Source of the DNA: Alcanivorax borkumensis SK2
GTDB taxonomy: Bacteria > Pseudomonadota > Gammaproteobacteria > Pseudomonadales > Alcanivoracaceae
Assembly (NCBI RefSeq): GCF_000009365.1
Contig: NC_008260.1
Span: 2,389,001-2,453,000 of the forward strand
Length of the DNA stretch: 64,000 nt
Direction: 5' to 3'
Every line of letters begins with the position of its first letter. The first letter of the stretch is position 1. The notes under the pieces are model-generated. The model worked only from the letters and a program-made list of their open reading frames with translations. It did no database searches and had not been told where the DNA came from. Below, piece by piece: positions 1-64,000 of this stretch. The translations under genes were made by a program, and so were the position numbers.

Positions 1-3000
1 ATCCTCTTGCTCTTGCTGTTTGGCTTCGCCGTTGTTCTCGTCTACCCGTGCAGCCAACGCCTGCAGCGTGTCCGCCTCAAATAACGCACGCAGGGGAACA
101 TCCACCCCCCAGCAATCACGCAGCGCAGCAACGACGCGTGTGGCTAACAGCGAGTGCCCGCCGAGGACAAAGAAATTGTCATCCAGCCCCACACGGGGTT
201 GCCCCAACAGCTCTTCCCACAGCGAAGCCAATTGCTGTTCGGTTTCGGTTTGTGGAGCACGGTATTCACGGGCTTGCCATTGCGGTGCAGGTAACGCCTT
301 GCGATCCAGCTTGCCGTTGGGGGATAACGGCAGAGCCTCCAGAACCATAAACAGTGCGGGAACCATGTACTCGGGCAATGCATCCGCAAGGGCCTGTTGC
401 CAGACTTCACGGTTATCGCTATCGGCGCTCACATACGCCACCAACTGATCACCGGTATCACTGTGATCAGCAACAACAACCGCATCATTTACATCCGGCA
501 ATTGCTTCAGTTGTTGTTCGATTTCACCCAGCTCGATGCGTAGGCCACGAATCTTCACCTGATGGTCAAGGCGGCCCAGATATTCAATGATGCCATCGCC
601 CCGTTGGCGCACCTGATCACCCGTGCGATACATGCGGCTGCCTGCGTCACCGTAGGGGTTAGGCACAAAACGTTCCGCAGTCAGATCCGAACGACCAAAA
701 TACCCACGCGCCAACCCTATACCCGCTAGATACAACTCACCGGGAACCCCACGGGGCACCGGATTAAGATCCGTATCCAACACATACAATTGGATATTGC
801 TAATCGGTGCACCAATGGGCACGGTATGCCCGCCTTCCGGCTGGCATTGCCAGAAACTCACATCAATGGCAGCCTCGGTTGGGCCGTATAGGTTATGCAG
901 TTCAACATCATCACGGCTGGTGAACACGGCTTTCTGCAGTTCCATATCCAGCGCTTCGCCGCTACAGATCAAGCGCTTGAGCCGCGGCACATTTTGCAAC
1001 CCGGAGGCATCCACAAACGCTTTCAGCATGGATGGCACAAAGTGCAGTGTGGTAACACCTTCATCGGCCATTACCTGCTGCAACCACTGCGGGTCACCAT
1101 GGGCCTGCGGCGGCGCCACCGCCAACCGTGCGCCAACCATCAACGGCCAGAAAAACTCCCACACGGACACATCAAAGCTGAAGGGCGTTTTTTGCAATAC
1201 ACAGTCCGCAGCCTGCAACGGATATTCGTTCTGCATCCACAGCAACCGGTTTTCCAGCGCTGCCTGAGTATTGAGCACACCCTTGGGCTTACCTGTGGAG
1301 CCGGAGGTATAGATCACATAAACCGCCTGATCTGGATGCCACTGCACCGGGGGCGGCGTTGTCGGCTGATCGCTCACATCCAGTTCATCCAGGCACCACA
1401 TGGGCACCGCTTTGGGCCAACCGCCCAGCAGGCTGCTGTGGGTCAGCAGCAAGGCCGGCGAAGACGCCTCTAAAATGTAGCTCAGGCGATCCTGCGGGTA
1501 ACTCGGATCCAACGGGACATAGGCGCCACCCGCACGGGTGATGGCAAGAATGCCGATGACCAGCTCCAGCGAACGGGGCAAGCCGATGGCCACTCGCACC
1601 TCCTCTTTCACCCCCGCACGGCGCAGTCGGTTAGCCAGTTGATTCACCTTGCGGTCCAGTTGCGCGTAACTGAGTTGTTGCTCACCCATGCTCAAGGCGA
1701 CGGCATCGGGAGTGCGGCCCGCCTGCTGACTCAGACGCTTGGGCAGTGCAGTAAAATCGCCCCAGTCTTTTTCGGTGTGATTGAAGTGCTGTTGGTCACT
1801 GATTTCTTCAGCCGTCAGTAAAGCCGTGTCGGCCAGCAGCTGCTGCGGGTCATTGAGCAACGCCTCAAGCAAAATAAAGAAATGGTCTCGCAGGCGCGCA
1901 ATGGTTTGCGGTTTAAACAGCGCAGTGGCATAACCAATAAAACCCTGCAGCTGTTCATCGTCTTCCAAAATATCCAGCGCCAATTCGAACTGGGCACCGG
2001 CCGCGCCAGGGTCGAACGGCGTGATCACCGCTTCCGGCCATTGGGGAGCAAACGTCTGACTGAGGCGTTGATGATTGAAGACCACCTGAAACAGAGGGTG
2101 ACGATCCAGATTCCGATCAACCCCGAGCGCATCCACCAACACCTCAAAAGGCAACGATTGACGCCCCTGGGCTTTACCCATAAACCGCTGAGTCGCCGCC
2201 ACATGCTGGGCAAACGATTGCGGTTGTTGGTAAGTCGCTGGGACTACCAGGGTGTTAATAAAGCAGCCCTGCAAGTTTTCAGTTTGCGACTGCAAGCGAC
2301 CGGCCACCGGCACACCAACCCGCACCTGTGCTTGGCCACTGTAACGATGCAATAAGGTCTGCCAGACAGTGAGTAACAAGGTCGAGACGGTAGAACCCAA
2401 CTCGCTGGCCCGTTGCTTGAGCTGCGTCAGCTGTCGATCACTGATCGACACTGGCAAGCGAGCGCCCCCGTTTTCATTCTCAGGCAGAGCACCACGGGGG
2501 AAATCCGTGGGCAAGGCCAGCGGCTCGCCGCCATCACCCAACTGCTTAACCCACCACCGGGTCTGGGCTCGGGCCTCGTCGCTATTCAGCCATTGCTGCT
2601 GCCAGGCCGCGTAATCTGCGTACTGGATGGCCGCTGGGGAAGGCACTAGGCGTGCCCCCTGATGAGCAAGCCGGTACAGTTTGCTCAACTCCGCCAACAG
2701 CAATTGCATGGAAATTCCATCACCGATGATGTGATGCTGCACCAACATCAGCTGATAACGTTGCGCCGAGAGCTTCACAACCTGCACGCGCAATAACGCA
2801 TCCGCCGCCAGATCGAATGGTTTGGTCAGCACCTCATGCTGACAACGATGCACATCCTCTGAGCTGGCTTCATCGCTCAAATCTTGCCACTGAACAATCA
2901 CCGCTGCGTCATCAAGAATACGCTGACGAGGCTCCCCGCCCACATCCACAAAACGGGTCCGCAAGCTTTCATGGTTGGCCACCAAGGTATCCACCGCCTG

Positions 3001-6000
3001 CTGCAGCGCTGCTTGATGCAGTTCACCGCGCACCTCCAGACCCAGCGGCATATGGTACGCACCGTTTTTCGGCTCCAGCTGCTGCACGAACCAGAGCCGC
3101 CGCTGGGCCGCAGAACAAGGCAAATCGCCATGGCGAGGCACCGGCTGAATGTCCGGCATGGCATTCGCCGGCTGACACAACAATGCACATTGCCTCAGCA
3201 AAGGTTGCTCGAAAATACGGTTTAGGGGCAGGTCCAGCTGGTGCTGATGGCGCAGCCGGTTAACCATCTGCACCGCTAATAATGAATGCCCACCCAGATT
3301 AAAGAAGTGATCATCGCGGCTGATTTTTTCCTGCCCCAACAGGGATTGCCAAATCTCAGCAAGCAACGTTTCCGTGCCGGCTTGTGGCGCGTCACCAGCA
3401 CGGCTCGCCTGCCATTGAGGCAGGGGTAATGCCTTGCGGTTCACCTTGCCCGCCGGTGTCAGCGGCATGGCTTCCAGGGTTAATAAATGGCTGGGCACCA
3501 TATAGTCCGGCAGGCTCTCTGCCAGCGTGGCAATCAGTGCATCGGTACTGAGCGGACCGCGCGGCACCAAATAGCCTACCAGCCGGTCGCCCCCCGGTGA
3601 CGGCTGAGCCAGCACCACCGCTTCGCGCACCTGTGGATGGGCCAGCAACCGGCTTTCAATTTCTCCCAGCTCAATGCGGAAACCGCGAATTTTTACCTGC
3701 TGATCCACCCGCCCCAGGTATTCCATTACCCCGTCGTCGCGGTACTTCACTAAATCTCCGGTGCGGTACATGCGCTCACCGGGTTCGCCAAACGGGTCAG
3801 GCAAAAACCGTTCGGCGGTCAGGTCTGGGCGCTGATGATAGCCACGGGCCAGCCCCACTTCGTTACCGATATACAGCTCGCCCGCCACGCCCACAGGAAC
3901 ACGGTTTAAATCCTGATCCAGCACGTAAAGTTTTCGCGGCCCCACCGCATGACCAATGGGCGCGTAGGCGCTGCTCAGCGTATCGCCTTCATAGGCCGCC
4001 CACAGCATCGGCGTTACCACGGTTTCTGTCGGGCCGTAACCGTTGAGAATGCGTTGTGGCTTTAATACCTGCTGCATCCGCTCGAAGGTTTCCCGAGTAA
4101 ACGCTTCACCGCCCAATGTCCAGGAACGCACGTTCAACGGCGGCTTTTCTTGCTCAATCCAGTCCAGCAGCGGCCCCATGTAACTGGGTGGAATGCAAGC
4201 GATGGTGACGCCTTCTTTTTGCAACGCATCGCAAGTTTGTTGCGCACTCCATAATTGCTGATCCCGAATTACCACCCGCGAGCCAAAGGCCAGCGGCACT
4301 GTCCAGCGCTCCACCGCGCCATCAAAACTAATGGACGCAAACTGCAGCTCCACATCATCCGGCGTCATGCCGTAGCGCTTACCGATCGTTTGCACATGCA
4401 TGCTCAGCCCGGCATGGGTCAACGACACGCCTTTAGGCTTACCGGTGGAACCGGAGGTGTAAATTACATAGGCGAGCTGGTCTGGGTGCGGCTCGTTATT
4501 CAACGCATTCGCAGGGAAATCGTTCAGCGACAAACGATCGACCGCCACTGGAGCAACCGTTGCAACCTCAGGCAGAACCCCAATCAACGCTGAAGAGGTA
4601 AGCAACAAGCGGGCACCGCTGTCTTTGAGCATGTAATGCAGACGATCTTTCGGATAGCCCGGGTCCAACGGCAGGAAGGCGCCACCGGCTTTCATCACCG
4701 CAATAAAGGCTTCCACCATGGTAACGCCGCGTTCGAACGACACCCCCACCACTTGATCCGCTTTCACGCCTTGGCCCATCAAGTAACGGGCCAGCTGATT
4801 AGAGCGCGCGTCCAGTTCGGCAAACGACACGCGAGTGCCACCGTGCACCAGCGCAATGGCATCACCGCGTTTGGCGGCCTGTTGCGAGAACAGGGAAACG
4901 AAGCTATCCGCAACCCACTCACCCCCACCCTGACTCCACTGTTGCAATGGGGCGGCATCGTCACCCAGCGCATTCAGTTCGGCCAAGGTCATGCCCTCGG
5001 ATTGAGACAACGCCAGCAACGTTCGCTTAAAGGCGCTGGCCATGCGCTCCACCAACGGCACCGGCAACGCTTGGCTATCGTGGGCGAACAACATTTGCAG
5101 GTGATCGCCGGGCAACACTGCCACAGTCAACGGGTAATGAGTGAACTCGTGGCTGGTGGGAGTCCCCAATTGCAATTCACTCTGCCCACCCCCCAAAAGA
5201 GATTCATCTAGCGGGTAGTTTTCAAACACCAACAAGGTGTCGAACAACCCCTCCCCGCCCCAGCCGGCATCCTGTTGCACTTCGAACAATGGCGCGTGGC
5301 CCTGTTCCCGTAGCGCCGCATTGTCCGCCTGCAATTGCATCAACCAGTCCGCCACCGGTTGTTCGCCATGCAGAGGCACAGTCATGGGTAGGGTATTAAT
5401 AAACAGCCCCAGCATACTGTCGCTGCCTGCCAATTCCGCCGGTCGACCCGCTACCGTATTACCGAAGACCACTCGCTGCTGGCCGGTAAAACGGCCCAGC
5501 ACCCGTGCCCAGGCGGCTTGCACCAGGGTATTGATGGTCAACCCTTTGTCACGGGCGGCTTGGCGCAGGCCATCGCTGGTGGCCGCATCAAATTCGATGG
5601 GGTGCCGGCGAAACGCGCCTTTCTCCCCCGTCCCCACGGCGTCCACCAGCCGGGTGGGCAGCTGCACCGGCGACAGGTACTGTTGCCAAAATGCTCGAGT
5701 GACGGCCCGGTCCTGCTGCTGCAACCAAGCCAGATAATCCGCATAGCTTTTCGTCATCGCCGCCAGTGTCTTGCCGTGATACAGAGCCATCAATTCTGTG
5801 AGCAGCAGCCCGGTGCTCCAGCCATCCATGAGGATATGGTGCAGTGTCAGCACGCACTCAAACCGGTCTTCGCTGGTACGCAACAAGTCGACTTTCCACA
5901 GCGGCGCCGCTTGCAAGTCGAACCCATTTTCCCGCCGCTGCTTGCACCACTTATCCAGCGCCGATGCACTATCACCTTCACCGCGCAGATCCAGCTCACA

Positions 6001-9000
6001 CCAGGGCAGCTTCACCTGCTGCGTAGACCAAACCGCTTGATGGCGATCGTCTGCCTGCGCTGCAGGCAGCAAACTTGTGCGCAACACACCATGGCGTTCC
6101 AGTAGTGTCTGCCAGGCCTGGCACATCCGGGCTGGCTGTACTCCGGTGAGCGGCAACACCAGTTGGTTTACATAGGTGCTGTTGTTACCACTTAACTGGG
6201 AATGAAATAGCAGCCCTGATTGCAACGGCGACAGGGGCAAAATTTGCTGCGGACGGTCATGTAGGGCGTCCAGTTGCATTTGGGTTAGCGATGCCAGAGG
6301 CATATCCGCCGGGGTTAGCACCGGGGCCTGCGTGGCACAGTGCCGTGCCAAACGTTCGCACTGCTCCAGCCACTGGCTTACCAGCCTATCACCCTGCCCC
6401 TGGGAGAGAGATTCACCATCTACATTCACCTGAATGCGCAAGGCGCCGTTTTGTTGATCTGCGTTGATCACCAATGGCGCATCGGCCAGAGCATCCGTTT
6501 CCTGCCACAGGCCTGCGTCCATTAACGACACGCCGGGCATATCATCGTGCCGGAACTGACCAAGATAATTGAACAGCACATCCAGGCGGTGGTCCCCATC
6601 CTCCAGTTTGCCGTGCTGGACCAGCAAGCCATACGCCAACCCACCATTGGCGGGCTGGCGCAATTGTTCTTTTTGCTGCTTGATGGTGGCCGTCAGATCC
6701 TCGGCACGATCTAGCCGTTGGGGATACAAACTGGTCAACCAGCCCACCGTACGACTTAAGTCCACCGCGGCATCACCGGCTGCCCGACCATGGCTTTCCC
6801 GGTGAATGCGTACCGCATTGCGACCACTGAAATCGGCCAGAGTCTGGGCCAGCGCGATAAGCAAAAATTCTTCCAGATTTAACGAGGCATAACGGTCAGC
6901 GCTATGCTGCCAGCGGCTCAATGTCTGGGCATCGGTTTGCCGATCAATACGTGAAGCGACGCCACCTTGCACCGTGGAAAATAATGGTGGCATGGGCTCA
7001 CACACCGCTTGCCAGTAAGGCAACGCTTGTTCTGCCTGCGGCAGAAAGTGCTGGTCCAGTATCTCCTGCCAATCGCGCAAAGTGTGTGTCTTACGCGGCA
7101 AGGAGGCCTTTCCGCTTACTTCAATTTGCTGGTAAGCCGTAAAAAAATCTTCCAACAAAATACGCCAAGACACCCCATCCACCGCCAAATGGTGAATGCT
7201 AAGCAACAACTGCGGGGAAGCCCCAGTAACATACAGCGCACCCAATAAGGTGCCCTTCGCCGGATTCAGGCTGCGCTGCACAGCGATCATCTGAGCTTCG
7301 ATGGCGGCACTATCGTCACTGTCTATCTGTTGCAACAACGGCGCGTCATTCACCGGCAGGCAATACGCTGTTCCCACCTGTTGATTATCGAACTGAACAC
7401 GCAGCGCATCGTGTTGCGCCACCAACCTCTGCAACGCCTGTTCCAGCACCTGCGCATCAAAATGTTTTTGCACCGAAAAGCGCAAATATTGATTGCAAGC
7501 GGACAACCCTCGCTGCTGAATAAAACGCTGTTGAATCGGCAATAAAGACACCGGGCCAGACAAGGGCTCTTGGCTGGCCATGGTGACATTCACCGGGTCC
7601 GCCACTGCGGCCTGCTGACTCAGCACCGGGTGTTCAAAAAGGTCTTTAGGCGTTAATGCCAAGCCCTGTTGCCGAGCACGGCTGACCACCTGCAAAGCCA
7701 AAATGGAATCGCCGCCCAGGGCAAAGAAGTTGTCATCACGACTCACGCCTTCTCGGCCCAGCAGAGACTGCCAAATGTCCGCAAGCATCTTTTCGTTATC
7801 GGTTTGCGGCGGCGCCCCTTCACTGGCCGTGTGCCACTGCGCTACCGGCAGGGCTTTGCGATCCACTTTACCCGCCGGCGTCAGCGGCATGGCTTCCAGC
7901 GTGATTAACTGGCTAGGCACCATGTAGTCCGGCAGCGACTCAGACAGGGCAGCCAGAATCGTTTGTGGATCATGCTCACGGGGGACAGAGTGCGCTGCAT
8001 TGCGCATCACAATGTAGCCAACCAATCTATCACCGGTGGGGGAAGGCTGTGCCACCACGGCGGCTTCACGAATCTGTTCATGGCCCAGTAGCTGGCTTTC
8101 AATTTCTCCCAGCTCAATGCGGAAACCGCGAATTTTTACCTGCTGATCCACCCGCCCCAGGTATTCCATTACCCCGTCGTCGCGGTACTTCACTAAATCT
8201 CCGGTGCGGTACATGCGCTCACCGGGTTCGCCAAACGGGTCAGGCAAAAACCGTTCGGCGGTCAGGTCTGGGCGCTGATGATAGCCACGGGCCAGCCCCA
8301 CTTCGTTACCGATATACAGCTCGCCCGCCACGCCCACAGGAACACGGTTTAAATCCTGATCCAGCACGTAAAGTTTTCGCGGCCCCACCGCATGACCAAT
8401 GGGCGCGTAGGCGCTGCTCAGCGTATCGCCTTCATAGGCCGCCCACAGCATCGGCGTTACCACGGTTTCTGTCGGGCCGTAACCGTTGAGAATGCGTTGC
8501 GGCTTTAATACCTGCTGCATCCGCTCGAAGGTTTCCCGAGTAAACGCTTCACCGCCCAATGTCCAGGAACGCACTTTCAACGGTGGCTTTTCTTGCTCAA
8601 TCCAGTCCAGCAGCGGCCCCACATAACTGGGCGGAAAGCAGGCGATGGTGACTCCTTCTTCCTGCAGCACCTCACAGCATTTTTCAGCGCTCCACAATGC
8701 TTGATCGCGAATCACTACCCGCGAGCCAAAGGCCAGCGGCACTGTCCAGCGCTCCACCGCGCCATCAAAACTAATGGACGCAAACTGCAGCTCCACATCA
8801 TCCGGCGTCATGCCGTAGCGCTCACCGATCGTTTGTACATGCATGCTCAGCCCGGCATGGGTCAACGACACGCCTTTAGGCTTACCGGTGGAGCCGGAGG
8901 TGTAAATTACATAGGCGAGCTGGTCTGGGTGCGGTTCTTCGTTAAGGATGCCGTAGGCAAAATCGTCCAGCGAAAGCTCATCGACCGCAATGGGGTTAAC

Positions 9001-10758
9001 GGCTTCAACGCTCGGCAGGGTGTCGACCAGGTCAGAGGAGGTGAGCAGCAGGCTCGCGCCACTGTCTTCCAGCATGTAGCGCAAACGATCGGCGGGATAC
9101 CCCGGGTCCAGCGGTAGAAAAGCACCACCGGCTTTCATCACCGCAATAAAGGCTTCCACCATGGTGACGCCACGTTCGAACGACACCCCCACCACTTGAT
9201 CCGCTTTCACGCCTTGGCCCATCAAGTAACGGGCCAGCTGATTAGATCGCGCTTCCAGTTCGGCAAACGACACGCGAGTGCCACCGTGCACTAGCGCAAT
9301 GGCATCGCCCCGCTTTGCCGCCTGCTGCGAGAATAAGGACACAAAATTCGTCGCTTGCCACTCGCCTTCACCCTGACCCCACTCTTGCAGTAAAGCTACG
9401 TCACCCGGGACCAGTGCGGCGCTTTCTGTCAACGGTAACGCGGGGGCTTGCAGCCACTGATCCAGCACCTGCTCAAAACCAGCGACCATTCGCTCAGCGA
9501 AAGCATCATCGAAAATACCCTCACCATAAACCAAACGTAGCGTCAGGCCGCCGTGTTCATCTGGCCAGGCATCCAGCACTAGATCAAATGGCGTCTCCGT
9601 TACCGGTAGATCTTCCACCCGCACCAGCAGGTTTCCCAAGTTTAAGCTCAACCCCTTGCCCTGCTGACGATAGTTAAACGCCACTTGGAACAAAGGGTGA
9701 CTTCCAGCACGACGGGAATCACTGAGCTCATCGACAATTTTCTCGAAGGGAATATCTCGATGTTTTTTTGCGTTACTCAATGCATGGTGAATATGGGCAA
9801 TCCAATCACTGACTGATTGGGCTGGCAACACTTCGCCCTGCACCACCAGATTATTGACAAAAAATCCCATCAAAAGCTGGTTACTGCTATTACGGTTCGC
9901 GCTGGGCACGCCAACGCGAACTAATGACTGCCCTGATATGCGAAAGAGCAGATACTGCAGCACCGAAAGCAATACCGTGAAGCGACTAACCCCCTGCGTT
10001 CTGGAAAACTTTTTCAGTCGCTGCGTTTGCTCAATGCTAAGGGAGAAATCGCGATAGCGCGCCGCGTTGGATACCCCACTTTGTGGTGACAGACGCGGCA
10101 ACGCCAGCGGCTCACCTTCGTGCTCCAGCGTTTCAACCCAGTACTCTAGCTGTGATTTCGCGTTCTCACTGGCAAGCCACTGCACTTCGGTTTTCACCCA
10201 ATCCAGATAGCGGGTTTCCAGTGACGGTAGCTTAGGCTCTAAACCCTCCCGCAAGGCGCTATAGGCATACAGAAATTCCTGCATGAATACGCCCAGAGAC
10301 CAGGCGTCGCCCACAATATGGTGTAGGGAAATCAGCAGCACGTGTCGCTGCTCATTCAATTTTACCAACCGATACCGCATCAACGAATCCGTCTCCAGAT
10401 CAAACGGCGTCGCATTAAACTCATGGCCCAACGCATAAGCGGCCGCCACCGGATCCGCCCTATTACTAACGTCCTCGCACTGCAAGACCCGGTCTTCATG
10501 TGGCGCAATTCTTTGCCACCCCTGCCCATCGCGTTCGGCAAATTGCACCCGCACAATATCTTGCCGTGCAATCACATAATTAATGGTCTGCTCGAGTGCT
10601 TCTGGGTTTAATTCTCCCTCCAGCCACAGCATGGCGCCAAGGTTATACGCCGTACTCTGCGCAGAGAGCCGCGTGAAAAGCCACAAGCGTTGTTGTGAAC
10701 AGGAAAGCGGGGCCCAGTCCGGCCCCGGGTTTAGATTTTCGTTGGCAGACCAGGTCAT
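1..10758 (-). CDS. Multimodular non-ribosomal peptide synthetase, 3' end beyond the window
   Basis: One reading frame runs without a stop from an ATG at 10758 to the left edge (at least 3586 residues). Domain order by core motifs is C (HH at 146-147), A (YTSGSTGKPKG near 612), PCP (GGDS, Ser1018), E (HHxxxDG from 1189), C (HHILMDG from 1640), A (near 2093), PCP (GGHS, Ser2492), C (HHIIGDG from 2675), A (near 3144), PCP (Ser3536). The GGDS carrier before an E domain is the usual D-residue arrangement. Starting with a C domain suggests N-acylation of the first residue. By my manual alignment to GrsA the third pocket reads D-V-W-H-I-S-L-I-D, serine-like. The first two pockets both read D-G-E-C-W-L-G-V-T and so should load the same, possibly basic, residue. 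Together with MbtH and the exporter this fits an acylated hydroxamate siderophore such as amphibactin. The product is inference; the NRPS call is certain. Confidence 0.95.
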   Translation of the reverse strand, partial: MTWSANENLNPGPDWAPLSCSQQRLWLFTRLSAQSTAYNLGAMLWLEGELNPEALEQTINYVIARQDIVRVQFAERDGQGWQRIAPHEDRVLQCEDVSNRADPVAAAYALGHEFNATPFDLETDSLMRYRLVKLNEQRHVLLISLHHIVGDAWSLGVFMQEFLYAYSALREGLEPKLPSLETRYLDWVKTEVQWLASENAKSQLEYWVETLEHEGEPLALPRLSPQSGVSNAARYRDFSLSIEQTQRLKKFSRTQGVSRFTVLLSVLQYLLFRISGQSLVRVGVPSANRNSSNQLLMGFFVNNLVVQGEVLPAQSVSDWIAHIHHALSNAKKHRDIPFEKIVDELSDSRRAGSHPLFQVAFNYRQQGKGLSLNLGNLLVRVEDLPVTETPFDLVLDAWPDEHGGLTLRLVYGEGIFDDAFAERMVAGFEQVLDQWLQAPALPLTESAALVPGDVALLQEWGQGEGEWQATNFVSLFSQQAAKRGDAIALVHGGTRVSFAELEARSNQLARYLMGQGVKADQVVGVSFERGVTMVEAFIAVMKAGGAFLPLDPGYPADRLRYMLEDSGASLLLTSSDLVDTLPSVEAVNPIAVDELSLDDFAYGILNEEPHPDQLAYVIYTSGSTGKPKGVSLTHAGLSMHVQTIGERYGMTPDDVELQFASISFDGAVERWTVPLAFGSRVVIRDQALWSAEKCCEVLQEEGVTIACFPPSYVGPLLDWIEQEKPPLKVRSWTLGGEAFTRETFERMQQVLKPQRILNGYGPTETVVTPMLWAAYEGDTLSSAYAPIGHAVGPRKLYVLDQDLNRVPVGVAGELYIGNEVGLARGYHQRPDLTAERFLPDPFGEPGERMYRTGDLVKYRDDGVMEYLGRVDQQVKIRGFRIELGEIESQLLGHEQIREAAVVAQPSPTGDRLVGYIVMRNAAHSVPREHDPQTILAALSESLPDYMVPSQLITLEAMPLTPAGKVDRKALPVAQWHTASEGAPPQTDNEKMLADIWQSLLGREGVSRDDNFFALGGDSILALQVVSRARQQGLALTPKDLFEHPVLSQQAAVADPVNVTMASQEPLSGPVSLLPIQQRFIQQRGLSACNQYLRFSVQKHFDAQVLEQALQRLVAQHDALRVQFDNQQVGTAYCLPVNDAPLLQQIDSDDSAAIEAQMIAVQRSLNPAKGTLLGALYVTGASPQLLLSIHHLAVDGVSWRILLEDFFTAYQQIEVSGKASLPRKTHTLRDWQEILDQHFLPQAEQALPYWQAVCEPMPPLFSTVQGGVASRIDRQTDAQTLSRWQHSADRYASLNLEEFLLIALAQTLADFSGRNAVRIHRESHGRAAGDAAVDLSRTVGWLTSLYPQRLDRAEDLTATIKQQKEQLRQPANGGLAYGLLVQHGKLEDGDHRLDVLFNYLGQFRHDDMPGVSLMDAGLWQETDALADAPLVINADQQNGALRIQVNVDGESLSQGQGDRLVSQWLEQCERLARHCATQAPVLTPADMPLASLTQMQLDALHDRPQQILPLSPLQSGLLFHSQLSGNNSTYVNQLVLPLTGVQPARMCQAWQTLLERHGVLRTSLLPAAQADDRHQAVWSTQQVKLPWCELDLRGEGDSASALDKWCKQRRENGFDLQAAPLWKVDLLRTSEDRFECVLTLHHILMDGWSTGLLLTELMALYHGKTLAAMTKSYADYLAWLQQQDRAVTRAFWQQYLSPVQLPTRLVDAVGTGEKGAFRRHPIEFDAATSDGLRQAARDKGLTINTLVQAAWARVLGRFTGQQRVVFGNTVAGRPAELAGSDSMLGLFINTLPMTVPLHGEQPVADWLMQLQADNAALREQGHAPLFEVQQDAGWGGEGLFDTLLVFENYPLDESLLGGGQSELQLGTPTSHEFTHYPLTVAVLPGDHLQMLFAHDSQALPVPLVERMASAFKRTLLALSQSEGMTLAELNALGDDAAPLQQWSQGGGEWVADSFVSLFSQQAAKRGDAIALVHGGTRVSFAELDARSNQLARYLMGQGVKADQVVGVSFERGVTMVEAFIAVMKAGGAFLPLDPGYPKDRLHYMLKDSGARLLLTSSALIGVLPEVATVAPVAVDRLSLNDFPANALNNEPHPDQLAYVIYTSGSTGKPKGVSLTHAGLSMHVQTIGKRYGMTPDDVELQFASISFDGAVERWTVPLAFGSRVVIRDQQLWSAQQTCDALQKEGVTIACIPPSYMGPLLDWIEQEKPPLNVRSWTLGGEAFTRETFERMQQVLKPQRILNGYGPTETVVTPMLWAAYEGDTLSSAYAPIGHAVGPRKLYVLDQDLNRVPVGVAGELYIGNEVGLARGYHQRPDLTAERFLPDPFGEPGERMYRTGDLVKYRDDGVMEYLGRVDQQVKIRGFRIELGEIESRLLAHPQVREAVVLAQPSPGGDRLVGYLVPRGPLSTDALIATLAESLPDYMVPSHLLTLEAMPLTPAGKVNRKALPLPQWQASRAGDAPQAGTETLLAEIWQSLLGQEKISRDDHFFNLGGHSLLAVQMVNRLRHQHQLDLPLNRIFEQPLLRQCALLCQPANAMPDIQPVPRHGDLPCSAAQRRLWFVQQLEPKNGAYHMPLGLEVRGELHQAALQQAVDTLVANHESLRTRFVDVGGEPRQRILDDAAVIVQWQDLSDEASSEDVHRCQHEVLTKPFDLAADALLRVQVVKLSAQRYQLMLVQHHIIGDGISMQLLLAELSKLYRLAHQGARLVPSPAAIQYADYAAWQQQWLNSDEARAQTRWWVKQLGDGGEPLALPTDFPRGALPENENGGARLPVSISDRQLTQLKQRASELGSTVSTLLLTVWQTLLHRYSGQAQVRVGVPVAGRLQSQTENLQGCFINTLVVPATYQQPQSFAQHVAATQRFMGKAQGRQSLPFEVLVDALGVDRNLDRHPLFQVVFNHQRLSQTFAPQWPEAVITPFDPGAAGAQFELALDILEDDEQLQGFIGYATALFKPQTIARLRDHFFILLEALLNDPQQLLADTALLTAEEISDQQHFNHTEKDWGDFTALPKRLSQQAGRTPDAVALSMGEQQLSYAQLDRKVNQLANRLRRAGVKEEVRVAIGLPRSLELVIGILAITRAGGAYVPLDPSYPQDRLSYILEASSPALLLTHSSLLGGWPKAVPMWCLDELDVSDQPTTPPPVQWHPDQAVYVIYTSGSTGKPKGVLNTQAALENRLLWMQNEYPLQAADCVLQKTPFSFDVSVWEFFWPLMVGARLAVAPPQAHGDPQWLQQVMADEGVTTLHFVPSMLKAFVDASGLQNVPRLKRLICSGEALDMELQKAVFTSRDDVELHNLYGPTEAAIDVSFWQCQPEGGHTVPIGAPISNIQLYVLDTDLNPVPRGVPGELYLAGIGLARGYFGRSDLTAERFVPNPYGDAGSRMYRTGDQVRQRGDGIIEYLGRLDHQVKIRGLRIELGEIEQQLKQLPDVNDAVVVADHSDTGDQLVAYVSADSDNREVWQQALADALPEYMVPALFMVLEALPLSPNGKLDRKALPAPQWQAREYRAPQTETEQQLASLWEELLGQPRVGLDDNFFVLGGHSLLATRVVAALRDCWGVDVPLRALFEADTLQALAARVDENNGEAKQQEQED
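3650..4880 (-). repeat. Near-identical adenylation-domain copy (module 2)
   Basis: This stretch of the second adenylation domain is almost base-for-base the same as 8093-9323 in the first one, at a constant in-frame offset of 4443 bases. The identity covers the pocket-forming core and the tail of the domain. It is interrupted by two diverged islands at about 4190-4262 and 4490-4640. Such patchy identity inside one gene points to recent duplication or gene conversion between modules. Confidence 0.9.
8093..9323 (-). repeat. Near-identical adenylation-domain copy (module 1)
   Basis: Partner of the repeat at 3650-4880. The diverged islands lie at about 8633-8705 and 8933-9083. Outside them only occasional single-base differences are visible, for example in the codons just after the Asn-Gly-Tyr-Gly-Pro-Thr-Glu motif. 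Direct repeats this long and alike are likely to recombine and may be mis-assembled in short-read data. Confidence 0.9.
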
Positions 10759-10794
10759 ATCAGCTCCTTGGCGTTAGGGCAGGCGCAAGAGAAA

Positions 10795-10998
10795 TCAGGA
10801 CGCTCGCGCATCACGCAGGCGACGTGGGCGCTGATCCGTCCAACTCTGATTAATATGCTCAAGACATTCAGTCTTGTTGCCAGTGACACCAACGGTTTTC
10901 CAACCTGCCGGAACCGGACGATAGGTAGGCCAGATGCTGTACTGTTCTTGGTCATTGATGACGACGGTGAATTCCGTTTCAGGATTATCAATACTCAT
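10795..10998 (-). CDS. MbtH-like NRPS accessory protein
   Basis: The protein has 67 residues from the ATG at 10998, which has GAGGA just upstream. A longer reading from 11058 has no comparable ribosome site. It carries the family hallmarks: an N-terminal Asn-Pro-Glu, then QYSIWP, VPAGW and a C-terminal W-T-D-x-R-P. MbtH proteins bind adenylation domains and are often needed for their folding or activity. It sits 36 bases upstream of the NRPS start on the same strand and downstream of the ABC exporter, so it very probably serves this synthetase. Confidence 0.95.
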   Translation of the reverse strand: MSIDNPETEFTVVINDQEQYSIWPTYRPVPAGWKTVGVTGNKTECLEHINQSWTDQRPRRLRDARAS

Positions 10999-11085
10999 GG
11001 CTTCCTCGCCGGTGACAGGATGAATAACAACGCGTGCAAGCGCTGAAAGCTCAAACACGCAACACTCTATTTTCGAGGGGGTGAT

Positions 11086-12747
11086 CTAAAGGCTAGCTTC
11101 ACGCAATACCTGAACACTCTCACGAGCACTCAAATCGTCTATTTCCTGCAAACGGCCAGCGTCCATTTTCAACAAGCGATCTGCACGATCGAAGTAATGA
11201 TCATCGTGAGTAATGGCAATAATGGTTTTACCGGTAGCCTGCAGCCGGGGCAGCAGATCGAGATAAAAAAACTGCCGGAACTGCGGATCCTGGTCCGCTG
11301 CCCATTCATCCAGCAATAAACAGTCTCGGCTTTCCACCACCGCCATTAACAGTGCCAGACGTTTGCGCTGACCTTGGGAGAAACGGATATCGCTAAGTCG
11401 CCCGTCTTGCTCGCGTACCTTGTGCTGCATCCCCAAGGTGGCCAACCAAGCATCCACGTCTGCGCTAGCCACGTCTGTCCCATCGCCTTTGAGCAAGCGA
11501 CTGAACAAATGGAAGTCGGTAAAAACAGAAGAGAAAAGCTGTCGAAAAGCCACCCGGGTTGATTCCGTAACGGGCTCGCCATCGACTATCAGCTCACCCT
11601 GCTGAGGCCGATACAATCCCGTCAGCAAACGCGCAAAAGTGCTCTTACCACTACCATTGCCCCCTTGCACAAAAATCAGTTCCCCACGACGGATAGTGAT
11701 ATCCAGCGGCCCCACCGCAAAACCTGGTGCTCCGTCCTGCTCTGGGTAGTGGTAACACACGCCCTGCAAGCTAAGAGTACTGAAGCCGGACAGCGTATTG
11801 CTGGTGCTTTGCAGAAGGTCAGCAGAATCAGCAGCCAGTTGCAGCCCGGCTAGCTTGCGCAAAGACACCCGTGCCGACAGCAGTGTTGGCAAGGCCGCCA
11901 CCGCACCAATCAACGGTGTACGCAGTAACAGAATCGTCAGCGCAAAAATCGACGCAGTATTAGCATCAGCCCACCCTTGACCAACCGCCAGATAAAACAG
12001 CACACCAATCAACGCCAGCACCAGCACATTGGCCATATTGCCCGCCAGACCGTTATAGATATCCGCCCGAGTAACATGATCCCGGTAGGCGCGGGCATGG
12101 CCATCAAACTCTTCATCAAAAAAACGGGCGGCTCGAGGCCGGTTCAATGCCAGCTCCTTGCGGCCATCAATCATGGCCTGATAATCCTGATACAGGTGGT
12201 CGTCCCCTTCGCGCACCTTGCCAATATGGAAATTGATACGGCCAACCAACCAGACCCCCATCACAGCGGTTGCCAGCAACCAGACCACGGTAACCACAAA
12301 CAATCCCGGCGCCAGCCAGGCAAGCCATCCCAGAGCCGCCACACTAAGCGCCGCGCCGTAAACCAGTTCTGGCAGATGGACAAAGGCAATGGTCAGGTTA
12401 CGCAGGTCGGTGCTCAACGCTGCCAGCAGATGCGGCCCTCCCACTTTTTCCAACTGCTCGATGTCTGTTGCCAGCACTCGACGCACCAGATCCCTGCGTA
12501 AGCCATAGACCATCCTGTGGCCAAGCACATGCAAGGTCACCTGTGCCAAGGTAGCGGTGACAAATAACGCCACTAACAGCAAAACGAACTGCAGCAATAC
12601 AACGGGCAGATCAGCGCCTCCGGCCAGTAAGCGCTGACTGATGAAGGCTAACACCGCGACGCTAAGCACAGCGCTCAACACACTCAGCACCGCCACTGCT
12701 GCAAAGGCTTTTTTTCGACTGGAAAACAATAGGCCCATAAGCGTCAT
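11086..12747 (-). CDS. Cyclic-peptide/siderophore-type ABC exporter, fused permease and ATPase (PvdE/SyrD family)
   Basis: This 553-residue protein has an N-terminal membrane domain of about six helices (residues 1-310) and a C-terminal nucleotide-binding domain. The ATPase shows Walker A GGNGSGKST, a signature FSQGQRKRLAL and Walker B CLLLDEWA followed by Asp-Gln-Asp. The ITHDD switch segment is also present. The layout and length match PvdE/SyrD half-transporters, which move peptide siderophore precursors across the inner membrane. It is the first gene of the leftward set exporter-mbtH-NRPS, downstream of a Fur-like site. The true start could also be the ATG at 12738. Confidence 0.92.
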   Translation of the reverse strand: MTLMGLLFSSRKKAFAAVAVLSVLSAVLSVAVLAFISQRLLAGGADLPVVLLQFVLLLVALFVTATLAQVTLHVLGHRMVYGLRRDLVRRVLATDIEQLEKVGGPHLLAALSTDLRNLTIAFVHLPELVYGAALSVAALGWLAWLAPGLFVVTVVWLLATAVMGVWLVGRINFHIGKVREGDDHLYQDYQAMIDGRKELALNRPRAARFFDEEFDGHARAYRDHVTRADIYNGLAGNMANVLVLALIGVLFYLAVGQGWADANTASIFALTILLLRTPLIGAVAALPTLLSARVSLRKLAGLQLAADSADLLQSTSNTLSGFSTLSLQGVCYHYPEQDGAPGFAVGPLDITIRRGELIFVQGGNGSGKSTFARLLTGLYRPQQGELIVDGEPVTESTRVAFRQLFSSVFTDFHLFSRLLKGDGTDVASADVDAWLATLGMQHKVREQDGRLSDIRFSQGQRKRLALLMAVVESRDCLLLDEWAADQDPQFRQFFYLDLLPRLQATGKTIIAITHDDHYFDRADRLLKMDAGRLQEIDDLSARESVQVLREASL

Positions 12748-12795
12748 GAGGATGTCCGCCTCCTTGGACAGGGAACAGCTACAGAAGAGAATCGC

Positions 12796-12814
12796 AATGA
12801 TATTGATTCTTATT
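12796..12814. promoter_or_regulatory. Possible Fur box upstream of the siderophore operon
   Basis: The 19 bases here match about 11 of 19 positions of the Fur consensus built from GATAAT repeats and lie in a short AT-rich patch about 50 bases upstream of the exporter ATG. Iron control of an exporter-mbtH-NRPS operon would be expected. The match is by eye. Confidence 0.45.
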
Positions 12815-12953
12815 TATAAATCAACTTTATTTTCAGCCCGCTAATCCCATTTGGGCCATTCTTCTTGCCGCTACGCCCTGTGTACTGGCACGTCTCGTCA
12901 TTGCCGAAAAGTGTCCTGCTCAATACCATTAGGTAACAGCACAGGACTTATTC

Positions 12954-13565
12954 ATGACTCAGCAGATCACCGCACGCGGCCAACGACGGCGCCAGGCCTT
13001 ACTTGATGCCGCCACACATACCTTCCTACAGCACGGTTACGCACGCACCACGCTAGATATGATCATTGCTGAAGCAGGCGGCTCACGCCGCAGCCTGTAT
13101 GAATATTTTGGTGACAAACGGGGACTGTTCAGCGCGATCATCACTCATCACGCTCACAAGATGGTTCACGATATTCGCAACCTAGAGGTGGACGACCTAC
13201 CCGCCCAGGAAGGCCTTGAGCTGCTGGGGCATGCTTTCGTCAAAGCATTGACGGATCCGATTAACTTGGAACTGTACCGCTTGCTGATTGCAGAAGGGGC
13301 CGCTTTTGCGGAACTCGGAGAAACGGTATATGCGGCCGGGCCTCAATTTTTACAGGAACAATTACAGCTTTACCTCCAGTGCCTTCACGACCGCGGACAA
13401 CTCCCCGGCCCCAGCCCTAGCGATCATGCTGCCCGGCAGTTTTTCGGGATGGTCAAGGCGGACTTTCAACTCTGTGCTCTATTGGTCCCCAGCCAGCTTC
13501 CCGATGAAACAGCGATCACTGCACATATCCGTAGCTGTGTGACGCTTTTGTTGAACAACCGCTAG
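12954..13565 (+). CDS. TetR/AcrR-family transcriptional regulator
   Basis: This 203-residue protein has a typical N-terminal TetR helix-turn-helix at about residues 12-58 (AATHTFLQHGYARTTLDMI, then a Gly-Gly-Ser-Arg-Arg-Ser-Leu-Tyr-Glu-Tyr-Phe turn). The C-terminal ligand domain resembles the AefR-like group. It is divergent from the siderophore exporter across about 200 bases and could regulate that operon or itself. The ligand is unknown. Confidence 0.9.
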   Translation: MTQQITARGQRRRQALLDAATHTFLQHGYARTTLDMIIAEAGGSRRSLYEYFGDKRGLFSAIITHHAHKMVHDIRNLEVDDLPAQEGLELLGHAFVKALTDPINLELYRLLIAEGAAFAELGETVYAAGPQFLQEQLQLYLQCLHDRGQLPGPSPSDHAARQFFGMVKADFQLCALLVPSQLPDETAITAHIRSCVTLLLNNR

Positions 13566-13671
13566 TCCCACCATAGGCACCAGCTATCTGCCAAGCATAC
13601 ATTGCAGATAGCCGTCATCATGGCCTTGAGGGCTAATATGGTAATAAGAAGAATGTGACAGGATTCACAAC

Positions 13672-14307
13672 ATGCGGAAAATTATACTGACGCTGCTGGC
13701 AACGTGTTTGCCGGTTACCGCCAGCTACGCCGGTGGCATGGATACATTGTTCCTCGAACAAGTCTACCCTAATGGCGGCTCTACTCTTTATTGTCAGGAA
13801 CCTTTCCAACTCGGTGATCGCATTTTAGTAACGCAGATTTACGATGAGCGCCGTCTAGCACAACACTTTGGTTGCAGAAGTAGCCGTCTTTGCAGAAACA
13901 ATCCGCAGTTCACTGATATTTACCAGGACCGCCATGCCCTTTTCCCCGTTACCCGCCTCGCCGAACTAGATCGTCGGCGGACCCTGTTTGGCGATTTACC
14001 CGATACAACGAATAAAAATGCTCATTGCGGTTACAAACAATCTTTCCAAGTGTTCGAGCCCCCGGTAAACGCCAAAGGTGACGTGGCACGGGCCATGCTC
14101 TATCTCCACGAGCGTTACGAATTGCCCCTGCTAGGCACGCTGGAAATGTACCAACGCTGGAGCAGGGAGGACCCCGTTACTGACGAAGAGCGCCAACGCA
14201 ATAATGTGATTGAAAAACTGCAGGGTAACCGCAACCCCTTCATTGATAATCCAGCCCAAGCACAACGCCTACAGGGCAGCTCACCGCTGAACATGCAGTT
14301 TCCATAG
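13672..14307 (+). CDS. Endonuclease I-family secreted nuclease (divergent)
   Basis: This 211-residue protein has a signal peptide ending near Ala-Ser-Tyr-Ala-Gly (residues 17-21). The C-terminal half carries the endonuclease I pattern: a segment with RAMLYL, a Trp-Ser-Arg-Glu-Asp-Pro-Val stretch, then E-x-x-R-N-x-V and QGNRNPFID. A D-R-H-A-L-F-P segment near residue 92 takes the place of the usual catalytic His region. Four Cys in the first half suggest periplasmic or extracellular disulfides. Family members cut DNA non-specifically outside the cytoplasm. The N-terminal half is poorly conserved, so activity is not assured. It stands alone between the TetR gene and a terminator. Confidence 0.75.
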   Translation: MRKIILTLLATCLPVTASYAGGMDTLFLEQVYPNGGSTLYCQEPFQLGDRILVTQIYDERRLAQHFGCRSSRLCRNNPQFTDIYQDRHALFPVTRLAELDRRRTLFGDLPDTTNKNAHCGYKQSFQVFEPPVNAKGDVARAMLYLHERYELPLLGTLEMYQRWSREDPVTDEERQRNNVIEKLQGNRNPFIDNPAQAQRLQGSSPLNMQFP

Positions 14308-14354
14308 AGGGGTTCAAAGTTGAAACGTGAACACTTTACTCAACGCTTTTAACG

Positions 14355-14391
14355 CAAGAGGCCGCACCCAAACACAGGGCGCGGCCTCTTG
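14355..14391. terminator. Bidirectional hairpin terminator
   Basis: An 11-bp stem (CAAGAGGCCGC with its complement) closes a GC-rich loop between two convergent genes, the endonuclease I-like gene and the first acyl-CoA dehydrogenase. The same AGGCCGC-type stem recurs at 35611-35648 and 50916-50959. Confidence 0.75.
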
Positions 14392-14447
14392 ATTTCAGTA
14401 CGGGGAAATTGCTCCCGCGTTCTAACGTTGAACCTTCAACTTGTCAC

Positions 14448-16223
14448 TCAGAACTGTTCCGCGTCCAGGCTCATCATGGCATCCGCACCGCTATTCAGCT
14501 GGGCAGCCAGTGATTGGGCCTTTGGCAGTACACGCTGAAAGTAGTATTGCCCGGTGATACGTTTGGCTTTAGCGAAGTCATCATCACGGTCATCGGTGGC
14601 CGCTAGCATCTGCGCCCACAGCCATGCGTAGAGCACATAACCAAAGATATCCAGGTACTCCACCGCAGCAGCGCTGATCGCATCCGGGTTGTTGCCGGCC
14701 TGGGCCAGCAGTGTATCGGTGGAAGATTTCAGCAATAGCAAAGCCGCTTGCAGGTCGTCTTTTACTGCGGCTAGCTGCGCATTATCGGCATTAGCATCCA
14801 CCCAGGCCTGGGCATCGGCCAGGAAAGCATCCACGGATTTACCACCGTTGCGGACCACTTTACGGCCAGCTAAGTCCAACGCTTGAATACCGTTAGTGCC
14901 TTCGTAGATCTGGGAAATACGGCAATCGCGAACAAACTGCTCCATACCCCATTCACGAATATAACCGTGGCCCCCAAATACCTGCTGCCCGGTAATGGTG
15001 GTGTCCAGGCCTCGATCGGTAAAGAAAGCTTTAGCGACCGGCGTCAACAGCGCCACCCGATCCTCCGCTTTCTTCTTGGCCTCCGCGTCTTCGCTGAACT
15101 TAGACGTATCCAGCTGCATGCCCACATAGGCTGCCAGCGCACGGCCTCCTTCATTGATGGCGCGCATGTTCATCAGCATGCGACGCACATCACCGTGCAC
15201 AATGATCGGATCCGCCGGTCCTTGCGGGTTTTTCGCACCGGTGGCGCTGCGACCTTGTAGGCGCTCTCGCGCATATTCCACAGCACTCTGGTAGCTAACT
15301 TCACCCAACCCCAAGCCCTGTAGCCCGATGGACAGTCGCTCGTAGTTCATCATAGTGAACATGCACGCCAGCCCCTGGTTCGGCTCACCGATAATCCAGC
15401 CTTTGGCATCGTCGAAGTTCATAACACAGGTGGCAGAGCCCTTGATCCCCATCTTATGTTCGATGGAACCACAGGTGACACCGTTGGCCTCACCCGGATT
15501 GTTGTCCGCGTCAGGCAAAAACTTGGGCACCAGGAACAGGGAGATCCCTTTGGAGCCTGCTGGCGCATCCGGCAACTTAGCCAGCACCAGATGGACATGG
15601 TTGCCGGTCAGGTCATGTTCACCACCGGTGATAAAAATCTTGGTGCCGGTAATGTTGAACGAGCCATCATCGTTAGGCACAGCCTTGGTCCGTAGAATAC
15701 CCAGGTCTGTCCCGGAATGCGGCTCAGTCAGGCACATGGTGCCACTCCACTCACCGCTATAAAGCTTGGGTAAGTACTGCGACTTGAGTTCTTCGCAAGC
15801 GTGGGCATCCACCGCTAGGCACGCACCACTGGTTAGTGCCGGATACAAGGCAAACGAAGAACAAGCGCTGTGCATCATTTCTTCAAAAAGCACCGCCAAT
15901 GACTTGGGCATACCCTGGCCACCAAACTCCGGGTTACCGGAAAATGCGCTCCAACCATTTTCGGCAAAGGTCTTGAATGCTTCCTTGAAACCATCCGGGG
16001 TAGTCACCGCCCCATCGGTCCAAGTGCAGCCCTGCTCATCGCTGTTACGATTCAGCGGGAACAGCAAGCCTTCGGTCATTTTGCCCGCTTCTTCCAGAAT
16101 CGCATCGGACAAATCCTGAGTCACCTCTGCGGTGGCCGGCATGGAGGCCCAGAGTTGATCCGCTTTGAACACATCGTTGAGAACAAAACGCATGTCCTCG
16201 AGGGGGGCTTTATAAGTCGCCAT
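14448..16223 (-). CDS. Acyl-CoA dehydrogenase, large (about 590-residue) type
   Basis: This FAD enzyme introduces the trans-2 double bond in acyl-CoA beta-oxidation. The start is the ATG at 16223, with GGGAG eight bases upstream. The order is an N-terminal helical domain, a beta domain with MCLTEPHSGTDLG near residue 165, a catalytic-base region, GGHGYIREWGMEQ and YEGTNGIQALDL, then a roughly 120-residue C-terminal extension typical of this long subgroup. It is a clear paralogue of the protein at 18577-20373. The chain-length preference cannot be read from sequence. The gene appears monocistronic, ending at a hairpin terminator. Confidence 0.95.
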   Translation of the reverse strand: MATYKAPLEDMRFVLNDVFKADQLWASMPATAEVTQDLSDAILEEAGKMTEGLLFPLNRNSDEQGCTWTDGAVTTPDGFKEAFKTFAENGWSAFSGNPEFGGQGMPKSLAVLFEEMMHSACSSFALYPALTSGACLAVDAHACEELKSQYLPKLYSGEWSGTMCLTEPHSGTDLGILRTKAVPNDDGSFNITGTKIFITGGEHDLTGNHVHLVLAKLPDAPAGSKGISLFLVPKFLPDADNNPGEANGVTCGSIEHKMGIKGSATCVMNFDDAKGWIIGEPNQGLACMFTMMNYERLSIGLQGLGLGEVSYQSAVEYARERLQGRSATGAKNPQGPADPIIVHGDVRRMLMNMRAINEGGRALAAYVGMQLDTSKFSEDAEAKKKAEDRVALLTPVAKAFFTDRGLDTTITGQQVFGGHGYIREWGMEQFVRDCRISQIYEGTNGIQALDLAGRKVVRNGGKSVDAFLADAQAWVDANADNAQLAAVKDDLQAALLLLKSSTDTLLAQAGNNPDAISAAAVEYLDIFGYVLYAWLWAQMLAATDDRDDDFAKAKRITGQYYFQRVLPKAQSLAAQLNSGADAMMSLDAEQF

Positions 16224-16462
16224 TTGCACGTCTCCCGAAAGTTGGCAGGATGCGAATTTTAGGCAGCCCTGCAGCTGGGTGACAGGCTTATTTGTGACCC
16301 AGCGTTCACATTACGTATTTTGCTTTATGGCATTGCAACCAGCTCTCAGCACACCACTGACTGCCTAGCCCGAGACAAACAGTACCCCCTAAGCGCATCA
16401 AATTGGTGCGCCATAGCGCACCAATTAAAACCACTCACCACTCAGACGCTCAGGATTCCAAT

Positions 16463-17799
16463 ATGACATCAGGGTTAGAGAGTTTTCTTCAGCAGATAAA
16501 ACGGCGCGACCCGGAACAAGCCGCCTTCCACCAAGCCAGCGAAGAGGTTCTGCGCTCACTATGGCCATTCCTCAAACTGCAGCCAAAGTATCAATCCATG
16601 GGCCTACTGGAAAGGCTTGTTGAACCCGAGCGGGTGATTCAATTTAGAATCGCCTAGCAAGATGATAACGGTCAGGTCCAGTCAATCGTGGATATCGGGT
16701 ACAGATGAACAGCGCCATCGGCCCCTACAAAGGCGGGCGACGCTTTCATCCATCGGTTAATCTGGACATCCTGAAGTTTCTCGCCTTCGAGCAAACCTTT
16801 AAAAACTCGCTGACCTCCCTACCTATGGGTTCAGGTAAAGGGGGCGCGGACTTTGACCCCAAAGACAAATCTGACGCTGAAATTATGCGTTTTTGCCAGG
16901 CGTTTATTACCGAACTCTATCGCCATATTGGTCCCAACCTGGATATTCCTGCCGGCGATATCGGGGTCGGTGCTCGGGAAGTAGGCTATATGTTTGGCAT
17001 GTATAAAAAGCTCACCAACGAATTCACCGGCACCTTTACTGGAAAAGGCTTCGCCTTCGGCGGCTCACGAATACGCCCGGAAGCCACCGGATATGGCTGC
17101 GTGTATTTCGTTGAAGAAATGATGAAAACACGCCATAGCGGGCTAGAAGGGAAAAAAACCCTGATCTCCGGTTCTGGCAATGTCGCCCAATTTGCTGCCA
17201 GGAAAGTACTCGATCTAGGCGGCAAGGTGCTGACTCTTTCTGACTCCAGCGGCACCCTGTTTTTCCCACAAGGAATGACCGAAGAAGATCTTCTTCATAT
17301 TACCGAGTTGAAAAATAAGCCCGGAGCGCGTCTCAGCGAAGCGACTCAATATTTGAATGCTGAATACTTGGAAAGCCAGCGCCCCTGGCACATCCCCTGT
17401 GATATTGCTTTACCATGCGCCACCCAAAATGAGCTTGACGAGGACAACGCCCGCACCCTGATCAAAAATAATTGTCAGGTTGTTGCCGAAGGGGCGAACA
17501 TGCCATGCACCCTCGCTGCCATAGACATCTTCCGGGATGCCCATATATTGTTTGCGCCCGGCAAAGCCGCCAATGCAGGCGGGGTATCGGTGTCGGGACT
17601 GGAAATGAGCCAGAATAGTTTACGACTAAACTGGACCTCTGGAGAGGTGGACGAGCGACTGCATTCTATAATGCAGCGCATTCACCATTCCTGCATTGAG
17701 TACGGAACCGTGGACGGCACCACCGGTTATGTCCGGGGTGCAAATATCGCTGGGTTTGTCAAAGTGGCAGATGCCATGCTCGCCCAAGGGGTGGTGTAA
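16463..17799 (+). pseudogene. gdhA: NADP-type glutamate dehydrogenase gene broken by a stop codon and a frameshift
   Basis: The first part (16463-16657) matches the N-terminus of hexameric GdhA up to ERVIQFR and then stops at TAG (16655-16657), where family members have Trp in a V-P-W context. The following bases still read as Q-D-D-N-G-Q-V-Q in the same frame. One base is then missing near 16681, after which the protein continues in another frame as VNRGYRVQMNSAIGPYKGG and runs intact to 17799. The later part keeps the Lys of the GSGKGG region, the GSGNVA nucleotide fold and the GANMPCT segment. Two independent lesions make it a true pseudogene unless the assembly is wrong. The enzyme would convert 2-oxoglutarate and ammonia to glutamate. 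Confidence 0.9.
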
Positions 17800-17837
17800 C
17801 CGTTTTTACTCAGCACAATAAAGCAGGCGGGTCGGCA

Positions 17838-18236
17838 CTATCGATCGGCGCGCCCGCTCTTATCTCCCTGCTTAGCTGCAGGCTCCGGGCGAGCCCAAAG
17901 CCACGCGGCAGTCACCATCAATGTCGCCGGAACGCCCAGCTTTAACGCAACATGGGCCTCAGAAACCGCAATCATCATTACGCTGAGCAACATCATTGCA
18001 GACGCCGCGATTTTGGCCCGACGCGACACCGCGCCATGCTCTCGCCAGTCACGGATACTGGGGCCATATTTAGGGTGCCCCAGCAACCAAGCTTCCAGCC
18101 GAGGCCAACCATGAGTCCCTGCCCAGGCGGCCAGCAACAAAAAGGGCACCGTGGGCAAACCAGGGATGACTACACCAATCCCCCCAAGCACCACGGACAA
18201 TATTGCCAGCAACCGCCAGGCGGTGATTTTAAGCAT
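17838..18236 (-). CDS. DUF454 (YbaN-like) inner-membrane protein
   Basis: The start is the ATG at 18236, with AGGAG eight bases upstream, giving about 132 residues. The sequence opens with a hydrophobic helix followed by the G-x-V-I-P-G-L-P-T-V-P-F signature of DUF454, then HPKYGPSIRDWREHG and two more membrane segments. The family has no firmly assigned function; some members lie near haem or iron genes. It is convergent with the gdhA pseudogene, 38 bases away, and has no obvious partner. Confidence 0.88.
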   Translation of the reverse strand: MLKITAWRLLAILSVVLGGIGVVIPGLPTVPFLLLAAWAGTHGWPRLEAWLLGHPKYGPSIRDWREHGAVSRRAKIAASAMMLLSVMMIAVSEAHVALKLGVPATLMVTAAWLWARPEPAAKQGDKSGRADR

Positions 18237-18530
18237 TGCGCACACTCCTGAAATGTCACAACAGCATGCATTCAGCAAACGCTCGCTGCAAAAGACCCAG
18301 GCCAGATATGACCTGCAGCCACCTTATGACACTGTTTCGACACGGCCACGTTGAACACTCCCTTGAGCATGACTATACCCAGGATAATAGTAAGCACACG
18401 ATTTACAGGAAAACGTCCGTCTTCCTTCGCATCAATCCCATCAGCGCCGAAGAAGGGCCGCAGTGAGATTGAAACTAAACCCAACGCACCCTACGGCATG
18501 CTCTCTGCCTCAACCAGCGGTCAAGCAGCC
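18237..18530. other. Intergenic stretch with no supported gene
   Basis: Between the DUF454 start and the terminator of the second acyl-CoA dehydrogenase there are only short overlapping open frames with no ribosome sites or family features. I see no RNA gene here. Confidence 0.5.
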
Positions 18531-18561
18531 AAAAAAAACCCGCCATAAAGGCGGGTTTTTT
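18531..18561 (-). terminator. Rho-independent terminator of the acyl-CoA dehydrogenase gene
   Basis: The stem AACCCGCC/GGCGGGTT is flanked by A and T runs on both sides, so it can work in either direction. It follows the stop codon at 18577 on the minus strand. Confidence 0.85.
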
Positions 18562-18576
18562 ATCAGCAGGAGAGAC

Positions 18577-20373
18577 TTAGAATGCGAAGTGCTCGGCATC
18601 CAGGTCCATCATGCAGTCCAAACCACCTTCGATAGCGCCTTTATGGCCAGCCACGCGCGGCAGGATGCGCTTGAAGTAGAAACGCGCAGTACTGATCTTG
18701 GCTTTGTAGAAGTCCTCATCACCAGCACCAGCATCTAGCTGGGCTTGCGCGACAGATGCCATGCGCGCCCACAGATAGGCCAGCGTCACGTAACCAGAGT
18801 ACATCAGGTAATCCACCGAGGCGGCGCCCACGTATTCCGGATTCTGCATGGCCTGCATGCCGATGGCTTGAGTCAGCTCGCCCCATTCCTTGTTGTAGCC
18901 GGCCAGCGGCTCAACAAATTCTTTAAGGTCGCCATTCTCACCATTGGCTTCACAGAACTGGTGCACAATCTTGGTGAAGTTACGCAGGGCCTGGCCCTGG
19001 GTCATCAACACCTTACGGCCCAACAAATCCAGCGCCTGAATACCGGTGGTGCCTTCGTACAGAGTAGAGATACGGGCATCACGAACGTTCTGCTCCATGC
19101 CCCACTCACGAATAAAGCCGTGACCACCGTAGATCTGCACACCGTGGTTAGCAGCTTCCAGGCCTGTTTCGGTCACAAACGCTTTGGCGATCGGTGTCAG
19201 CAGCGCCATCAGTTCGTCGGCTTCTTTACGGGCCGCTTCGTCCTTCTCCAGCTTCACCTTGTCGCCCAGCTGGGCACACAGGTAAACCAGTGCACGGCCA
19301 CCTTCGGCGAATGCCTTGGAGGTCAGCAGCATGCGACGCACATCTGGGTGAACGATGATCGGGTCAGCCGGGCCTTCCGGGTTCTTAGGTCCAGACAGAC
19401 TACGCATGGCCAAACGTTCCTTGGCGTAGGTCAGCCCGCCCTGGAAACCAATTTCAGCGTGCGCAACACCTTGAATAGCAGTACCCAGGCGAGCGAAGTT
19501 CATGAAGGTGAACATGCAGTTCAAACCTTTGTTCTCCGGACCGATCAGGTAACCAGTCGCACCGTCGAAGTTCATTACACAGGTAGCAGAAGCCTTAATA
19601 CCCATCTTGTGTTCGATGGAACCACAGGTCACCGCATTGCGCTCACCCACGCTGCCGTTACCGTCAGTCATGAACTTGGGCACGATGAACAGGGAAATGC
19701 CCTTGGTGCCTTTCGGAGCACCCGGCAGGCGAGCCAGGACGATATGGATGATGTTCTCAGCCATGTCATGCTCACCGGCGGAGATGAAGATCTTGGTGCC
19801 GGTGATGCTGTAGGATCCGTCGTCGTTAGGCTCGGCCTTGGTTTTGAGAATGCCTAGGTCAGAACCACAGCTAGGCTCAGTCAGACACATAGTGCCGGTC
19901 CACTCACCACTGGTTAGCTTGGGCAAGTACCCTTGTTTCTGCTCTTCAGTGCCGTGTTCTTCAATGGTGGCAACCGCACCATGGGACAGGCCCGGGTACA
20001 TGCTCCAGGACCAGTTGGCAGAACCGGTCATTTCTGATATCGCGATACCGGCAGAACCCGGCAGGCCTTGGCCCCCGAACTCAGGATCGCCACCCATGGC
20101 CGGCCAGCCACCCTCTACGTATTTGACGTAGGCTTCTTTAAAGCCTTTCGGCGTGGTCACCACACCATTTTCGAAACCACAGCCTTCCTCATCACCGGAA
20201 CGGTTTAGAGGAGCCAGTTCGTTTTCAGAAAACTTGGCGCCTTCTTCCAGGAAAGCATTCAGCAGTTCGCTATTGATATCGTCCAAACCCAGGCTGGCGT
20301 AGTGGCCATCCAGGTCGAGCACTTCATTCAGTACAAAGCGCATGTCGCGCAGGGGAGCCTTGTAATCCGGCAT
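18577..20373 (-). CDS. Acyl-CoA dehydrogenase, large type (second paralogue)
   Basis: This 598-residue protein is closely related to the one at 14448-16223, with the same order of parts: MCLTEPSCGSDLG, the cofactor loop GPKNPEGPADPIIVHPDVRR, GGHGFIREWGMEQ, YEGTTGIQALDLLGRKV and a C-terminal extension. It catalyses the first step of fatty acyl-CoA beta-oxidation. The ATG at 20373 is the only sensible start. The two paralogues share orientation but have separate terminators, so they are independent units. Possessing two is usual for lipid- and alkane-using gammaproteobacteria. Confidence 0.95.
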   Translation of the reverse strand: MPDYKAPLRDMRFVLNEVLDLDGHYASLGLDDINSELLNAFLEEGAKFSENELAPLNRSGDEEGCGFENGVVTTPKGFKEAYVKYVEGGWPAMGGDPEFGGQGLPGSAGIAISEMTGSANWSWSMYPGLSHGAVATIEEHGTEEQKQGYLPKLTSGEWTGTMCLTEPSCGSDLGILKTKAEPNDDGSYSITGTKIFISAGEHDMAENIIHIVLARLPGAPKGTKGISLFIVPKFMTDGNGSVGERNAVTCGSIEHKMGIKASATCVMNFDGATGYLIGPENKGLNCMFTFMNFARLGTAIQGVAHAEIGFQGGLTYAKERLAMRSLSGPKNPEGPADPIIVHPDVRRMLLTSKAFAEGGRALVYLCAQLGDKVKLEKDEAARKEADELMALLTPIAKAFVTETGLEAANHGVQIYGGHGFIREWGMEQNVRDARISTLYEGTTGIQALDLLGRKVLMTQGQALRNFTKIVHQFCEANGENGDLKEFVEPLAGYNKEWGELTQAIGMQAMQNPEYVGAASVDYLMYSGYVTLAYLWARMASVAQAQLDAGAGDEDFYKAKISTARFYFKRILPRVAGHKGAIEGGLDCMMDLDAEHFAF

Positions 20374-20651
20374 CTCAAATCTCCCTTAAATTACCGGTAA
20401 CAATGAGGCGGGCCGTGGCTCGCCACTCTTTTAAGTGGGCTAATCTTAGGTCAGGCTTCCGGCACGTCTCCACCCCTATTTGTGACCCGCAAGTCAAACA
20501 AGCGTTTGAAACTAATGTTTGCCCGCTAACCGCCCTGTTTTCAAAGACAATTACCAGGAAATCGTAAAAAAGCATCGGTCTGCTTGCGATAGGCATTCAA
20601 CCCGCCGAGGTTTCGGTATACTCGCGACATTACCGTTTAGGAGTGGTGAAA

Positions 20652-20840
20652 ATGCTTGATCCCAATCTACTGGATATTTTGGTCTGCCCGGTCAGCAAAG
20701 CACCGTTGATCTACGATGAAAAAACCGCAGAGTTAAAGTGCAAAGCCAGCGGCTTAGCCTATCCGGTGCGCGATGGCATACCGGTCATGCTGGAAGAGCA
20801 GGCACGCGCCATGAGTGATGAAGAAGCCCTGTCACTATAA
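20652..20840 (+). CDS. Trm112/YcaR-family small protein
   Basis: This 62-residue protein starts at the ATG at 20652, nine bases after AGGAG. The sequence [12 protein letters not shown], a Lys-Cys turn and [12 protein letters not shown] are the family signature. One of the usual Cys pairs is reduced to single Cys at residues 11 and 30, so zinc binding is doubtful. In eukaryotes Trm112 activates methyltransferases; the bacterial role is unsettled. It is 38 bases upstream of pldA on the same strand. Confidence 0.88.
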
Positions 20841-20878
20841 CATTTAGCTCCACTACTCCTCGCCACAGGAAGGCCCTC

Positions 20879-21916
20879 ATGCATATCCGCCTTATGTTCG
20901 CCCTAGCGCTGGCCAGCTCCCTTCTTTGCGCCGAGGAGCCGGCCAATAACGATCCTCCTGTACCCGACAGCCCAGCCATCAACATGACAGAAGAGCAAAA
21001 GCTCAATAACTGTCTGTTACGCAGTGCCCAGACCGCTAATGGCAATGTAACACTGCACGAAATGCGCGGTTGGTGTACGAACGGCGAAGAACAAGAGAGA
21101 ATCAGTAGCCATGAGAACGCCCTGCGAGCCAGGCTGGCACTGGAAAATACCACCCGCGGCAATCCCTTTGTCATCACCCCTCATCGCCGAAACTACCTGA
21201 TGCCGTATAGTTACTGGTCCAATCGGCAGTGGAACGACCCCACCAAGAAGGACAGTGATCTACAACCCTCTGAGGTCAAATTTCAGTTATCGCTGAAAGC
21301 CCCTATCAAAGAAAAGATTTTCGATGACATTACCCTTTGGATGGCCTTTACCGGCACGTTCTATTGGCAGGCTTACAACAGTGACCTCTCGGCCCCATTC
21401 CGTGAAGCCAATTACGAGCCGGAATTATTCATTACCAAACCGATTGATTGGCAAATCGGACCTCTAGATTCGGAGCTATTGGCGCTAGGGTTCAACCATC
21501 AGTCCAACGGCCAGGATGTGCCCGTTTCACGTAGCTGGAACCGTATCTTCATGAACTATGTGTTCAAGACAGGGGATTACTACTGGTCCTTCAAACCTTG
21601 GTATCGCATTCCTGAAGATAAAAAAGACTCCCCCACAGATGCCGGCGGTGACGACAACCCGGATATCGAAAAGTACATGGGCAATTTCGAACTGGAAGTC
21701 GCACACCCATTCGGCAACCACGTGGTCGAACTGATGCTACGCAACAATCTACGTTCGGAGAATAAGGGCGCAGGCCGCCTCAATTACTCATTCCCGCTAA
21801 GCAAACGCTTCAAAGGCTTGGTGCAGGTTTTCTCCGGGTACGGGGATTCACTGATTAATTACGACAATTATGAGAACCGCTACAGCTTCGGGATCCTGTT
21901 GACGGATTCTCTATAG
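20879..21916 (+). CDS. pldA: Outer-membrane phospholipase A (OMPLA)
   Basis: This 345-residue protein has a short signal peptide ending near Leu-Leu-Cys-Ala-Glu and a C-terminal beta-barrel ending in a Leu. The OMPLA active site is visible as GFNHQSNGQD (catalytic His and Ser), followed by SRSWNR (the supporting Asn). Members are dormant monomers that dimerise with calcium when lipid asymmetry is disturbed, then cut phospholipids in the outer leaflet. An extra segment of about 80 residues before the barrel holds a Cys pair. It may be cotranscribed with the Trm112 gene. Confidence 0.92.
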   Translation: MHIRLMFALALASSLLCAEEPANNDPPVPDSPAINMTEEQKLNNCLLRSAQTANGNVTLHEMRGWCTNGEEQERISSHENALRARLALENTTRGNPFVITPHRRNYLMPYSYWSNRQWNDPTKKDSDLQPSEVKFQLSLKAPIKEKIFDDITLWMAFTGTFYWQAYNSDLSAPFREANYEPELFITKPIDWQIGPLDSELLALGFNHQSNGQDVPVSRSWNRIFMNYVFKTGDYYWSFKPWYRIPEDKKDSPTDAGGDDNPDIEKYMGNFELEVAHPFGNHVVELMLRNNLRSENKGAGRLNYSFPLSKRFKGLVQVFSGYGDSLINYDNYENRYSFGILLTDSL

Positions 21917-22580
21917 AGGCAGCCGCGAGCCACACGTTTTAAATAAGACACCAAAGGCTCTCTTGAAAGTGCACACAGATTGCAGCGCAGCCAAGAGAGC
22001 GTTTCGGAGTCAACGGTACCTATAAAGGCCCGTATTTCAGCGGGCGCTTCACGCTTGTCATTCTAATACCACAGCCCCAAAAGCCGCCGGAATAAGCTCA
22101 CTCCCCACAGGAGCGAGCCAATCTTGTCAATCGCGCCCCTGCTTGGCTTGCTGCACCTGAAAGCGCGGCGTCTGTGCCCCCCCGTTTTAGCATTTATCCA
22201 CATCGTTCTAGGGGCGCTTTTCAGAGTACTCACTATAGGTAGGCGGCGTTGACTATTGTGGTGGCCATGGCCTACCAGATACAAATCTGCAACATCGGGT
22301 ACTTGCCTTCTCCCTAACGATCACGCGATCATCCATGTAGCCGGATGATTAAGTCATTCGGTCCTCGTGCCGGCGGCCCGGTTAGGATGCCGCACCACAG
22401 GCGCCCCGCAAGGGGCGCGGTGGTGCGGTTGGCGATCGGGCCGTCCGGCACGCATTATCCTCCTCTTGCTATCGCACATACCGCGTTCATCTGCGCACGC
22501 CTTTCACCCCCACTCTCGCAACTTTCCGGTTATGCTGGTCTCTAACTGCCTGCTAACAACGTATATCAATGGAGTGAAGA
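21917..22580. other. 664-base non-coding stretch with several hairpins
   Basis: No convincing gene is present. A weak stem (GCCCG/CGGGC) lies at about 22027-22045 after pldA. A REP-like hairpin around CTCC/GGAG is at about 22096-22120. A 7-bp hairpin (ATCATCC/GGATGAT) is at about 22329-22350, next to the large palindrome listed separately. Confidence 0.55.
22366..22453. repeat. Large nested GC-rich palindrome of unknown role
   Basis: An outer imperfect stem pairs GTGCCGGCGGCCCG with CGGGCCGTCCGGCAC. Inside it a second long stem pairs CCGCACCAC and GCGCCCC with GGGGCGC and GTGGTGCGG around a GCAA tetraloop. There is no T run, so it is not a simple terminator. It lies about 130 bases upstream of the LEA14-like lipoprotein gene. 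It may be a structured RNA, a dispersed palindromic element or a recombination site; none matches a class I can name. Confidence 0.7.
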
Positions 22581-23042
22581 ATGAAGAAAGTGCTTTCCTT
22601 GTGGGTCGCCATGGGCCTGTTGATCCTGAGCGGCTGCCAGAGCCTCGCTGGCCTAGAGTCTCCAGAGGTTAGCGTCTCCGGTATTAATCTGAACAGCTTC
22701 AGCCTGTTTGAGCAGGAGTGGGGGCTGACGCTTCGGGTCCAAAACCCCAACGATCGGGAGCTAACGCTCAACAGCTTGGACTATGAGATCTACGTGAACG
22801 GGGAGAAGTTTGCCCGCGGGCTCACCAACGAAAGCATTACCTTGCCGGCCATGGGTGATACCAAAGTAACGACCGCCATCACCACAAGTCTGCTGGGCAG
22901 CCTGCAGCAATTACAGAAAATTCAGCAGAACCAAGACCAGCCACTGCAATACTGGCTAGTGGGCAAATCACGGGTGGCCGGGGTACCGATCCCTTTATCC
23001 TTCGACAAGGAAGGAGAAATGAAGCTACCCGCAATGCCATAA
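22581..23042 (+). CDS. LEA14/WHy-domain lipoprotein
   Basis: This 153-residue protein has a lipoprotein signal ending in the lipobox LILSGC (Cys19). The rest reads as a single LEA type 2 (water stress and hypersensitive response) beta-sandwich, with VSGINLNSFSLFEQEWGLTL and RVQNPNDRELTLNSLDYEIYVNG as typical strands. It is probably anchored in the outer or inner membrane. The role is unknown in bacteria, with a link to desiccation or envelope stress only by homology. The gene is convergent with the AraC gene. Confidence 0.85.
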   Translation: MKKVLSLWVAMGLLILSGCQSLAGLESPEVSVSGINLNSFSLFEQEWGLTLRVQNPNDRELTLNSLDYEIYVNGEKFARGLTNESITLPAMGDTKVTTAITTSLLGSLQQLQKIQQNQDQPLQYWLVGKSRVAGVPIPLSFDKEGEMKLPAMP

Positions 23043-23123
23043 AAAAAACGGGCTTATCTCCGCCGTCACAAAGCTCAACAAGCACAACAGCGCTGTTAAG
23101 AATGGCTGTCATGGTAGAACCCA

Positions 23124-24128
23124 TCATCCCTGCCGCTCACGGCGGAACCTGCCCGGGCTCTGCCCGGTCCAGCGGCGGAAGGCATGGTTGAAGTTGGCTA
23201 TCTCCGAAAAGCCCAGACGTTCGCTGATTTCAGTCAGGCTGAGGATGCCAAGAGTGAGCCATTGCTCCGCCAGCATCTGCCGAACTTCATCCAACAACAT
23301 CCGATAACCTGTACCCTCCGCTTGCAGATGACGGCGTAAGGTACGACTGGTGATCGCCAGCTCCTGTGCCATCGCCTCCATATCCGGAAAGCGACCCGGC
23401 TGTTGTAATAACCGCCGACGCACCTGCGCCGCCACGCTGCCCTTGCGATAACGCTGCACCAATAACTGGTGACACTGCTCTTCACATAAACGCGCCGTGA
23501 CCGGGTTGGCTTGGGGCAGTGGCATATCAAGCAGGCCCAGAGCAAAACGCGCCTGACTACGAGGACGACCAAATTCCGGCACCAGTCCAAAAATAGATTC
23601 GAAGGTGGCCGCCGTTCGCGGCGGCAACCGTATTTCCAGTGAAGACAAGGGAACCCGCCCGGCAAACAACTCTTCCTGAATCATCATCACCGCACTGGCA
23701 TCCCGGGCCAACAGATACTCGCGAACCTCTTCCGGCACGCCACTGTCATCCAAAATCAGCAAGGCATCATTCCCCTCCTGCTGGAGAGAGACATCCAGAA
23801 AAGCAAATGTTAAGTCTAGGTAGCGCAGCCCCAGCTCAACAGCCTGACGAAAGGTGGGGCTACTCAACAACGCAAACCCCCATACTCCATAGCTACTCAG
23901 GTGGTAACGCTGCCCCATGGCTAAGCCTAGCTCTGCATGGTTGCCCAGAGCCCGGCACAAGTTGCGTACCACCGTGAGCTCCTGTTCCGCACCAATAGTG
24001 CAATCTGCTTGGCCCAGCATCGCCAAATCAATCCCCGAATTGTGCAGACACACAGAGGCCGGCACGCCTTGCTCTTCGGCAAAGGCCACCTGCATCCGCA
24101 CGCTGGTTATCGCTCTCTGTACCGCCAT
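23124..24128 (-). CDS. AraC-family regulator of the monooxygenase operon
   Basis: This 334-residue protein has an N-terminal ligand-type domain (residues 1-220) of the kind seen in OruR/ArgR-like AraC proteins and a C-terminal double helix-turn-helix (about 235-330) with ELAITSRTLRRHLQAEGTGY and RLGFSEIANFNHAFRRWTG. It is divergent from the Baeyer-Villiger monooxygenase operon across 99 bases that hold a 7-bp palindrome, so control of that operon is likely. The inducer may be a ketone or long-chain alcohol, but this is inference. Confidence 0.92.
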   Translation of the reverse strand: MAVQRAITSVRMQVAFAEEQGVPASVCLHNSGIDLAMLGQADCTIGAEQELTVVRNLCRALGNHAELGLAMGQRYHLSSYGVWGFALLSSPTFRQAVELGLRYLDLTFAFLDVSLQQEGNDALLILDDSGVPEEVREYLLARDASAVMMIQEELFAGRVPLSSLEIRLPPRTAATFESIFGLVPEFGRPRSQARFALGLLDMPLPQANPVTARLCEEQCHQLLVQRYRKGSVAAQVRRRLLQQPGRFPDMEAMAQELAITSRTLRRHLQAEGTGYRMLLDEVRQMLAEQWLTLGILSLTEISERLGFSEIANFNHAFRRWTGQSPGRFRRERQG

Positions 24129-24164
24129 AATGTCCGTATTTCACAAATTTATGTCCCAGAATGC

Positions 24165-24183
24165 CATAAACAAAGCGTTTATG
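24165..24183. promoter_or_regulatory. Candidate operator between the araC-type gene and the BVMO operon
   Basis: CATAAAC and GTTTATG form perfect 7-base arms around a 5-base spacer in the short divergent intergenic region. The position suits a site for the neighbouring regulator, although AraC proteins usually bind direct repeats. Confidence 0.4.
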
Positions 24184-24227
24184 TATCGCTAGAGTGGATG
24201 GCAACGTTATTAACCGGATTGTTTCCC

Positions 24228-25688
24228 ATGCAAGTAACGCACAACGTGGTCATTATTGGTGCCGGCTTCGGCGGGCTGGGCATGGCTATTCGCCTAAAAG
24301 CTCAAGGCCAAGATAATCTGCTGCTTATTGAGAAGGGCCACGACGTGGGGGGCTGCTGGCGCGATAACACCTACCCCGGTGCCGCCTGTGATGTGCCTTC
24401 CCATCTGTACTCCTTCTCTTTTGAGCGCCACTACCCTTGGAGCCGTCGCTTCGCCCAGCAAAAAGAGATTTTTGCCTACCAGCAATACTGCGCTCGCAAA
24501 TACGATCTATACCGCCATATACGCTTCAACACAGAAGTGGCAGAGGCGCGTTTTCTGGATGAACCCGGCTTATGGGAAATCACCATGACCAACGGCGAGG
24601 TCATCACCTGCCGAGCGTTGATCACTGCCACCGGTCAGCTCAACCAACCCGCCTACCCACCACTTTCAGGAATTGAAGACTTTCAGGGCCCGCACTTTCA
24701 CAGTGCTCGCTGGAACCACGATGAGGACCTCACCGGTAAAACCGTAGCCGTGGTCGGCACCGGCGCCAGCGCCATTCAGTTTGTTCCCGAAATTGCCAAG
24801 GTGGCCGGCAAGGTCAAACTGTTCCAGCGCTCTGCAGCACATGTGATTCCCAAACCGGATCGCGCCTACCGCAAGGCCGAACACTGGATGCTGAAAAAGT
24901 TGCCCGTGACACAAACCCTGGATCGCATGCGTATCTATGCCGCCAATGAAGCACGGGTGCTGGGGTTTACCTCCTTCCAAAAAGCCATGCTCGTCTACGA
25001 ATGGCTCTTTGCCCGACAACTGAAAAAACAGATTAAAGACCCAGTACTGCGCGAAAAACTAACCCCAGATTACCCCATGGGCTGTAAGCGCATCCTGATG
25101 TCCAACGATTATTACCCTGCGCTAGCCCAAGCGAATACGGAAGTGATCAACTACGGTATTGATGCGGTAGATAAGAAAGGCCTCACCGATAGTAGCGGCA
25201 CCCACCACAAAGTGGATGTAATCATTTACGGTACCGGCTTCAAGGCCACCGAATTTCTTACTCCAATGACCATTACTGGCCGCAACGGAAAAGACCTGAA
25301 TAGCACCTGGCGGGACGGTGCAGAAGCGTACCTCGGCATTACTGTACGAGGCTTTCCAAACCTGTTCATGCTCTATGGCCCCAACACCAACCTGGGCCAT
25401 AACTCGATTATTTACATGCTGGAAAGCCAAATCCATTACGTTCAACAATGCTTGGCAGAAATGGACGACCAACAGCTTCATTCCATGGAAGTACGCGAGA
25501 GCGTACAAGCGCGTTTCAACGATAACGTGCAGCGCAAAATCAGCGACACCGTTTGGGACAAGGGCTGCCACAGCTGGTACAAAACCGATAGTGGTAAGAA
25601 CACCAACAACTGGCCCGGTTTCACTTTTGACTACCGCCGCCAAACCCAACACTTGCAACTCAACGACTACGAGTACAAATCCCTATGA
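24228..25688 (+). CDS. Flavin-binding Baeyer-Villiger-type monooxygenase
   Basis: This 486-residue FAD/NADPH enzyme inserts one oxygen atom next to a carbonyl. The N-terminal FAD fold is VVIIGAGFGGLG. The type I BVMO fingerprint F-x-G-x-x-x-H-x-x-x-W is present as FQGPHFHSARW near residue 158. The NADPH fold is VVGTGASAIQ. The frame stays open upstream into the araC gene, but the protein core begins right after the ATG at 24228; the ATG at 24198 is the alternative. It overlaps the esterase gene by ATGA. Such enzymes turn ketones into esters, and related ones act in long-chain alkane and ketone breakdown. Confidence 0.92.
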   Translation: MQVTHNVVIIGAGFGGLGMAIRLKAQGQDNLLLIEKGHDVGGCWRDNTYPGAACDVPSHLYSFSFERHYPWSRRFAQQKEIFAYQQYCARKYDLYRHIRFNTEVAEARFLDEPGLWEITMTNGEVITCRALITATGQLNQPAYPPLSGIEDFQGPHFHSARWNHDEDLTGKTVAVVGTGASAIQFVPEIAKVAGKVKLFQRSAAHVIPKPDRAYRKAEHWMLKKLPVTQTLDRMRIYAANEARVLGFTSFQKAMLVYEWLFARQLKKQIKDPVLREKLTPDYPMGCKRILMSNDYYPALAQANTEVINYGIDAVDKKGLTDSSGTHHKVDVIIYGTGFKATEFLTPMTITGRNGKDLNSTWRDGAEAYLGITVRGFPNLFMLYGPNTNLGHNSIIYMLESQIHYVQQCLAEMDDQQLHSMEVRESVQARFNDNVQRKISDTVWDKGCHSWYKTDSGKNTNNWPGFTFDYRRQTQHLQLNDYEYKSL

Positions 25689-26635
25689 GCCTGTTTGTTG
25701 ATCGCATCAGCCGTAGCCAGTCGACACTGCAACAAGTACTGGCAGGCACGCTACGCCAATCCCTGGCACTACTATTCAAACCCGTTGCCAATCCACGCTT
25801 CAGCTTTACTGCACAGCGGCGCTGGCTAGACATTATGGCCCACAGTACCCTCAAAGCCCGAGGCATCGGCAGCCACGATAACGCGTTAGCCAATGTACCT
25901 TGCCGCCACTACCAGCCGTTGCATGCACAAACTACCGTGCTCTATTTACATGGCGGTGGTTACGTGGCTGGGAGTCCGGACAGCCACAAGTCCATTACCT
26001 CGCACCTAGCCAAATTCGCCAATGCCCATGTGGTGGTGCCGGATTACCGGCTCGCTCCGGAACACCCCTGCCCTGCCGCCATCGAAGACGCCGTCGCGGT
26101 CTACCTAGCTCTGCTAGAGAGCGGCGTAAGCCCCGGCTCTCTAACGTTGATGGGCGACTCCGCTGGAGGCGGATTAGCACTGGCCACGCTGCAAGCGTTA
26201 AAAGCCAGCGGTAAGCCGCTACCCAGCAGCGTTATTCTTTTTTCCCCCTGGGTTGACCTAACCTTGGGACAGCTTTACGACACCGACCGAGATATCATGC
26301 TAAGCCATAGCTGGCTAGCCAGCGCGGCTGACGCCTATGCGGGTAATGATACCCGCAATGTCCAGTGCTCCCCGCTGTTCGGCGAACTAAGTGACTTGCC
26401 CCCCACGCTAATCCAAGCCGGCGGCGATGAAATTCTGCTTAATGATAGCCACCGTCTGTGCGCTGCTTTAAACGAAGCGGGCACCCCAACACGGCTACAG
26501 ATTCACCCGCAACGCTGGCACGATTTTCAATTACACGCGGGTGTACTTGCAGACTCGGATCACGCTCTGATGACCTGCGCACGCTTTATTCACCAACATG
26601 CCATCCATGACCATGAAGAGGACGCTCACGCATGA
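25685..26635 (+). CDS. Alpha/beta-hydrolase esterase, hormone-sensitive lipase type
   Basis: This 316-residue protein shows the HSL-family oxyanion motif HGGGY (near residue 89), nucleophile GDSAGG (near 158), an acidic residue in GGDEILLND and His in RWHDFQLHAG. It would hydrolyse the ester made by the upstream monooxygenase into an alcohol and an acid. The start overlaps the monooxygenase stop as ATGA and the stop overlaps the next start the same way, which implies tight translational coupling. The substrate is inferred from context. Confidence 0.92.
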   Translation: MSLFVDRISRSQSTLQQVLAGTLRQSLALLFKPVANPRFSFTAQRRWLDIMAHSTLKARGIGSHDNALANVPCRHYQPLHAQTTVLYLHGGGYVAGSPDSHKSITSHLAKFANAHVVVPDYRLAPEHPCPAAIEDAVAVYLALLESGVSPGSLTLMGDSAGGGLALATLQALKASGKPLPSSVILFSPWVDLTLGQLYDTDRDIMLSHSWLASAADAYAGNDTRNVQCSPLFGELSDLPPTLIQAGGDEILLNDSHRLCAALNEAGTPTRLQIHPQRWHDFQLHAGVLADSDHALMTCARFIHQHAIHDHEEDAHA

Positions 26636-27390
26636 AACGCATCATGATTACTGGCGCAGCTAGCGGCATTGGGTTGGCCACCGCCACCTTCTTCCATAAC
26701 AAGGGCTGGCAGGTGGGCCTTACCGACATCAATGAAACCGCCCTAGCCAAGCTCGCCAGAGAACTGAATGGCAGCTGGTATCAGCGTCTGGATGTAACCG
26801 AAGCAACCGCCTGCCAGAAAGCCTGCGAGAGCTTTTCTCAAGGCAAGGGCTTTGATGTGCTCTTCAACTGCGCAGGGGTTTTGCGCATGGGGCATTTCGA
26901 AGACATCAGTGCCGAGCAGCATAAACAAATCATTGATATCAATGTGATGGGGTTGATCAACATGACCTTGGCGGCTCAACCCCATCTACAACTGAGCACT
27001 GAGCCCGTAGTGATAAACATGAGTTCCGCCTCTGCGCTCTACGGGGTGCCGCATCTAGCGTCCTACTCCGCCAGCAAATTTGCCGTGCGAGCACTCACCG
27101 AAGCCCTCAATATCGAATGGGCACGCCAGGGTATTCGCGTGGTGGATATCATGCCCCCCTTTGTGAAGACCCCGATGATCGACGGGGCCATTTTCCGCGC
27201 CCCGGTAGTGGACCGCTTGGGCGTCAATCTCACCGCCGAAGACATCGCCGCTAAAGCCTGGCAAGCCGCAAATGAAAACGTGCCGGTTCACAATCCTGTA
27301 GGCCGCACATTTAAGTTAATTAAGTTGATGGACAAGGTATTGCCCAGTGTTTCCACCAAGCTGACCATGACATTTCTTAGCCGCGAATAA
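26632..27390 (+). CDS. Short-chain dehydrogenase/reductase
   Basis: This 252-residue SDR has the nucleotide motif TGAASGIG at residues 7-14, FNCAG for the conserved NNAG, INMSSAS with the catalytic Ser and YSASK with Tyr and Lys. It ends the monooxygenase-esterase-SDR operon, overlapping the esterase stop by ATGA. It probably oxidises an alcohol to the ketone consumed by the monooxygenase or processes the released alcohol. The direction cannot be settled from sequence. Confidence 0.92.
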   Translation: MKRIMITGAASGIGLATATFFHNKGWQVGLTDINETALAKLARELNGSWYQRLDVTEATACQKACESFSQGKGFDVLFNCAGVLRMGHFEDISAEQHKQIIDINVMGLINMTLAAQPHLQLSTEPVVINMSSASALYGVPHLASYSASKFAVRALTEALNIEWARQGIRVVDIMPPFVKTPMIDGAIFRAPVVDRLGVNLTAEDIAAKAWQAANENVPVHNPVGRTFKLIKLMDKVLPSVSTKLTMTFLSRE

Positions 27391-27440
27391 AAACGTCGTA
27401 AGCGTTAAGCTGCCGCACGACGGAAAAGATAATAAGGATT

Positions 27441-27481
27441 AAAAATAAAGGAGCCATGGCCAAGGTCTGGCCTCGGCTCCT
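27441..27481 (-). terminator. Hairpin terminator
   Basis: AGGAGCC and GGCTCCT enclose a second GGCC/GGCC stem. On the minus strand it is followed by TTTATTTTT, so it ends the 3D-domain gene and may also slow rightward transcripts of the SDR. Confidence 0.75.
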
Positions 27482-27532
27482 GTGCATTGAAAGCTGAAAC
27501 CAGTTATACCTACTGTAATTTTCAGCTTGCAA

Positions 27533-27973
27533 CTACTCCTTCGGCCGAGGGAAACGGATTTTGACTTTACGGCGCCCCCATTCACGTGCAGCCTGCAAGT
27601 CCTCCCCCATATAAATATCAATTTTGCGTTTCCAGCGGCGATGCATCTTATCCTTCACTTGCCAAACACCAGGCAAGCCCTCGATGGTAACTTCCACATT
27701 GTGCGTAAGCCCCATTGAAATCAAATCACGGGACACAGCAATGACTTGCATACACGGTTTTAACCGATCGCCCCAGGCGGCCAACGCATGGTCGCTTCCC
27801 GCCCCCTGCCCATACAGTGAATTATAGGCCGAGGCCGTCACTGTCAATTCCATCATCGGGACCGATGGCACGTCTTGCGCTTCACAACGTGAAGCCAGTG
27901 AAGAGCTAGCGACTAACACCAAAGAAAAAAGGGCTACATTCACTCGCCGTTGCAACGACACTGCTATGGTCAT
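27533..27973 (-). CDS. Secreted 3D-domain protein
   Basis: This is about 146 residues from the ATG at 27973, with a signal peptide (VALFSLVLVASSSLAS, then Glu-Ala-Gln). The mature part is a 3D domain: TASAYNS, ALAAWGDRLKP, IAVSRDL, DKM and KIDIYMG carry the three conserved Asp. Such domains are found in MltA-like and YabG/YuiC-type cell-wall lytic proteins, so a role in peptidoglycan cleavage is plausible. An upstream ATG at 27997 is possible but would overlap the divergent gene. The start lies only 3 bases from that of the divergent lipoprotein hydrolase. Confidence 0.85.
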   Translation of the reverse strand: MTIAVSLQRRVNVALFSLVLVASSSLASRCEAQDVPSVPMMELTVTASAYNSLYGQGAGSDHALAAWGDRLKPCMQVIAVSRDLISMGLTHNVEVTIEGLPGVWQVKDKMHRRWKRKIDIYMGEDLQAAREWGRRKVKIRFPRPKE

Positions 27974-27976
27974 GGC

Positions 27977-28942
27977 ATGACTCTCCGCTCTGCTCATCCT
28001 GTTATTCGCTTTTCTCTTATTCTTTTTATTGGGGCACTGATGGCTGCGTGTGGCTTTTACTCTGAAAAACCACCCAAGGGCAGCAGTATACCTAAGCTCC
28101 TCACCAATACGCTGCGCGAGTGGGCGCCTACTGGCCCGCCTCGGGGTGTCATCTTAGGCTTACATAGTTTTGGTGATTTCGGCGCGGCCTTTGAACAGGT
28201 TGGCCCCTGGTTCGCGGACGCCGGCTATCTGTTTGTGGCCTATGACCAGGCAGGGTTCGGCGACCGACAAAAACAAAGCCGCTGGGCAGGTGAGCACCAA
28301 CTGGTTGACGACGCAGCAACACAAATTCGTCGACTGCACCAGGCATACCCGCAGCCCCTGTTTGTGTTCGGTGAAAGCTTAGGCGGTGCTGTAGCTATAT
28401 TGGCCGCCCAACAACAACGGGACAAACTCGCTGGGCTGGTGCTGGCCGCGCCTGCAGTGCGCGAAGGCATTCCCTTCCGCTACGGCTGGAATGCAGCTAT
28501 CGCAACCGCTGCCACTCTAGCCCCTGGCTACCTACTGACCGTGGAGCGCCGAGCTGACGACCCTAGCCTGTCGCCCCTCAGTGCGCAACGGCTGGCCAAG
28601 AACCCCCGCGTTATGCGTGAGGTACGCATGGACGCCTACTGGGGCCTGATCAAGCTAGCCGACAGCGCCAGCGATTCCGCTAACCACCTCAACATCCCCA
28701 CCCTATTGCTGTACGGAGGCAATGACCATTCCGTCCCCGAGGCCGGCATTACGAATCTGCGCCAGCATTTATCTGCTAACAACCAAGGGAAATACCGTTT
28801 CTACCCGCAAGCGCCACACCTGTTACTTCAGAGCCAGGAATGGCAGCGAATTTGCAGGGACATTGCACAATGGCTTACCCGAAGCCAAACACCACAGAAA
28901 AACACAAAAAATGGCCTGACCGGCTCCACCCCCGCCCTGTGA
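27977..28942 (+). CDS. Lipoprotein alpha/beta hydrolase, monoacylglycerol lipase-like
   Basis: This 321-residue protein starts at the ATG at 27977, giving a lipoprotein signal with lipobox LMAAC. The catalytic triad is visible as GESLGG (Ser), GGNDHSVP (Asp) and APHLLL (His). The fold matches lysophospholipase/monoacylglycerol lipase enzymes. Membrane anchoring suggests action on lipids in the envelope. Its promoter must lie inside the divergent 3D-domain gene because the starts are almost adjacent. Confidence 0.87.
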   Translation: MTLRSAHPVIRFSLILFIGALMAACGFYSEKPPKGSSIPKLLTNTLREWAPTGPPRGVILGLHSFGDFGAAFEQVGPWFADAGYLFVAYDQAGFGDRQKQSRWAGEHQLVDDAATQIRRLHQAYPQPLFVFGESLGGAVAILAAQQQRDKLAGLVLAAPAVREGIPFRYGWNAAIATAATLAPGYLLTVERRADDPSLSPLSAQRLAKNPRVMREVRMDAYWGLIKLADSASDSANHLNIPTLLLYGGNDHSVPEAGITNLRQHLSANNQGKYRFYPQAPHLLLQSQEWQRICRDIAQWLTRSQTPQKNTKNGLTGSTPAL

Positions 28943-28991
28943 GGCCTGTTAAGCTGGCAACACACCAACAGGAAAAAGGGCATCCATAGCC

Positions 28992-29825
28992 ATGAGCAAA
29001 CGCGTACTCATCACCGGCGGTAATTCCGGCATTGGTTTCTGCACGGCAGAACAACTCGTCGCGCGCGGCGCAGAGGTCATCCTCGCCTGCCGCGACCAAA
29101 CGAAAGGCCAAGCCGCCATTGCCAAAATCAAGAATGCTCATCCGCAGGCAAAAATACGCTTATTTCCGTTGGATCTGGCAGATCTTGAACAAGTCCGTGA
29201 TTGCGCGGCTCAGCTCTATCAAGAACTGGGACACATTGATGTTTTGATCAACAATGCCGGCGTGGTCCCGACCCGGCAGGAATTCACCAAAGACGGATAT
29301 GAAATGCAGTTCGGAGTGAATTATCTCGCTCCAGTACTGTTCACCCACCTAATGCTGCCGCTGTTAAAAAAAGGCACCGCACCGCGCATCCTCCATGTGG
29401 CTTCTGTGGCTCATTGGCTAGGCCGCATCAATAAGAAAACGTGGAAGGGCCGCAAACCCTATCTGATTATGGATGCTTACGGGCAGTCCAAACTGGCCAA
29501 CATCCTGTTCAGCAATGTGCTTGCAGACCGTCTGAAAGAAATTGGCATTACCAGCAACGCTCTGCACCCCGGCGGCGTGGACACCCCGATTTTTCGCCAC
29601 GTCCCCAACGCCATTATGGCGCTCATTCGCCCTACGCTCACCACCCCGGAAAAAGCCGCTTCGCTTCCGGTAAGCCTGGCCTTAGACAAACAATACGTAG
29701 GCATCACCGGGGAATATTTCGCTAACCATAAAACGGCTCTTCGCTCGCCCCGGGCGCGCAATAGCAGCTTGGCTGATGAGTTGTATTACGACACCATGGC
29801 CGAGTTGGGTATACCTGCGTTATAA
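28992..29825 (+). CDS. Short-chain dehydrogenase, retinol dehydrogenase-like
   Basis: This 277-residue SDR has TGGNSGIG near residue 8, LINNAGVV, and the active site Tyr-Gly-Gln-Ser-Lys-Leu-Ala-Asn. The pattern with H-P-G-G-V-D-T and a C-terminal L-W/Y-x-x-x-x-x-L ending places it with the retinol dehydrogenase/WW-oxidoreductase-like group. These act on long-chain or lipophilic alcohols and aldehydes. It lies 49 bases after the lipoprotein hydrolase and may share its transcript. Confidence 0.9.
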   Translation: MSKRVLITGGNSGIGFCTAEQLVARGAEVILACRDQTKGQAAIAKIKNAHPQAKIRLFPLDLADLEQVRDCAAQLYQELGHIDVLINNAGVVPTRQEFTKDGYEMQFGVNYLAPVLFTHLMLPLLKKGTAPRILHVASVAHWLGRINKKTWKGRKPYLIMDAYGQSKLANILFSNVLADRLKEIGITSNALHPGGVDTPIFRHVPNAIMALIRPTLTTPEKAASLPVSLALDKQYVGITGEYFANHKTALRSPRARNSSLADELYYDTMAELGIPAL

Positions 29826-29886
29826 GCCAAGGGGAGTTGCCAACGACAAGCTGCAACACGCAAGAGAGCAAAAAGCTCTGAAACAG

Positions 29887-29921
29887 AAGGGCAGCGTCCG
29901 AAGTCTTGGCGCAGCCCTTTT
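29887..29921 (+). terminator. Hairpin terminator after the SDR gene
   Basis: AAGGGC and GCCCTT close a loop with an inner GC stem, followed by TTTTGTTG. Longer imperfect inverted repeats (GACAAGC at about 29848 and GCTTGTC at about 29962) flank it. Confidence 0.6.
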
Positions 29922-29980
29922 GTTGAAAAAATGTCGCGCTCTCTGGAGCGTGAAACGTGAGGCTTGTCAATAAAGCGCCC

Positions 29981-30562
29981 TCACTCCAGCCCGCTCTCCC
30001 TAACCTTCGCCTGTAACTGGGGGTAAAACGTCAGAAACCCTTCTTCCAACTCCCGATAACGTGACCCGATTTCCTCAATGATGCCACCGAAGGAATTGGC
30101 AAACCGAATCCGCGCAGCGATCACATCCAGCGCCTCGCCAACCTTGGTCAAATCACCGTACTGATTGAGCAAATCAAACGCGATCAATCGCTCTACCCGC
30201 TGCTGCATGGGCCCGTGCATTAAGGGCAATCCCTGTTCAAGCTGGCGGTAATGGTGCGCAATAGCCTGTTCTCTGGGGACGTCATAAAACCGCACCCAAT
30301 GCTGCCAAAGGAAATGGTCGAACAGCACATCCAGTGCCACCCCAGCAAAACGGCGGCGGCCAGACGAAAAGGTTCGACGCTGCGAGGTAACCCAAGGATG
30401 GTGGTCGGTAAAGTGGTCCACCAGACGGTGGTTATCCAGGCCTCGGCGCAGTGGCCCCGTCAGCTCACTAACGTCCACTCCACGCATAAAATCCCCAAGC
30501 ACATTGCCAACCTTCGATGATACCGTAGGTTGCGCCAAGGATAGGTGGGCGAGGTAATTCAC
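29981..30562 (-). CDS. acpH: Acyl carrier protein phosphodiesterase
   Basis: This 193-residue HD-type protein has MNYLAHLSLA, GNVLGDFMRG, a metal-site HRLVDHFTDHHP segment and LDVLFDHFLWQHW, which match AcpH. The enzyme removes the phosphopantetheine arm from acyl carrier protein. The start is GTG at 30562 and overlaps the stop of the upstream GNAT remnant as GTGA, a sign of translational coupling. Confidence 0.92.
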   Translation of the reverse strand: MNYLAHLSLAQPTVSSKVGNVLGDFMRGVDVSELTGPLRRGLDNHRLVDHFTDHHPWVTSQRRTFSSGRRRFAGVALDVLFDHFLWQHWVRFYDVPREQAIAHHYRQLEQGLPLMHGPMQQRVERLIAFDLLNQYGDLTKVGEALDVIAARIRFANSFGGIIEEIGSRYRELEEGFLTFYPQLQAKVRESGLE

Positions 30563-30852
30563 CGCGCACTACCCGCCCATCGATACCCCAGGTTCTTTCG
30601 CATCGCAGACCACTCCTGTTCAAGAGAGGGGAACACTACCGTATCGCGATATACCCCATCGGCTGAGTGGGCACACTGCCGGAGCACCCCATCCTGCTTG
30701 GCATCCAGGCGGACAATGGCCGTGCGGGATGCGTGGTTGTACCCGTGCGCTCTCAGTTCCACAACAATAGCATTCAGCGTATCCAAGGCATGGCCCAGCA
30801 ACAGCAACTCACACACCTTGTTCACCGCACTGCGCTGCAAACGGCGCGCCAT
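30559..30852 (-). pseudogene. Truncated GNAT acetyltransferase (C-terminal part only)
   Basis: The residues QRSAVNKVCELLLLGHALDTL, then VVELRAHGYNHASRTAI and LDAKQDGVLRQ, match the last half of RimJ-like GNAT proteins. The first hundred or so residues, including the substrate part of the fold, are missing: the frame runs straight into the end of the HIT gene. The acetyl-CoA binding segment normally written R-x-x-G-x-A is reduced to Q-R-S-A-V-N. It is probably a decayed gene retained through its stop/start overlap with acpH. A short standalone protein is not excluded. Confidence 0.6.
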
Positions 30853-30911
30853 TTTAGGTACTCCGGTAAGGGAATTAAACGGTCTTGGTCGACCTACACG
30901 CGACCAGGAGA

Positions 30912-31274
<363 letters not shown>

Positions 31275-31461
31275 CTAGACCAAAGCAGGGCATTGGTACT
31301 CATGATGTGCATTTCACTGTGTATCGGGTGTGCCCCGGTTCACAGCTACGGCGATAACTGCTCGTAAAATGTTCGCTGTGGACCACAGTGCACCTTAGCG
31401 GCAGCCCAGAATAATGGCATTATAGTGGCCTGTCTAAACCCACCATCATCACCGGAATAGC

Positions 31462-32370
31462 ATGGCCACTCTTTTTGTCGAAAATTTAACTGTCGCCGAT
31501 TTCTCTTACCTCCATTCCAAGCGCGGTATGGTGGGTGAATCATGGCTTGTTGACCTAGAACTCAGCGGCGAGCTAGATGATCAGGGCATGGTCTTCGATT
31601 TTGGCCACATCAAGAAGCAAATCAAACAGCTCATTGATGACAATGTCGATCACCGCCTACTGGTTCCGGTCGACAGTGACCAGGTCACTATTACTGAGCG
31701 CGATAAAGACATCAGCCTTGAGTGGATATATCGTGGCGGCACCATCCGTATGATCGCCCCCAACCAAAGCCTACTTTTAATGGCCGGCCCGGAAGTCACC
31801 AAGGCCAGCCTGACCCTGTATCTGATGGACCTGATCCAAACCGTAGTGCCCAAAAATGTGGAGGAAGTGCGCGTAGTTCTGCGCGAAGAAGATACTGGAA
31901 CCGCGCCGTTTTACCACTATTCACACGGTCTAAAAAAACATGATGGCAACTGCCAGCGCATTGCTCACGGCCACCGTTCCAATATCCACATTTTCGAGAA
32001 TGGCCGCCGCAGCCGTTACTGGGAAAAGCTGTGGGCGGATCGCTGGGAAGATATTTATCTAGGCACCGAAGAGGACCTGGAAGGCACTTACTATATCGAC
32101 GAAATCCCCCATCACCGATTCCGCTACGATGCACAGCAGGGGTATTTTGAACTGGTGATCCCGGAAGATCACTGCTACATGATCGATACAGACACCACCG
32201 TAGAGCAGCTGGCGACCCACATTGCCAATCAACTGGCCACCGAAGCCCCGGGCAAACACTTTCGTGTCCGGGCCTTCGAAGGCGTAGGTAAAGGAGCCAT
32301 TGCCGACGCCGGCGAAAACATGCCGGGCAAGACCCACAATAGCTGGCTCAGCAGCACGCCGGTAATCTAA
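31462..32370 (+). CDS. 6-pyruvoyltetrahydropterin synthase/QueD-like protein, double length
   Basis: This 302-residue protein is about twice the usual QueD length. The N-terminal half has VDLELSGELDDQGMVFDFG and a VDHRLLVP segment. The C-terminal half has the H-x-G-N-C-Q-R and HGH metal-site pattern (KHDGNCQRIAHGHRS). This is how two PTPS-like halves would look, with catalytic Cys and zinc His only in the second. Family members act on dihydroneopterin triphosphate in queuosine or pterin synthesis. Related long forms occur in marine gammaproteobacteria. No other queuosine gene is nearby. Confidence 0.8.
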   Translation: MATLFVENLTVADFSYLHSKRGMVGESWLVDLELSGELDDQGMVFDFGHIKKQIKQLIDDNVDHRLLVPVDSDQVTITERDKDISLEWIYRGGTIRMIAPNQSLLLMAGPEVTKASLTLYLMDLIQTVVPKNVEEVRVVLREEDTGTAPFYHYSHGLKKHDGNCQRIAHGHRSNIHIFENGRRSRYWEKLWADRWEDIYLGTEEDLEGTYYIDEIPHHRFRYDAQQGYFELVIPEDHCYMIDTDTTVEQLATHIANQLATEAPGKHFRVRAFEGVGKGAIADAGENMPGKTHNSWLSSTPVI

Positions 32371-32520
32371 TAGCAAGGGAACGACCCTATCCCTACCGAT
32401 GGAGCGCCAAGCCGAAGTGCACAGCTCGCACCTCGGCCATGGCGCACGAACAAAACGCTACAAGGCCGACAACACACCAATTCGTGTTTTCAACGTTCAG
32501 CTCGGCACGCGTAACGTCTC

Positions 32521-33468
32521 TTATTCCTCTGCCAGAATACGCTCCGCTTCCTCCTGAATTAGCCGGCGCAGCCAGCGATGGGCTACGTTGTGATGCAGCA
32601 GCGACGACCAGGCCATCTTCAATTCGAATTCGGGAATATCGAACGGCGGTTGCTTGATCAGCAAACGCTCATTTTGAGCCTGCATTCTTGCCACACGGCT
32701 AGGGAGCGTGGCTACCAGGTCATTGTTCATGGCCAACAAGGCCGGCATTTGATAGTGACGCGTAAAGATACTGATCTTACGGCTCGTGCCCAATTGCTCC
32801 AGCGCATGATCAATCCACCCCAACCCGCCGAGCTTTTCCGGGTTCATACCAAACCCTACCCCGAAACCAGTTTTCGACACCCAAATATGCTGAGCAGACA
32901 GATAACTATCTAAGTCGAACCCTTTCGCGATGGGGTTATCCCGATTGAGCAGGCAAGAGAACGAGTCTTTCCACAGGCTCACCTGATGGAACGATCCTGG
33001 GATTTCGTTAAAGCGGTTCACCGCCATATCGACCCGGCCCTGCTCCATGTCGTGGTAGCTCACATCCGACGGCGTCAAAAAATCGAGCACCACATTGGGC
33101 GCTTCGGCACGCAGGCGGCGCACAATATGCGGCACCAGGGTCGCTTCCGCATAATCGCTGGTCATGATCCGGAAAACACGACGGCTATCCGCAGGCTGAA
33201 AAACATCTTCGGGGGTGAACAGCTGCTCTGCCTGAGAAAGAATTTGACGCACTAGCGGCCGCAACTCATGGGCTCGTTCCGTCGCAGTCATACCATCACT
33301 AGTACGGATCAACAGCGGGTCGCCAAACAATTCCCGCAGCCGCTTCAGGGAGTTACTCATTGCCGGTTGAGTAATGCCTAACTGCTCCGCTGCACGAGTC
33401 ACATTCTGCTCGCGTAAGAGCACATCCAGATACTTGAGCAGATTCAAATCTGCCGCCCCAATATTCAT
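32521..33468 (-). CDS. LysR-family transcriptional regulator
   Basis: This 315-residue protein has a helix-turn-helix at residues 20-62 (RAAEQLGITQPAMSNSLKRLRELFGDPLLIR) and a periplasmic-binding-like effector domain. The N-terminal LNLLKYLDVLLREQNVTRAAE resembles the NahR/LinR/NodD branch, whose members respond to aromatic or other hydrophobic effectors. There is no divergent catabolic gene within 400 bases, so the target is unknown. Confidence 0.93.
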   Translation of the reverse strand: MNIGAADLNLLKYLDVLLREQNVTRAAEQLGITQPAMSNSLKRLRELFGDPLLIRTSDGMTATERAHELRPLVRQILSQAEQLFTPEDVFQPADSRRVFRIMTSDYAEATLVPHIVRRLRAEAPNVVLDFLTPSDVSYHDMEQGRVDMAVNRFNEIPGSFHQVSLWKDSFSCLLNRDNPIAKGFDLDSYLSAQHIWVSKTGFGVGFGMNPEKLGGLGWIDHALEQLGTSRKISIFTRHYQMPALLAMNNDLVATLPSRVARMQAQNERLLIKQPPFDIPEFELKMAWSSLLHHNVAHRWLRRLIQEEAERILAEE

Positions 33469-33905
33469 TAAGTGAATAGCCGCCCATTCTTACATCAGTA
33501 AAAGAAATTGTAACACTGTATGATCCGCGCTGACATCGTGTCCCCGGTTCACATGAACACACCTTTTCCCCCGTAATAGCCTTTACGGTAGCGAGCATTA
33601 ACAAATTGCAATACTGGCACGCTGCTAGTATCGCTTTAAAGCAAAAAAATGCGTAAGGTTCGGCTGTCTGATGCAAATGCTTTATGTGCTCATTTTTTAT
33701 CAGCCTAGCAATCCATGCTCCATACGAAACACAAAAACTGAGTACCAAAGGTGTTCCCGTAAGAAAATTGCGATGTGTCCACCCCTCAAGGTATTGCAAC
33801 AGCCTGCAGCTTGTATCCCGATAACAGCACAGCCTGCTCTGTTGTCATAGGCCGGCAAGCCTCGTGCGCCAGCCATATGTAAGTAGGCGTGATTCAGAGG
33901 TTAAT
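33469..33905. other. 437-base intergenic stretch
   Basis: It lies between the LysR gene start and the Arc-like gene. Overlapping short frames exist on both strands, but none has a ribosome site or recognisable product. It is AT-richer near 33590-33690 (runs of A and T), possibly promoter sequence. I see no RNA gene or repeat. Confidence 0.5.
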
Positions 33906-34178
33906 ATGACAAACAACGCAACCACGCGGACTGAAAAGTTCGTGGTTCGTTTTCCCTATGGCATGCGAAACCAGGTCGCCGAGGCAGCCAATGATAGCCA
34001 TCGCAGCATGAATGCAGAAATTATTGCCCGTCTGGAGCACAGTTTGGACAATTGGCCCCAAACCCTGCCCCACACAGAAACCCCCGTTCCACAGGGCAAT
34101 GAAGAAACCGCATTACTGGAACGCTTTCGCCAACTCTCCCGGAGCAAGCAACAAGCACTATTAGCTCTTTTGGATTAA
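33906..34178 (+). CDS. Arc-like ribbon-helix-helix DNA-binding protein
   Basis: This 90-residue protein starts at the ATG at 33906. FVVRFPYGMRNQVAEAANDSHRSMNAEIIARLEHSL is the Arc/MetJ-type ribbon-helix-helix: one strand for the DNA groove and two helices for dimerisation. The remaining 45 residues are polar, with a C-terminal LSRSKQQALLALL helix. Such proteins repress nearby genes or themselves. No toxin gene is adjacent, so it is not an obvious antitoxin. Confidence 0.88.
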   Translation: MTNNATTRTEKFVVRFPYGMRNQVAEAANDSHRSMNAEIIARLEHSLDNWPQTLPHTETPVPQGNEETALLERFRQLSRSKQQALLALLD

Positions 34179-34341
34179 GTTGACGCGCCAAGACTAACGA
34201 CAACCGGCCTTCTGTCCCTACAATACGCCGCTACTAACCACGCGGCGATTATCTGTTCGGCAACACTTTGCACTATGATGACTACATGATGCTCAAAAAA
34301 CGCCGTCACCGATTCATGGACCGACAGGAGTCTTTACCGCT

Positions 34342-35571
34342 GTGACTGCAAACCAGAACCACACGCCATTGCCAACCGGCAACGATATTACGTTACCGTG
34401 GCATCTGCGCTTGCCCAAACCGCTGGAAAAGGACTTCCGCCTCTACTTCCGGGCCAGCGCGGCTAAGTCTACGCCTTGGGCCCTGGCTCTAGTGGCATTC
34501 CTTATTGTCTCCGCCATGTTTATTGAGTCACGCATTTCTGTCGATGTCTTAAGCTTTTCCTGGCGGTCAAGGCTGTTCACCTTGATGCTCACCGGTGGCT
34601 GCCTTGTGCTGCTGCGCAAACCTCAGTGGCGCAACTGGCTTCACGAAGCCACTCTAGTGCTCGCTTTTGCCATCTCGCTCACCGGCAATTATCTAGGCGT
34701 CACCATTGAGCCCTCATTGTCCTATCCCTTTTTCTTGCATACACCACTGGCTATCCTGATGATCTGCATCTTGATCAGAGTGCCCTTCTATGTAGCACTG
34801 GGCAGCTCGGCGATCATGATTGCTTGCATGATCTTTAGCCTGCAGCTCAACCCCGGCCGGTACCCCTTTGAACCAACCACCTTGGTGCTGGTCTCGCTGG
34901 CCTTTACCTGCACTGGGCTGTTCGGCCAATATGTTTACGAACGGCTTCTGCGCCAGTACTTTCTCTCCGAACACGTGCTATTCCAGCACAGAAATGAATT
35001 ACACTCCGCCAATCTGGTGCTGGAAAATCAGGCCACTGTCGACGGCATGACCGGCTGTATTAATCGCCGGGGAATGGAAAGCCGCCTGAACCACCTTTAT
35101 CACCAGCTAAAACAAAAAACCCCGGATGCCCCCGAGCGCATTACCCTGATATTGTTCGATATCGATTTCTTCAAACAATACAATGACACCTATGGCCACC
35201 CAGCCGGGGACGAGTGCCTGAAAAAAGTAGCGAGTGTGCCGCTGGGGATGGTGCAAAGCGATACCGATTTCGTCGCTCGCTATGGTGGCGAGGAATTTGT
35301 CATTACCCTGGCGGACTCCAGCTTCAACGATGCACTGGTGTTTGCCGAGCGCATGCGTAACCGGGTAGAACAGCTCGGAATCCCCCACAGCGGCTCCCGG
35401 ATCAGCCAAGTAGTTACCATCAGTGTCGGGGTCGCCTGCTCGGACAGCAATGCAGAAAATGGCGGACAGCTGTTAAAGATGGCGGACGAAGCACTTTATC
35501 AGGCAAAAGGCTCCGGTAGAAACCGCGTAGCACTGATGAGCAATCAAGGCGTGGTTGAGGTATTGAATTAA
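34342..35571 (+). CDS. Membrane diguanylate cyclase (GGDEF domain)
   Basis: This 409-residue protein starts at GTG 34342, after CAGGAG. There are about six membrane helices between residues 40 and 200, a linker helix, then a GGDEF domain (about 235-395) with DGMTGCINRRGM, FDIDFFKQYND and the active loop ARYGGEEF. The product would make cyclic di-GMP. The usual RxxD inhibitory site just before the loop is absent: the corresponding residues read S-D-T-D. The membrane part resembles an MHYT- or MASE-like sensor of unknown signal. Confidence 0.92.
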   Translation: MTANQNHTPLPTGNDITLPWHLRLPKPLEKDFRLYFRASAAKSTPWALALVAFLIVSAMFIESRISVDVLSFSWRSRLFTLMLTGGCLVLLRKPQWRNWLHEATLVLAFAISLTGNYLGVTIEPSLSYPFFLHTPLAILMICILIRVPFYVALGSSAIMIACMIFSLQLNPGRYPFEPTTLVLVSLAFTCTGLFGQYVYERLLRQYFLSEHVLFQHRNELHSANLVLENQATVDGMTGCINRRGMESRLNHLYHQLKQKTPDAPERITLILFDIDFFKQYNDTYGHPAGDECLKKVASVPLGMVQSDTDFVARYGGEEFVITLADSSFNDALVFAERMRNRVEQLGIPHSGSRISQVVTISVGVACSDSNAENGGQLLKMADEALYQAKGSGRNRVALMSNQGVVEVLN

Positions 35572-35610
35572 ACGGCGGCTACGCAAAACTGATTCATTGA
35601 TTCTTACTTA

Positions 35611-35648
35611 CAAAGGCCGCGCCCTGAATGTTAAGCGCGGCCAAGCCT
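35611..35648. terminator. Bidirectional hairpin terminator
   Basis: GGCCGCGC and GCGCGGCC form an 8-bp stem extended by AAAGGC/GCCTTT, between the convergent cyclase and hmp genes. It belongs to the same family as 14355-14391. Confidence 0.75.
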
Positions 35649-35755
35649 TTAGCTTTAGCGTCATATCAAAAACGGCTAACACGTGGTTGAGTGTGCCCTC
35701 CTACCGATTAAGTTGGCACAGTGGGTTTGCACGCTAATCCGCAACAGCTTGCTAT

Positions 35756-36979
35756 TTACGCCGCAAGTCCTTCTGCCGGTCCAAAGAACTCATAATGGAT
35801 ATCGGCATCGTCCACACCTTTATCCTGCAACAGCCCATACACCGCTTTGAGCATCGGTACCGGACCACAAAAATAATACTCTGCGCGGCGATCGCCCACC
35901 AGCTGATCCAGCAATGCGCAATCCAGAAACCCTGTGCTGTCAAAGTCAACCTTCTCCTGGTCCTGGGCAGACGGCTCACTATAACGAACATGACAATGCA
36001 AGTTATCGTGGTTGTCCGCCAACTGCTGCAACTCTGCAGCAAAAGGCCGAACAGCGCCATTCAGGGCACACTGGATAAAGATCACTTCACGACCCTGTTG
36101 GTGAGCCAGCGCCCCATGTAGCATCGAGAGCAGCGGCGTGACGCCCACCCCACCGGCAACTAACACTAATGGCACTCCCTCAGCATTCGCATCGGCCAGG
36201 GTAAATTCACCACAGGGTGGCGCCACCTCGACAACATCACCTTCCTGAAGATGCTCATGGATATAACCGGAGCACACCCCATCGGGCGCTTCGTCAGCGA
36301 GGGCTCGCTCCCGTTTCACACTAATTCGGTAATGGCTTTCCCCCGGCGCACAGGACAAGCTGTAGTTACGCATTACCGGTAGCCCACCCGGCGGCGTCAC
36401 CCGCACAGTAATGTACTGGCCAGGCTGATGTGGCTGCAGTGCCTCCCCATCTTGGCGAGCAAGATAAAGAGAAACAATATTCTCACTTTCCTGCTCACGG
36501 CGAGCGACAACAAAGGGCTTGAAACCCTGCCATCCGAAAGTATCTTGCTGGTGCTGATACAGCGCTCCTTCACGCCCAATAAAAATATCCGCCAGTGCAC
36601 CGTAAGCCGCCGCCCAGGCATCAATAATTTCCGACGATTCATCGATCCCCAGCACTTCTTGAATGGAGGCCAGCAGGTTTGCACCAACAATGGGATAGTG
36701 CTGTGGCTGAATCCCCAAAGAAACGTGTTTCTGGGCAATCAATTCCACGGCATCCGCCAGTGCAGCCGGGTTATCGACGTGCTGGGCATAGGCACAAATA
36801 GCACCAGCCAGAGCGCGCTGCTGGGTTCCGGCCTGCTGATGGGCCGGATTAAAAAACGCTTGCACCTCCGGGTTTTCCCGAAACATACGCGCATAGAAAT
36901 GCCGAGTGAGCGTCTCTCCATTTTCCTGCAGCACAGGAACGGTTTGTTTAATAACAGCCAGTTGGCTCTGGGTAAGCAT
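35756..36979 (-). CDS. hmp: Flavohaemoprotein, nitric oxide dioxygenase
   Basis: This is 407 residues from the ATG at 36979, with AGGAG eight bases upstream; the frame extends further but without a ribosome site. The N-terminal globin part (1-138) has the proximal His in KHVSLGIQP. The FAD part shows RNYSLS, and the NAD part VPLVLVAGGVGVTPLLSML and YFCGP. Hmp converts nitric oxide to nitrate using NADPH and oxygen. It is divergent from nsrR with an NsrR-type site in between, so nitric oxide should relieve its repression. Confidence 0.96.
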   Translation of the reverse strand: MLTQSQLAVIKQTVPVLQENGETLTRHFYARMFRENPEVQAFFNPAHQQAGTQQRALAGAICAYAQHVDNPAALADAVELIAQKHVSLGIQPQHYPIVGANLLASIQEVLGIDESSEIIDAWAAAYGALADIFIGREGALYQHQQDTFGWQGFKPFVVARREQESENIVSLYLARQDGEALQPHQPGQYITVRVTPPGGLPVMRNYSLSCAPGESHYRISVKRERALADEAPDGVCSGYIHEHLQEGDVVEVAPPCGEFTLADANAEGVPLVLVAGGVGVTPLLSMLHGALAHQQGREVIFIQCALNGAVRPFAAELQQLADNHDNLHCHVRYSEPSAQDQEKVDFDSTGFLDCALLDQLVGDRRAEYYFCGPVPMLKAVYGLLQDKGVDDADIHYEFFGPAEGLAA

Positions 36980-37004
36980 GGCGTGACTCCTGTTGGCGAC
37001 CAAT

Positions 37005-37027
37005 AATAGGCATTTTACATGCCTCTT
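37005..37027. promoter_or_regulatory. NsrR-type operator between hmp and nsrR
   Basis: The 23 bases form an 11-1-11 dyad in which nine of eleven positions pair (AAnAGGCATnT on each arm). This is the known length and form of NsrR sites, which centre on a GCAT-like core. It sits 26 bases upstream of the hmp start and 43 bases upstream of the nsrR start. Confidence 0.75.
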
Positions 37028-37069
37028 TTAAATGGGCATATTAGATACTCATTTTTTGGAGGTCAAGCC

Positions 37070-37501
37070 ATGCAACTCACAACACATACGGACTACGCCC
37101 TGCGGACTCTCATTTACCTCTCCCTACGGCATGACAAGCTCCCAACCACCATCCAGGAAATCGCCGATGCGTACCACATCTCCAACAACCACGTAGCCAA
37201 GGTTGCACAGACACTGGTACAACTGGGTTATGTGCAGAGTTTAAGAGGCAGGAGCGGCGGCTTGGTAATGGCCAAACCTGCAAACGAGATAAACGTGGGG
37301 GAGCTGATACGGCAGACAGAAAACCTCAAACTACTGGACTGTTTTGGCACAGAATCGTCTTGCCCAATAGACCCTGCCTGCAAGCTGAAAAACGCACTAG
37401 GCAAAGCCCAAGCCGCCTTTCTTCAGACTCTAGATCAATACAACTTGGCAGACTTCACCGATAATAGCGATGAGCTTCGCATCCTGCTCAAACAAGTTTA
37501 A
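37070..37501 (+). CDS. nsrR: Rrf2-family nitric oxide-sensing repressor
   Basis: This 143-residue protein starts at the ATG at 37070 after a GGAGG. The Rrf2 winged helix is clear: MQLTTHTDYALRTLIYL, EIADAYHISNNHVAKV and LRGRSGGLVMAK. The three Cys ligands of the iron-sulfur cluster are at CFGTESSCPIDPAC. NsrR represses nitric oxide defence genes such as hmp until its cluster is nitrosylated. Its placement divergent from hmp is the common arrangement. Confidence 0.95.
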   Translation: MQLTTHTDYALRTLIYLSLRHDKLPTTIQEIADAYHISNNHVAKVAQTLVQLGYVQSLRGRSGGLVMAKPANEINVGELIRQTENLKLLDCFGTESSCPIDPACKLKNALGKAQAAFLQTLDQYNLADFTDNSDELRILLKQV

Positions 37502-37530
37502 AGCAGGGCACTCAAGGCGCCCTGTCGCCA

Positions 37531-37608
37531 TTATTTATTGGCTCTTTTTTCTCGTCGTTTCTCTTTTAGAGTTTTTTGCGGTTTTTTCTTCGTTTTTTCT
37601 TTACTCAT
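37531..37608 (-). CDS. Lys/Arg-rich microprotein, 25 residues
   Basis: An ATG at 37608 follows GAAGGA by eight bases and opens a 25-codon frame, MSKEKTKKKPQKTLKEKR, then REKRANK and stop. More than half the residues are basic. Similar short MSK-x-K-x-KK-x-P-x-x-T-x-KEKR proteins occur in several Pseudomonas-like genomes, so I take it as real although it falls below usual length limits. The function is unknown; a ribosome or nucleic acid partner is a guess. It lies 42 bases downstream of the Rnk-like gene on the same strand. Confidence 0.6.
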   Translation of the reverse strand: MSKEKTKKKPQKTLKEKRREKRANK

Positions 37609-37650
37609 AACGTTTTTCCTTCAATTTGACTGCATACTTTTTCGTATTCT

Positions 37651-38085
37651 TTACGGCAAATCGTGCAAAACAGAACCCTCCTTCTTCTCGTTAAAAATTC
37701 TACTTCCTGCTGGTTTTTTTACTTTCAACAAAAGATATCGGTGTCGATGACCGAGAAAATCCACATTGACCACCGCGCCAGGCAAGGACCCAAGCAAAGC
37801 CGCGCCCAGCGGGGAAAGCACAGAAAGATCTTTGTTATCCAGGGGTCTTTTTCCAGCTTCTGCCAAAATGAAAGACATCTGCTCTTCATCTTCAAGGCTG
37901 AATAAAAAAACGCGATCGCCTACCGCTGCCGCAGCAAGATCGCTCTCGACGCCACGCAACATCTCAATTTTCTCCATCACTTCCATGAGCCGAACCGGCG
38001 AAAGAAAGAACAGGGGTGTTTTTGCTAAATAGCGTTTTCCATAGCCATAGCGAAACAACGACAAACGCTTCATAAGCGCAGCCAT
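37651..38085 (-). CDS. Rnk/GreA-C-like protein
   Basis: This is 144 residues from the ATG at 38085, or 140 from the ATG at 38073. The second half, AAVGDRVFLFSLEDEEQMSFIL, then DLSVLSPLGAALLGSLPGAVV, has the pattern of the GreA/GreB C-terminal domain as found in the nucleoside diphosphate kinase regulator Rnk. The N-terminal half has no GreA coiled-coil acidic tip, only a short basic helix, so it is unlikely to act as a transcript-cleavage factor. It may bind RNA polymerase. The gene lies in an AT-rich stretch. Confidence 0.65.
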   Translation of the reverse strand: MAALMKRLSLFRYGYGKRYLAKTPLFFLSPVRLMEVMEKIEMLRGVESDLAAAAVGDRVFLFSLEDEEQMSFILAEAGKRPLDNKDLSVLSPLGAALLGSLPGAVVNVDFLGHRHRYLLLKVKKPAGSRIFNEKKEGSVLHDLP

Positions 38086-38100
38086 AAACCGTTCACCAAA

Positions 38101-38422
38101 TTAATAAGAAAAGAGGGGGGTATCGAACGATGTCGAAAACGGAAAATAAGCCGGACGGGTTCCGCCCGGCTTAAACCGGAAAGGTGGGGAGAAAATCCAT
38201 CCAAAGAGAGAAAAGATAAAACACAACGGCGTTCCTACATTGAGCTTGAACCGAATATAGAAGCAACCATAGCCGGAATAATAAATATAGCAAGCCTCAA
38301 AAAAGAAAGCGGCGTTTTCATTATTGAGAAAATTATTTTCGCGAATTTTCACTTAAGAGCGGTTTCTCATAGAACGGCGCGCAGAAACACTATAATCCTC
38401 ACACCCCAGCGCCATCTCACTG
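38101..38422. other. Short AT-rich intergenic stretch
   Basis: It contains the LysR gene terminator and an open frame rich in Phe and Tyr that has no ribosome site and overlaps the hairpin, so I do not treat it as a gene. Confidence 0.5.
38139..38180 (-). terminator. Terminator of the LysR gene
   Basis: TTAAGCCGG and CCGGCTTA flank an inner CGG stem; on the minus strand TTATTTTCC follows. It lies 250 bases after the LysR stop codon. Confidence 0.7.
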
Positions 38423-39262
38423 TTACCACTGCGGCTGATCATCCAGTGTGGTCTGCAACACAGAGAAGGCACTTTCCAGCTGCACGCTTTTTCTGGCACG
38501 GGAATACACCAGAAACACCGGGTAACTGAACTCGGGGGCGTCGGTTTCGCGAATCAGCGCCCCGTTTTCCAAATATGGCTGAGCAACACGGGTTCGGAAA
38601 TAGCCACTACCCCCATTAGCCACTAGGTACTGAATCGCCAGCGGCCCCAAATCCATAGTTAGGCCGGCACGGGCCTTTTCCGGCTGCGCCACATCGTGTT
38701 GCTGGCGAAAATGCGCCCCCCAATCCACATATACATAGGGCTCCGCCGTGTGGGAGGTGCGGACCAGAATCAGTTTCTCTTCAAGCAACTGCTCCACCTG
38801 CATACCGGGCCAGTAATCCGGCTGATGAACCAGCACCGCATCCAGCACGCTCTGCTCCAGCCGCTCATGCAATGAACGGGGCTCGCCCACCTCAATACGC
38901 AAAGCCACATCCGGCAACACCTCCCGCAGCGCCGATAGCCAGTTGAGCAGCAGTGGATTCCACAGGCTGATCTCCGCCCCCAATGTCAGCACTGATTCAG
39001 CGCCCTGCGGTAACGGCAGCTCCCTGCGGGCAGCTTCCCAGGTCTGAACCAGCTGGCTGGCATGGCTGGCAAACCGCTCTCCGTGATCCGTCAGCGTCGC
39101 CCCGCTGCGGTTACGCACAAACAGCCGGCACCCCAGCTGCCCTTCCAGGTTCTGCACCCGCGCTGTAACTGTAGTCTGGGTTATGTGCAACCGATCCGCC
39201 GCTGCCATAAAGCTGCCGGTGCGAACGATTTCCAAAAAGGTACGGGCCAGATCAATATCCAA
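38423..39262 (-). CDS. LysR-family regulator divergent from the sulfur locus
   Basis: This is 279 residues from TTG 39262, which has GAGGAG seven bases upstream; there is no ATG nearby. The helix-turn-helix is AADRLHITQTTVTARVQNLEGQLGCRLFVR. The effector domain is shorter and less conserved. It faces the broken cysJI and DsrE-like cluster across a short region with an ATATC-N9-GATAT dyad (39296-39314), as expected for a LysR protein that controls the divergent operon. It is not a CysB orthologue by its N-terminus. Confidence 0.9.
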   Translation of the reverse strand: MDIDLARTFLEIVRTGSFMAAADRLHITQTTVTARVQNLEGQLGCRLFVRNRSGATLTDHGERFASHASQLVQTWEAARRELPLPQGAESVLTLGAEISLWNPLLLNWLSALREVLPDVALRIEVGEPRSLHERLEQSVLDAVLVHQPDYWPGMQVEQLLEEKLILVRTSHTAEPYVYVDWGAHFRQQHDVAQPEKARAGLTMDLGPLAIQYLVANGGSGYFRTRVAQPYLENGALIRETDAPEFSYPVFLVYSRARKSVQLESAFSVLQTTLDDQPQW

Positions 39263-39295
39263 TGGGGGCTCCTCACACAAGCTCAAACCAAACTT

Positions 39296-39314
39296 ATATC
39301 AACATCTTCGATAT
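39296..39314. promoter_or_regulatory. LysR-type dyad upstream of the sulfur locus
   Basis: The dyad ATATC-N9-GATAT contains the T-N11-A core that LysR proteins bind. It lies 34 bases from the LysR start and 84 bases from the first ATG of the divergent operon. Confidence 0.5.
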
Positions 39315-39397
39315 TAAATCCCCTTATATTTCATTATTTCCTATAAAAAAGAGCCTTCATACTCATTGTCATGGTAATAACCAGAGCGCCCCATTCC

Positions 39398-40770
39398 ATG
39401 ACGCCCCCGCAAACGACAACCCCCTTTTCCGCCCCTCAGTGGCAACAGGTTCAACAACTGCTAGGCCTATTGGATCAACGCCAAGCCCTCTGGCTCAGTG
39501 GCTACTTGGCCGCCGGCGCGCCGGCGGCCGCTCCACAGGTTGCCCCCACCCCAAGTAATGCCGCGCTTATCGCCTACGGGGGCGAAACCGGCAACAGTGA
39601 GAGCATCGCCCAAGCGCTGGCCGAACAGGCACTCCAGCAAGGCATTCGCGTGGACGTGCAAGACTTGGCCAAATTGCGGACACGACAACTCAGCAAACGC
39701 AAACACCTATTGCTTATTTGCAGCACCCACGGCGATGGAGACCCTCCCGAACCCGTGGTGCCTTTTTACGACGCCTTGATGGCCGATAATGCACCGCGCC
39801 TGGAAGGCCTGCAGTTCTCGGTACTGGCACTGGGCGACAGCAGCTACGAGCACTTTTGTGTCACCGGCCAGCAGCTGGATGAGCGACTGGAAGCGCTGGG
39901 CGGCACGCGCTTGCACCCGCGTCAGGAGTGCGACGTAGACTTTGACGAACCCGCTGCCCGCTGGGGTAAAGCCGTACGCGAGCAGCTGCCCCGTAGCGAT
40001 CAGCGTGGAGCCACATCCACGATAACGAGTGCGCCCGCCCACTCCGCACTGACCTACAGCAAAAGGCATCCGCTCAGTGTCGAGGTACTGGAAAACCTAA
40101 ACTTGAGCCACCCGCAGCGGACCACGCCGATCCATCATCTGGAGCTGGCGTTGAAATCCCCGGACTTCTCCCTCGCCCCTGGGGATGCGGTCGGGGTACT
40201 CGCCGACAACCCACCGGCATTGGTCGCCGCCGTGCTGGATGCCTGCCATCTATCTGGAGAGGCGCCGGTCATTGTTCAGGACGAATCCATGCCATTGGTG
40301 CAAGCACTCCGCCAGCATCAAGACCTGACCATCCCCAGCACCCGTTTTTTGGAACAGTGGGCGCAGCCGAGTGATAGCCCGATTCTGAAACAGCAATTGA
40401 AAGCCCCCAGCAAGGCACAGCGGCAATACTTGAAAACCGTCCAGGTACTGGATCTGCTACGTCAGGCGCCCGCCACACCGGACCCGCAAGCCCTGGTCGA
40501 TGCCCTGCGCCCGCTGCAACCGCGCTTGTACGATGTGGCCAACAGCCTGGAGCACATCGACGATGAGCTGCACTTGAACGTGAAAGCGTATCGCTACGAC
40601 ATTGCCGGTCGGCAGGAAAGCGGCATTGCCTCCCAATACCTGCTCACTCTGGAACCCGGTGACACCGTGCGCATTTATCCGCACCGCAACGCCCGCTTCC
40701 ATTTGCCCGATGACCCGCACATTCCGGTCATCCTGATTGCCGAGGGCAGCGGCATCTTGAAAATGGCCGT
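39398..40770 (+). pseudogene. cysJ: Sulfite reductase flavoprotein, C-terminal third deleted
   Basis: The N-terminal two thirds of CysJ are readable: a flavodoxin domain with GGETGNSE, STHGDGDPPE and LGDSSYEHFC, then the start of the FAD domain with RLYDVANS (normally R-x-Y-S) and SGIASQYL. After P-V-I-L-I-A-E-G-S-G-I, where the family has G-P-G-T-G-I-A-P-F, the sequence jumps directly into the middle of CysI in another frame. The NADPH-binding domain, about 190 residues, is absent. The frame itself closes at 40837 after some 20 meaningless residues. Without its NADPH site it cannot feed electrons to CysI. Confidence 0.88.
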
Positions 40771-41414
40771 GTCGATGGCGCCCTGCGAGATCAACTGGGA
40801 GGGTTTTTCCAGCAGTTCGGCGGACGTATCCGCATGACCACCAACCAGAACCTGCAGCTGACCCACGTGGAAGAACACGAACGGGAACAGATCAGCTGGC
40901 GACTGGACGATTTAGGTCTGAGCCAGCGGCTCAAGCCCGACCTGCAAGCCGCCCATATGCTCAGTTGCGTAGCCTTCCCCACCTGCGGTTTGGCCATGGC
41001 CGAAGCGGAACGCTACATGTCAGACCCGCTTGATCTGTTTAATCGCCTCAAACAGCAGTACGGCCTCAGACAAGTACCGATCACCTTGCGCGTAACCGGT
41101 TACCCAAACGGGTGTGCTCGCCCTTATCTCGCAGAAATTGCCCTAACTGCCGCGCTCCGGGACTCTACAACTTATACCTGGGCAGCAGTTTTAACGGCGA
41201 CAGACTCAACCGTCTGTACGCCAGCAACGTCAATGAAAGCCTTTTCATTGACCTGATTGCTCCGTTGTTCGAAGCCTTTGCCCAGCAAAGAGAGTGTGGC
41301 GAATCGTTTGGTGACTTCCTCATTCGCAGTCAGCAACTCGATTGCGAACGTGATAACACCCCACTCAATAACAACCCGGCAGATGCGCACCCCATTGCCC
41401 TCCAGCCCCATTGA
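40771..41414 (+). pseudogene. cysI: Sulfite reductase haemoprotein, N-terminal half missing, frameshifted, cluster ligand lost
   Basis: From about 40771 the reading L-E-N-G-R-V-D-G, FFQQFGGRIRMTTNQNL and CVAFPTCGLAMAEAERYM matches the second half of CysI. In the conserved T-G-C-P-N-G-C motif the first Cys is Tyr (TGYPNGC), which removes one of the four ligands of the 4Fe-4S/siroheme pair. A frameshift near 41150 moves the rest (PGLYNLYLGSSFNGDRLNRLY to the C-terminal GDFLIR) to another frame, ending at 41414. About 310 N-terminal residues are missing. Three separate defects mean it is dead. Confidence 0.9.
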
Positions 41415-41427
41415 ATCAGGAGTGACC

Positions 41428-41754
41428 ATGTCCGATTACTTGTTTATCCAAAGCCAGGACCCGTTCACCGAGGTCCGCACCGAGCACCAGTTCGCCCTTG
41501 CCGGCCAACTCTACGATGCCGGGCATAACGTGCGCCTGCTACTGGTACAAAACGGGGTAACCCCGGCCCACAAAGGCGCGCGCAGTGTGCATTTCGACAA
41601 GCTATTGAAATGGGGCGTACCGGTGCTGGCCGATAATTTTTCTCTGAAACAACGGCAAATATTGGAGAAGGACCTGAAAGAAAACATTGCCAGCAGCAGT
41701 CTCGACACCGTTATCGACGCCCTGCTCGACGGCGAAAAAGTCATCTGGAATTGA
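41428..41754 (+). CDS. DsrE/TusB-C-like subunit without cysteine
   Basis: This is 108 residues from the ATG at 41428 after AGGAG. The fold pattern is DsrE-like: a beta strand YLFIQSQDPF, a helix, then NVRLLLVQNGV and FDKLLKWGVPVLADNFSL. It has no Cys at all, so it cannot be a persulfide carrier and would act like the structural TusB/TusC or DsrF/DsrH subunits. It begins the intact part of the locus, 14 bases after the cysI remnant. Confidence 0.8.
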   Translation: MSDYLFIQSQDPFTEVRTEHQFALAGQLYDAGHNVRLLLVQNGVTPAHKGARSVHFDKLLKWGVPVLADNFSLKQRQILEKDLKENIASSSLDTVIDALLDGEKVIWN

Positions 41755-41769
41755 GTCATTGGAGTCATC

Positions 41770-42183
41770 ATGAGTAATAGCAAAACACTGACCTTTGCAT
41801 TCATGGATCCACCGTTCGAGAGTGAACGCACGGTAACATTTTTTCGACTGCTGGACGCCGCGCTGGAAAAAAACGCTAACGTTCGCGTGTTTGCCTACGA
41901 AGGTGCTGTCGCTCTGTCTTTTTCCAAACAAGCCCCCCATGGCAACGCCGTACACGGCCTCAACCGTGAAGAAGAATCCCTCCCGCTGAGTAAAGATTGG
42001 GTTGCCGCCTTGCAACAAAAAGCCACTGACAAAGGGCTGACCTTCGAGTGGATCAACTGTGGGCTGTGTGTAGACGAACGCGGCGTTAACGACGTGATCG
42101 ACGGCTGCGGGCGAGGCGGCCCACCGGATTTATGGCGCTACGCCAGCAAGGCCTTCAACACTCTCACCATTGGCACGAGGTAA
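41770..42183 (+). CDS. DsrE/TusD-like subunit with conserved cysteines
   Basis: This 137-residue protein starts with TFAFMDPPFESERTVTFFRLLDAALEKN and contains INCGLCVDERGVNDVIDGCGRG. The Cys-x-x-Cys and downstream Cys are where TusD/DsrE proteins hold the sulfur-accepting Cys. It is therefore the likely active subunit of a three-protein complex with the flanking genes. It starts 15 bases after the previous stop. The nature of the sulfur donor and acceptor is unknown; no DsrC/TusE gene is seen nearby. Confidence 0.82.
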   Translation: MSNSKTLTFAFMDPPFESERTVTFFRLLDAALEKNANVRVFAYEGAVALSFSKQAPHGNAVHGLNREEESLPLSKDWVAALQQKATDKGLTFEWINCGLCVDERGVNDVIDGCGRGGPPDLWRYASKAFNTLTIGTR

Positions 42184-42186
42184 GCC

Positions 42187-42567
42187 ATGAAAGCCCTACA
42201 AGTTATTGATCAGGCATTTCGTACCACTACCGAAGAGCAGGACGACACCATTCTCTGGCTTACCCAATCCATGCGCGGTGCCGGTGGTCATTTAACCGTT
42301 CTACTCAGCGGTCATGCCGTGTATTACGCCACTCAGCACCAAACACAACCGGCCTTAACGATTGCCGGGTGGGCACAAACCCAACCCGCCAACCTACCGC
42401 GAGATATAGGTAACCTACTGCACAGTGGCGTGCCCGTTTTCGCGGTTACCGAAGACCTGGAAGAGCGAGGCCTGGATCGCCAAACCCTGCTCGACGGTGT
42501 ACAGGCAGTCAGTCGCCAAGGCTTGGTCAACCTATATGAAAGCGTGGATCAGATCTGGCAATGGTGA
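42187..42567 (+). CDS. DsrE/DsrH-like subunit without cysteine
   Basis: This 126-residue protein is predicted DsrE-like by its alternation of strands and helices: GGHLTVLLSGHAVYYA, GNLLHSGVPVFAVTEDLEERG and LDGVQAVSRQGLVNLYESVDQIWQW, the last resembling the DsrH/TusB C-terminus. It has no Cys. The ATG lies three bases after the previous stop, and its own stop overlaps the start of the monooxygenase gene (TGATG). The spacing supports a stoichiometric complex of the three DsrE-like proteins. Confidence 0.78.
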   Translation: MKALQVIDQAFRTTTEEQDDTILWLTQSMRGAGGHLTVLLSGHAVYYATQHQTQPALTIAGWAQTQPANLPRDIGNLLHSGVPVFAVTEDLEERGLDRQTLLDGVQAVSRQGLVNLYESVDQIWQW

Positions 42568-43562
42568 TGCTTCCTAAGCCACTACGTACCCCTCTGCTGC
42601 ATACCCTGGGCTGCGAACTGCCTATCATGCTGGCAGGCATGGGCGGCGTGTCTCGCCATCAATTGGCGGCGGCGGTAAACCAGGCGGGTGGCTTCGGCGT
42701 ACTGGGCATGGTCCGTGAACCCGTGGAACGCATTCGCCAGGAAGTGGAAGCACTACGTGCCATCAACGATGGCCCGTTTGCGGTTAACCTGATTCCCGCC
42801 GCCACAGAACGGCGTCTGCTGATGGACCAAGTTGCCACTTGCCTGGCGCTACAGGTAGACGCTTTTGTGTTCTTTTGGGATGTGGATACCGGCCTGGTGC
42901 AATACCTGAAACAAGAAGGCAAGCAGGTGATCTATCAGGTGGGCAACCAGCGCGATGCAGACCTGGCACAATCCGCAGGCGCCGATGTCTTGATCGTGCA
43001 AGGGCACGAAGCCGGCGGCCATGTTCGTGGCACCACGGCCACCTTGTCACTGCTCCCCCAGGTCGTCGCCAATAGCGACGTACCGGTGGTGGCTTCCGGC
43101 GGCATTGCCAGCGGCGGCGCCATGCTGGCGGCGTTCTCCATGGGCGCGCAGGGCGTCAGCCTGGGCAGCGCTTTCCTTGCCACCCATGAAGCCAATGCGC
43201 ACTCGCACCACAAACAACGCATCGTTGATGCCCGCGCCGACGATACCGTTTACACCACGCGCTTTTCTCGTAACTGGCATGAACCCGCGCCGGTCCGCGT
43301 GCTCAGCAACGCCGTCACTCGAGGCGATTACGATGAAGCCGACCCGGATACCTGTATCGGCGAACAGGACGGGCAACCGATTTATCTATTTTCCACCGAT
43401 TCACCGTTAACGGGCGCCCAGGGGAAACTCGACGACATGGCACTGTTCTGCGGCCAATCGTGCAGTCAGATCAACGCGATCACCAGTGTGCAGCAGCGCA
43501 TCGATACACTGCTCGACGAGGTACATATTCGCATTGCCGCGTTATACAGGGATTCACGCTGA
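42561..43562 (+). CDS. Nitronate monooxygenase-like FMN enzyme
   Basis: This 333-residue TIM-barrel protein belongs to the nitronate monooxygenase/2-nitropropane dioxygenase family: ELPIMLAGMGGVSRHQLAAAVNQAGGFGVLG, VQGHEAGGHVRG (FMN contact and catalytic His region), VVASGGIASGGAM and GAQGVSLGSAFLATHEA. Usual length is 320-360. The start is either ATG 42561 or ATG 42567, both overlapping the DsrE-like gene. Family members oxidise nitronates, but many have other or unknown substrates. The coupling to DsrE-like genes suggests a sulfur-linked role here, which is inference. Confidence 0.9.
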   Translation: MVMLPKPLRTPLLHTLGCELPIMLAGMGGVSRHQLAAAVNQAGGFGVLGMVREPVERIRQEVEALRAINDGPFAVNLIPAATERRLLMDQVATCLALQVDAFVFFWDVDTGLVQYLKQEGKQVIYQVGNQRDADLAQSAGADVLIVQGHEAGGHVRGTTATLSLLPQVVANSDVPVVASGGIASGGAMLAAFSMGAQGVSLGSAFLATHEANAHSHHKQRIVDARADDTVYTTRFSRNWHEPAPVRVLSNAVTRGDYDEADPDTCIGEQDGQPIYLFSTDSPLTGAQGKLDDMALFCGQSCSQINAITSVQQRIDTLLDEVHIRIAALYRDSR

Positions 43563-43575
43563 CCGGAGGTCTTCC

Positions 43576-43770
43576 ATGTCACCACCGACTAGGCAAGAAA
43601 CACCACAACGCGAACGTATTCGTCCGCTACCCAGCCTTGTTCTCCTTCTCTTGGTTACCGCATCCCTGTGGGGCGCCGTCTATATCCTCGCCCAATATGT
43701 TCACCCTCACGGCTCCAGTGCCTGCCCCCAGCACTGCCAGACCAGCGAACAACACCGCAACAAAACCTGA
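43576..43770 (+). CDS. Small single-span membrane protein with a Cys/His tail
   Basis: This 64-residue protein starts at the ATG at 43576, with GGAGG seven bases upstream, 13 bases after the monooxygenase stop. A basic N-terminus is followed by a membrane helix ([20 protein letters not shown]) and a tail with HPHG, then CPQHC and further His. I do not recognise a family. The ribosome site and the operon position support it as real, and the tail could bind a metal or take part in disulfide or sulfur chemistry. Confidence 0.65.
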
Positions 43771-43820
43771 TACCGTTACTTCAAAAAAAGACAACCGCTA
43801 TCCGTCTAGGGAGGTCAGAC

Positions 43821-44194
43821 ATGTCTTCAACGCAAATTAACATTCACTGCAAACGCGCCTACGAAAAGCCTGCACCAAATGATGGCTATCGGCTTCTCAT
43901 CGACCGAATATGGCCACGAGGCGTCAGTAAAGAGGACCTGAAAATAGACGAATGGAACAAGGAATTAGCCCCTTCTGATGAGTTGCGAAAATGGTTCGAT
44001 CACGACCCTAAAAAGTGGGCCGCGTTTTACCAGAAATATCACCATGAATTACAAAAAAACATGCATAAAGAAACACAACATGCATTACGAAAAAAGCCAA
44101 AACCAGCGGCCTTACGCTAGTTTATGGTGCTAAAGACGAAGCTCACAACAATGCCGTAGCGCTGAAAATGTATCTACAACAGTCGGATACGTGA
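43821..44194 (+). pseudogene. DUF488 protein with a -1 frame break at a slippery A AAA AAG
   Basis: From the ATG at 43821, after GGAGG, the frame reads [37 protein letters not shown] and [14 protein letters not shown], all typical of DUF488. It then ends early at 44120. The family C-terminus ([22 protein letters not shown], ending at a TGA at 44192-44194) is present in the -1 frame. The switch point is the heptamer A AAA AAG at 44090-44096, in register with the zero frame, so either one A was lost or gained or the ribosome shifts as in dnaX. A small AGCG/CGCT stem follows eight bases later. The function of DUF488 is unknown. Confidence 0.75.
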
Positions 44195-44282
44195 GGGCAC
44201 ATTAACGCGATATAACTTCCGTTATGTTTTCTCAAAGCAAACACCACAAACTCGATTTTTTTTCGCTCTAATAATAGGGTTG

Positions 44283-45095
44283 TTACTTCATCGGCGGCAC
44301 AATAGTAACCGGGTCCAACTTGACCTCGAACCAGTTCAGGCGCCAGTCCAGGTGTGGCCCGGTGGCACGACCAGATGCGCCCACCTTCGCCACCTGCTCG
44401 CCCTGTTTGACCGTCTGCCCCTCTTTCACCAAAACTTCGCTAAGGTGAATCATGGTGGACGACACCCCATAACCGTGGTCCATAATCAGGGTGCCGCCAG
44501 AGTAATAATTATCTTTCTGCACCAACGTCACCACCGCATCCGCTGGCGCCACCACCACGGTGCCCGAGGGCCGAGCCACATCCACACCATAATGCGGCCG
44601 ACCAGGCTTGCCGTTATAAACTCGCTGACTGCCGTACACCCCACTGATACGCCCGGTAAGAGGCCATTGAAAATCACTCAGAAACGCGAGCAAGTCTGAG
44701 TTTGTATTCCGTGCTTTTTTGATCTCGGCGACTTCTTTACGAATGCGTTTTAGCACCACCTCCGGTGGAGGCTCTACTGTGCGCTTAGGCACCCCTTCGA
44801 TACGCTGTATCGCATACTCACGCTTATCCAGCGTCACGAGAACTTGTTGTTGTTCACCGTTTTTTTCCAGCACCAACGTCTGTTGTAAATCAGCATCACG
44901 GCCTACACCAATAACGAAAAAACCCTCATCAGTGGTCCGCACCGTGCGATCGTCAAACCGCACCGTCACACCTCGCTCCACCTGCCCACGCAACAACGCC
45001 CCTTGAGTCCGTTGACCTTCCAATGACAACAACCAGTCATTCGCTATGGACAAAGAAGACAACAAGCAAAGCAATACAAAAAAAAGAGTACGCAC
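44283..45095 (-). CDS. M23-family peptidase (LytM domain), exported
   Basis: This is 270 residues from GTG 45095, which has GAGG six bases upstream and makes a clean signal peptide (RTLFFVLLCLLSSLSIA). The earlier start in the frame would overlap the HD-GYP gene. The C-terminal LytM domain has H-x-x-x-D as HYGVDVA, but the last metal/catalytic motif is HLDW instead of HLHW. That Asp is common in this subgroup. Members cut peptide cross-links in peptidoglycan or regulate amidases. The linker includes a charged helix (residues about 110-135). Confidence 0.88.
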   Translation of the reverse strand: MRTLFFVLLCLLSSLSIANDWLLSLEGQRTQGALLRGQVERGVTVRFDDRTVRTTDEGFFVIGVGRDADLQQTLVLEKNGEQQQVLVTLDKREYAIQRIEGVPKRTVEPPPEVVLKRIRKEVAEIKKARNTNSDLLAFLSDFQWPLTGRISGVYGSQRVYNGKPGRPHYGVDVARPSGTVVVAPADAVVTLVQKDNYYSGGTLIMDHGYGVSSTMIHLSEVLVKEGQTVKQGEQVAKVGASGRATGPHLDWRLNWFEVKLDPVTIVPPMK

Positions 45096-45165
45096 AGAAA
45101 ACCTCAAAGACGAATGGGATGGCAGTTTTGTGAGCGCCACCAACGGCGCATCTACAAAAAGCCCT

Positions 45166-46728
45166 TCATAAAAATTGACTGCCATCGTCCACATCCAACT
45201 GCACTGGGTCTAGATGCTTCTCGCTGTACTGGCGCCACACCCGTGAGCGAATGAAAAGCTGGTAAAGATCCGGGTCCAAATGATTGTTATTGCGCATTCG
45301 CTGCATGATACCTAGCGCTTCACTGAGTTTGAGTGGTGTTTTATAAGGGCGTTCCTTAGCCGTCAGTGCCTCGAACACATCAGCGATGGCCATGATGCGA
45401 GCGGGGACCGACATCTGCTCTCGGGTGAGTCCAAGCGGAAAGCCGGTGCCATCCATTTTCTCATGGTGGCCACCGGCATATTCCGGCACCTGCTTAAGCT
45501 TGCGGGGAAAAGGGAGCGAGCCCAACATGTCTAGGGTCACATCCATATGACCATTTATAATCTGTCGCTCCTCTGGTGTCAGCGTGCCGCGCGCAATACA
45601 CAGGTTGTACACTTCCTCGTCGCTGAGCAACGGCTTTTCCTGCCCCCAGACATCAGTCCAAGTACGCGCCGCGATCTCCTTCACCCGCTGCTGGTCCACC
45701 GCCGCCATGGCCTCACCACCTCGGTTAATTCGCTCAAGAAAAGCCAATTCCTCTTTCAGTACGCCGATATCCTCTTCCATGCGCAGGCGACTGGCAGGCT
45801 CATCGGCTGGATTAAGTAGGCTGGCCTTTTCATAACGAAACTGAATCTGCGCACGTAAAGTTGCAAAGCGACTGGCCACCTCATTAATCCGATCATGCAG
45901 TGTGTGCAGCTTAGTGGACTTGTCGAGCACCGAATCCGGTGTCGCCAACTTGCCACAATCGTGTAACCAAGCGGCCACATGCAGCTCGTACCAACCATCC
46001 TCATCCAGTGAAAAATCAGGAAACAGTATCTGATCATCACAGGCCGCCTGGGCCAGCATTTCTGTAATGACCGGCACTCGCTGACAGTGGGCACTGGTAT
46101 GGGAGCTCTTCGCATCAATGGCCTGGGCCAGCACCTTGATAAAGGCATCCAGCAAATCCTTTAGCTCCTGTACCTGGCTAAGGTTACTCAAGGCTATGCC
46201 GCCATAGGTCAGCAGCGACTGAAACATCAGATGACCATTTCCGCCCAAACGCTGCAAGTTGCGCGGCACGGGCTTGTCATAGGCCAATTGCAGCACACCA
46301 GTAACAAGGCCTTCATGGTTATATAATGGCCAAAGCTGCAGTCCTTTGGCCTGCGGAGCCAGTTCGGCAAGCAACTTCTGATCAACCTCGCCAAGGCGAG
46401 TTTGCGTCAACGCGACGGTGAGAGGTTCTCCGGCGGTAAAACACTGCTCGACAATACCGCCATCAGCGTCATTGCCTAATGGGCGGAACCAGTGAGGTTT
46501 CTCTTTTATTTCATCACTTTCACCGGTGGCATCATGGCACAGACAATTCAAGCCGGCCTGCGGCCGGCCATCGGTATACAACCATACCCAGCCGGTGTCC
46601 GCGTGGCACAGGTGGCGTACTTCCTTGAGCAGCGCACTTAGCAAGCGCGGCACATCCTTTTGCTCACTGAGATGTTGCGCGACCCGCAACAAACGTGGCA
46701 ACGATTCACTATCCGTCATTCGTCGCAT
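45166..46728 (-). CDS. GAF and HD-GYP domain phosphodiesterase-like protein
   Basis: This 520-residue protein has an N-terminal GAF domain (about 20-180) followed by an HD-GYP domain (about 200-490). The HD motif is WLHDCGKLATPD and the GYP segment reads HHEKMDGTGFPLGL, with Phe in place of Tyr. A long insertion lies between them. HD-GYP proteins hydrolyse cyclic di-GMP. The GAF domain would sense an unknown signal. No membrane segment is seen, so it is probably cytoplasmic. It is divergent from thrS. Confidence 0.92.
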   Translation of the reverse strand: MRRMTDSESLPRLLRVAQHLSEQKDVPRLLSALLKEVRHLCHADTGWVWLYTDGRPQAGLNCLCHDATGESDEIKEKPHWFRPLGNDADGGIVEQCFTAGEPLTVALTQTRLGEVDQKLLAELAPQAKGLQLWPLYNHEGLVTGVLQLAYDKPVPRNLQRLGGNGHLMFQSLLTYGGIALSNLSQVQELKDLLDAFIKVLAQAIDAKSSHTSAHCQRVPVITEMLAQAACDDQILFPDFSLDEDGWYELHVAAWLHDCGKLATPDSVLDKSTKLHTLHDRINEVASRFATLRAQIQFRYEKASLLNPADEPASRLRMEEDIGVLKEELAFLERINRGGEAMAAVDQQRVKEIAARTWTDVWGQEKPLLSDEEVYNLCIARGTLTPEERQIINGHMDVTLDMLGSLPFPRKLKQVPEYAGGHHEKMDGTGFPLGLTREQMSVPARIMAIADVFEALTAKERPYKTPLKLSEALGIMQRMRNNNHLDPDLYQLFIRSRVWRQYSEKHLDPVQLDVDDGSQFL

Positions 46729-46807
46729 CTGTAGAGGGTGATGTCATGAGTTATCCCGCTCCATCGGGTTGATCCTTGGACTCTCATCGGTCTCTCTATC
46801 ATCTATT

Positions 46808-46862
46808 CCGCCTATGCCTGCCCGCCAAGCATAGGCGGGAGCCCGCGAACAGGCAAAACTCT
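46808..46862 (+). promoter_or_regulatory. Alternative hairpins in the thrS leader
   Basis: CCGCCTATGC and GCATAGGCGG form a perfect 10-bp stem (46808-46838). Its strands overlap a second stem, CCCGCC/GGCGGG (46821-46839), so the two cannot both form. An outer GCCTG/CAGGC pair extends the second. This is either a switch-like leader or a REP-type palindrome. The thrS start is about 150 bases downstream. Confidence 0.4.
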
Positions 46863-47007
46863 ATGCGACAGGCCATTTAATTCCCGTCAATCGCAATCAC
46901 GCCGGCTAAATCGAGCCCTGTTTAATAGTCGCCGCACCTTGATGCGGAGGGCCTGATTGCCTACCATCTTCCGGTTCTGAGCCAACCACCTGGATCCCTT
47001 GTCACTC

Positions 47008-48924
47008 ATGAGTGTGAGCTATCAACTGCCCGATGGGGCAAATATGGAGTTTGAGCAGCCGGTCTCCGCCTTGGAAATTGCCGGTCGCATCAGTAAAAAA
47101 CTCGCCAAGCAAGCTTTGGCCGCTAAAGCCAACGGCAACCTGATTGATGTCTATCTGCCCATCGACGACGGCGCCACGGTGGAAATCATCACCCGAGATA
47201 CCGACGAAGCCCTAGAGCTTATTCGTCACGATGCCGCCCATGTTATGGCCCAAGCCGTGCAGGAGCTGTTTCCAGACACCCAGGTGACTATTGGCCCAAC
47301 CATTGCCAACGGCTTCTATTATGACTTCCATCGGGACATACCGTTCACACCGGATGACCTGAAAACCATTGAAAAGCGCATGCTAGAGATTGTGCGCCGC
47401 AATGAGGAAATAAGGCGTGAAATATGGGATCGAGATGAGGCTGTCGCTTTTTTCCTGGAAAAAGGTGAAGAATTTAAGGCCGAAATCATCCGTGACCTGC
47501 CCGCCGATCAAGAAGTGAGCCTCTATCGCCAGGGCGATTTCATCGACCTGTGTCGTGGCCCGCACCTGCCCAGCACCAGCAAACTGGGCGATGGCTTCAA
47601 ACTGACTAAGGTCGCTGGCGCTTACTGGCGTGGCGATGCTGACAAGGCGCAACTACAGCGCATCTACGGCACCGCCTGGCGCGACAAGAAAGAGTTGAAC
47701 GCTTACCTCAAACAGCTTGAAGAAGCGGAAAAACGCGATCACCGTAAACTGGCCAAGGAAATGGGTCTATTCCATATCCAACAAGAAGCGGTAGGCAGCA
47801 TGTTCTGGCACCCTAAGGGCTGGCGCATGCGCAAAAACCTGGAAAATTACATCCGCGGAAAAATGGAAAAAGGAGGCTATGAAGAAGTCTCCACTCCGCA
47901 AATGATGGATCGTATTCTCTGGGAACAATCCGGCCATTGGGACAAATACGGCGAAGACATGTTCACCGTCTGCACCCACGACCACAAAGAAATGGCCGTG
48001 AAGCCGATGAACTGCCCCGGCCACGTACAGATCTTCAAACAGGGGATCACCAGCTACCGAGACTTGCCCATTCGCTTGGGAGAGTTCACCACCCTGTTCC
48101 GTAACGAAGCCCACGGCGCCCTACATGGCCTGATGCGAGCCCGCTCGTTCAGCCAGGACGATGCTCACATCTTCTGTACCGAAGAGCAGGTTAACGAAGA
48201 AACCGCCGGCTTCATCAAGATGCTGCGCGAAGTCTACGCAGATTTTGGATTCGACTCGTTCCGTATCAAATTCTCGGACCGCCCGGATAACCGCGCCGGC
48301 TCCGACGAAACCTGGGACAAAGCCGAAGGCGCACTGCGCTCGGCGGTGGAATCCCTGGGCCTGGAATGCGAGCTTAACCCGGGTGAAGGGGCCTTCTACG
48401 GCCCAAAACTGGAGTTCGTGCTCCGTGACGCCATTGGCCGTGACTGGCAGTGCGGCACCCTGCAGGTGGACTTTGTGCTGCCCGATCGCCTGGATGCCGA
48501 ATACGTGGCCGAGGACGGCTCCCGCCAGCGCCCAGTCATGTTGCACCGTGCTGTTCTGGGCTCTTTGGAACGCTTCCTCGGCATCCTGATCGAGTCCACC
48601 GCCGGTCACCTACCCCTGTGGCTAGCGCCGCGGCCGGTGGCGGTTTGCACCATTACCAACTCCGCCGACGAGTATGCCACCACCGTGCAGCAGAAACTGG
48701 TTGCCGCCGGGATACCGGCAGAGCTGGATATTCGTAACGAGAAGATTGGCTTCAAGGTCCGTGAGCACTCCCGCGCCAAAACCCCGCGTATCTGGGTAAT
48801 TGGCGAGCAGGAAGCACAACACAACCAAGTCGCTATTCGTACCCTTGGCTCCCAAGCCACCGAAACCGTAGATCTGGACGAAGCCGTGGCGGCCTTGGCC
48901 GAAGCAACACGCTTACCGATCTGA
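47008..48924 (+). CDS. thrS: Threonyl-tRNA synthetase, divergent type not linked to infC
   Basis: This is 638 residues from ATG 47008; a TTG nine bases earlier is less likely. The TGS, editing and class II catalytic domains are all present. The zinc ligands Cys (MKPMNCPGH), His (GALHGL) and His (PVMLHRAVLGS) are kept. The catalytic core differs from usual gammaproteobacterial ThrRS: for example FRNEAHGALHGLMRARSFSQDD where H-R-N-E-P-S-G and M-R-V-R-G-F are standard. The usual thrS-infC-rpmI-rplT order is not seen; hisI and cysS follow instead. I infer a second, possibly zinc-limitation-induced copy. Confidence 0.93.
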   Translation: MSVSYQLPDGANMEFEQPVSALEIAGRISKKLAKQALAAKANGNLIDVYLPIDDGATVEIITRDTDEALELIRHDAAHVMAQAVQELFPDTQVTIGPTIANGFYYDFHRDIPFTPDDLKTIEKRMLEIVRRNEEIRREIWDRDEAVAFFLEKGEEFKAEIIRDLPADQEVSLYRQGDFIDLCRGPHLPSTSKLGDGFKLTKVAGAYWRGDADKAQLQRIYGTAWRDKKELNAYLKQLEEAEKRDHRKLAKEMGLFHIQQEAVGSMFWHPKGWRMRKNLENYIRGKMEKGGYEEVSTPQMMDRILWEQSGHWDKYGEDMFTVCTHDHKEMAVKPMNCPGHVQIFKQGITSYRDLPIRLGEFTTLFRNEAHGALHGLMRARSFSQDDAHIFCTEEQVNEETAGFIKMLREVYADFGFDSFRIKFSDRPDNRAGSDETWDKAEGALRSAVESLGLECELNPGEGAFYGPKLEFVLRDAIGRDWQCGTLQVDFVLPDRLDAEYVAEDGSRQRPVMLHRAVLGSLERFLGILIESTAGHLPLWLAPRPVAVCTITNSADEYATTVQQKLVAAGIPAELDIRNEKIGFKVREHSRAKTPRIWVIGEQEAQHNQVAIRTLGSQATETVDLDEAVAALAEATRLPI

Positions 48925-48967
48925 CCCGGCGCCACTGGTAAGAGTACCCCTCAAGGTGCGAACTGTG

Positions 48968-49016
48968 CTCGGGAAAGCTTTCGCAAGCAGGTTCGCCCCT
49001 CAAGAGGGGCGCCTAC
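48968..49016. repeat. REP-like hairpin between thrS and hisI
   Basis: CGCCCCTC and GAGGGGCG form an 8-bp near-perfect palindrome, preceded by a smaller GCTTTCGCAAGC stem. The TAGGCGCCCC/GGGGCGAACC form resembles dispersed palindromes of gammaproteobacteria. It separates thrS from hisI. Confidence 0.5.
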
Positions 49017-49045
49017 ATCCTGAATAGAAACGCCCTGGAGGCGTC

Positions 49046-49474
49046 ATGTTCAAACACAACGAACAACAGCCCGAAGGCTTTCAGATTTCCCTCAAAGAAG
49101 CCCTCGACAACTTGGCGTTCAACGACGCCGGGCTAGTGGCAGCCATTGCTCAGCAGCACGATAGTGGCGAAGTATTGATGATGGCATGGATGAATCGCGA
49201 GGCCATTGAAGAGACTCTGGCCACGGGACGCGTTTGCTATTTTTCCCGCTCGCGAGGGAAGTTATGGCGTAAAGGCGAATCCTCCGGCCAAGTACAAACG
49301 CTGAAAGAACTGCGCATTGATTGCGACGGCGACGCCTTGCTAGTGAAAGTGGACCAGACCGGCTCCGCTTGCCACACCGGCCGCCGCGACTGCTTCTACT
49401 GGAAAGCCGACGCCAACAACGTGACCATCGACAAAGCCCCCATCAAAGACCCCAAAGAGCTGTACGGCAAATGA
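49046..49474 (+). CDS. hisI: Phosphoribosyl-AMP cyclohydrolase
   Basis: This is 142 residues from the ATG at 49046 after [45 protein letters not shown] and the metal segments DCDGDALL and [10 protein letters not shown] are those of HisI; the three zinc Cys are present. The enzyme opens the purine ring of phosphoribosyl-AMP in histidine synthesis. It is away from any other his gene, and its stop overlaps the cysS start by ATGA. That unusual partner supports a zinc-starvation paralogue set rather than a his operon. Confidence 0.94.
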
Positions 49475-50853
49475 CCTTACGATTGCAGAACACCCTCACC
49501 GGCAAAAAGGACGACTTCATTCCGCTGGACCCTAACCGCATCACCCTTTACGTGTGCGGCCCCACGGTTTACAACTTCGTCCACATTGGCAACGCTCGCC
49601 CGGTGGTGGTCTTTGATGTTCTGTACCGGTTACTGCAACGGCTCTACCCGAACGTGGTCTACGCCCGTAACATCACCGACATTGATGACAAGATCATCAA
49701 GGCGGCAGCGGATAACGGCGAAGCGATCAGCACCCTCACCGAACGCTTTACCCAAGCTTTTGCCGACGACATGGCATCATTGAATGCCAAAACCCCAAGC
49801 ATCATTCCCAAGGCTACCGATCACATCCCCGAGATGATCCAGATGATCGCTATCTTGGTAGAAAAAGGGCACGCCTACGAAGCCGATGGCCAAGTGCTGT
49901 TCGCGGTGGAATCCATGCCCGACTACGGCAAGCTCTCCGGTCGCAAACTGGAAGACATGCTTGCTGGCGCTCGGGTGGAAGTGGCGGACTACAAACGCCA
50001 CCCCGGCGATTTCATTCTTTGGAAACCGTCCACCGATGAACAGCCCGGCTGGGACTCCCCTTGGGGACGTGGCCGCCCTGGCTGGCACATCGAGTGTTCC
50101 GCCATGATCCACAAGCACCTGGGTGATGTAATTGATATCCACGGTGGTGGCCAGGATCTAATCTTCCCGCACCACGAAAACGAAATTGCCCAAGGCTGCT
50201 GCGCCCACGGAACCGACTACGTGCGTTACTGGCTGCACAACGGCTACATCAACATCGACGGCGAAAAGATGTCCAAGTCCTTGGGCAACTTCCGTTTGGT
50301 CCGCGACTTGCTCACCCAGTACCACGGCGAAACGCTGCGCTTCGCGTTACTATCGAGCCACTACCGCTCGCCGCTGAATTTCTCTGCCGATGTACTGGAT
50401 AATGCAGAAAAAGGCTTGGATACGCTCTATTACGCCTTGCTCGGTCGCGGTGAAACCGTTGCACCAGAAGCGGGCTATCAACTGCCGGACAACCATCCGG
50501 TACTCGACGCTCTTAAGGACGATCTGAACACCTCCGAAGCGGTCAGCGCCTTGCACGCTATTGCCGGTGAACTGAACAAGGCCGAGCTTGACGACAAGCC
50601 CAAGCTGAAAGCCGAACTACTGGCCGCCGCCGACCTGCTCGGCCTGCTCACCGTAGAGCCCACCGCCTGGTTCCAGAACAAGAACGTGAGCGAAGATGGC
50701 CTCAGCAACGATGCCATCGACGCCCTGGTGGAAGAACGCACCCAAGCCAAGAAAGACAAAAACTTCGCTCGCGCCGATGAAATCCGCCAGCAACTCACCA
50801 AAGCAGGTATTCAACTGGAAGATACCCGCGAAGGCACCCGCTGGAGTCGATGA
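49471..50853 (+). CDS. cysS: Cysteinyl-tRNA synthetase
   Basis: This is 460 residues from ATG 49471, overlapping the hisI stop by four bases. The class I motifs are HIGNARP (HIGH) and KMSKSLGN (KMSKS). The zinc ligands are Cys in YVCGPTVYN, Cys in GWHIECSAM, and His and Glu in the PHHENE segment. It charges tRNA-Cys. Length and domain order are normal. Whether the genome has a second cysS decides if this is the housekeeping gene or a zinc-limitation duplicate. Confidence 0.96.
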
Positions 50854-50915
50854 AAGATAGCGCCAAGCGGCTTGCTCTTAGCCAACGAGAAAAACAGATT
50901 TTTATTATCTGAAAC

Positions 50916-50959
50916 GAAAGAGGCCGCGCCTAGAGCATAGCTTGGGCGCAGCCTCTTTC
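50916..50959. terminator. Bidirectional hairpin terminator
   Basis: GAAAGAGGC, then GCGCC, pairs with GGGCGC, then GCCTCTTTC between convergent cysS and the START-domain gene. It is the most complete member of the recurring AGGCCGC terminator family. Confidence 0.78.
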
Positions 50960-51074
50960 GGTCAAAACTCAATAACGGGCTATCGCATCTATCAACCAGA
51001 AACTCACAGGCAATAAAGCTATATAGCTGGCATAGGCCAAAGGCCGCCCCCGAGACGGCCATTCTTGGCGAAGA

Positions 51075-51800
51075 TCAGTCTTCCAGCATCAGCTCGTCCA
51101 TACCCGGCAGGGCTGGCAAATCTTTTCGGGTGGCATTGGCAAAGCGTGGCTTTTCCAACTGCGCCTTCAAACCTTCCAGAGTTTCCAATGGCGCCTTGGT
51201 GGACACCAAATTAGTCAACCATACCGGTACGCTGCCGCCCAAATCCATGAAGGTTTCGAACTGGACCCGCACCCAACCATTATCCATGGGCGTAATAATG
51301 AACTTGTTATCTAATGCAGGGATACGCACATAACCTTTCTGTTTACCTAGCACACCTTCGGCATTGACACTGTGCAAGGTAATTGAGCCAGTTTCTTCGT
51401 GCTGGATAAGCGTGTTGGCCAGCACCACATCACGGTCCGATACCGGCCAGATGCCGTTAAAGCGCATGTAAATTTCTTCGCGCCCTTCCATTGATAGCCG
51501 CTTGGCGCTCTGACTCTGGAAAATCCACTCAGGTAAAGTATCCACTGCGGTAATGACTGCCAGCACCGAGGTAACGGATGCCTCAACCTCAACAATACCT
51601 TTGAAGGCTTTGACCGGACTGTTGGAAACATCCCGCACATAAGTCGTAACATCACCTCGAACCTCGCCTTCCTGGCTTATTTTCCAGCTTGCCGCCCAAG
51701 CTGGATTCAGCAGCATTAGGAAGGTTAACAACAGCGTCACAAACATCGCTTGCAAAGGCCTTCTCCTTACTTTTCTCTTCAACACAAATAGATTATCCAT
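51075..51800 (-). CDS. START-domain lipid-binding protein, exported
   Basis: This is about 241 residues from ATG 51800; a later start at 51746 is also possible. After a signal peptide or anchor (LLLTFLMLLNPAWAA), the rest is a START/Bet v1-like domain: a helix then VSNSPVKAFKGIVEV, then PEWIFQSQSAKRLS and YMRFNGIWPVSDRDVV. Bacterial START proteins bind hydrophobic ligands such as lipids or sterol-like molecules. Periplasmic lipid transfer is plausible. No partner gene is adjacent. Confidence 0.85.
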   Translation of the reverse strand: MDNLFVLKRKVRRRPLQAMFVTLLLTFLMLLNPAWAASWKISQEGEVRGDVTTYVRDVSNSPVKAFKGIVEVEASVTSVLAVITAVDTLPEWIFQSQSAKRLSMEGREEIYMRFNGIWPVSDRDVVLANTLIQHEETGSITLHSVNAEGVLGKQKGYVRIPALDNKFIITPMDNGWVRVQFETFMDLGGSVPVWLTNLVSTKAPLETLEGLKAQLEKPRFANATRKDLPALPGMDELMLED

Positions 51801-52393
51801 CCACACTGACTTCAGTATCCTGCAAGCGCGCAGGCAAACAAGCGCCGGCAAGAGATTGGCCCCAATTACCAGTACAGCCGATGGCGACCCAAGGCCGGTG
51901 ACTCTGCGCCAAGATGTCCCCTTTCAACTACGGGTAACGCTTCACTGCCTCCAGCTTGGCATTGCAGCAGCACTCACTACTGCCCATGTCAGACATGTTT
52001 CTGCGGGGATCCCGCCATTGTTTAATAGCCCGCACCAACCATTCCCGCACATGAAAGGCTAGGAAAATAAGCACAGGCTTCCTTTTACCTTTAATCTACT
52101 ACTGAACGCTCCTTGCGTACTCAGCCCCCAGACGCGCTCGGAATCTAGACGCCATGTTAAAAGTGTGCCCACCTATCGAAAAAGCGCAACAATGTGTTCG
52201 AGTCAGCCAAGAAAACCTCGATAGCCCGGCCGATCACTTTTCTCATGGGCTTCCCTACCTTGGTACTGAGGTTACGTGCTTTGCCTATATCATCATTATA
52301 GCGCAGCACTTTCTTATCACCCTGCCTGTTAGCGCCATGGAACAGCGCTGGTATATGCGTACCCGATGCCTTTATCATGCTCTTTTACAACTA
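51801..52393. other. 593-base stretch upstream of yidD
   Basis: No gene is supported. The yidD frame stays open back to 52154, but that part has no YidD-like residues. A dyad, GTGCT then CTATA, N7, TATAG then AGCAC, lies at 52276-52309. Confidence 0.5.
52276..52309. promoter_or_regulatory. Dyad upstream of yidD, possible metalloregulator site
   Basis: GTGCT-N4-CTATA-N7-TATAG-N3-AGCAC is a two-level palindrome. The position, about 85-120 bases before yidD, and the AT-rich core would suit a Zur- or Fur-type repressor, but the core does not match the Zur consensus I know. Confidence 0.3.
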
Positions 52394-52708
52394 ATGACAG
52401 GCAGCGCTGTTCCCGTGAAATCGCTTCTGCTTGGCGCCATCTGGCTGTACCAGAAGGTGTTGAGCCCTTGGATAGGCAACCAATGCCGCTTCTACCCCAC
52501 CTGCTCGGAATACGCACGGCAGGCGGTAGAGACCCATGGCAGCCTGCGCGGCAGCGCACTGGCAGCGAAACGGCTGTGCAAGTGCCACCCTTGGCACCCA
52601 GGCGGTTTTGACTATGTGCCTGGCGCCGTGCCTGGCGCCGAGCCTGACCAGGAACAGCATCAGTGCACCCCGCTATGCAACCACCACAGCGAGGATCACT
52701 CACAGTGA
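52394..52708 (+). CDS. yidD: YidD membrane-insertion factor with a Cys/His tail
   Basis: This is about 104 residues from ATG 52394; GTG 52415 is another likely start and both have weak ribosome sites. The YidD core is clear: LLLGAIWLYQKVLSPWIGNQCRFYPTCSEYA and LCKCHPWHPGGFDYVP. YidD helps insert inner-membrane proteins. It is usually next to rpmH-rnpA-yidC, but here it stands alone. After the core comes an unusual tail with CTPLCNHHSEDHS, a likely metal-binding stretch. Its stop overlaps the next start by GTGA. Confidence 0.85.
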   Translation: MTGSAVPVKSLLLGAIWLYQKVLSPWIGNQCRFYPTCSEYARQAVETHGSLRGSALAAKRLCKCHPWHPGGFDYVPGAVPGAEPDQEQHQCTPLCNHHSEDHSQ

Positions 52709-53037
52709 TCGCGGCCATGCTGAGCCCATACCGTCGCGGGCACTCTTTGCCGCTGGTTTTACCGCTGGTTGTCGGGCTGTTTCTTGTCCAATTAATACTG
52801 GCATGGCACGCCCCCGCCCACATTGACGCAGGACAGCACAGCCCCACCACAGACCTGTTAGCCTCCGCCGATTGCCAGGTCTGTACCCATGGCCACGGCA
52901 TGCTGGCTCTGCCCAGCGCCTACAACGTGCTAGATTCCACACACACAGCGGCCGTTCCGCTTGCCCCCGCCACCACCGTGGCAAACCGCTACGAGCGCAA
53001 CCCCTACCCGCCTCGCGGCCCTCCTTTCTCTGTCTGA
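52705..53037 (+). CDS. DUF2946-like membrane protein
   Basis: This is 110 residues from GTG 52705, which overlaps the yidD stop; ATG 52717 is the alternative. One N-terminal membrane helix (LVLPLVVGLFLVQLILAW) is followed by a His-rich exported part with HAPAHIDAGQHS and CQVCTHGHG. The Cys-x-x-Cys-x-His-Gly pattern is typical of DUF2946 proteins, often near metal (copper or zinc) uptake genes. It probably presents a metal site in the periplasm. It leads into the TonB receptor gene. Confidence 0.7.
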   Translation: MIAAMLSPYRRGHSLPLVLPLVVGLFLVQLILAWHAPAHIDAGQHSPTTDLLASADCQVCTHGHGMLALPSAYNVLDSTHTAAVPLAPATTVANRYERNPYPPRGPPFSV

Positions 53038-53218
53038 TTCCCGTTATTAACACCTGATCACGATGGCACACCACCTTGCTTCTCTACTCGAGTGGCATTT
53101 GCTGTGCTTGGCTGCCTTCAGGAAAGAACGTGTTTCCGGCATGAGTCCGGCCAGCCCCTTTAATCCAGCTGCGCCCTTTTACTCATGCCCTGCATGAATG
53201 CTAGAGACAGAGGTAGTT

Positions 53219-55288
53219 ATGACTTTTCGACGCCAGACCCTCTCCGGGTGCGTCGCCGTGGCCCTATTGGCACCCACGGCAGTATTGGCTGAAGCTGAAA
53301 ACAACAGTGCAGGCCTAGAAAAAGCTCACGAGCTAAAACAAGTGGACGTGTCCGCCCTGCCGCTCGGAAGCAGCAGCTCCAGCACACCCTATTCGGTGAT
53401 GGATCAACAAACCCTCACTCAGAAGAACAAGGACACCCTCGGTGAAACCCTGAAAAACCAGCCCGGAGTCCACAGCGACACCTTCGGTGGTGGCGCCAGT
53501 CGACCGGTGATCCGTGGCCAAGGGGGCCCACGCATAGGTATTCTCAGTGACGGCTCCCAGGTGCTGGATGCTTCCAGCATTTCACCAGACCATGCCATCA
53601 CTGTAGACCCAATGCTGGCTCGTCAGATCGAGGTTCTACGCGGCCCATCTACCCTGCTTTATGGCAGCGGCGCCAGCGGTGGCATTGTAAATGTGCTAGA
53701 CAACCGCATTCCCACTCAACGGCCTCTAGAAGAGGTGGAAGGTTTCGTGGCAATCCGAGCCAACAGCGTGGCCGATGAGAACGCCACCGCTGCAGGCATC
53801 ACCGTTTCCGCTACCGACCATTTGGTATTTCGGGTGGAAGGTAGCCGTCGCGATGCGGAGGACTACGAAGTAAACGGCTTCGAAGAGCTCACCGTCCCAG
53901 GCACCTATGCGGAAAGCGACAATGCCAGCATTGGAGCCTCCTGGATTGGCGATCAAGGTTTCTTCGGCATGGCTTACAGCTATCGCCGAGATAACTACGG
54001 GCTGCCCGGTCATAGCCACGAATTTGAAGAGTGCGAGGCCAACGGCACCAGCTTGAGCTGTCCTTCTGGAGGCCATGATCACGACCATGAGGGCGAAATT
54101 GTCCCCTACGTGGATCTGGCCAGCCGTCGAGTGGATGCTCGAGGTGAATACCGCGACCCATTCTCTGGCATTGCCGCCATTCGTTTTCGAGGTAACCACA
54201 CCGATTACCGCCACCACGAAATCGAAGAAGGGGCCATCGGCAGTACTTTCACCAACAAGGGTGGAGACGCCCGGCTGGAAGTGGAGCACAAACCGTTCGG
54301 TAACTGGCGCGGCGTGGTAGGACTTCAGTACACCAACTTCGATTTCAGCTCCCTGGGGCATGAAGCCTTCGTGCCGAAAACCGAAACTGAATCTATCGCC
54401 ATATTCGCGGTAGAGGAATATGTCCTCAATGAACAATGGTCCTTCGAATTGGGGGCGCGCCAGGAGCACCTGACGCAAACACCGGACCAACGCAATGGCC
54501 AGGCTCTTGCCAAAGTCACAGCGGACAATGCGTCTTTCTCCGGCGCAGCCAACTGGGCCTTTGTTCCCGGTTACGAGCTAGTACTGTCCGTAGGCCACTC
54601 TGGCCGAGCACCCAGCGCCCAAGAGTTGTATGCACAGGGGGTCCATCTGGCCACCAACACCTATGAATGCGGCCTGCTCAGCGATTGCGGTGGAGGACAA
54701 CGTGACTTGGACGATGAAGTCAGCCTCAACGCCAACCTGAACCTACGTAAAACCCGTGGGGATTGGTTGTTTGATCTGGGCGTGTTCGAAAACCGTATCA
54801 ACAACTACATCTATGCCCGCACTCTGGATCAGCAGGAAGACTTCCGCCTGATCAAATACAGCCAACGTGACGCCACCTTCACGGGTGCCGAAGCATCCGT
54901 GAGTTACTACGGTATCGACCCGGTTGGCATCACCGTATTTGGGGATATGGTCCGCGCTACTTTCGATGACGGCGGCTACCTGCCTCGCATTCCGGCCAAG
55001 CGACTGGGCACACGCCTCAATAGCTACCTGGGTAACTTCGACGGTGAACTGGAAGTGTATCGCAGCTTCGTTCAGGACCAACTTTCCGGGTTCGAAGAGC
55101 GCACCGCCGCCTACGACATGGTCAACGCCACTCTCAGCTACCGACTACGAGGCAACCAGCGCTATACCTTCTATGTGCGCGGTAACAACCTGCTGGGTGA
55201 AGAAGTGTTCAACCACTCGTCTTTCCTAGCCAGCACCGTGCCGGAGCCGGGCCGCAATATCACCGTAGGCACCCGCATTGAATTTTGA
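53219..55288 (+). CDS. znuD: ZnuD-like TonB-dependent zinc receptor
   Basis: This is 689 residues from ATG 53219, with AGAGG six bases upstream, and a signal peptide ending near AVLAEAE. A plug domain (about 40-165, with RPVIRGQGGPRIGILSDG) is followed by a 22-strand barrel ending in Phe. An extracellular loop holds GHSHEFEECEANG and CPSGGHDHDHEG, the His/Cys-rich loop that captures zinc in ZnuD. It would import zinc or zinc-loaded ligands using TonB energy. The AztD-like gene follows 74 bases later. Confidence 0.9.
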   Translation: MTFRRQTLSGCVAVALLAPTAVLAEAENNSAGLEKAHELKQVDVSALPLGSSSSSTPYSVMDQQTLTQKNKDTLGETLKNQPGVHSDTFGGGASRPVIRGQGGPRIGILSDGSQVLDASSISPDHAITVDPMLARQIEVLRGPSTLLYGSGASGGIVNVLDNRIPTQRPLEEVEGFVAIRANSVADENATAAGITVSATDHLVFRVEGSRRDAEDYEVNGFEELTVPGTYAESDNASIGASWIGDQGFFGMAYSYRRDNYGLPGHSHEFEECEANGTSLSCPSGGHDHDHEGEIVPYVDLASRRVDARGEYRDPFSGIAAIRFRGNHTDYRHHEIEEGAIGSTFTNKGGDARLEVEHKPFGNWRGVVGLQYTNFDFSSLGHEAFVPKTETESIAIFAVEEYVLNEQWSFELGARQEHLTQTPDQRNGQALAKVTADNASFSGAANWAFVPGYELVLSVGHSGRAPSAQELYAQGVHLATNTYECGLLSDCGGGQRDLDDEVSLNANLNLRKTRGDWLFDLGVFENRINNYIYARTLDQQEDFRLIKYSQRDATFTGAEASVSYYGIDPVGITVFGDMVRATFDDGGYLPRIPAKRLGTRLNSYLGNFDGELEVYRSFVQDQLSGFEERTAAYDMVNATLSYRLRGNQRYTFYVRGNNLLGEEVFNHSSFLASTVPEPGRNITVGTRIEF

Positions 55289-55362
55289 GCCGCAACGTTA
55301 AACGGCATCCGTACCGGCGCCTTTACTCCGCCGGACGCAACAATATGAATATGGAGAACCCC

Positions 55363-56670
55363 ATGCAACGCATGATGAAAAACCTGAAACAGAACGCTGC
55401 ACTGCCGCTGTCCCTGCTTGCCGCTCTTACCATGGTCGGCTGTAATGAAACGGGCTCCAGCTCACTGGGTAGCAGTGAAGATGAACACGAGCATGCAGAG
55501 AGTGATCACCCCGGCCGCTTAGTGATTGCCGCTGGTGATGACGGCTCTCAGCTCTACATGTATGACCTTGAGGCCAATGCCTTGCTGCCCGGCACCTTGA
55601 CCCTGGATTATGATGCCAGCGCACTCTACACCAGCCCGGGCAAGCGTTTTGTTCTGGCGATACAGCGTGATAACGACCAGGTACAGGTCATCGATGGCGG
55701 CCTCTATTTGCATGACGACCACGTGGATGAAGTGATTCCCTCCTTCGCAGGAACGCTGACTGGCCCGGCACCAACCCACTTTCGGGTTCATGGTGAACAG
55801 GCCGCTCTGTTCTATGATGGCGATGCAGACAACGCTGTCATGGCCCAGATGGAGCTCCTCACCGATGAATCTTTGGAAACGGCCTCCAGCGAAGCCAGCC
55901 AAACGCTAACCAGCGCTCACCATGGCGTTGCAGAACCCCGTGGCGATGTGTTGCTCACCACCTTCCGCACCGCCGACGACGGCCTCCCGGAAACCGTTGA
56001 CGTCTACCATCAGCACAACGATCACTATCACAAGGAAGACACCATCTCACTAACCTGCCCAGAGCTACATGGCGCAGGCTCAAACGAAGATTATTCTGTG
56101 TTTGGCTGCGACGACGGCATCCTGATCGTCCACCAGAACGGTGAGGAATTCACCGCAGAGCATGTGGATAACGCTACCCTAGGCCTTGCGGCTGGAGAGC
56201 GCATTAGCGGCTTCGACAGCCATCACGAACTGAGCCATTTCATAGGCTATGCCGGTGATCGAGTCTTCGTCATACATCCGGAAGATGGCGATGCTGAAGA
56301 ACTGGATTGGACCGAAGGCGCCACCGTATCGCTAGAAAACCATAGCCTTGATCCCCACGCTGAGCACCTAGTGCTGCTGGATGATGCCGGTGACCTGCGC
56401 ATCTTTGACACAACCGATTGGAGTGAACATGCGCACGTAGAAGATGCCATCGCGCCGGGCAATACTCATATGGTTGTGGCCGGTGAGCCCGCACATGTTT
56501 ATCTTTCCGATAGCGGCAACCAATTTATCCTCGTGGTGCACCTGGAGGAAGGCAGCGTTGAAGAATCACTACCTTTGACCTTCCCGCCTGCGGCTCTTGC
56601 TTGGGCTGGCCTTGATACCGACCATGACGAAGAAGACCATGAGGACGAAGACGATGGTCATGACCATTAA
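55363..56670 (+). CDS. AztD-like zinc-binding lipoprotein
   Basis: This is 435 residues from ATG 55363, eight bases after GGAG, with lipobox TMVGC. The body reads as a repeated beta-propeller (LVIAAGDDGSQLYMYDLE, RFVLAIQRDNDQVQVIDGG, GVAEPRGDVLLTTFR, FDSHHELSHFIGYAGDRVFVIHPEDG). The N-terminus has EDEHEHAESDH and the C-terminus ends DHEDEDDGHDH, both metal-binding. AztD proteins pass zinc to ABC-importer binding proteins in the periplasm. The role is supported by its place right after the ZnuD-like receptor; similarity itself is by family pattern. Confidence 0.78.
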   Translation: MQRMMKNLKQNAALPLSLLAALTMVGCNETGSSSLGSSEDEHEHAESDHPGRLVIAAGDDGSQLYMYDLEANALLPGTLTLDYDASALYTSPGKRFVLAIQRDNDQVQVIDGGLYLHDDHVDEVIPSFAGTLTGPAPTHFRVHGEQAALFYDGDADNAVMAQMELLTDESLETASSEASQTLTSAHHGVAEPRGDVLLTTFRTADDGLPETVDVYHQHNDHYHKEDTISLTCPELHGAGSNEDYSVFGCDDGILIVHQNGEEFTAEHVDNATLGLAAGERISGFDSHHELSHFIGYAGDRVFVIHPEDGDAEELDWTEGATVSLENHSLDPHAEHLVLLDDAGDLRIFDTTDWSEHAHVEDAIAPGNTHMVVAGEPAHVYLSDSGNQFILVVHLEEGSVEESLPLTFPPAALAWAGLDTDHDEEDHEDEDDGHDH

Positions 56671-56832
56671 TCGTCGAAACGGCTAACCGCAGGCTACTTG
56701 CAGGGGATTTTCTTCACCTTTTGCAAGCAGCCCGCCGTTTCCTCCCAAGACAGCGCTGGTCGCCGTCGACCTCACTTTTCACTACAATCAGTCTATTATT
56801 GCGTCGAGACTTAATACCCTGTGGGAGAACCC

Positions 56833-57351
56833 ATGAAAAAAGTACTGTTTGCCGCGGCTTTGACAATGCCCCTTGTCGCCAACGCCGGCGGTTTTGCTGG
56901 TATTGATATCATTAGCAGCAAAATTGAACCTGATAACACCACGTCTAGCGCCAAGCCCGAAGCGCTGCAATTCAAATTCGGCAGCTGGATCAACAAGGAT
57001 GAGACCCTTGGTGGTGAAGTGCGTCTGGGCTTGGGCATTGATGAAGATGAACTGAGCAACAATGTTGACGTGGAAATCGACCGTTACTACGGCGCCTATT
57101 TCCGTGGCCAATTCCCCAACACCATGCCTGTGCGCCCCTACGGACTGATCGGTGTCACCTACATGGAAACCACCGAGAAGAGTGATTTGGGTGGTTCTGA
57201 CGGAGAAAACTACAAAGACCTGTCACTGGGCCTCGGTGTAGATTTCACCATCACCAAGACCCTGTTCATCAACCTAGAGTATATGCGGCTCGTGGATCGC
57301 AGCGGTGACGAAATCACTCATGTGGGGCTGGGCCTGAACGGCCGATTCTGA
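56833..57351 (+). CDS. Outer-membrane beta-barrel protein, OmpA/OmpX-like
   Basis: This is 172 residues from ATG 56833 after GGAG. The signal peptide (KKVLFAAALTMPLVANA) is clear. Alternating strands (ALQFKFGSWINKDETLGGEVRLGLGI, YYGAYFRGQF, PYGLIGVTYMETTEKS, LSLGLGVDFTITKTLFINLEYMRL) and a C-terminal Phe indicate an eight-stranded barrel. No substrate can be assigned. It is followed by a strong terminator and preceded by 160 bases, so it is probably a single-gene unit. Confidence 0.85.
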   Translation: MKKVLFAAALTMPLVANAGGFAGIDIISSKIEPDNTTSSAKPEALQFKFGSWINKDETLGGEVRLGLGIDEDELSNNVDVEIDRYYGAYFRGQFPNTMPVRPYGLIGVTYMETTEKSDLGGSDGENYKDLSLGLGVDFTITKTLFINLEYMRLVDRSGDEITHVGLGLNGRF

Positions 57352-57380
57352 TTCCACCACAGCACTCACGCTGCACAAAA

Positions 57381-57412
57381 ACGCCCACCATTATTTAGTG
57401 GGCGTTTTTTTG
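57381..57412 (+). terminator. Rho-independent terminator
   Basis: ACGCCCAC and GTGGGCGT form an 8-bp stem, followed by a run of T. It lies 30 bases after the beta-barrel stop codon. Confidence 0.92.
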
Positions 57413-57511
57413 TAAGGCTCAAAAAAAAACAGTTTGTCATGCGCTACACGTTAGGAGAGAGGAGCCTTAGCCCCATTCGCTCATCTGCTCATCCTCACAA
57501 TCATTGCCCCA

Positions 57512-57985
57512 TTATGAATAAGGCATGATCAACAGAGGCTGGCGAATGTGTCGGGCAACGTAATCTGCAACACTACCAACCAATAGCCGCTGCCAGTTTT
57601 TTTGTCGTCGTCGCTGAAGAATGACCAGATTCACCGCCTCACGATCGGCGACCTCGGTAATCACCTGACCGGTCTTACTACCCCGCGCCACCCGCGAGTC
57701 CACTTCATAGCCCATGGATTCCAGCTTTCGTGTGATATCCAGCATATGACGCTGCAACTCCACTTCTCGCGCAGCCACCTGCTGGCGTAACTGGCTCGGA
57801 GGGACCAAGCGTTTTCGAAACAGGGCGAGACTTTCCTCTGGGACCTCACACACCATCAGCACCAACAGGGACAAGGTGTCAGGGTCGATCAGGTCGGTGG
57901 CGGGATCCAGCTGATCAAGCGGCACCAAGGGGTCTACCGCATACAGCGCTTTACGCTTGTCTTGCTCGGGATTGGACAGTGGCAT
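57512..57985 (-). CDS. Universal stress protein (UspA family)
   Basis: This 157-residue protein keeps the C-terminal Usp signature: VARGSKTGQVITEVADREAVNLVIL, then LLVGSVADYVARHIRQPLLIMP with the G-S-V-A-x-x-V pattern. The N-terminal strand-loop part is atypical. It starts directly after the symporter stop codon (TGAATG), so the two are cotranslated. A link between a Usp protein and a solute symporter has been seen elsewhere as regulation of transport, which is a guess here. Confidence 0.88.
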   Translation of the reverse strand: MPLSNPEQDKRKALYAVDPLVPLDQLDPATDLIDPDTLSLLVLMVCEVPEESLALFRKRLVPPSQLRQQVAAREVELQRHMLDITRKLESMGYEVDSRVARGSKTGQVITEVADREAVNLVILQRRRQKNWQRLLVGSVADYVARHIRQPLLIMPYS

Positions 57986-59383
57986 TCACTCCTCCTTCCG
58001 GTAGAAAGGCCGCATCACGGCATAAACCCCAAAAGACACCACCAGGGCCGGCAACAATTCATACAGGGATTCAGAATAACCAAGCGCCTGCCAGGTAATC
58101 AGTGTAGTGAAACCCGCAAGCATCATCACCAACGCCGTGGTCCGAGTCAGGCGGGCATTCATCACCCGCAGCACAATCACCGGCCCCAAGGTGCCCCCCA
58201 GAGACGACCACGCGAACACTACCAGCGTAAACACATTAGCCGGCGCGGCCAGCGCCACCACCAGCACCACTAAGGTAATGCCCAAGGTCGCTATTTTGGT
58301 TCGGACATAGGATTGCCCGAACCGGGGAATCAAATCCTGGCTGATCGCCGCTGAGCAGGACAGTAACATGGAATCCGCCGTGGACAAGGTGGCGGCAAAA
58401 ATGGCCGCCAGCACCATGCCGGCCAGCACATCAGGCAAATAAGCCTGAGCCATGGTGGGCAGTGTCAGCTCCGGATCAGACAGATCTCCTGTGAGTAGTA
58501 CGCGGGCGTAGAGACTGATGGTCACGGTCAGAAGCGCAAAGGGCAGGTACCAGGCAAAGTACACCTTGCGGGCCGCCGGGACGTCGTCCGGGCTGCGTAA
58601 CGCAATGGTACGCACTAAAATATGCGGCTGACCAATAGCGCCAATGCCCGCCGCCACCCAGCCCAGTACAAAAGCACCGGTGCCAAAGGCCAAGTTATCC
58701 GGGGTCCAATCCAGCAGGGCCGGGTTAATGTTGCGCAGCTCATCGACCAGCGTCCACGGAAAACCCACGTTGATCATGGCAACAATGCACAACAGTACCA
58801 TGCCAAACAACATCACAAACGACTGGGCTACATCAGTCCAAATAGACGCCCGTAAACCACCGGCAAAGGAATACAGCACCACCACGACCGCACCCAATAC
58901 CGCACCCAGCCAAATTGGCCAGTCAAACATAACATGCAACGCCTTGCTTCCCGCCTTGAGCTGCGCAGCCGCATAAACCGACAGGAATATTAGGGTCAGC
59001 AGTGCAGACAAAATACGCAGGGGGCTGGAAGCCAACTCAGGGTTCTGGGAGGTGAGAGCGGGGATGGTATTGACCGGATGGGTTTCCGAATACTCTCGCA
59101 GGCGACGATGGAACCCTCGCCAAACAAACCAGTCCCCCACTAACCAGCCTAGCGCCACCCAGAAGGCCGACACACCGGCTACCCAGGTATAGCCAACCAG
59201 GCCGATAAACATGTACCCGGAGTTATTGGTGGCCACGGAAGACAGCCCGATGATCCACGCCGGGGTGTTATACCCCGCTGTCAGATAATCGTTAACGTCC
59301 TCATGTTTTTTCCGGATCGAGGAAATGCCGATAATCAGAAATAACGCCAGCACGCACAGAAAGCTGATCGCGGTGACACCCAT
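57986..59383 (-). CDS. Sodium:solute symporter (SSS family, PutP-like)
   Basis: This 465-residue inner-membrane protein has about 13 helices. SSS motifs include SSVATNNSGYMFIGLVGYTW, GGLRASIWTDVAQSFVMLFG and FAATLSTADSMLLSCSAAIS with the sodium-site Ser/Thr. It is related to proline and other amino-acid or carboxylate symporters; the substrate cannot be named. It is cotranscribed with the UspA protein immediately downstream. Confidence 0.92.
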   Translation of the reverse strand: MGVTAISFLCVLALFLIIGISSIRKKHEDVNDYLTAGYNTPAWIIGLSSVATNNSGYMFIGLVGYTWVAGVSAFWVALGWLVGDWFVWRGFHRRLREYSETHPVNTIPALTSQNPELASSPLRILSALLTLIFLSVYAAAQLKAGSKALHVMFDWPIWLGAVLGAVVVVLYSFAGGLRASIWTDVAQSFVMLFGMVLLCIVAMINVGFPWTLVDELRNINPALLDWTPDNLAFGTGAFVLGWVAAGIGAIGQPHILVRTIALRSPDDVPAARKVYFAWYLPFALLTVTISLYARVLLTGDLSDPELTLPTMAQAYLPDVLAGMVLAAIFAATLSTADSMLLSCSAAISQDLIPRFGQSYVRTKIATLGITLVVLVVALAAPANVFTLVVFAWSSLGGTLGPVIVLRVMNARLTRTTALVMMLAGFTTLITWQALGYSESLYELLPALVVSFGVYAVMRPFYRKEE

Positions 59384-59827
59384 ACGCTAAACCGAACTCA
59401 GTTGAATTTACGATCCAGCATACACCCGTCTCACACCGCGGGGGCTGCCCCATATCAATTTATTAGCGACAGTCTAGTCGGGCTGTAAAAATTACACTGA
59501 CGACAAATCTACGTCGGGAGGGCCGCCTCGAAAAGGCGCCCAGACATTTCGCATCAATAATCTTTCAATCTTCTACCTAAGCCCTTTTGTAACAGACCGT
59601 CTTGCTGCGAAGCATTTTCATAGTAATCTAGAGCACGGTGTAGCCATTGACAAAACTTTATAGGTTTTAGCGCTGTTACTAAAAATCGACCCCATGACAG
59701 AGAGCTATCCATTTCCCAAACAGACTCCACGCCCACATCAGCCGGAAAGGCGGTCAACCGTGACACACAATTTGAATGTCCTCTTTATAAAATGTTCAGA
59801 GGATAATAAACATCCTGACACGCCCAG
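59384..59827. other. Intergenic stretch with a hairpin and one doubtful short frame
   Basis: A REP-like hairpin GGGCCGCCT, then AGGCGCCC, is at about 59519-59552. A 70-codon minus-strand frame (59554-59766) starts at GTG without a ribosome site. Its residues (FLVTALKPIKFCQWLHRALDYY) look protein-like but match nothing I know, and it may be a remnant. GC content drops from here to about 60890. Confidence 0.45.
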
Positions 59828-60256
59828 TTAACCTGCATTAAAACAGCTTTTTACTTCTTCTAGAGTGGTCGCATAGCGAACGCAGAGCTCAACCTCTTCA
59901 TATTCAGACTCCCTATTTTTATACCTATTAAGCAATTTATTATATTTATCAATAATATCGTCATGCTCATGAGCAAGCTCTTTGCAATCATCCAACAAAT
60001 CATCATACTCATCGCCTAGATCTTCGTATTCTGATTTACATACGAAACCATCATAACCACAGGTACGGGAATCAAAACAAACAGCATCACGGCTTACACA
60101 TTTCGCATCAGAAGGACATGCACTATCCCCATAATTTAAGCAAGCAGCTTTTTTTCCATACGGACATGAGAAACTACTGCCATAAGCATGTGCCGAAAAA
60201 AAGATAAAAACAGCACTCAGTAACACCTGTCCGGCCACAAAGTTGATCTTCCCCAT
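59828..60256 (-). CDS. Secreted Cys-rich protein with a C-terminal coiled coil
   Basis: This 142-residue protein has a signal peptide ending near SAHAYGS. The first half is Cys-rich: SCPYGKKAACLNYGDSACPSDAKC, then AVCFDSRTCGYDGFVCKS, probably four to five disulfides. The second half (about 75-125) is a charged helix with heptad-like pattern. I know similar conserved hypothetical proteins in Pseudomonas-like genomes, but no function is assigned. It lies in an AT-rich patch, unlike its neighbours, which suggests transfer. Confidence 0.75.
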   Translation of the reverse strand: MGKINFVAGQVLLSAVFIFFSAHAYGSSFSCPYGKKAACLNYGDSACPSDAKCVSRDAVCFDSRTCGYDGFVCKSEYEDLGDEYDDLLDDCKELAHEHDDIIDKYNKLLNRYKNRESEYEEVELCVRYATTLEEVKSCFNAG

Positions 60257-61039
60257 TATTGATTCACCCCACCGTGATTCCTCGCCTTAATGACGAAACC
60301 TCATCTCATTTAAGAGAATGCCTTGCCAAAATACCTCAGGATCAGATTATAGCATTACCAAAATACCTGCCCTGTAAAACGGAAGGCTATTTTTGGGTGT
60401 CAATACAAAAGTGGGAGGGAGGCATTCATTCATATTCATAACACTCGTAGCATGCGCGGCTTTGGATTAGAGGCGCAGTAATAAAATGCTAAAGCTGTCG
60501 CCATATCTACGGTTGTGAATTTTTTCTTAGATTGCACTCTGTTGAATTCCGTTACCAATCTTGGCCCGTTCCCGTGCTTTGACGACTCGCCACGCTCAAA
60601 CATCCGCACATCAAGAGCACGTTGCGTTCGACCTTGTAAAATAAAGCCTCGGCGTTCCCACCGCATAATACGAAGTGACTACCTGCATTGGCCCATCACC
60701 AATATACCTGCAAAGATCACCATGCTGCCCCCAAGATAGCGTGACCTTTTGATCTTTTTTAAAAGCGAATGAGAGCTTAAGGTCTGAGTCGAAATAAACG
60801 ATAACGACGGTATCAGTGGATGAGCGAAATCCGGTTGACAATACAATGCACTGGGGAGAGGAGGAGAACACCTCTCATCTGAACACTTAAATCAGCGAAT
60901 TATTCTCTGAGTTACCCGGAAGGGTACCTTCCCAGAAAATAGCGATATCTCAAAAGGTTCGCATTTTCTGAAAGGCCTTATTCTACAAGAAGCCCCCCCC
61001 TTCGAGTAAGCTCGGCCGCAGAATAAGTCAGGTAAACAC
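60257..61039. other. AT-rich stretch with short unassigned frames
   Basis: Two overlapping minus-strand frames (60611-60871 and 60436-60666) are adjacent in different frames and could be one gene broken near 60660. They begin FSSSPQCIVLSTGFRSSTDT and continue RRGFILQGRTQRALDVRMF. I recognise no family. A 60-codon plus-strand frame at 60259 has no supported start. Confidence 0.4.
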
Positions 61040-61081
61040 AAAAAAAGCCCCCCTTCCAACAGGGGAAGGGGGGCTTTTTTT
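61040..61081. terminator. Strong bidirectional terminator downstream of folE2
   Basis: AAAAAAAGCCCCCCTTCC pairs with GGAAGGGGGGCTTTTTTT around a short loop. It ends the folE2 transcript on the minus strand and would also stop rightward transcription. Confidence 0.93.
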
Positions 61082-61122
61082 GTGTGCTGCATGCACCGCG
61101 TATTGCCAACCGCCTTTCTCAA

Positions 61123-62082
61123 TCAAGGAATGGGTAGGTAACCACCCTCCACTTCCTTGGTCACAATGGCGACCGCATTATGGGCGTGAAGGCTTTCCAG
61201 GTGATTCACACGCAACCAGAAATCCTTGTAACACGACTGCGGGTTCAGCGCGGTCTTCAAGCGGCGGGCCGCATCTTCACAGAACATCAGGTTCTGGCCG
61301 TTCAACAGCGCGAACTCCTGCTCGTCCACCCGCTTCACCGCAGTCTGCACCGGCGTCTTCAGAGCACCTTCAATAGAATCAATCAATGCGGTGATAGGAA
61401 AGGCATCACCAACATTGTGATCAAGCAAAACACGCACTTGCGCAATTGAACGCTGGCTGTGAGGAGTAGCAAGAATACCCTCTTCCGTGCCAAGCCATTC
61501 TAATACCGCATCGGTGTCCACTTTACTTTCTTCAAAATCTTTCCGAAATTGCTCCTGAATCAACTGTCGAGACAGGGCTGCCGAACAAGGGCAGGTAGAG
61601 GAATACGGCACTTCCACCGATAACTCAATGCGCATGCCATCTTCACACAGGGTGCCTTTAATACTGACCGGGTAACTTTTCCAACCGGAATAGCTGCTCT
61701 TCAAGGCTGCGCGGCGCATGGAATACTCAAAGTCGAGCTGTACAAAACCGCGTGTGCTGAGGCCCTCATGGGTCTGCAAGAAATTACGCAGTAGTTGCTC
61801 AATGGAGCCCGCACTGACCGAATGGTCACCAAAGGTCTCTTCCAGCATCAGGAACAGACGCGACATGTGAATGCCTTTGGCATCCGCATTGGCCAAATTC
61901 ACATAGGCCTGAATAGAAGTGCTCACCGGACGTTCGCCAGCCAAGGTATCGCTGACGCGAGCAGGCAAGTGGATCTCACTCATACCCACCCAATCTAGGG
62001 TGGTGTGAATATGATCCACCATGGAGTTAGACGCCACATCCGGCATCTGTTTGGTGCTACCGGCACCGTTGTCACGAGTCAT
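61123..62082 (-). CDS. folE2: Zinc-independent GTP cyclohydrolase IB
   Basis: This is 319 residues from ATG 62082, eight bases after GGAG; longer forms to 62115 use weaker starts. It has [22 protein letters not shown] at the start, [31 protein letters not shown] in the middle (the Cys of the active site) and [19 protein letters not shown] near the end, matching COG1469. FolE2 makes dihydroneopterin triphosphate using several metals and replaces zinc-dependent FolE. In many bacteria it is Zur-regulated. I see no clear Zur site upstream, but its proximity to zinc genes agrees with that role. Confidence 0.95.
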
Positions 62083-62257
62083 GGGATTCTCCATAGGGGC
62101 ACTGAAAACAGCCAAGGTAAGGCTGCCCAGGTGAACGAAACGGTAATCTGTTCGTCATCGCCCGCTCATACAAGGGGGGCAAGTCTAGCAGAAACTGATC
62201 AGCAAATTGACCATTTCCAGGCGCAGGTTTCGCTATCAACATGACAGAAAGGGACTA

Positions 62258-63187
62258 TCAGACAGATAAGCCCGCATCTTCGTCACTTCTGACTAGTTCT
62301 TGGAAGCGCGGTAGCTCGCGCAAAGGCTCGAACATTTCTTCGCTACGAGCATGCCGGCGCAGGGTTTCCGAGGTTTGAATGGCCGCAGCCAAGTCGGTCA
62401 AGGCATTCTCTATTTCCCCCAGCCCAGACCAAGCACAAGCCCGTTGGTAGAGAGCATGTGGATTCTCTTCATCCACTTCTAATACCCGATCACACAAACT
62501 CAACGCCCAGCGCTGCTCACCCAACTCTAGGGCAGCATCTGCTTTCCAGGCTAGCGCCTCCGGGTCGTCCGGGCGCAACTCCAAGATGCGATCATAGAGT
62601 TCAATCTTGGCCTGGGCACTAGGCTCTTTGGTGGCCTTGAGCCACAGGCTATGAATATCATTGGTGCGCTCGATTTCTTCCTGGTTCTCGGCAATAGACA
62701 GGGATTTTTTGCGCAGCTCGCGCTCCAGATCTGCCAGCCGGGATTCATATTCGCTGGTCAGCCGAGCCATTTCTTTTTCCGCGTACACCCGCACGTTATC
62801 TTTCAGATCACGAATAGTGGACCAACCCACCAGAGCAAGGATCGAGGCAGCGCCGGCAATGAGGTAAAAGAAATAAGTAACCGTATTGGTGGCATAGCCC
62901 ATGGCCTTATCTGCCACGCCCAACTCACGGTCAGTCACAAGCAGATTCATCTGGTTGCGATATTCCATCATGTCCTGGCGCAAGATGCGTAATTCACTGA
63001 GAATCCAGTTTTCCCGGAACTGAGAAATCACGGGGCCCTTCTCGATCTCGCTCTGCGCCTCTGGTCTCGGTTCTTGTACGGGCACATTGGCATCTTGCTC
63101 CGCCCATACACTGGCGGCCAGCGCCAACAGCACGCTTAATACACCGGTACGCAAAATTTGTCTGATCAATGCCTTGCCCCTCTCCAT
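62258..63187 (-). CDS. Membrane-anchored TPR protein
   Basis: This is 309 residues from ATG 63187; TTG 63169 has the better ribosome site (GAGAGGGG) and is an alternative. A signal peptide (SVLLALAASVWA) precedes a periplasmic part, then one membrane helix (TYFFYLIAGAASILALVGW) and a charged coiled coil (about 140-185). The C-terminal part holds about three TPR units (YDRILELRPDDPEALAWKAD, LCDRVLEVDEENPHALYQRA). It probably scaffolds a protein complex. It is divergent from the TRAP binding-protein gene and may help that system, which is inference. Confidence 0.8.
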   Translation of the reverse strand: MERGKALIRQILRTGVLSVLLALAASVWAEQDANVPVQEPRPEAQSEIEKGPVISQFRENWILSELRILRQDMMEYRNQMNLLVTDRELGVADKAMGYATNTVTYFFYLIAGAASILALVGWSTIRDLKDNVRVYAEKEMARLTSEYESRLADLERELRKKSLSIAENQEEIERTNDIHSLWLKATKEPSAQAKIELYDRILELRPDDPEALAWKADAALELGEQRWALSLCDRVLEVDEENPHALYQRACAWSGLGEIENALTDLAAAIQTSETLRRHARSEEMFEPLRELPRFQELVRSDEDAGLSV

Positions 63188-63363
63188 CACTTTTTGCCTG
63201 TGCTTATTCGCCAAGGGAACCCGCTCAGGCTGAACACGCTGTAAACATTGCCTATGGTCGCATCATGCCTGCTGAGGTGCCAGCCTTGCCGGCTGCTCCC
63301 TTGACAGCCCCGCCCCGATGCAATGTAGTGACTGGCACCCACAAGCAATATCAAGGTAAAGGC

Positions 63364-64000
63364 ATGCGACTTAATCGATTTATATGCGCCGCTACTTTTG
63401 GCTTTCTTGCCGCCACAACCACCACCGTCAACGCCGACACTTGGCGTTTTGGCCTAGAAGAAATTGAAGGCAGTGTTCAGCATAGTTACGCCGAACGCTT
63501 CAAAGCCCTAGTGGAAGAAAAAAGTGAAGGTGAGATTGACGTTCAACTGCTCCCCTACGGCAAATGGGGCTCCAGCTATTCCGCTCTGTACGACGCAATT
63601 CAGGGTGGAGCCATTCAACTCGGCTTCGGCTCCGGCGCCCTGGGTGGCACGGTACCGGAAAGCCAACTGCTCAACCTGAACTATATTATGCCCAGCGATC
63701 AGTGGGTAACCGCTCAAGGCCTGAACAGCGACACCTTTCTGAAGAGCAAGGCGTGGCAGGAGTCGTTCCGCAAACGCAGCTTGGTGCCACTGGCCGAACT
63801 ACCAGAGGGTTATCAGGTATGGACCAGCAACAAAGCGGTGAAAACACCGGATGACATCGAGAACCTCGGCATCCGAGTGATGGACAACAGCCTACTGCGT
63901 GCCACCTATAAAGCCTATGGCGCCTCGCCCACATCCATTGCTTACGGCGAGCTGTATAGCGCTCTGCAACAAGGGCAGGCAGAAGGTAATATTCAACCAG
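63364..64000 (+). CDS. TRAP transporter substrate-binding protein (DctP family), truncated by the window
   Basis: At least 212 residues are in the window from ATG 63364. The signal peptide (CAATFGFLAATTTTVNA) is followed by a DctP-type periplasmic fold: WRFGLEEIEGSVQHSYAERFKALVEEKSEGEIDVQ, LYDAIQGGAIQLGFG, the conserved IRVMDN and IAYGELYSALQQGQAEGNIQP. The last segment is the family signature. It would capture a C4-dicarboxylate or other organic acid for a sodium-driven TRAP importer; the membrane subunits should lie beyond 64000. Confidence 0.93.
   Translation, partial: MRLNRFICAATFGFLAATTTTVNADTWRFGLEEIEGSVQHSYAERFKALVEEKSEGEIDVQLLPYGKWGSSYSALYDAIQGGAIQLGFGSGALGGTVPESQLLNLNYIMPSDQWVTAQGLNSDTFLKSKAWQESFRKRSLVPLAELPEGYQVWTSNKAVKTPDDIENLGIRVMDNSLLRATYKAYGASPTSIAYGELYSALQQGQAEGNIQP

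Follow-up and report, generated by a model that had tools for sequence, protein, structure and literature searches.

Sole copies of thrS, hisI and cysS beside zinc importers in Alcanivorax borkumensis, and probable recombination within thrS across the family

The window, a stretch of 64,000 nucleotides from the single complete 3.12-Mb contig of the Alcanivorax borkumensis SK2 genome, contains a thrS-hisI-cysS cluster followed by genes related to zinc uptake. We consider it very likely that this is a housekeeping locus with a sole thrS-hisI-cysS set of foreign type, that importers have been swapped beside it and that thrS recombines within the gene. The initial annotation had proposed a different role, in which these genes are spare copies expressed under Zur control when zinc is scarce. 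We find that the three genes are the organism's only, ordinary zinc-dependent copies and that the locus is not a stress set. This corrects a tempting annotation, since essential enzymes encoded beside zinc genes could be misread as dispensable spares.

Gene content and copy number

Profile searches against Pfam and NCBIfam placed the genes named in the initial annotation where it had put them or nearby. On the forward strand, thrS (47008..48924; TIGR00418, 684 bits, cut-off 384) encodes 638 amino acids from an ATG at 47008, or 641 from an alternative TTG start at 46999. It is followed on the same strand by hisI, which encodes phosphoribosyl-AMP cyclohydrolase (49046..49474; NF000768, 174 bits, cut-off 126), and by cysS (49471..50853; TIGR00435, 531 bits, cut-off 340), and the overlap already claimed for the latter two amounts to 4 bases. 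Beyond a START-domain gene on the reverse strand (51075..51851; PF01852, 29 bits) lie, again on the forward strand, yidD (52154..52708; TIGR00278, 87 bits, cut-off 40), the conserved part of which begins at about residue 89 of the ORF, and a gene for a small His/Cys-bearing protein (52663..53037). The latter matches nothing in Pfam or NCBIfam, leaving its earlier DUF2946 label unconfirmed; its homologues precede znuD in several relatives. Next on the forward strand is a TonB-dependent receptor with a His-rich loop (53198..55288; NF038289, 643 bits), best described as ZnuD-like only, given a score below the curated ZnuD cut-off of 950. The His/Asp-rich protein encoded after it on that strand (55285..56670) has no Pfam match and scores 79 bits against an NF038015 cut-off of 400, so it is AztD-like only in the sense of a distant relative. 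A small outer-membrane beta-barrel protein (56821..57351, forward; PF13505, 52 bits) and, on the reverse strand, FolE2 (61123..62115; NF010200, 322 bits, above the cut-off of 215) complete the set. An Rfam scan of positions 40000-64000 returned nothing reaching gathering scores, and a tRNA scan of the whole window returned none.

Genome-wide searches found no second thrS, cysS or hisI, and the gene beginning at 46999 or 47008 is therefore the sole thrS copy. FolE1 (PF01227) had no match in the genome, and 11 of 14 control genomes do match it; this leaves FolE2 as the sole GTP cyclohydrolase I detected. The hypothesis of spare copies was rejected on these results, and finding thrS, hisI and cysS each as the only copy is one half of the outcome that the initial annotation itself had named as speaking against it. 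ThrS and CysS retain their zinc ligands at the positions that we presume to be the relevant ones, indicating that they are not zinc-independent isozymes, and the cysteines of HisI are visible in its sequence. Transcription of the three genes is probably constitutive.

Zinc importers and Zur sites around the locus

Neighboring genes were compared in 35 of 46 family genomes, with 11 left out, including three in which the search gave no full-length ThrS (G009, G013 and G030). The thrS-hisI-cysS genes are contiguous and on one strand in all 35 loci, which, being kin, are not independent. With Alcanivoracaceae's own importers as the queries, a zinc-uptake gene was found 0.7-6.6 kb from the trio in 29 of the 35 family loci, compared with none of the 18 loci of thrS or cysS from outgroups. 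The six family loci without an importer were counted as misses, and three of them have a short flank on one side. These importers lie on either side of the trio and are of two unrelated kinds, either ZnuD/AztD-like proteins or a ZnuA-type ABC set accompanied by an outer-membrane protein; the ZnuA-type family can also transport other metals. The zinc link of the neighborhood is real, and importers of unrelated kinds have been kept or swapped beside thrS-hisI-cysS across the family.

The matrix scan of upstream regions that the initial annotation had proposed detected no Zur site in the window; with a matrix trained on seven sites found in this analysis, the best score was 11.2, at 44224, versus 13.1 for one random shuffle. 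The one strong Zur site of the genome belongs to a dksA-COG0523-DUF1826-zur locus approximately 0.5 Mb from the window. There, the genome's second FUR-family gene (1914753) is accompanied by COG0523 and DUF1826 genes and by a perfect palindrome, a context from which we infer that it encodes Zur. A Zur-type gene is thus present, as the initial annotation had suggested looking for, but elsewhere. Allowing up to one mismatch, the Zur pattern has 17 matches genome-wide versus 38 for a reversed control, and is therefore not enriched; the zur-dksA site is its sole exact match and the only convincing one. A further candidate with perfect arms, at 793461, lies inside an ORF. In A. borkumensis SK2, the recognizable Zur locus stands apart from thrS-hisI-cysS. 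Among the 35 family loci, Zur sites adjoin thrS in four (L053, L054, L059 and L121), where they separate it from a divergently oriented znu operon, and most Zur sites in relatives appear from their placement to control the importers. The zinc association of the neighborhood therefore stands, being kept across the family with a Zur site by thrS in four relatives, and the Zur-controlled spare set does not.

Foreign-type ThrRS and CysRS and the origin of the locus

In the genome of the window, infC lies 0.33 Mb from thrS, confirming that it is absent beside thrS. Of 13 infC loci, thrS adjoins infC in two, those of the order-mates G050 and G176, and does not lie within 1.5 kb of it in the other 11 (7 family, 4 outgroup). 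A tRNA-Val(GAC) gene is found 35-430 bp before infC in 8 of these 11 thrS-less loci and no more than 250 bp upstream of the thrS-infC pair in 6 of the 12 canonical loci; none was detected ahead of infC in the genome of the window, G003 or G018. In trees built, for ThrS, from the 29 best loci of the class sample and three order-mates, grouping with the order-mates was rejected by AU tests for both ThrS (p 8e-6) and CysS (p 1e-61), the tested groups having been chosen after the trees were seen, under LG+G4 with no mixture model. The atypical thrS core noted in the initial annotation was likewise borne out: the window's motif is DAIGRDWQCGTLQVD, also carried by G131, G179, G059 and G257, versus DC(I/L)GRxWQ in 18 of 33 non-family gammaproteobacterial ThrS rows. 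What did not hold was the conclusion that this divergent thrS is a spare, as it is single copy. The nearest CysS outside the family, among the matches listed, is single copy in its genomes and comes from hisI-cysS loci without zinc genes. In a separate search for homologous proteins, the 120 matches listed out of 7999 were nearly all close kin. We gave the HisI tree little weight, because only 8 of its 28 inner branches are well supported and because two rows annotated as HisI, one from Phaeobacter and one from Thioclava, sit on a branch of 5.3 and are apparently unrelated to HisI. The trees, together with gene order and the situation at infC, show ThrRS and CysRS of the family to be of a foreign type, not that of their order, and the infC-linked thrS and order-type cysS have presumably been lost. 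The family relies on an alternative ThrRS and CysRS, with no conserved thrS-infC linkage.

Several other accounts of the locus were weighed against the housekeeping reading. A spare set under Zur control, kept for times of zinc starvation, would explain why zinc importers adjoin the genes and why Zur sites lie between thrS and znu in the four relatives, and such paralogues are described in the literature: as far as the available text of PMC2770081 goes, Zur-regulated paralogues of zinc enzymes include HisI, CysRS, ThrRS, FolE2, PyrC and DksA. The window resembles those sets in its enzyme families, in the zinc ligands kept in HisI, CysRS and ThrRS and in having zinc uptake nearby, but here only single copies and no adjoining Zur site were found and the Zur-type cluster is elsewhere (compared with the same part of PMC2770081). 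Plasmid islands elsewhere offer a second parallel. The sampled islands, on plasmids of Pantoea soli (L194), Phaeobacter (L193), Thioclava (L195) and Paracoccus (L190), carry, like the window, differing combinations of thrS, hisI, cysS, folE2 and zinc-transport genes; in contrast to the window, they are plasmid-borne and, by annotation, most lie by zur, zigA, COG0523 or DUF1826 genes. Window ThrS, CysS and HisI were not seen to join the sampled island copies in the trees, that of HisI being weak, and AU tests disfavored such a grouping (p 0.029 for ThrS, 0.003 for CysS). Together with the single copies, the missing FolE1 match and the lack of a Zur site in the window, this leaves the spare set a highly improbable explanation.

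A related scenario, in which a Zur-controlled thrS2-hisI2-cysS2 set displaced the housekeeping genes, became the sole copies and then lost Zur control in Alcanivorax, strikes us as rather unlikely, if less so. It accords with the foreign type of ThrS and CysS, the lack of thrS at infC, the zinc neighbors and the Zur sites still present by thrS in four relatives. The core type found in the window, called A below, also has an affinity, weak as it is (support 59/97), to the side of the tree holding the Pantoea, Phaeobacter and Thioclava island cores. However, the island copies do not themselves form one clade, the AU tests disfavor a clade with those sampled, and the nearest non-family CysS listed is the single-copy one described above, from loci free of zinc genes. 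Chance is unlikely too. If the trio were conserved by inertia and importers had landed nearby by accident, the 0 of 18 outgroup loci would be as expected, and that count does indicate that the zinc link is not ancient, but 29 of 35 loci have importers, of unrelated kinds and on one side or the other, which argues against accident.

Recombination within thrS

Numbered from the start at 46999, the forward-strand thrS comprises a TGS and editing part (46999..47718, codons 1-240; TGS 9-65, SAD 173-223), a catalytic core delimited by sliding identity and the core tree (47734..48633, approximately codons 246-545; type A in the window) and an anticodon-binding domain (48634..48921; HGTP_anticodon 547-635). 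One ThrS each was found in 43 of the 46 family genomes, 36 of type A and 7, from three genera, of a type B that differs from about residue 245 onward and there lies close to the core usual in the order. In B genomes, hisI, cysS and the editing domain follow the genus. Accordingly, the core and N-terminal trees conflict: the N-terminal tree rejects B genomes as one clade (p 0.0005), and the C-terminal tree does not (p 0.40). Identity between the window's ThrS and that of G005 is 78-98% over residues 1-250, 46-74% over 251-550 and 68-70% thereafter. G019 and its near sister G020 share 83-96% identity as far as codon 240 and 57-80% over the remainder of thrS, compared with 86-98% in hisI-cysS. 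Our first reading, replacement of the whole gene, was superseded by this mosaic, in which the N-terminal third is native. Exchange of the core alone proved too narrow, since the anticodon domain goes along in G019 and g1; in the B genomes of g1 and g2 it travels with the core, and in g4 its assignment is ambiguous.

These data suggest that thrS recombines internally, acquiring at the same place, from about codon 240, a core of the other type, in some genomes with the anticodon domain, and that the editing domain and neighboring genes stay native. The mechanism is likely homologous recombination via conserved stretches at the domain joint; solved truncated ThrRS chains begin at the residue matching 246 of the window's ThrS. 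On the neighbor-gene tree of 35 loci, the A/B type requires five changes, at least four of them forced. An equally small number sufficed in 34 of 500 permutations of the B label, so the B genomes are spread out with only loose clustering. The B core proteins resemble one another more closely than the A ones do (98.6% vs 92.1%), and a recent spread of B between genera was considered, but it is unsupported by the four-fold sites of the core, which between g1 and g2 give 66.3% in B and 69.5% in A, near saturation. That silent-site resemblance would also suit two ancient copies, tandem or allelic, of which different lineages lost one or the other, a scenario that we regard as very unlikely: no genome among the 43 with a ThrS holds both types, the N-terminal third goes with the genus in B genomes, and G019 departs sharply from G020 only between codon 240 and the end of thrS.

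Replacement of synthetases in place has precedents. In the available sections of PMC3191353, aaRS homeoalleles are described as spread by biased gene transfer, with two TyrRS types at one syntenic place among them. The thrS types are similar in that divergent isofunctional enzymes replace one another with neighbors unchanged, and in being two types, one per genome, that run against the species tree. They differ in that the homeoalleles of that account are whole genes, and here the change begins inside the gene, near the joint to the catalytic domain. For archaeal ThrRS types of approximately 29% identity, the same sections call recombination unlikely. Haloarchaeal LeuRS has been tested for internal breakpoints, and thus, as here, parts of one aaRS for differing histories, but it is an archaeal class I enzyme, and repeated core exchange at a fixed locus is not described in the available portion of that report (PMC3436685).

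If core exchange holds, an essential tRNA synthetase naturally exchanges its catalytic half and keeps its own proofreading domain, and the near sisters G019 and G020 would be a pair in which to examine function and fidelity and why the swap occurs. More tentatively, and with less than even confidence, ThrRS of Gammaproteobacteria may act as a cassette whose core is swapped repeatedly between two divergent types at a fixed joint just before residue 246, with a native editing domain, in an adaptive exchange driven, for example, by a varying supply of zinc or by naturally occurring inhibitors of ThrRS. The two core types differ at the residues matching E. coli positions 480 and 489. An inhibitor-resistance signature was sought in B and not found, since canonical cores elsewhere carry the B residues at these positions too (Met489 in 24 of 29). 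Hybrids outside the family fit the cassette reading: G248 and G158 combine alternative flanks with a canonical core, and G059, which is weakly placed, and G257 combine canonical flanks with an alternative core.

Copy number and gene content

The thrS (47008-48924, + strand), hisI (49046-49474, +) and cysS (49471-50853, +) genes had been interpreted by the initial annotation as spare copies in a zinc-limitation stress set. We searched the A. borkumensis SK2 genome (one contig of 3,120,143 bases, completeness given as 100%, of which the window is G000:C1:2389001-2453000) for second copies of each and for folE. We observed a single copy of thrS, cysS and hisI, and the other matches of the thrS search are partial, lying in ORFs of 592 and 435 amino acids that are presumably other class II synthetases. 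FolE1 (PF01227) has no match in this genome while the same search is positive in 11 of 14 control genomes, so FolE2 is the only GTP cyclohydrolase I found. The spare-copy claim does not hold, and for this assembly the three genes are almost certainly housekeeping sole copies. Likewise, a single ThrS was found in 43 of the 46 Alcanivoracaceae genomes, in one case split over two contigs, and no genome has two; full-length ThrS was not found in G009, G013 and G030, which are 86-93% complete. The positions that we take to be zinc ligands are kept in the window's ThrS and CysS, and both therefore look like zinc enzymes.

Zur-linked paralogues of HisI, CysRS and ThrRS that keep their zinc ligands are described in PMC2770081, and Zur regulons are catalogued in PMC6103462. 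The window differs from the sampled plasmid zinc islands, which carry sets of extra copies, one of them less clearly. The genes named in 47008..62082 are present, with a 4-base overlap between hisI and cysS, which confirms the initial observation; its interpretation is partly supported. The DUF2946 label is supported by none of the models searched, and the receptor and propeller proteins are ZnuD-like and AztD-like only, scoring under the curated ZnuD and AztD cut-offs.

Origin of the synthetases and the infC locus

Trees were computed under LG+G4, and the groups for approximately unbiased (AU) tests were named after the trees had been seen. One clade of the family and its order-mates was rejected both for ThrS (AU p 8e-6, for a group including E. 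coli and two more rows) and for CysS (AU p 1e-61). Among the matches listed (140 genomes), the closest non-family CysS proteins share 60-62% identity, and those of the order-mates G050 and G176 share 46-47%. It is likely that the family's ThrRS and CysRS are of a foreign type. The hisI gene also adjoins cysS in G078, G094, G170 and G159, and three of these four loci have a yidD or PyrC-like neighbour as well; a more distant hisI lies next to cysS in G075 and G179. Grouping the family with the sampled zinc-island copies is disfavoured for ThrS (clade with Phaeobacter and Thioclava, AU p 0.029) and for CysS (clade with Paracoccus, AU p 0.003).

In the order-mates G050, G176 and G262, thrS precedes infC. 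The A. borkumensis infC (2109826-2110332 of the genome) lies with rpmI-rplT-pheS and has no thrS within 1.5 kb, in agreement with the earlier remark that infC is absent beside the window's thrS. We found infC in 13 of the 14 genomes queried (not in G044, 89% complete); thrS lies beside it in two (G050 and G176) and is missing there in 11 (seven family, four outgroup). A tRNA-Val(GAC) gene is present 35-430 bp before infC in eight of these 11 loci (L212, L213, L216, L217, L219-L222), and was not found before infC in A. borkumensis, G003 and G018. Canonical thrS-infC loci have this tRNA gene in 8/12 cases, within 250 bp before thrS in 6/12, and its position before a thrS-less infC is what excision of thrS would be expected to leave behind.

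The plasmid HisI proteins nearest to the window's, at 66% identity each, are those of Pseudomonas putida plasmid p12969-2 and seven Pseudomonas aeruginosa plasmids. On p12969-2 (L196, 6920-8142), hisI, yidD and a SufE-family gene lie amid mercury-resistance (mer) genes, and this HisI may substitute for a mercury-sensitive zinc enzyme.

Probable exchange of the ThrRS core

Two ThrS types, A (carried by the window) and B, differ from approximately codon 240-246 on. Type B is present in G001, G005 and G008 (genus g1), G019 (g2), and G031, G034 and G035 (g4). ThrS proteins of g1 fall into two groups of identity to the window's, 89-95% and 72-74%, and genomes of the second group still have CysS at 92-94%. 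Between the window and G005, ThrS identity is 78-98% over alignment positions 1-250, 46-74% over positions 251-550 (the core) and 68-70% thereafter. The core tree joins B with the order-mate G262 (100/98) and places A separately, with a weak link to alternative cores (59/97). Grouping g1 B with g1 A is rejected for the core (p 4e-50), and a single clade of B genomes is rejected for the N-terminal part (p 0.0005) and not rejected for the C-terminal part (p 0.40).

The mosaic is clearest when G019 (B) is compared with its near sister G020 (A): DNA identity is 83-96% in thrS to codon 240, 57-80% from there to the end of thrS, and 86-98% across hisI and cysS. Since the drop extends to the end of the gene, the anticodon domain followed the core in G019; by the C-terminal tree it also did so in the g1 B genomes, and perhaps in those of g4. 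Mapped onto a 35-locus tree built from HisI, CysS and two further neighbours, the B type requires five changes, of which well-supported branches force at least four; 34 of 500 label shuffles needed as few as observed. At four-fold sites, the between-genus difference in B is about equal to that in A, which counts against a recent spread of B. The A/B joint is close to residue 246 of the window's ThrS, where solved truncated ThrRS chains start. Outside the family, core and flanks are of different type in G248/G158 (L064/L066), G059 (L074) and G257 (L091). As a pattern, core exchange is strongly supported.

PMC3191353 describes homeoalleles, whole synthetase genes replaced while their neighbourhood stays the same; among open-access papers, our searches turned up no account of a core being exchanged repeatedly within thrS. 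Mutations at E. coli position 489 lead to borrelidin resistance, according to PMC4389257. Type B has Met at this position, a residue shared by 24 of 29 other cores, so it gives no inhibitor signature.

Zinc-uptake neighbours and Zur sites

The comparison covered 35 family loci out of 46 genomes, the window plus 34 more, and thrS-hisI-cysS is contiguous and on one strand in all of them. A zinc-uptake gene is present in 29, the nearest one 0.7-6.6 kb away. The importers are of two kinds, ZnuD/AztD-like or a ZnuA-type ABC set; some loci have both kinds, and they occur on either side of the trio. Against Pfam ZnuA (cut-off 29), the ZnuA-type proteins found in L053, L054 and L049 reach 129-135 bits. 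Because this family can carry other metals, their assignment to zinc depends on the name of the family and on the Zur sites. The six loci without an importer are L040 (an outer-membrane protein alone, with 3.4 kb of downstream sequence covered), L046, L055, L058, and L122 and L125 (little flanking sequence on at least one side). The family importer queries, which more distant importers would escape, match none of the 18 outgroup loci (6 thrS, 12 cysS); one of these loci, L188, has a folE2-like gene. Because the family loci are kin, 29/35 is not an independent count. Nevertheless, the occurrence of unrelated importers on both sides points to a link that is functional or regulatory. A functional tie of the trio to zinc is likely but unproven.

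The proposed search for zur led outside the window, approximately 0.5 Mb from its thrS. The genome has two FUR-family genes, and the weaker match sits in the recognisable Zur-type cluster of this genome (G000:C1:1914000-1920000, L062), in one set with DUF1826, a dksA-type gene and a COG0523 (cobW) GTPase. Divergent from this set are genes for a hexapeptide-repeat protein and an amidohydrolase, which from their ORFs appear to be a gamma-carbonic-anhydrase-like protein and a dihydroorotase, and one perfect palindrome, ATGTTATGTTATAACAT, lies between the two sets. With up to one mismatch, the pattern GTTATANNATAAC matches at 17 places in the genome and its reversed control at 38, which leaves only the exact site to be counted. 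The suggested matrix scan of upstream regions, with a matrix trained on seven sites found in this analysis, gave nothing above 11.2 in the window, and one shuffled window reached 13.1. A small Cys-rich ORF at 59828-60256 has a Zur-like pattern (2 mismatches) upstream at 60346, probably by chance, as it is absent from the matrix listing.

Among relatives, L051 and L117 have a Zur site approximately 97 bp before the znuD match. In L053, L054, L059 and L121, a site separates thrS from a divergent outer-membrane-protein/znuACB operon; its distance to the thrS match is 139-167 bp, and in 3/4 it is closer to the importer. Outside the training set, a site overlaps the yidD match at its 5' end in L041 and L042 (score 22.2) or lies approximately 65 bp before it in L044 and L045 (17.4), with znuD downstream. 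The remaining family loci have no matrix site scoring above 12. These positions are compatible with putative control of the importers, and control may extend to thrS as well.

In Sinorhizobium meliloti (L208), folE, yidD and a gene for an iron-sulfur scaffold are found near thrS, and thrS is also close to yidD in L109 and L112; because of this closeness, the thrS-yidD linkage may predate the zinc genes.
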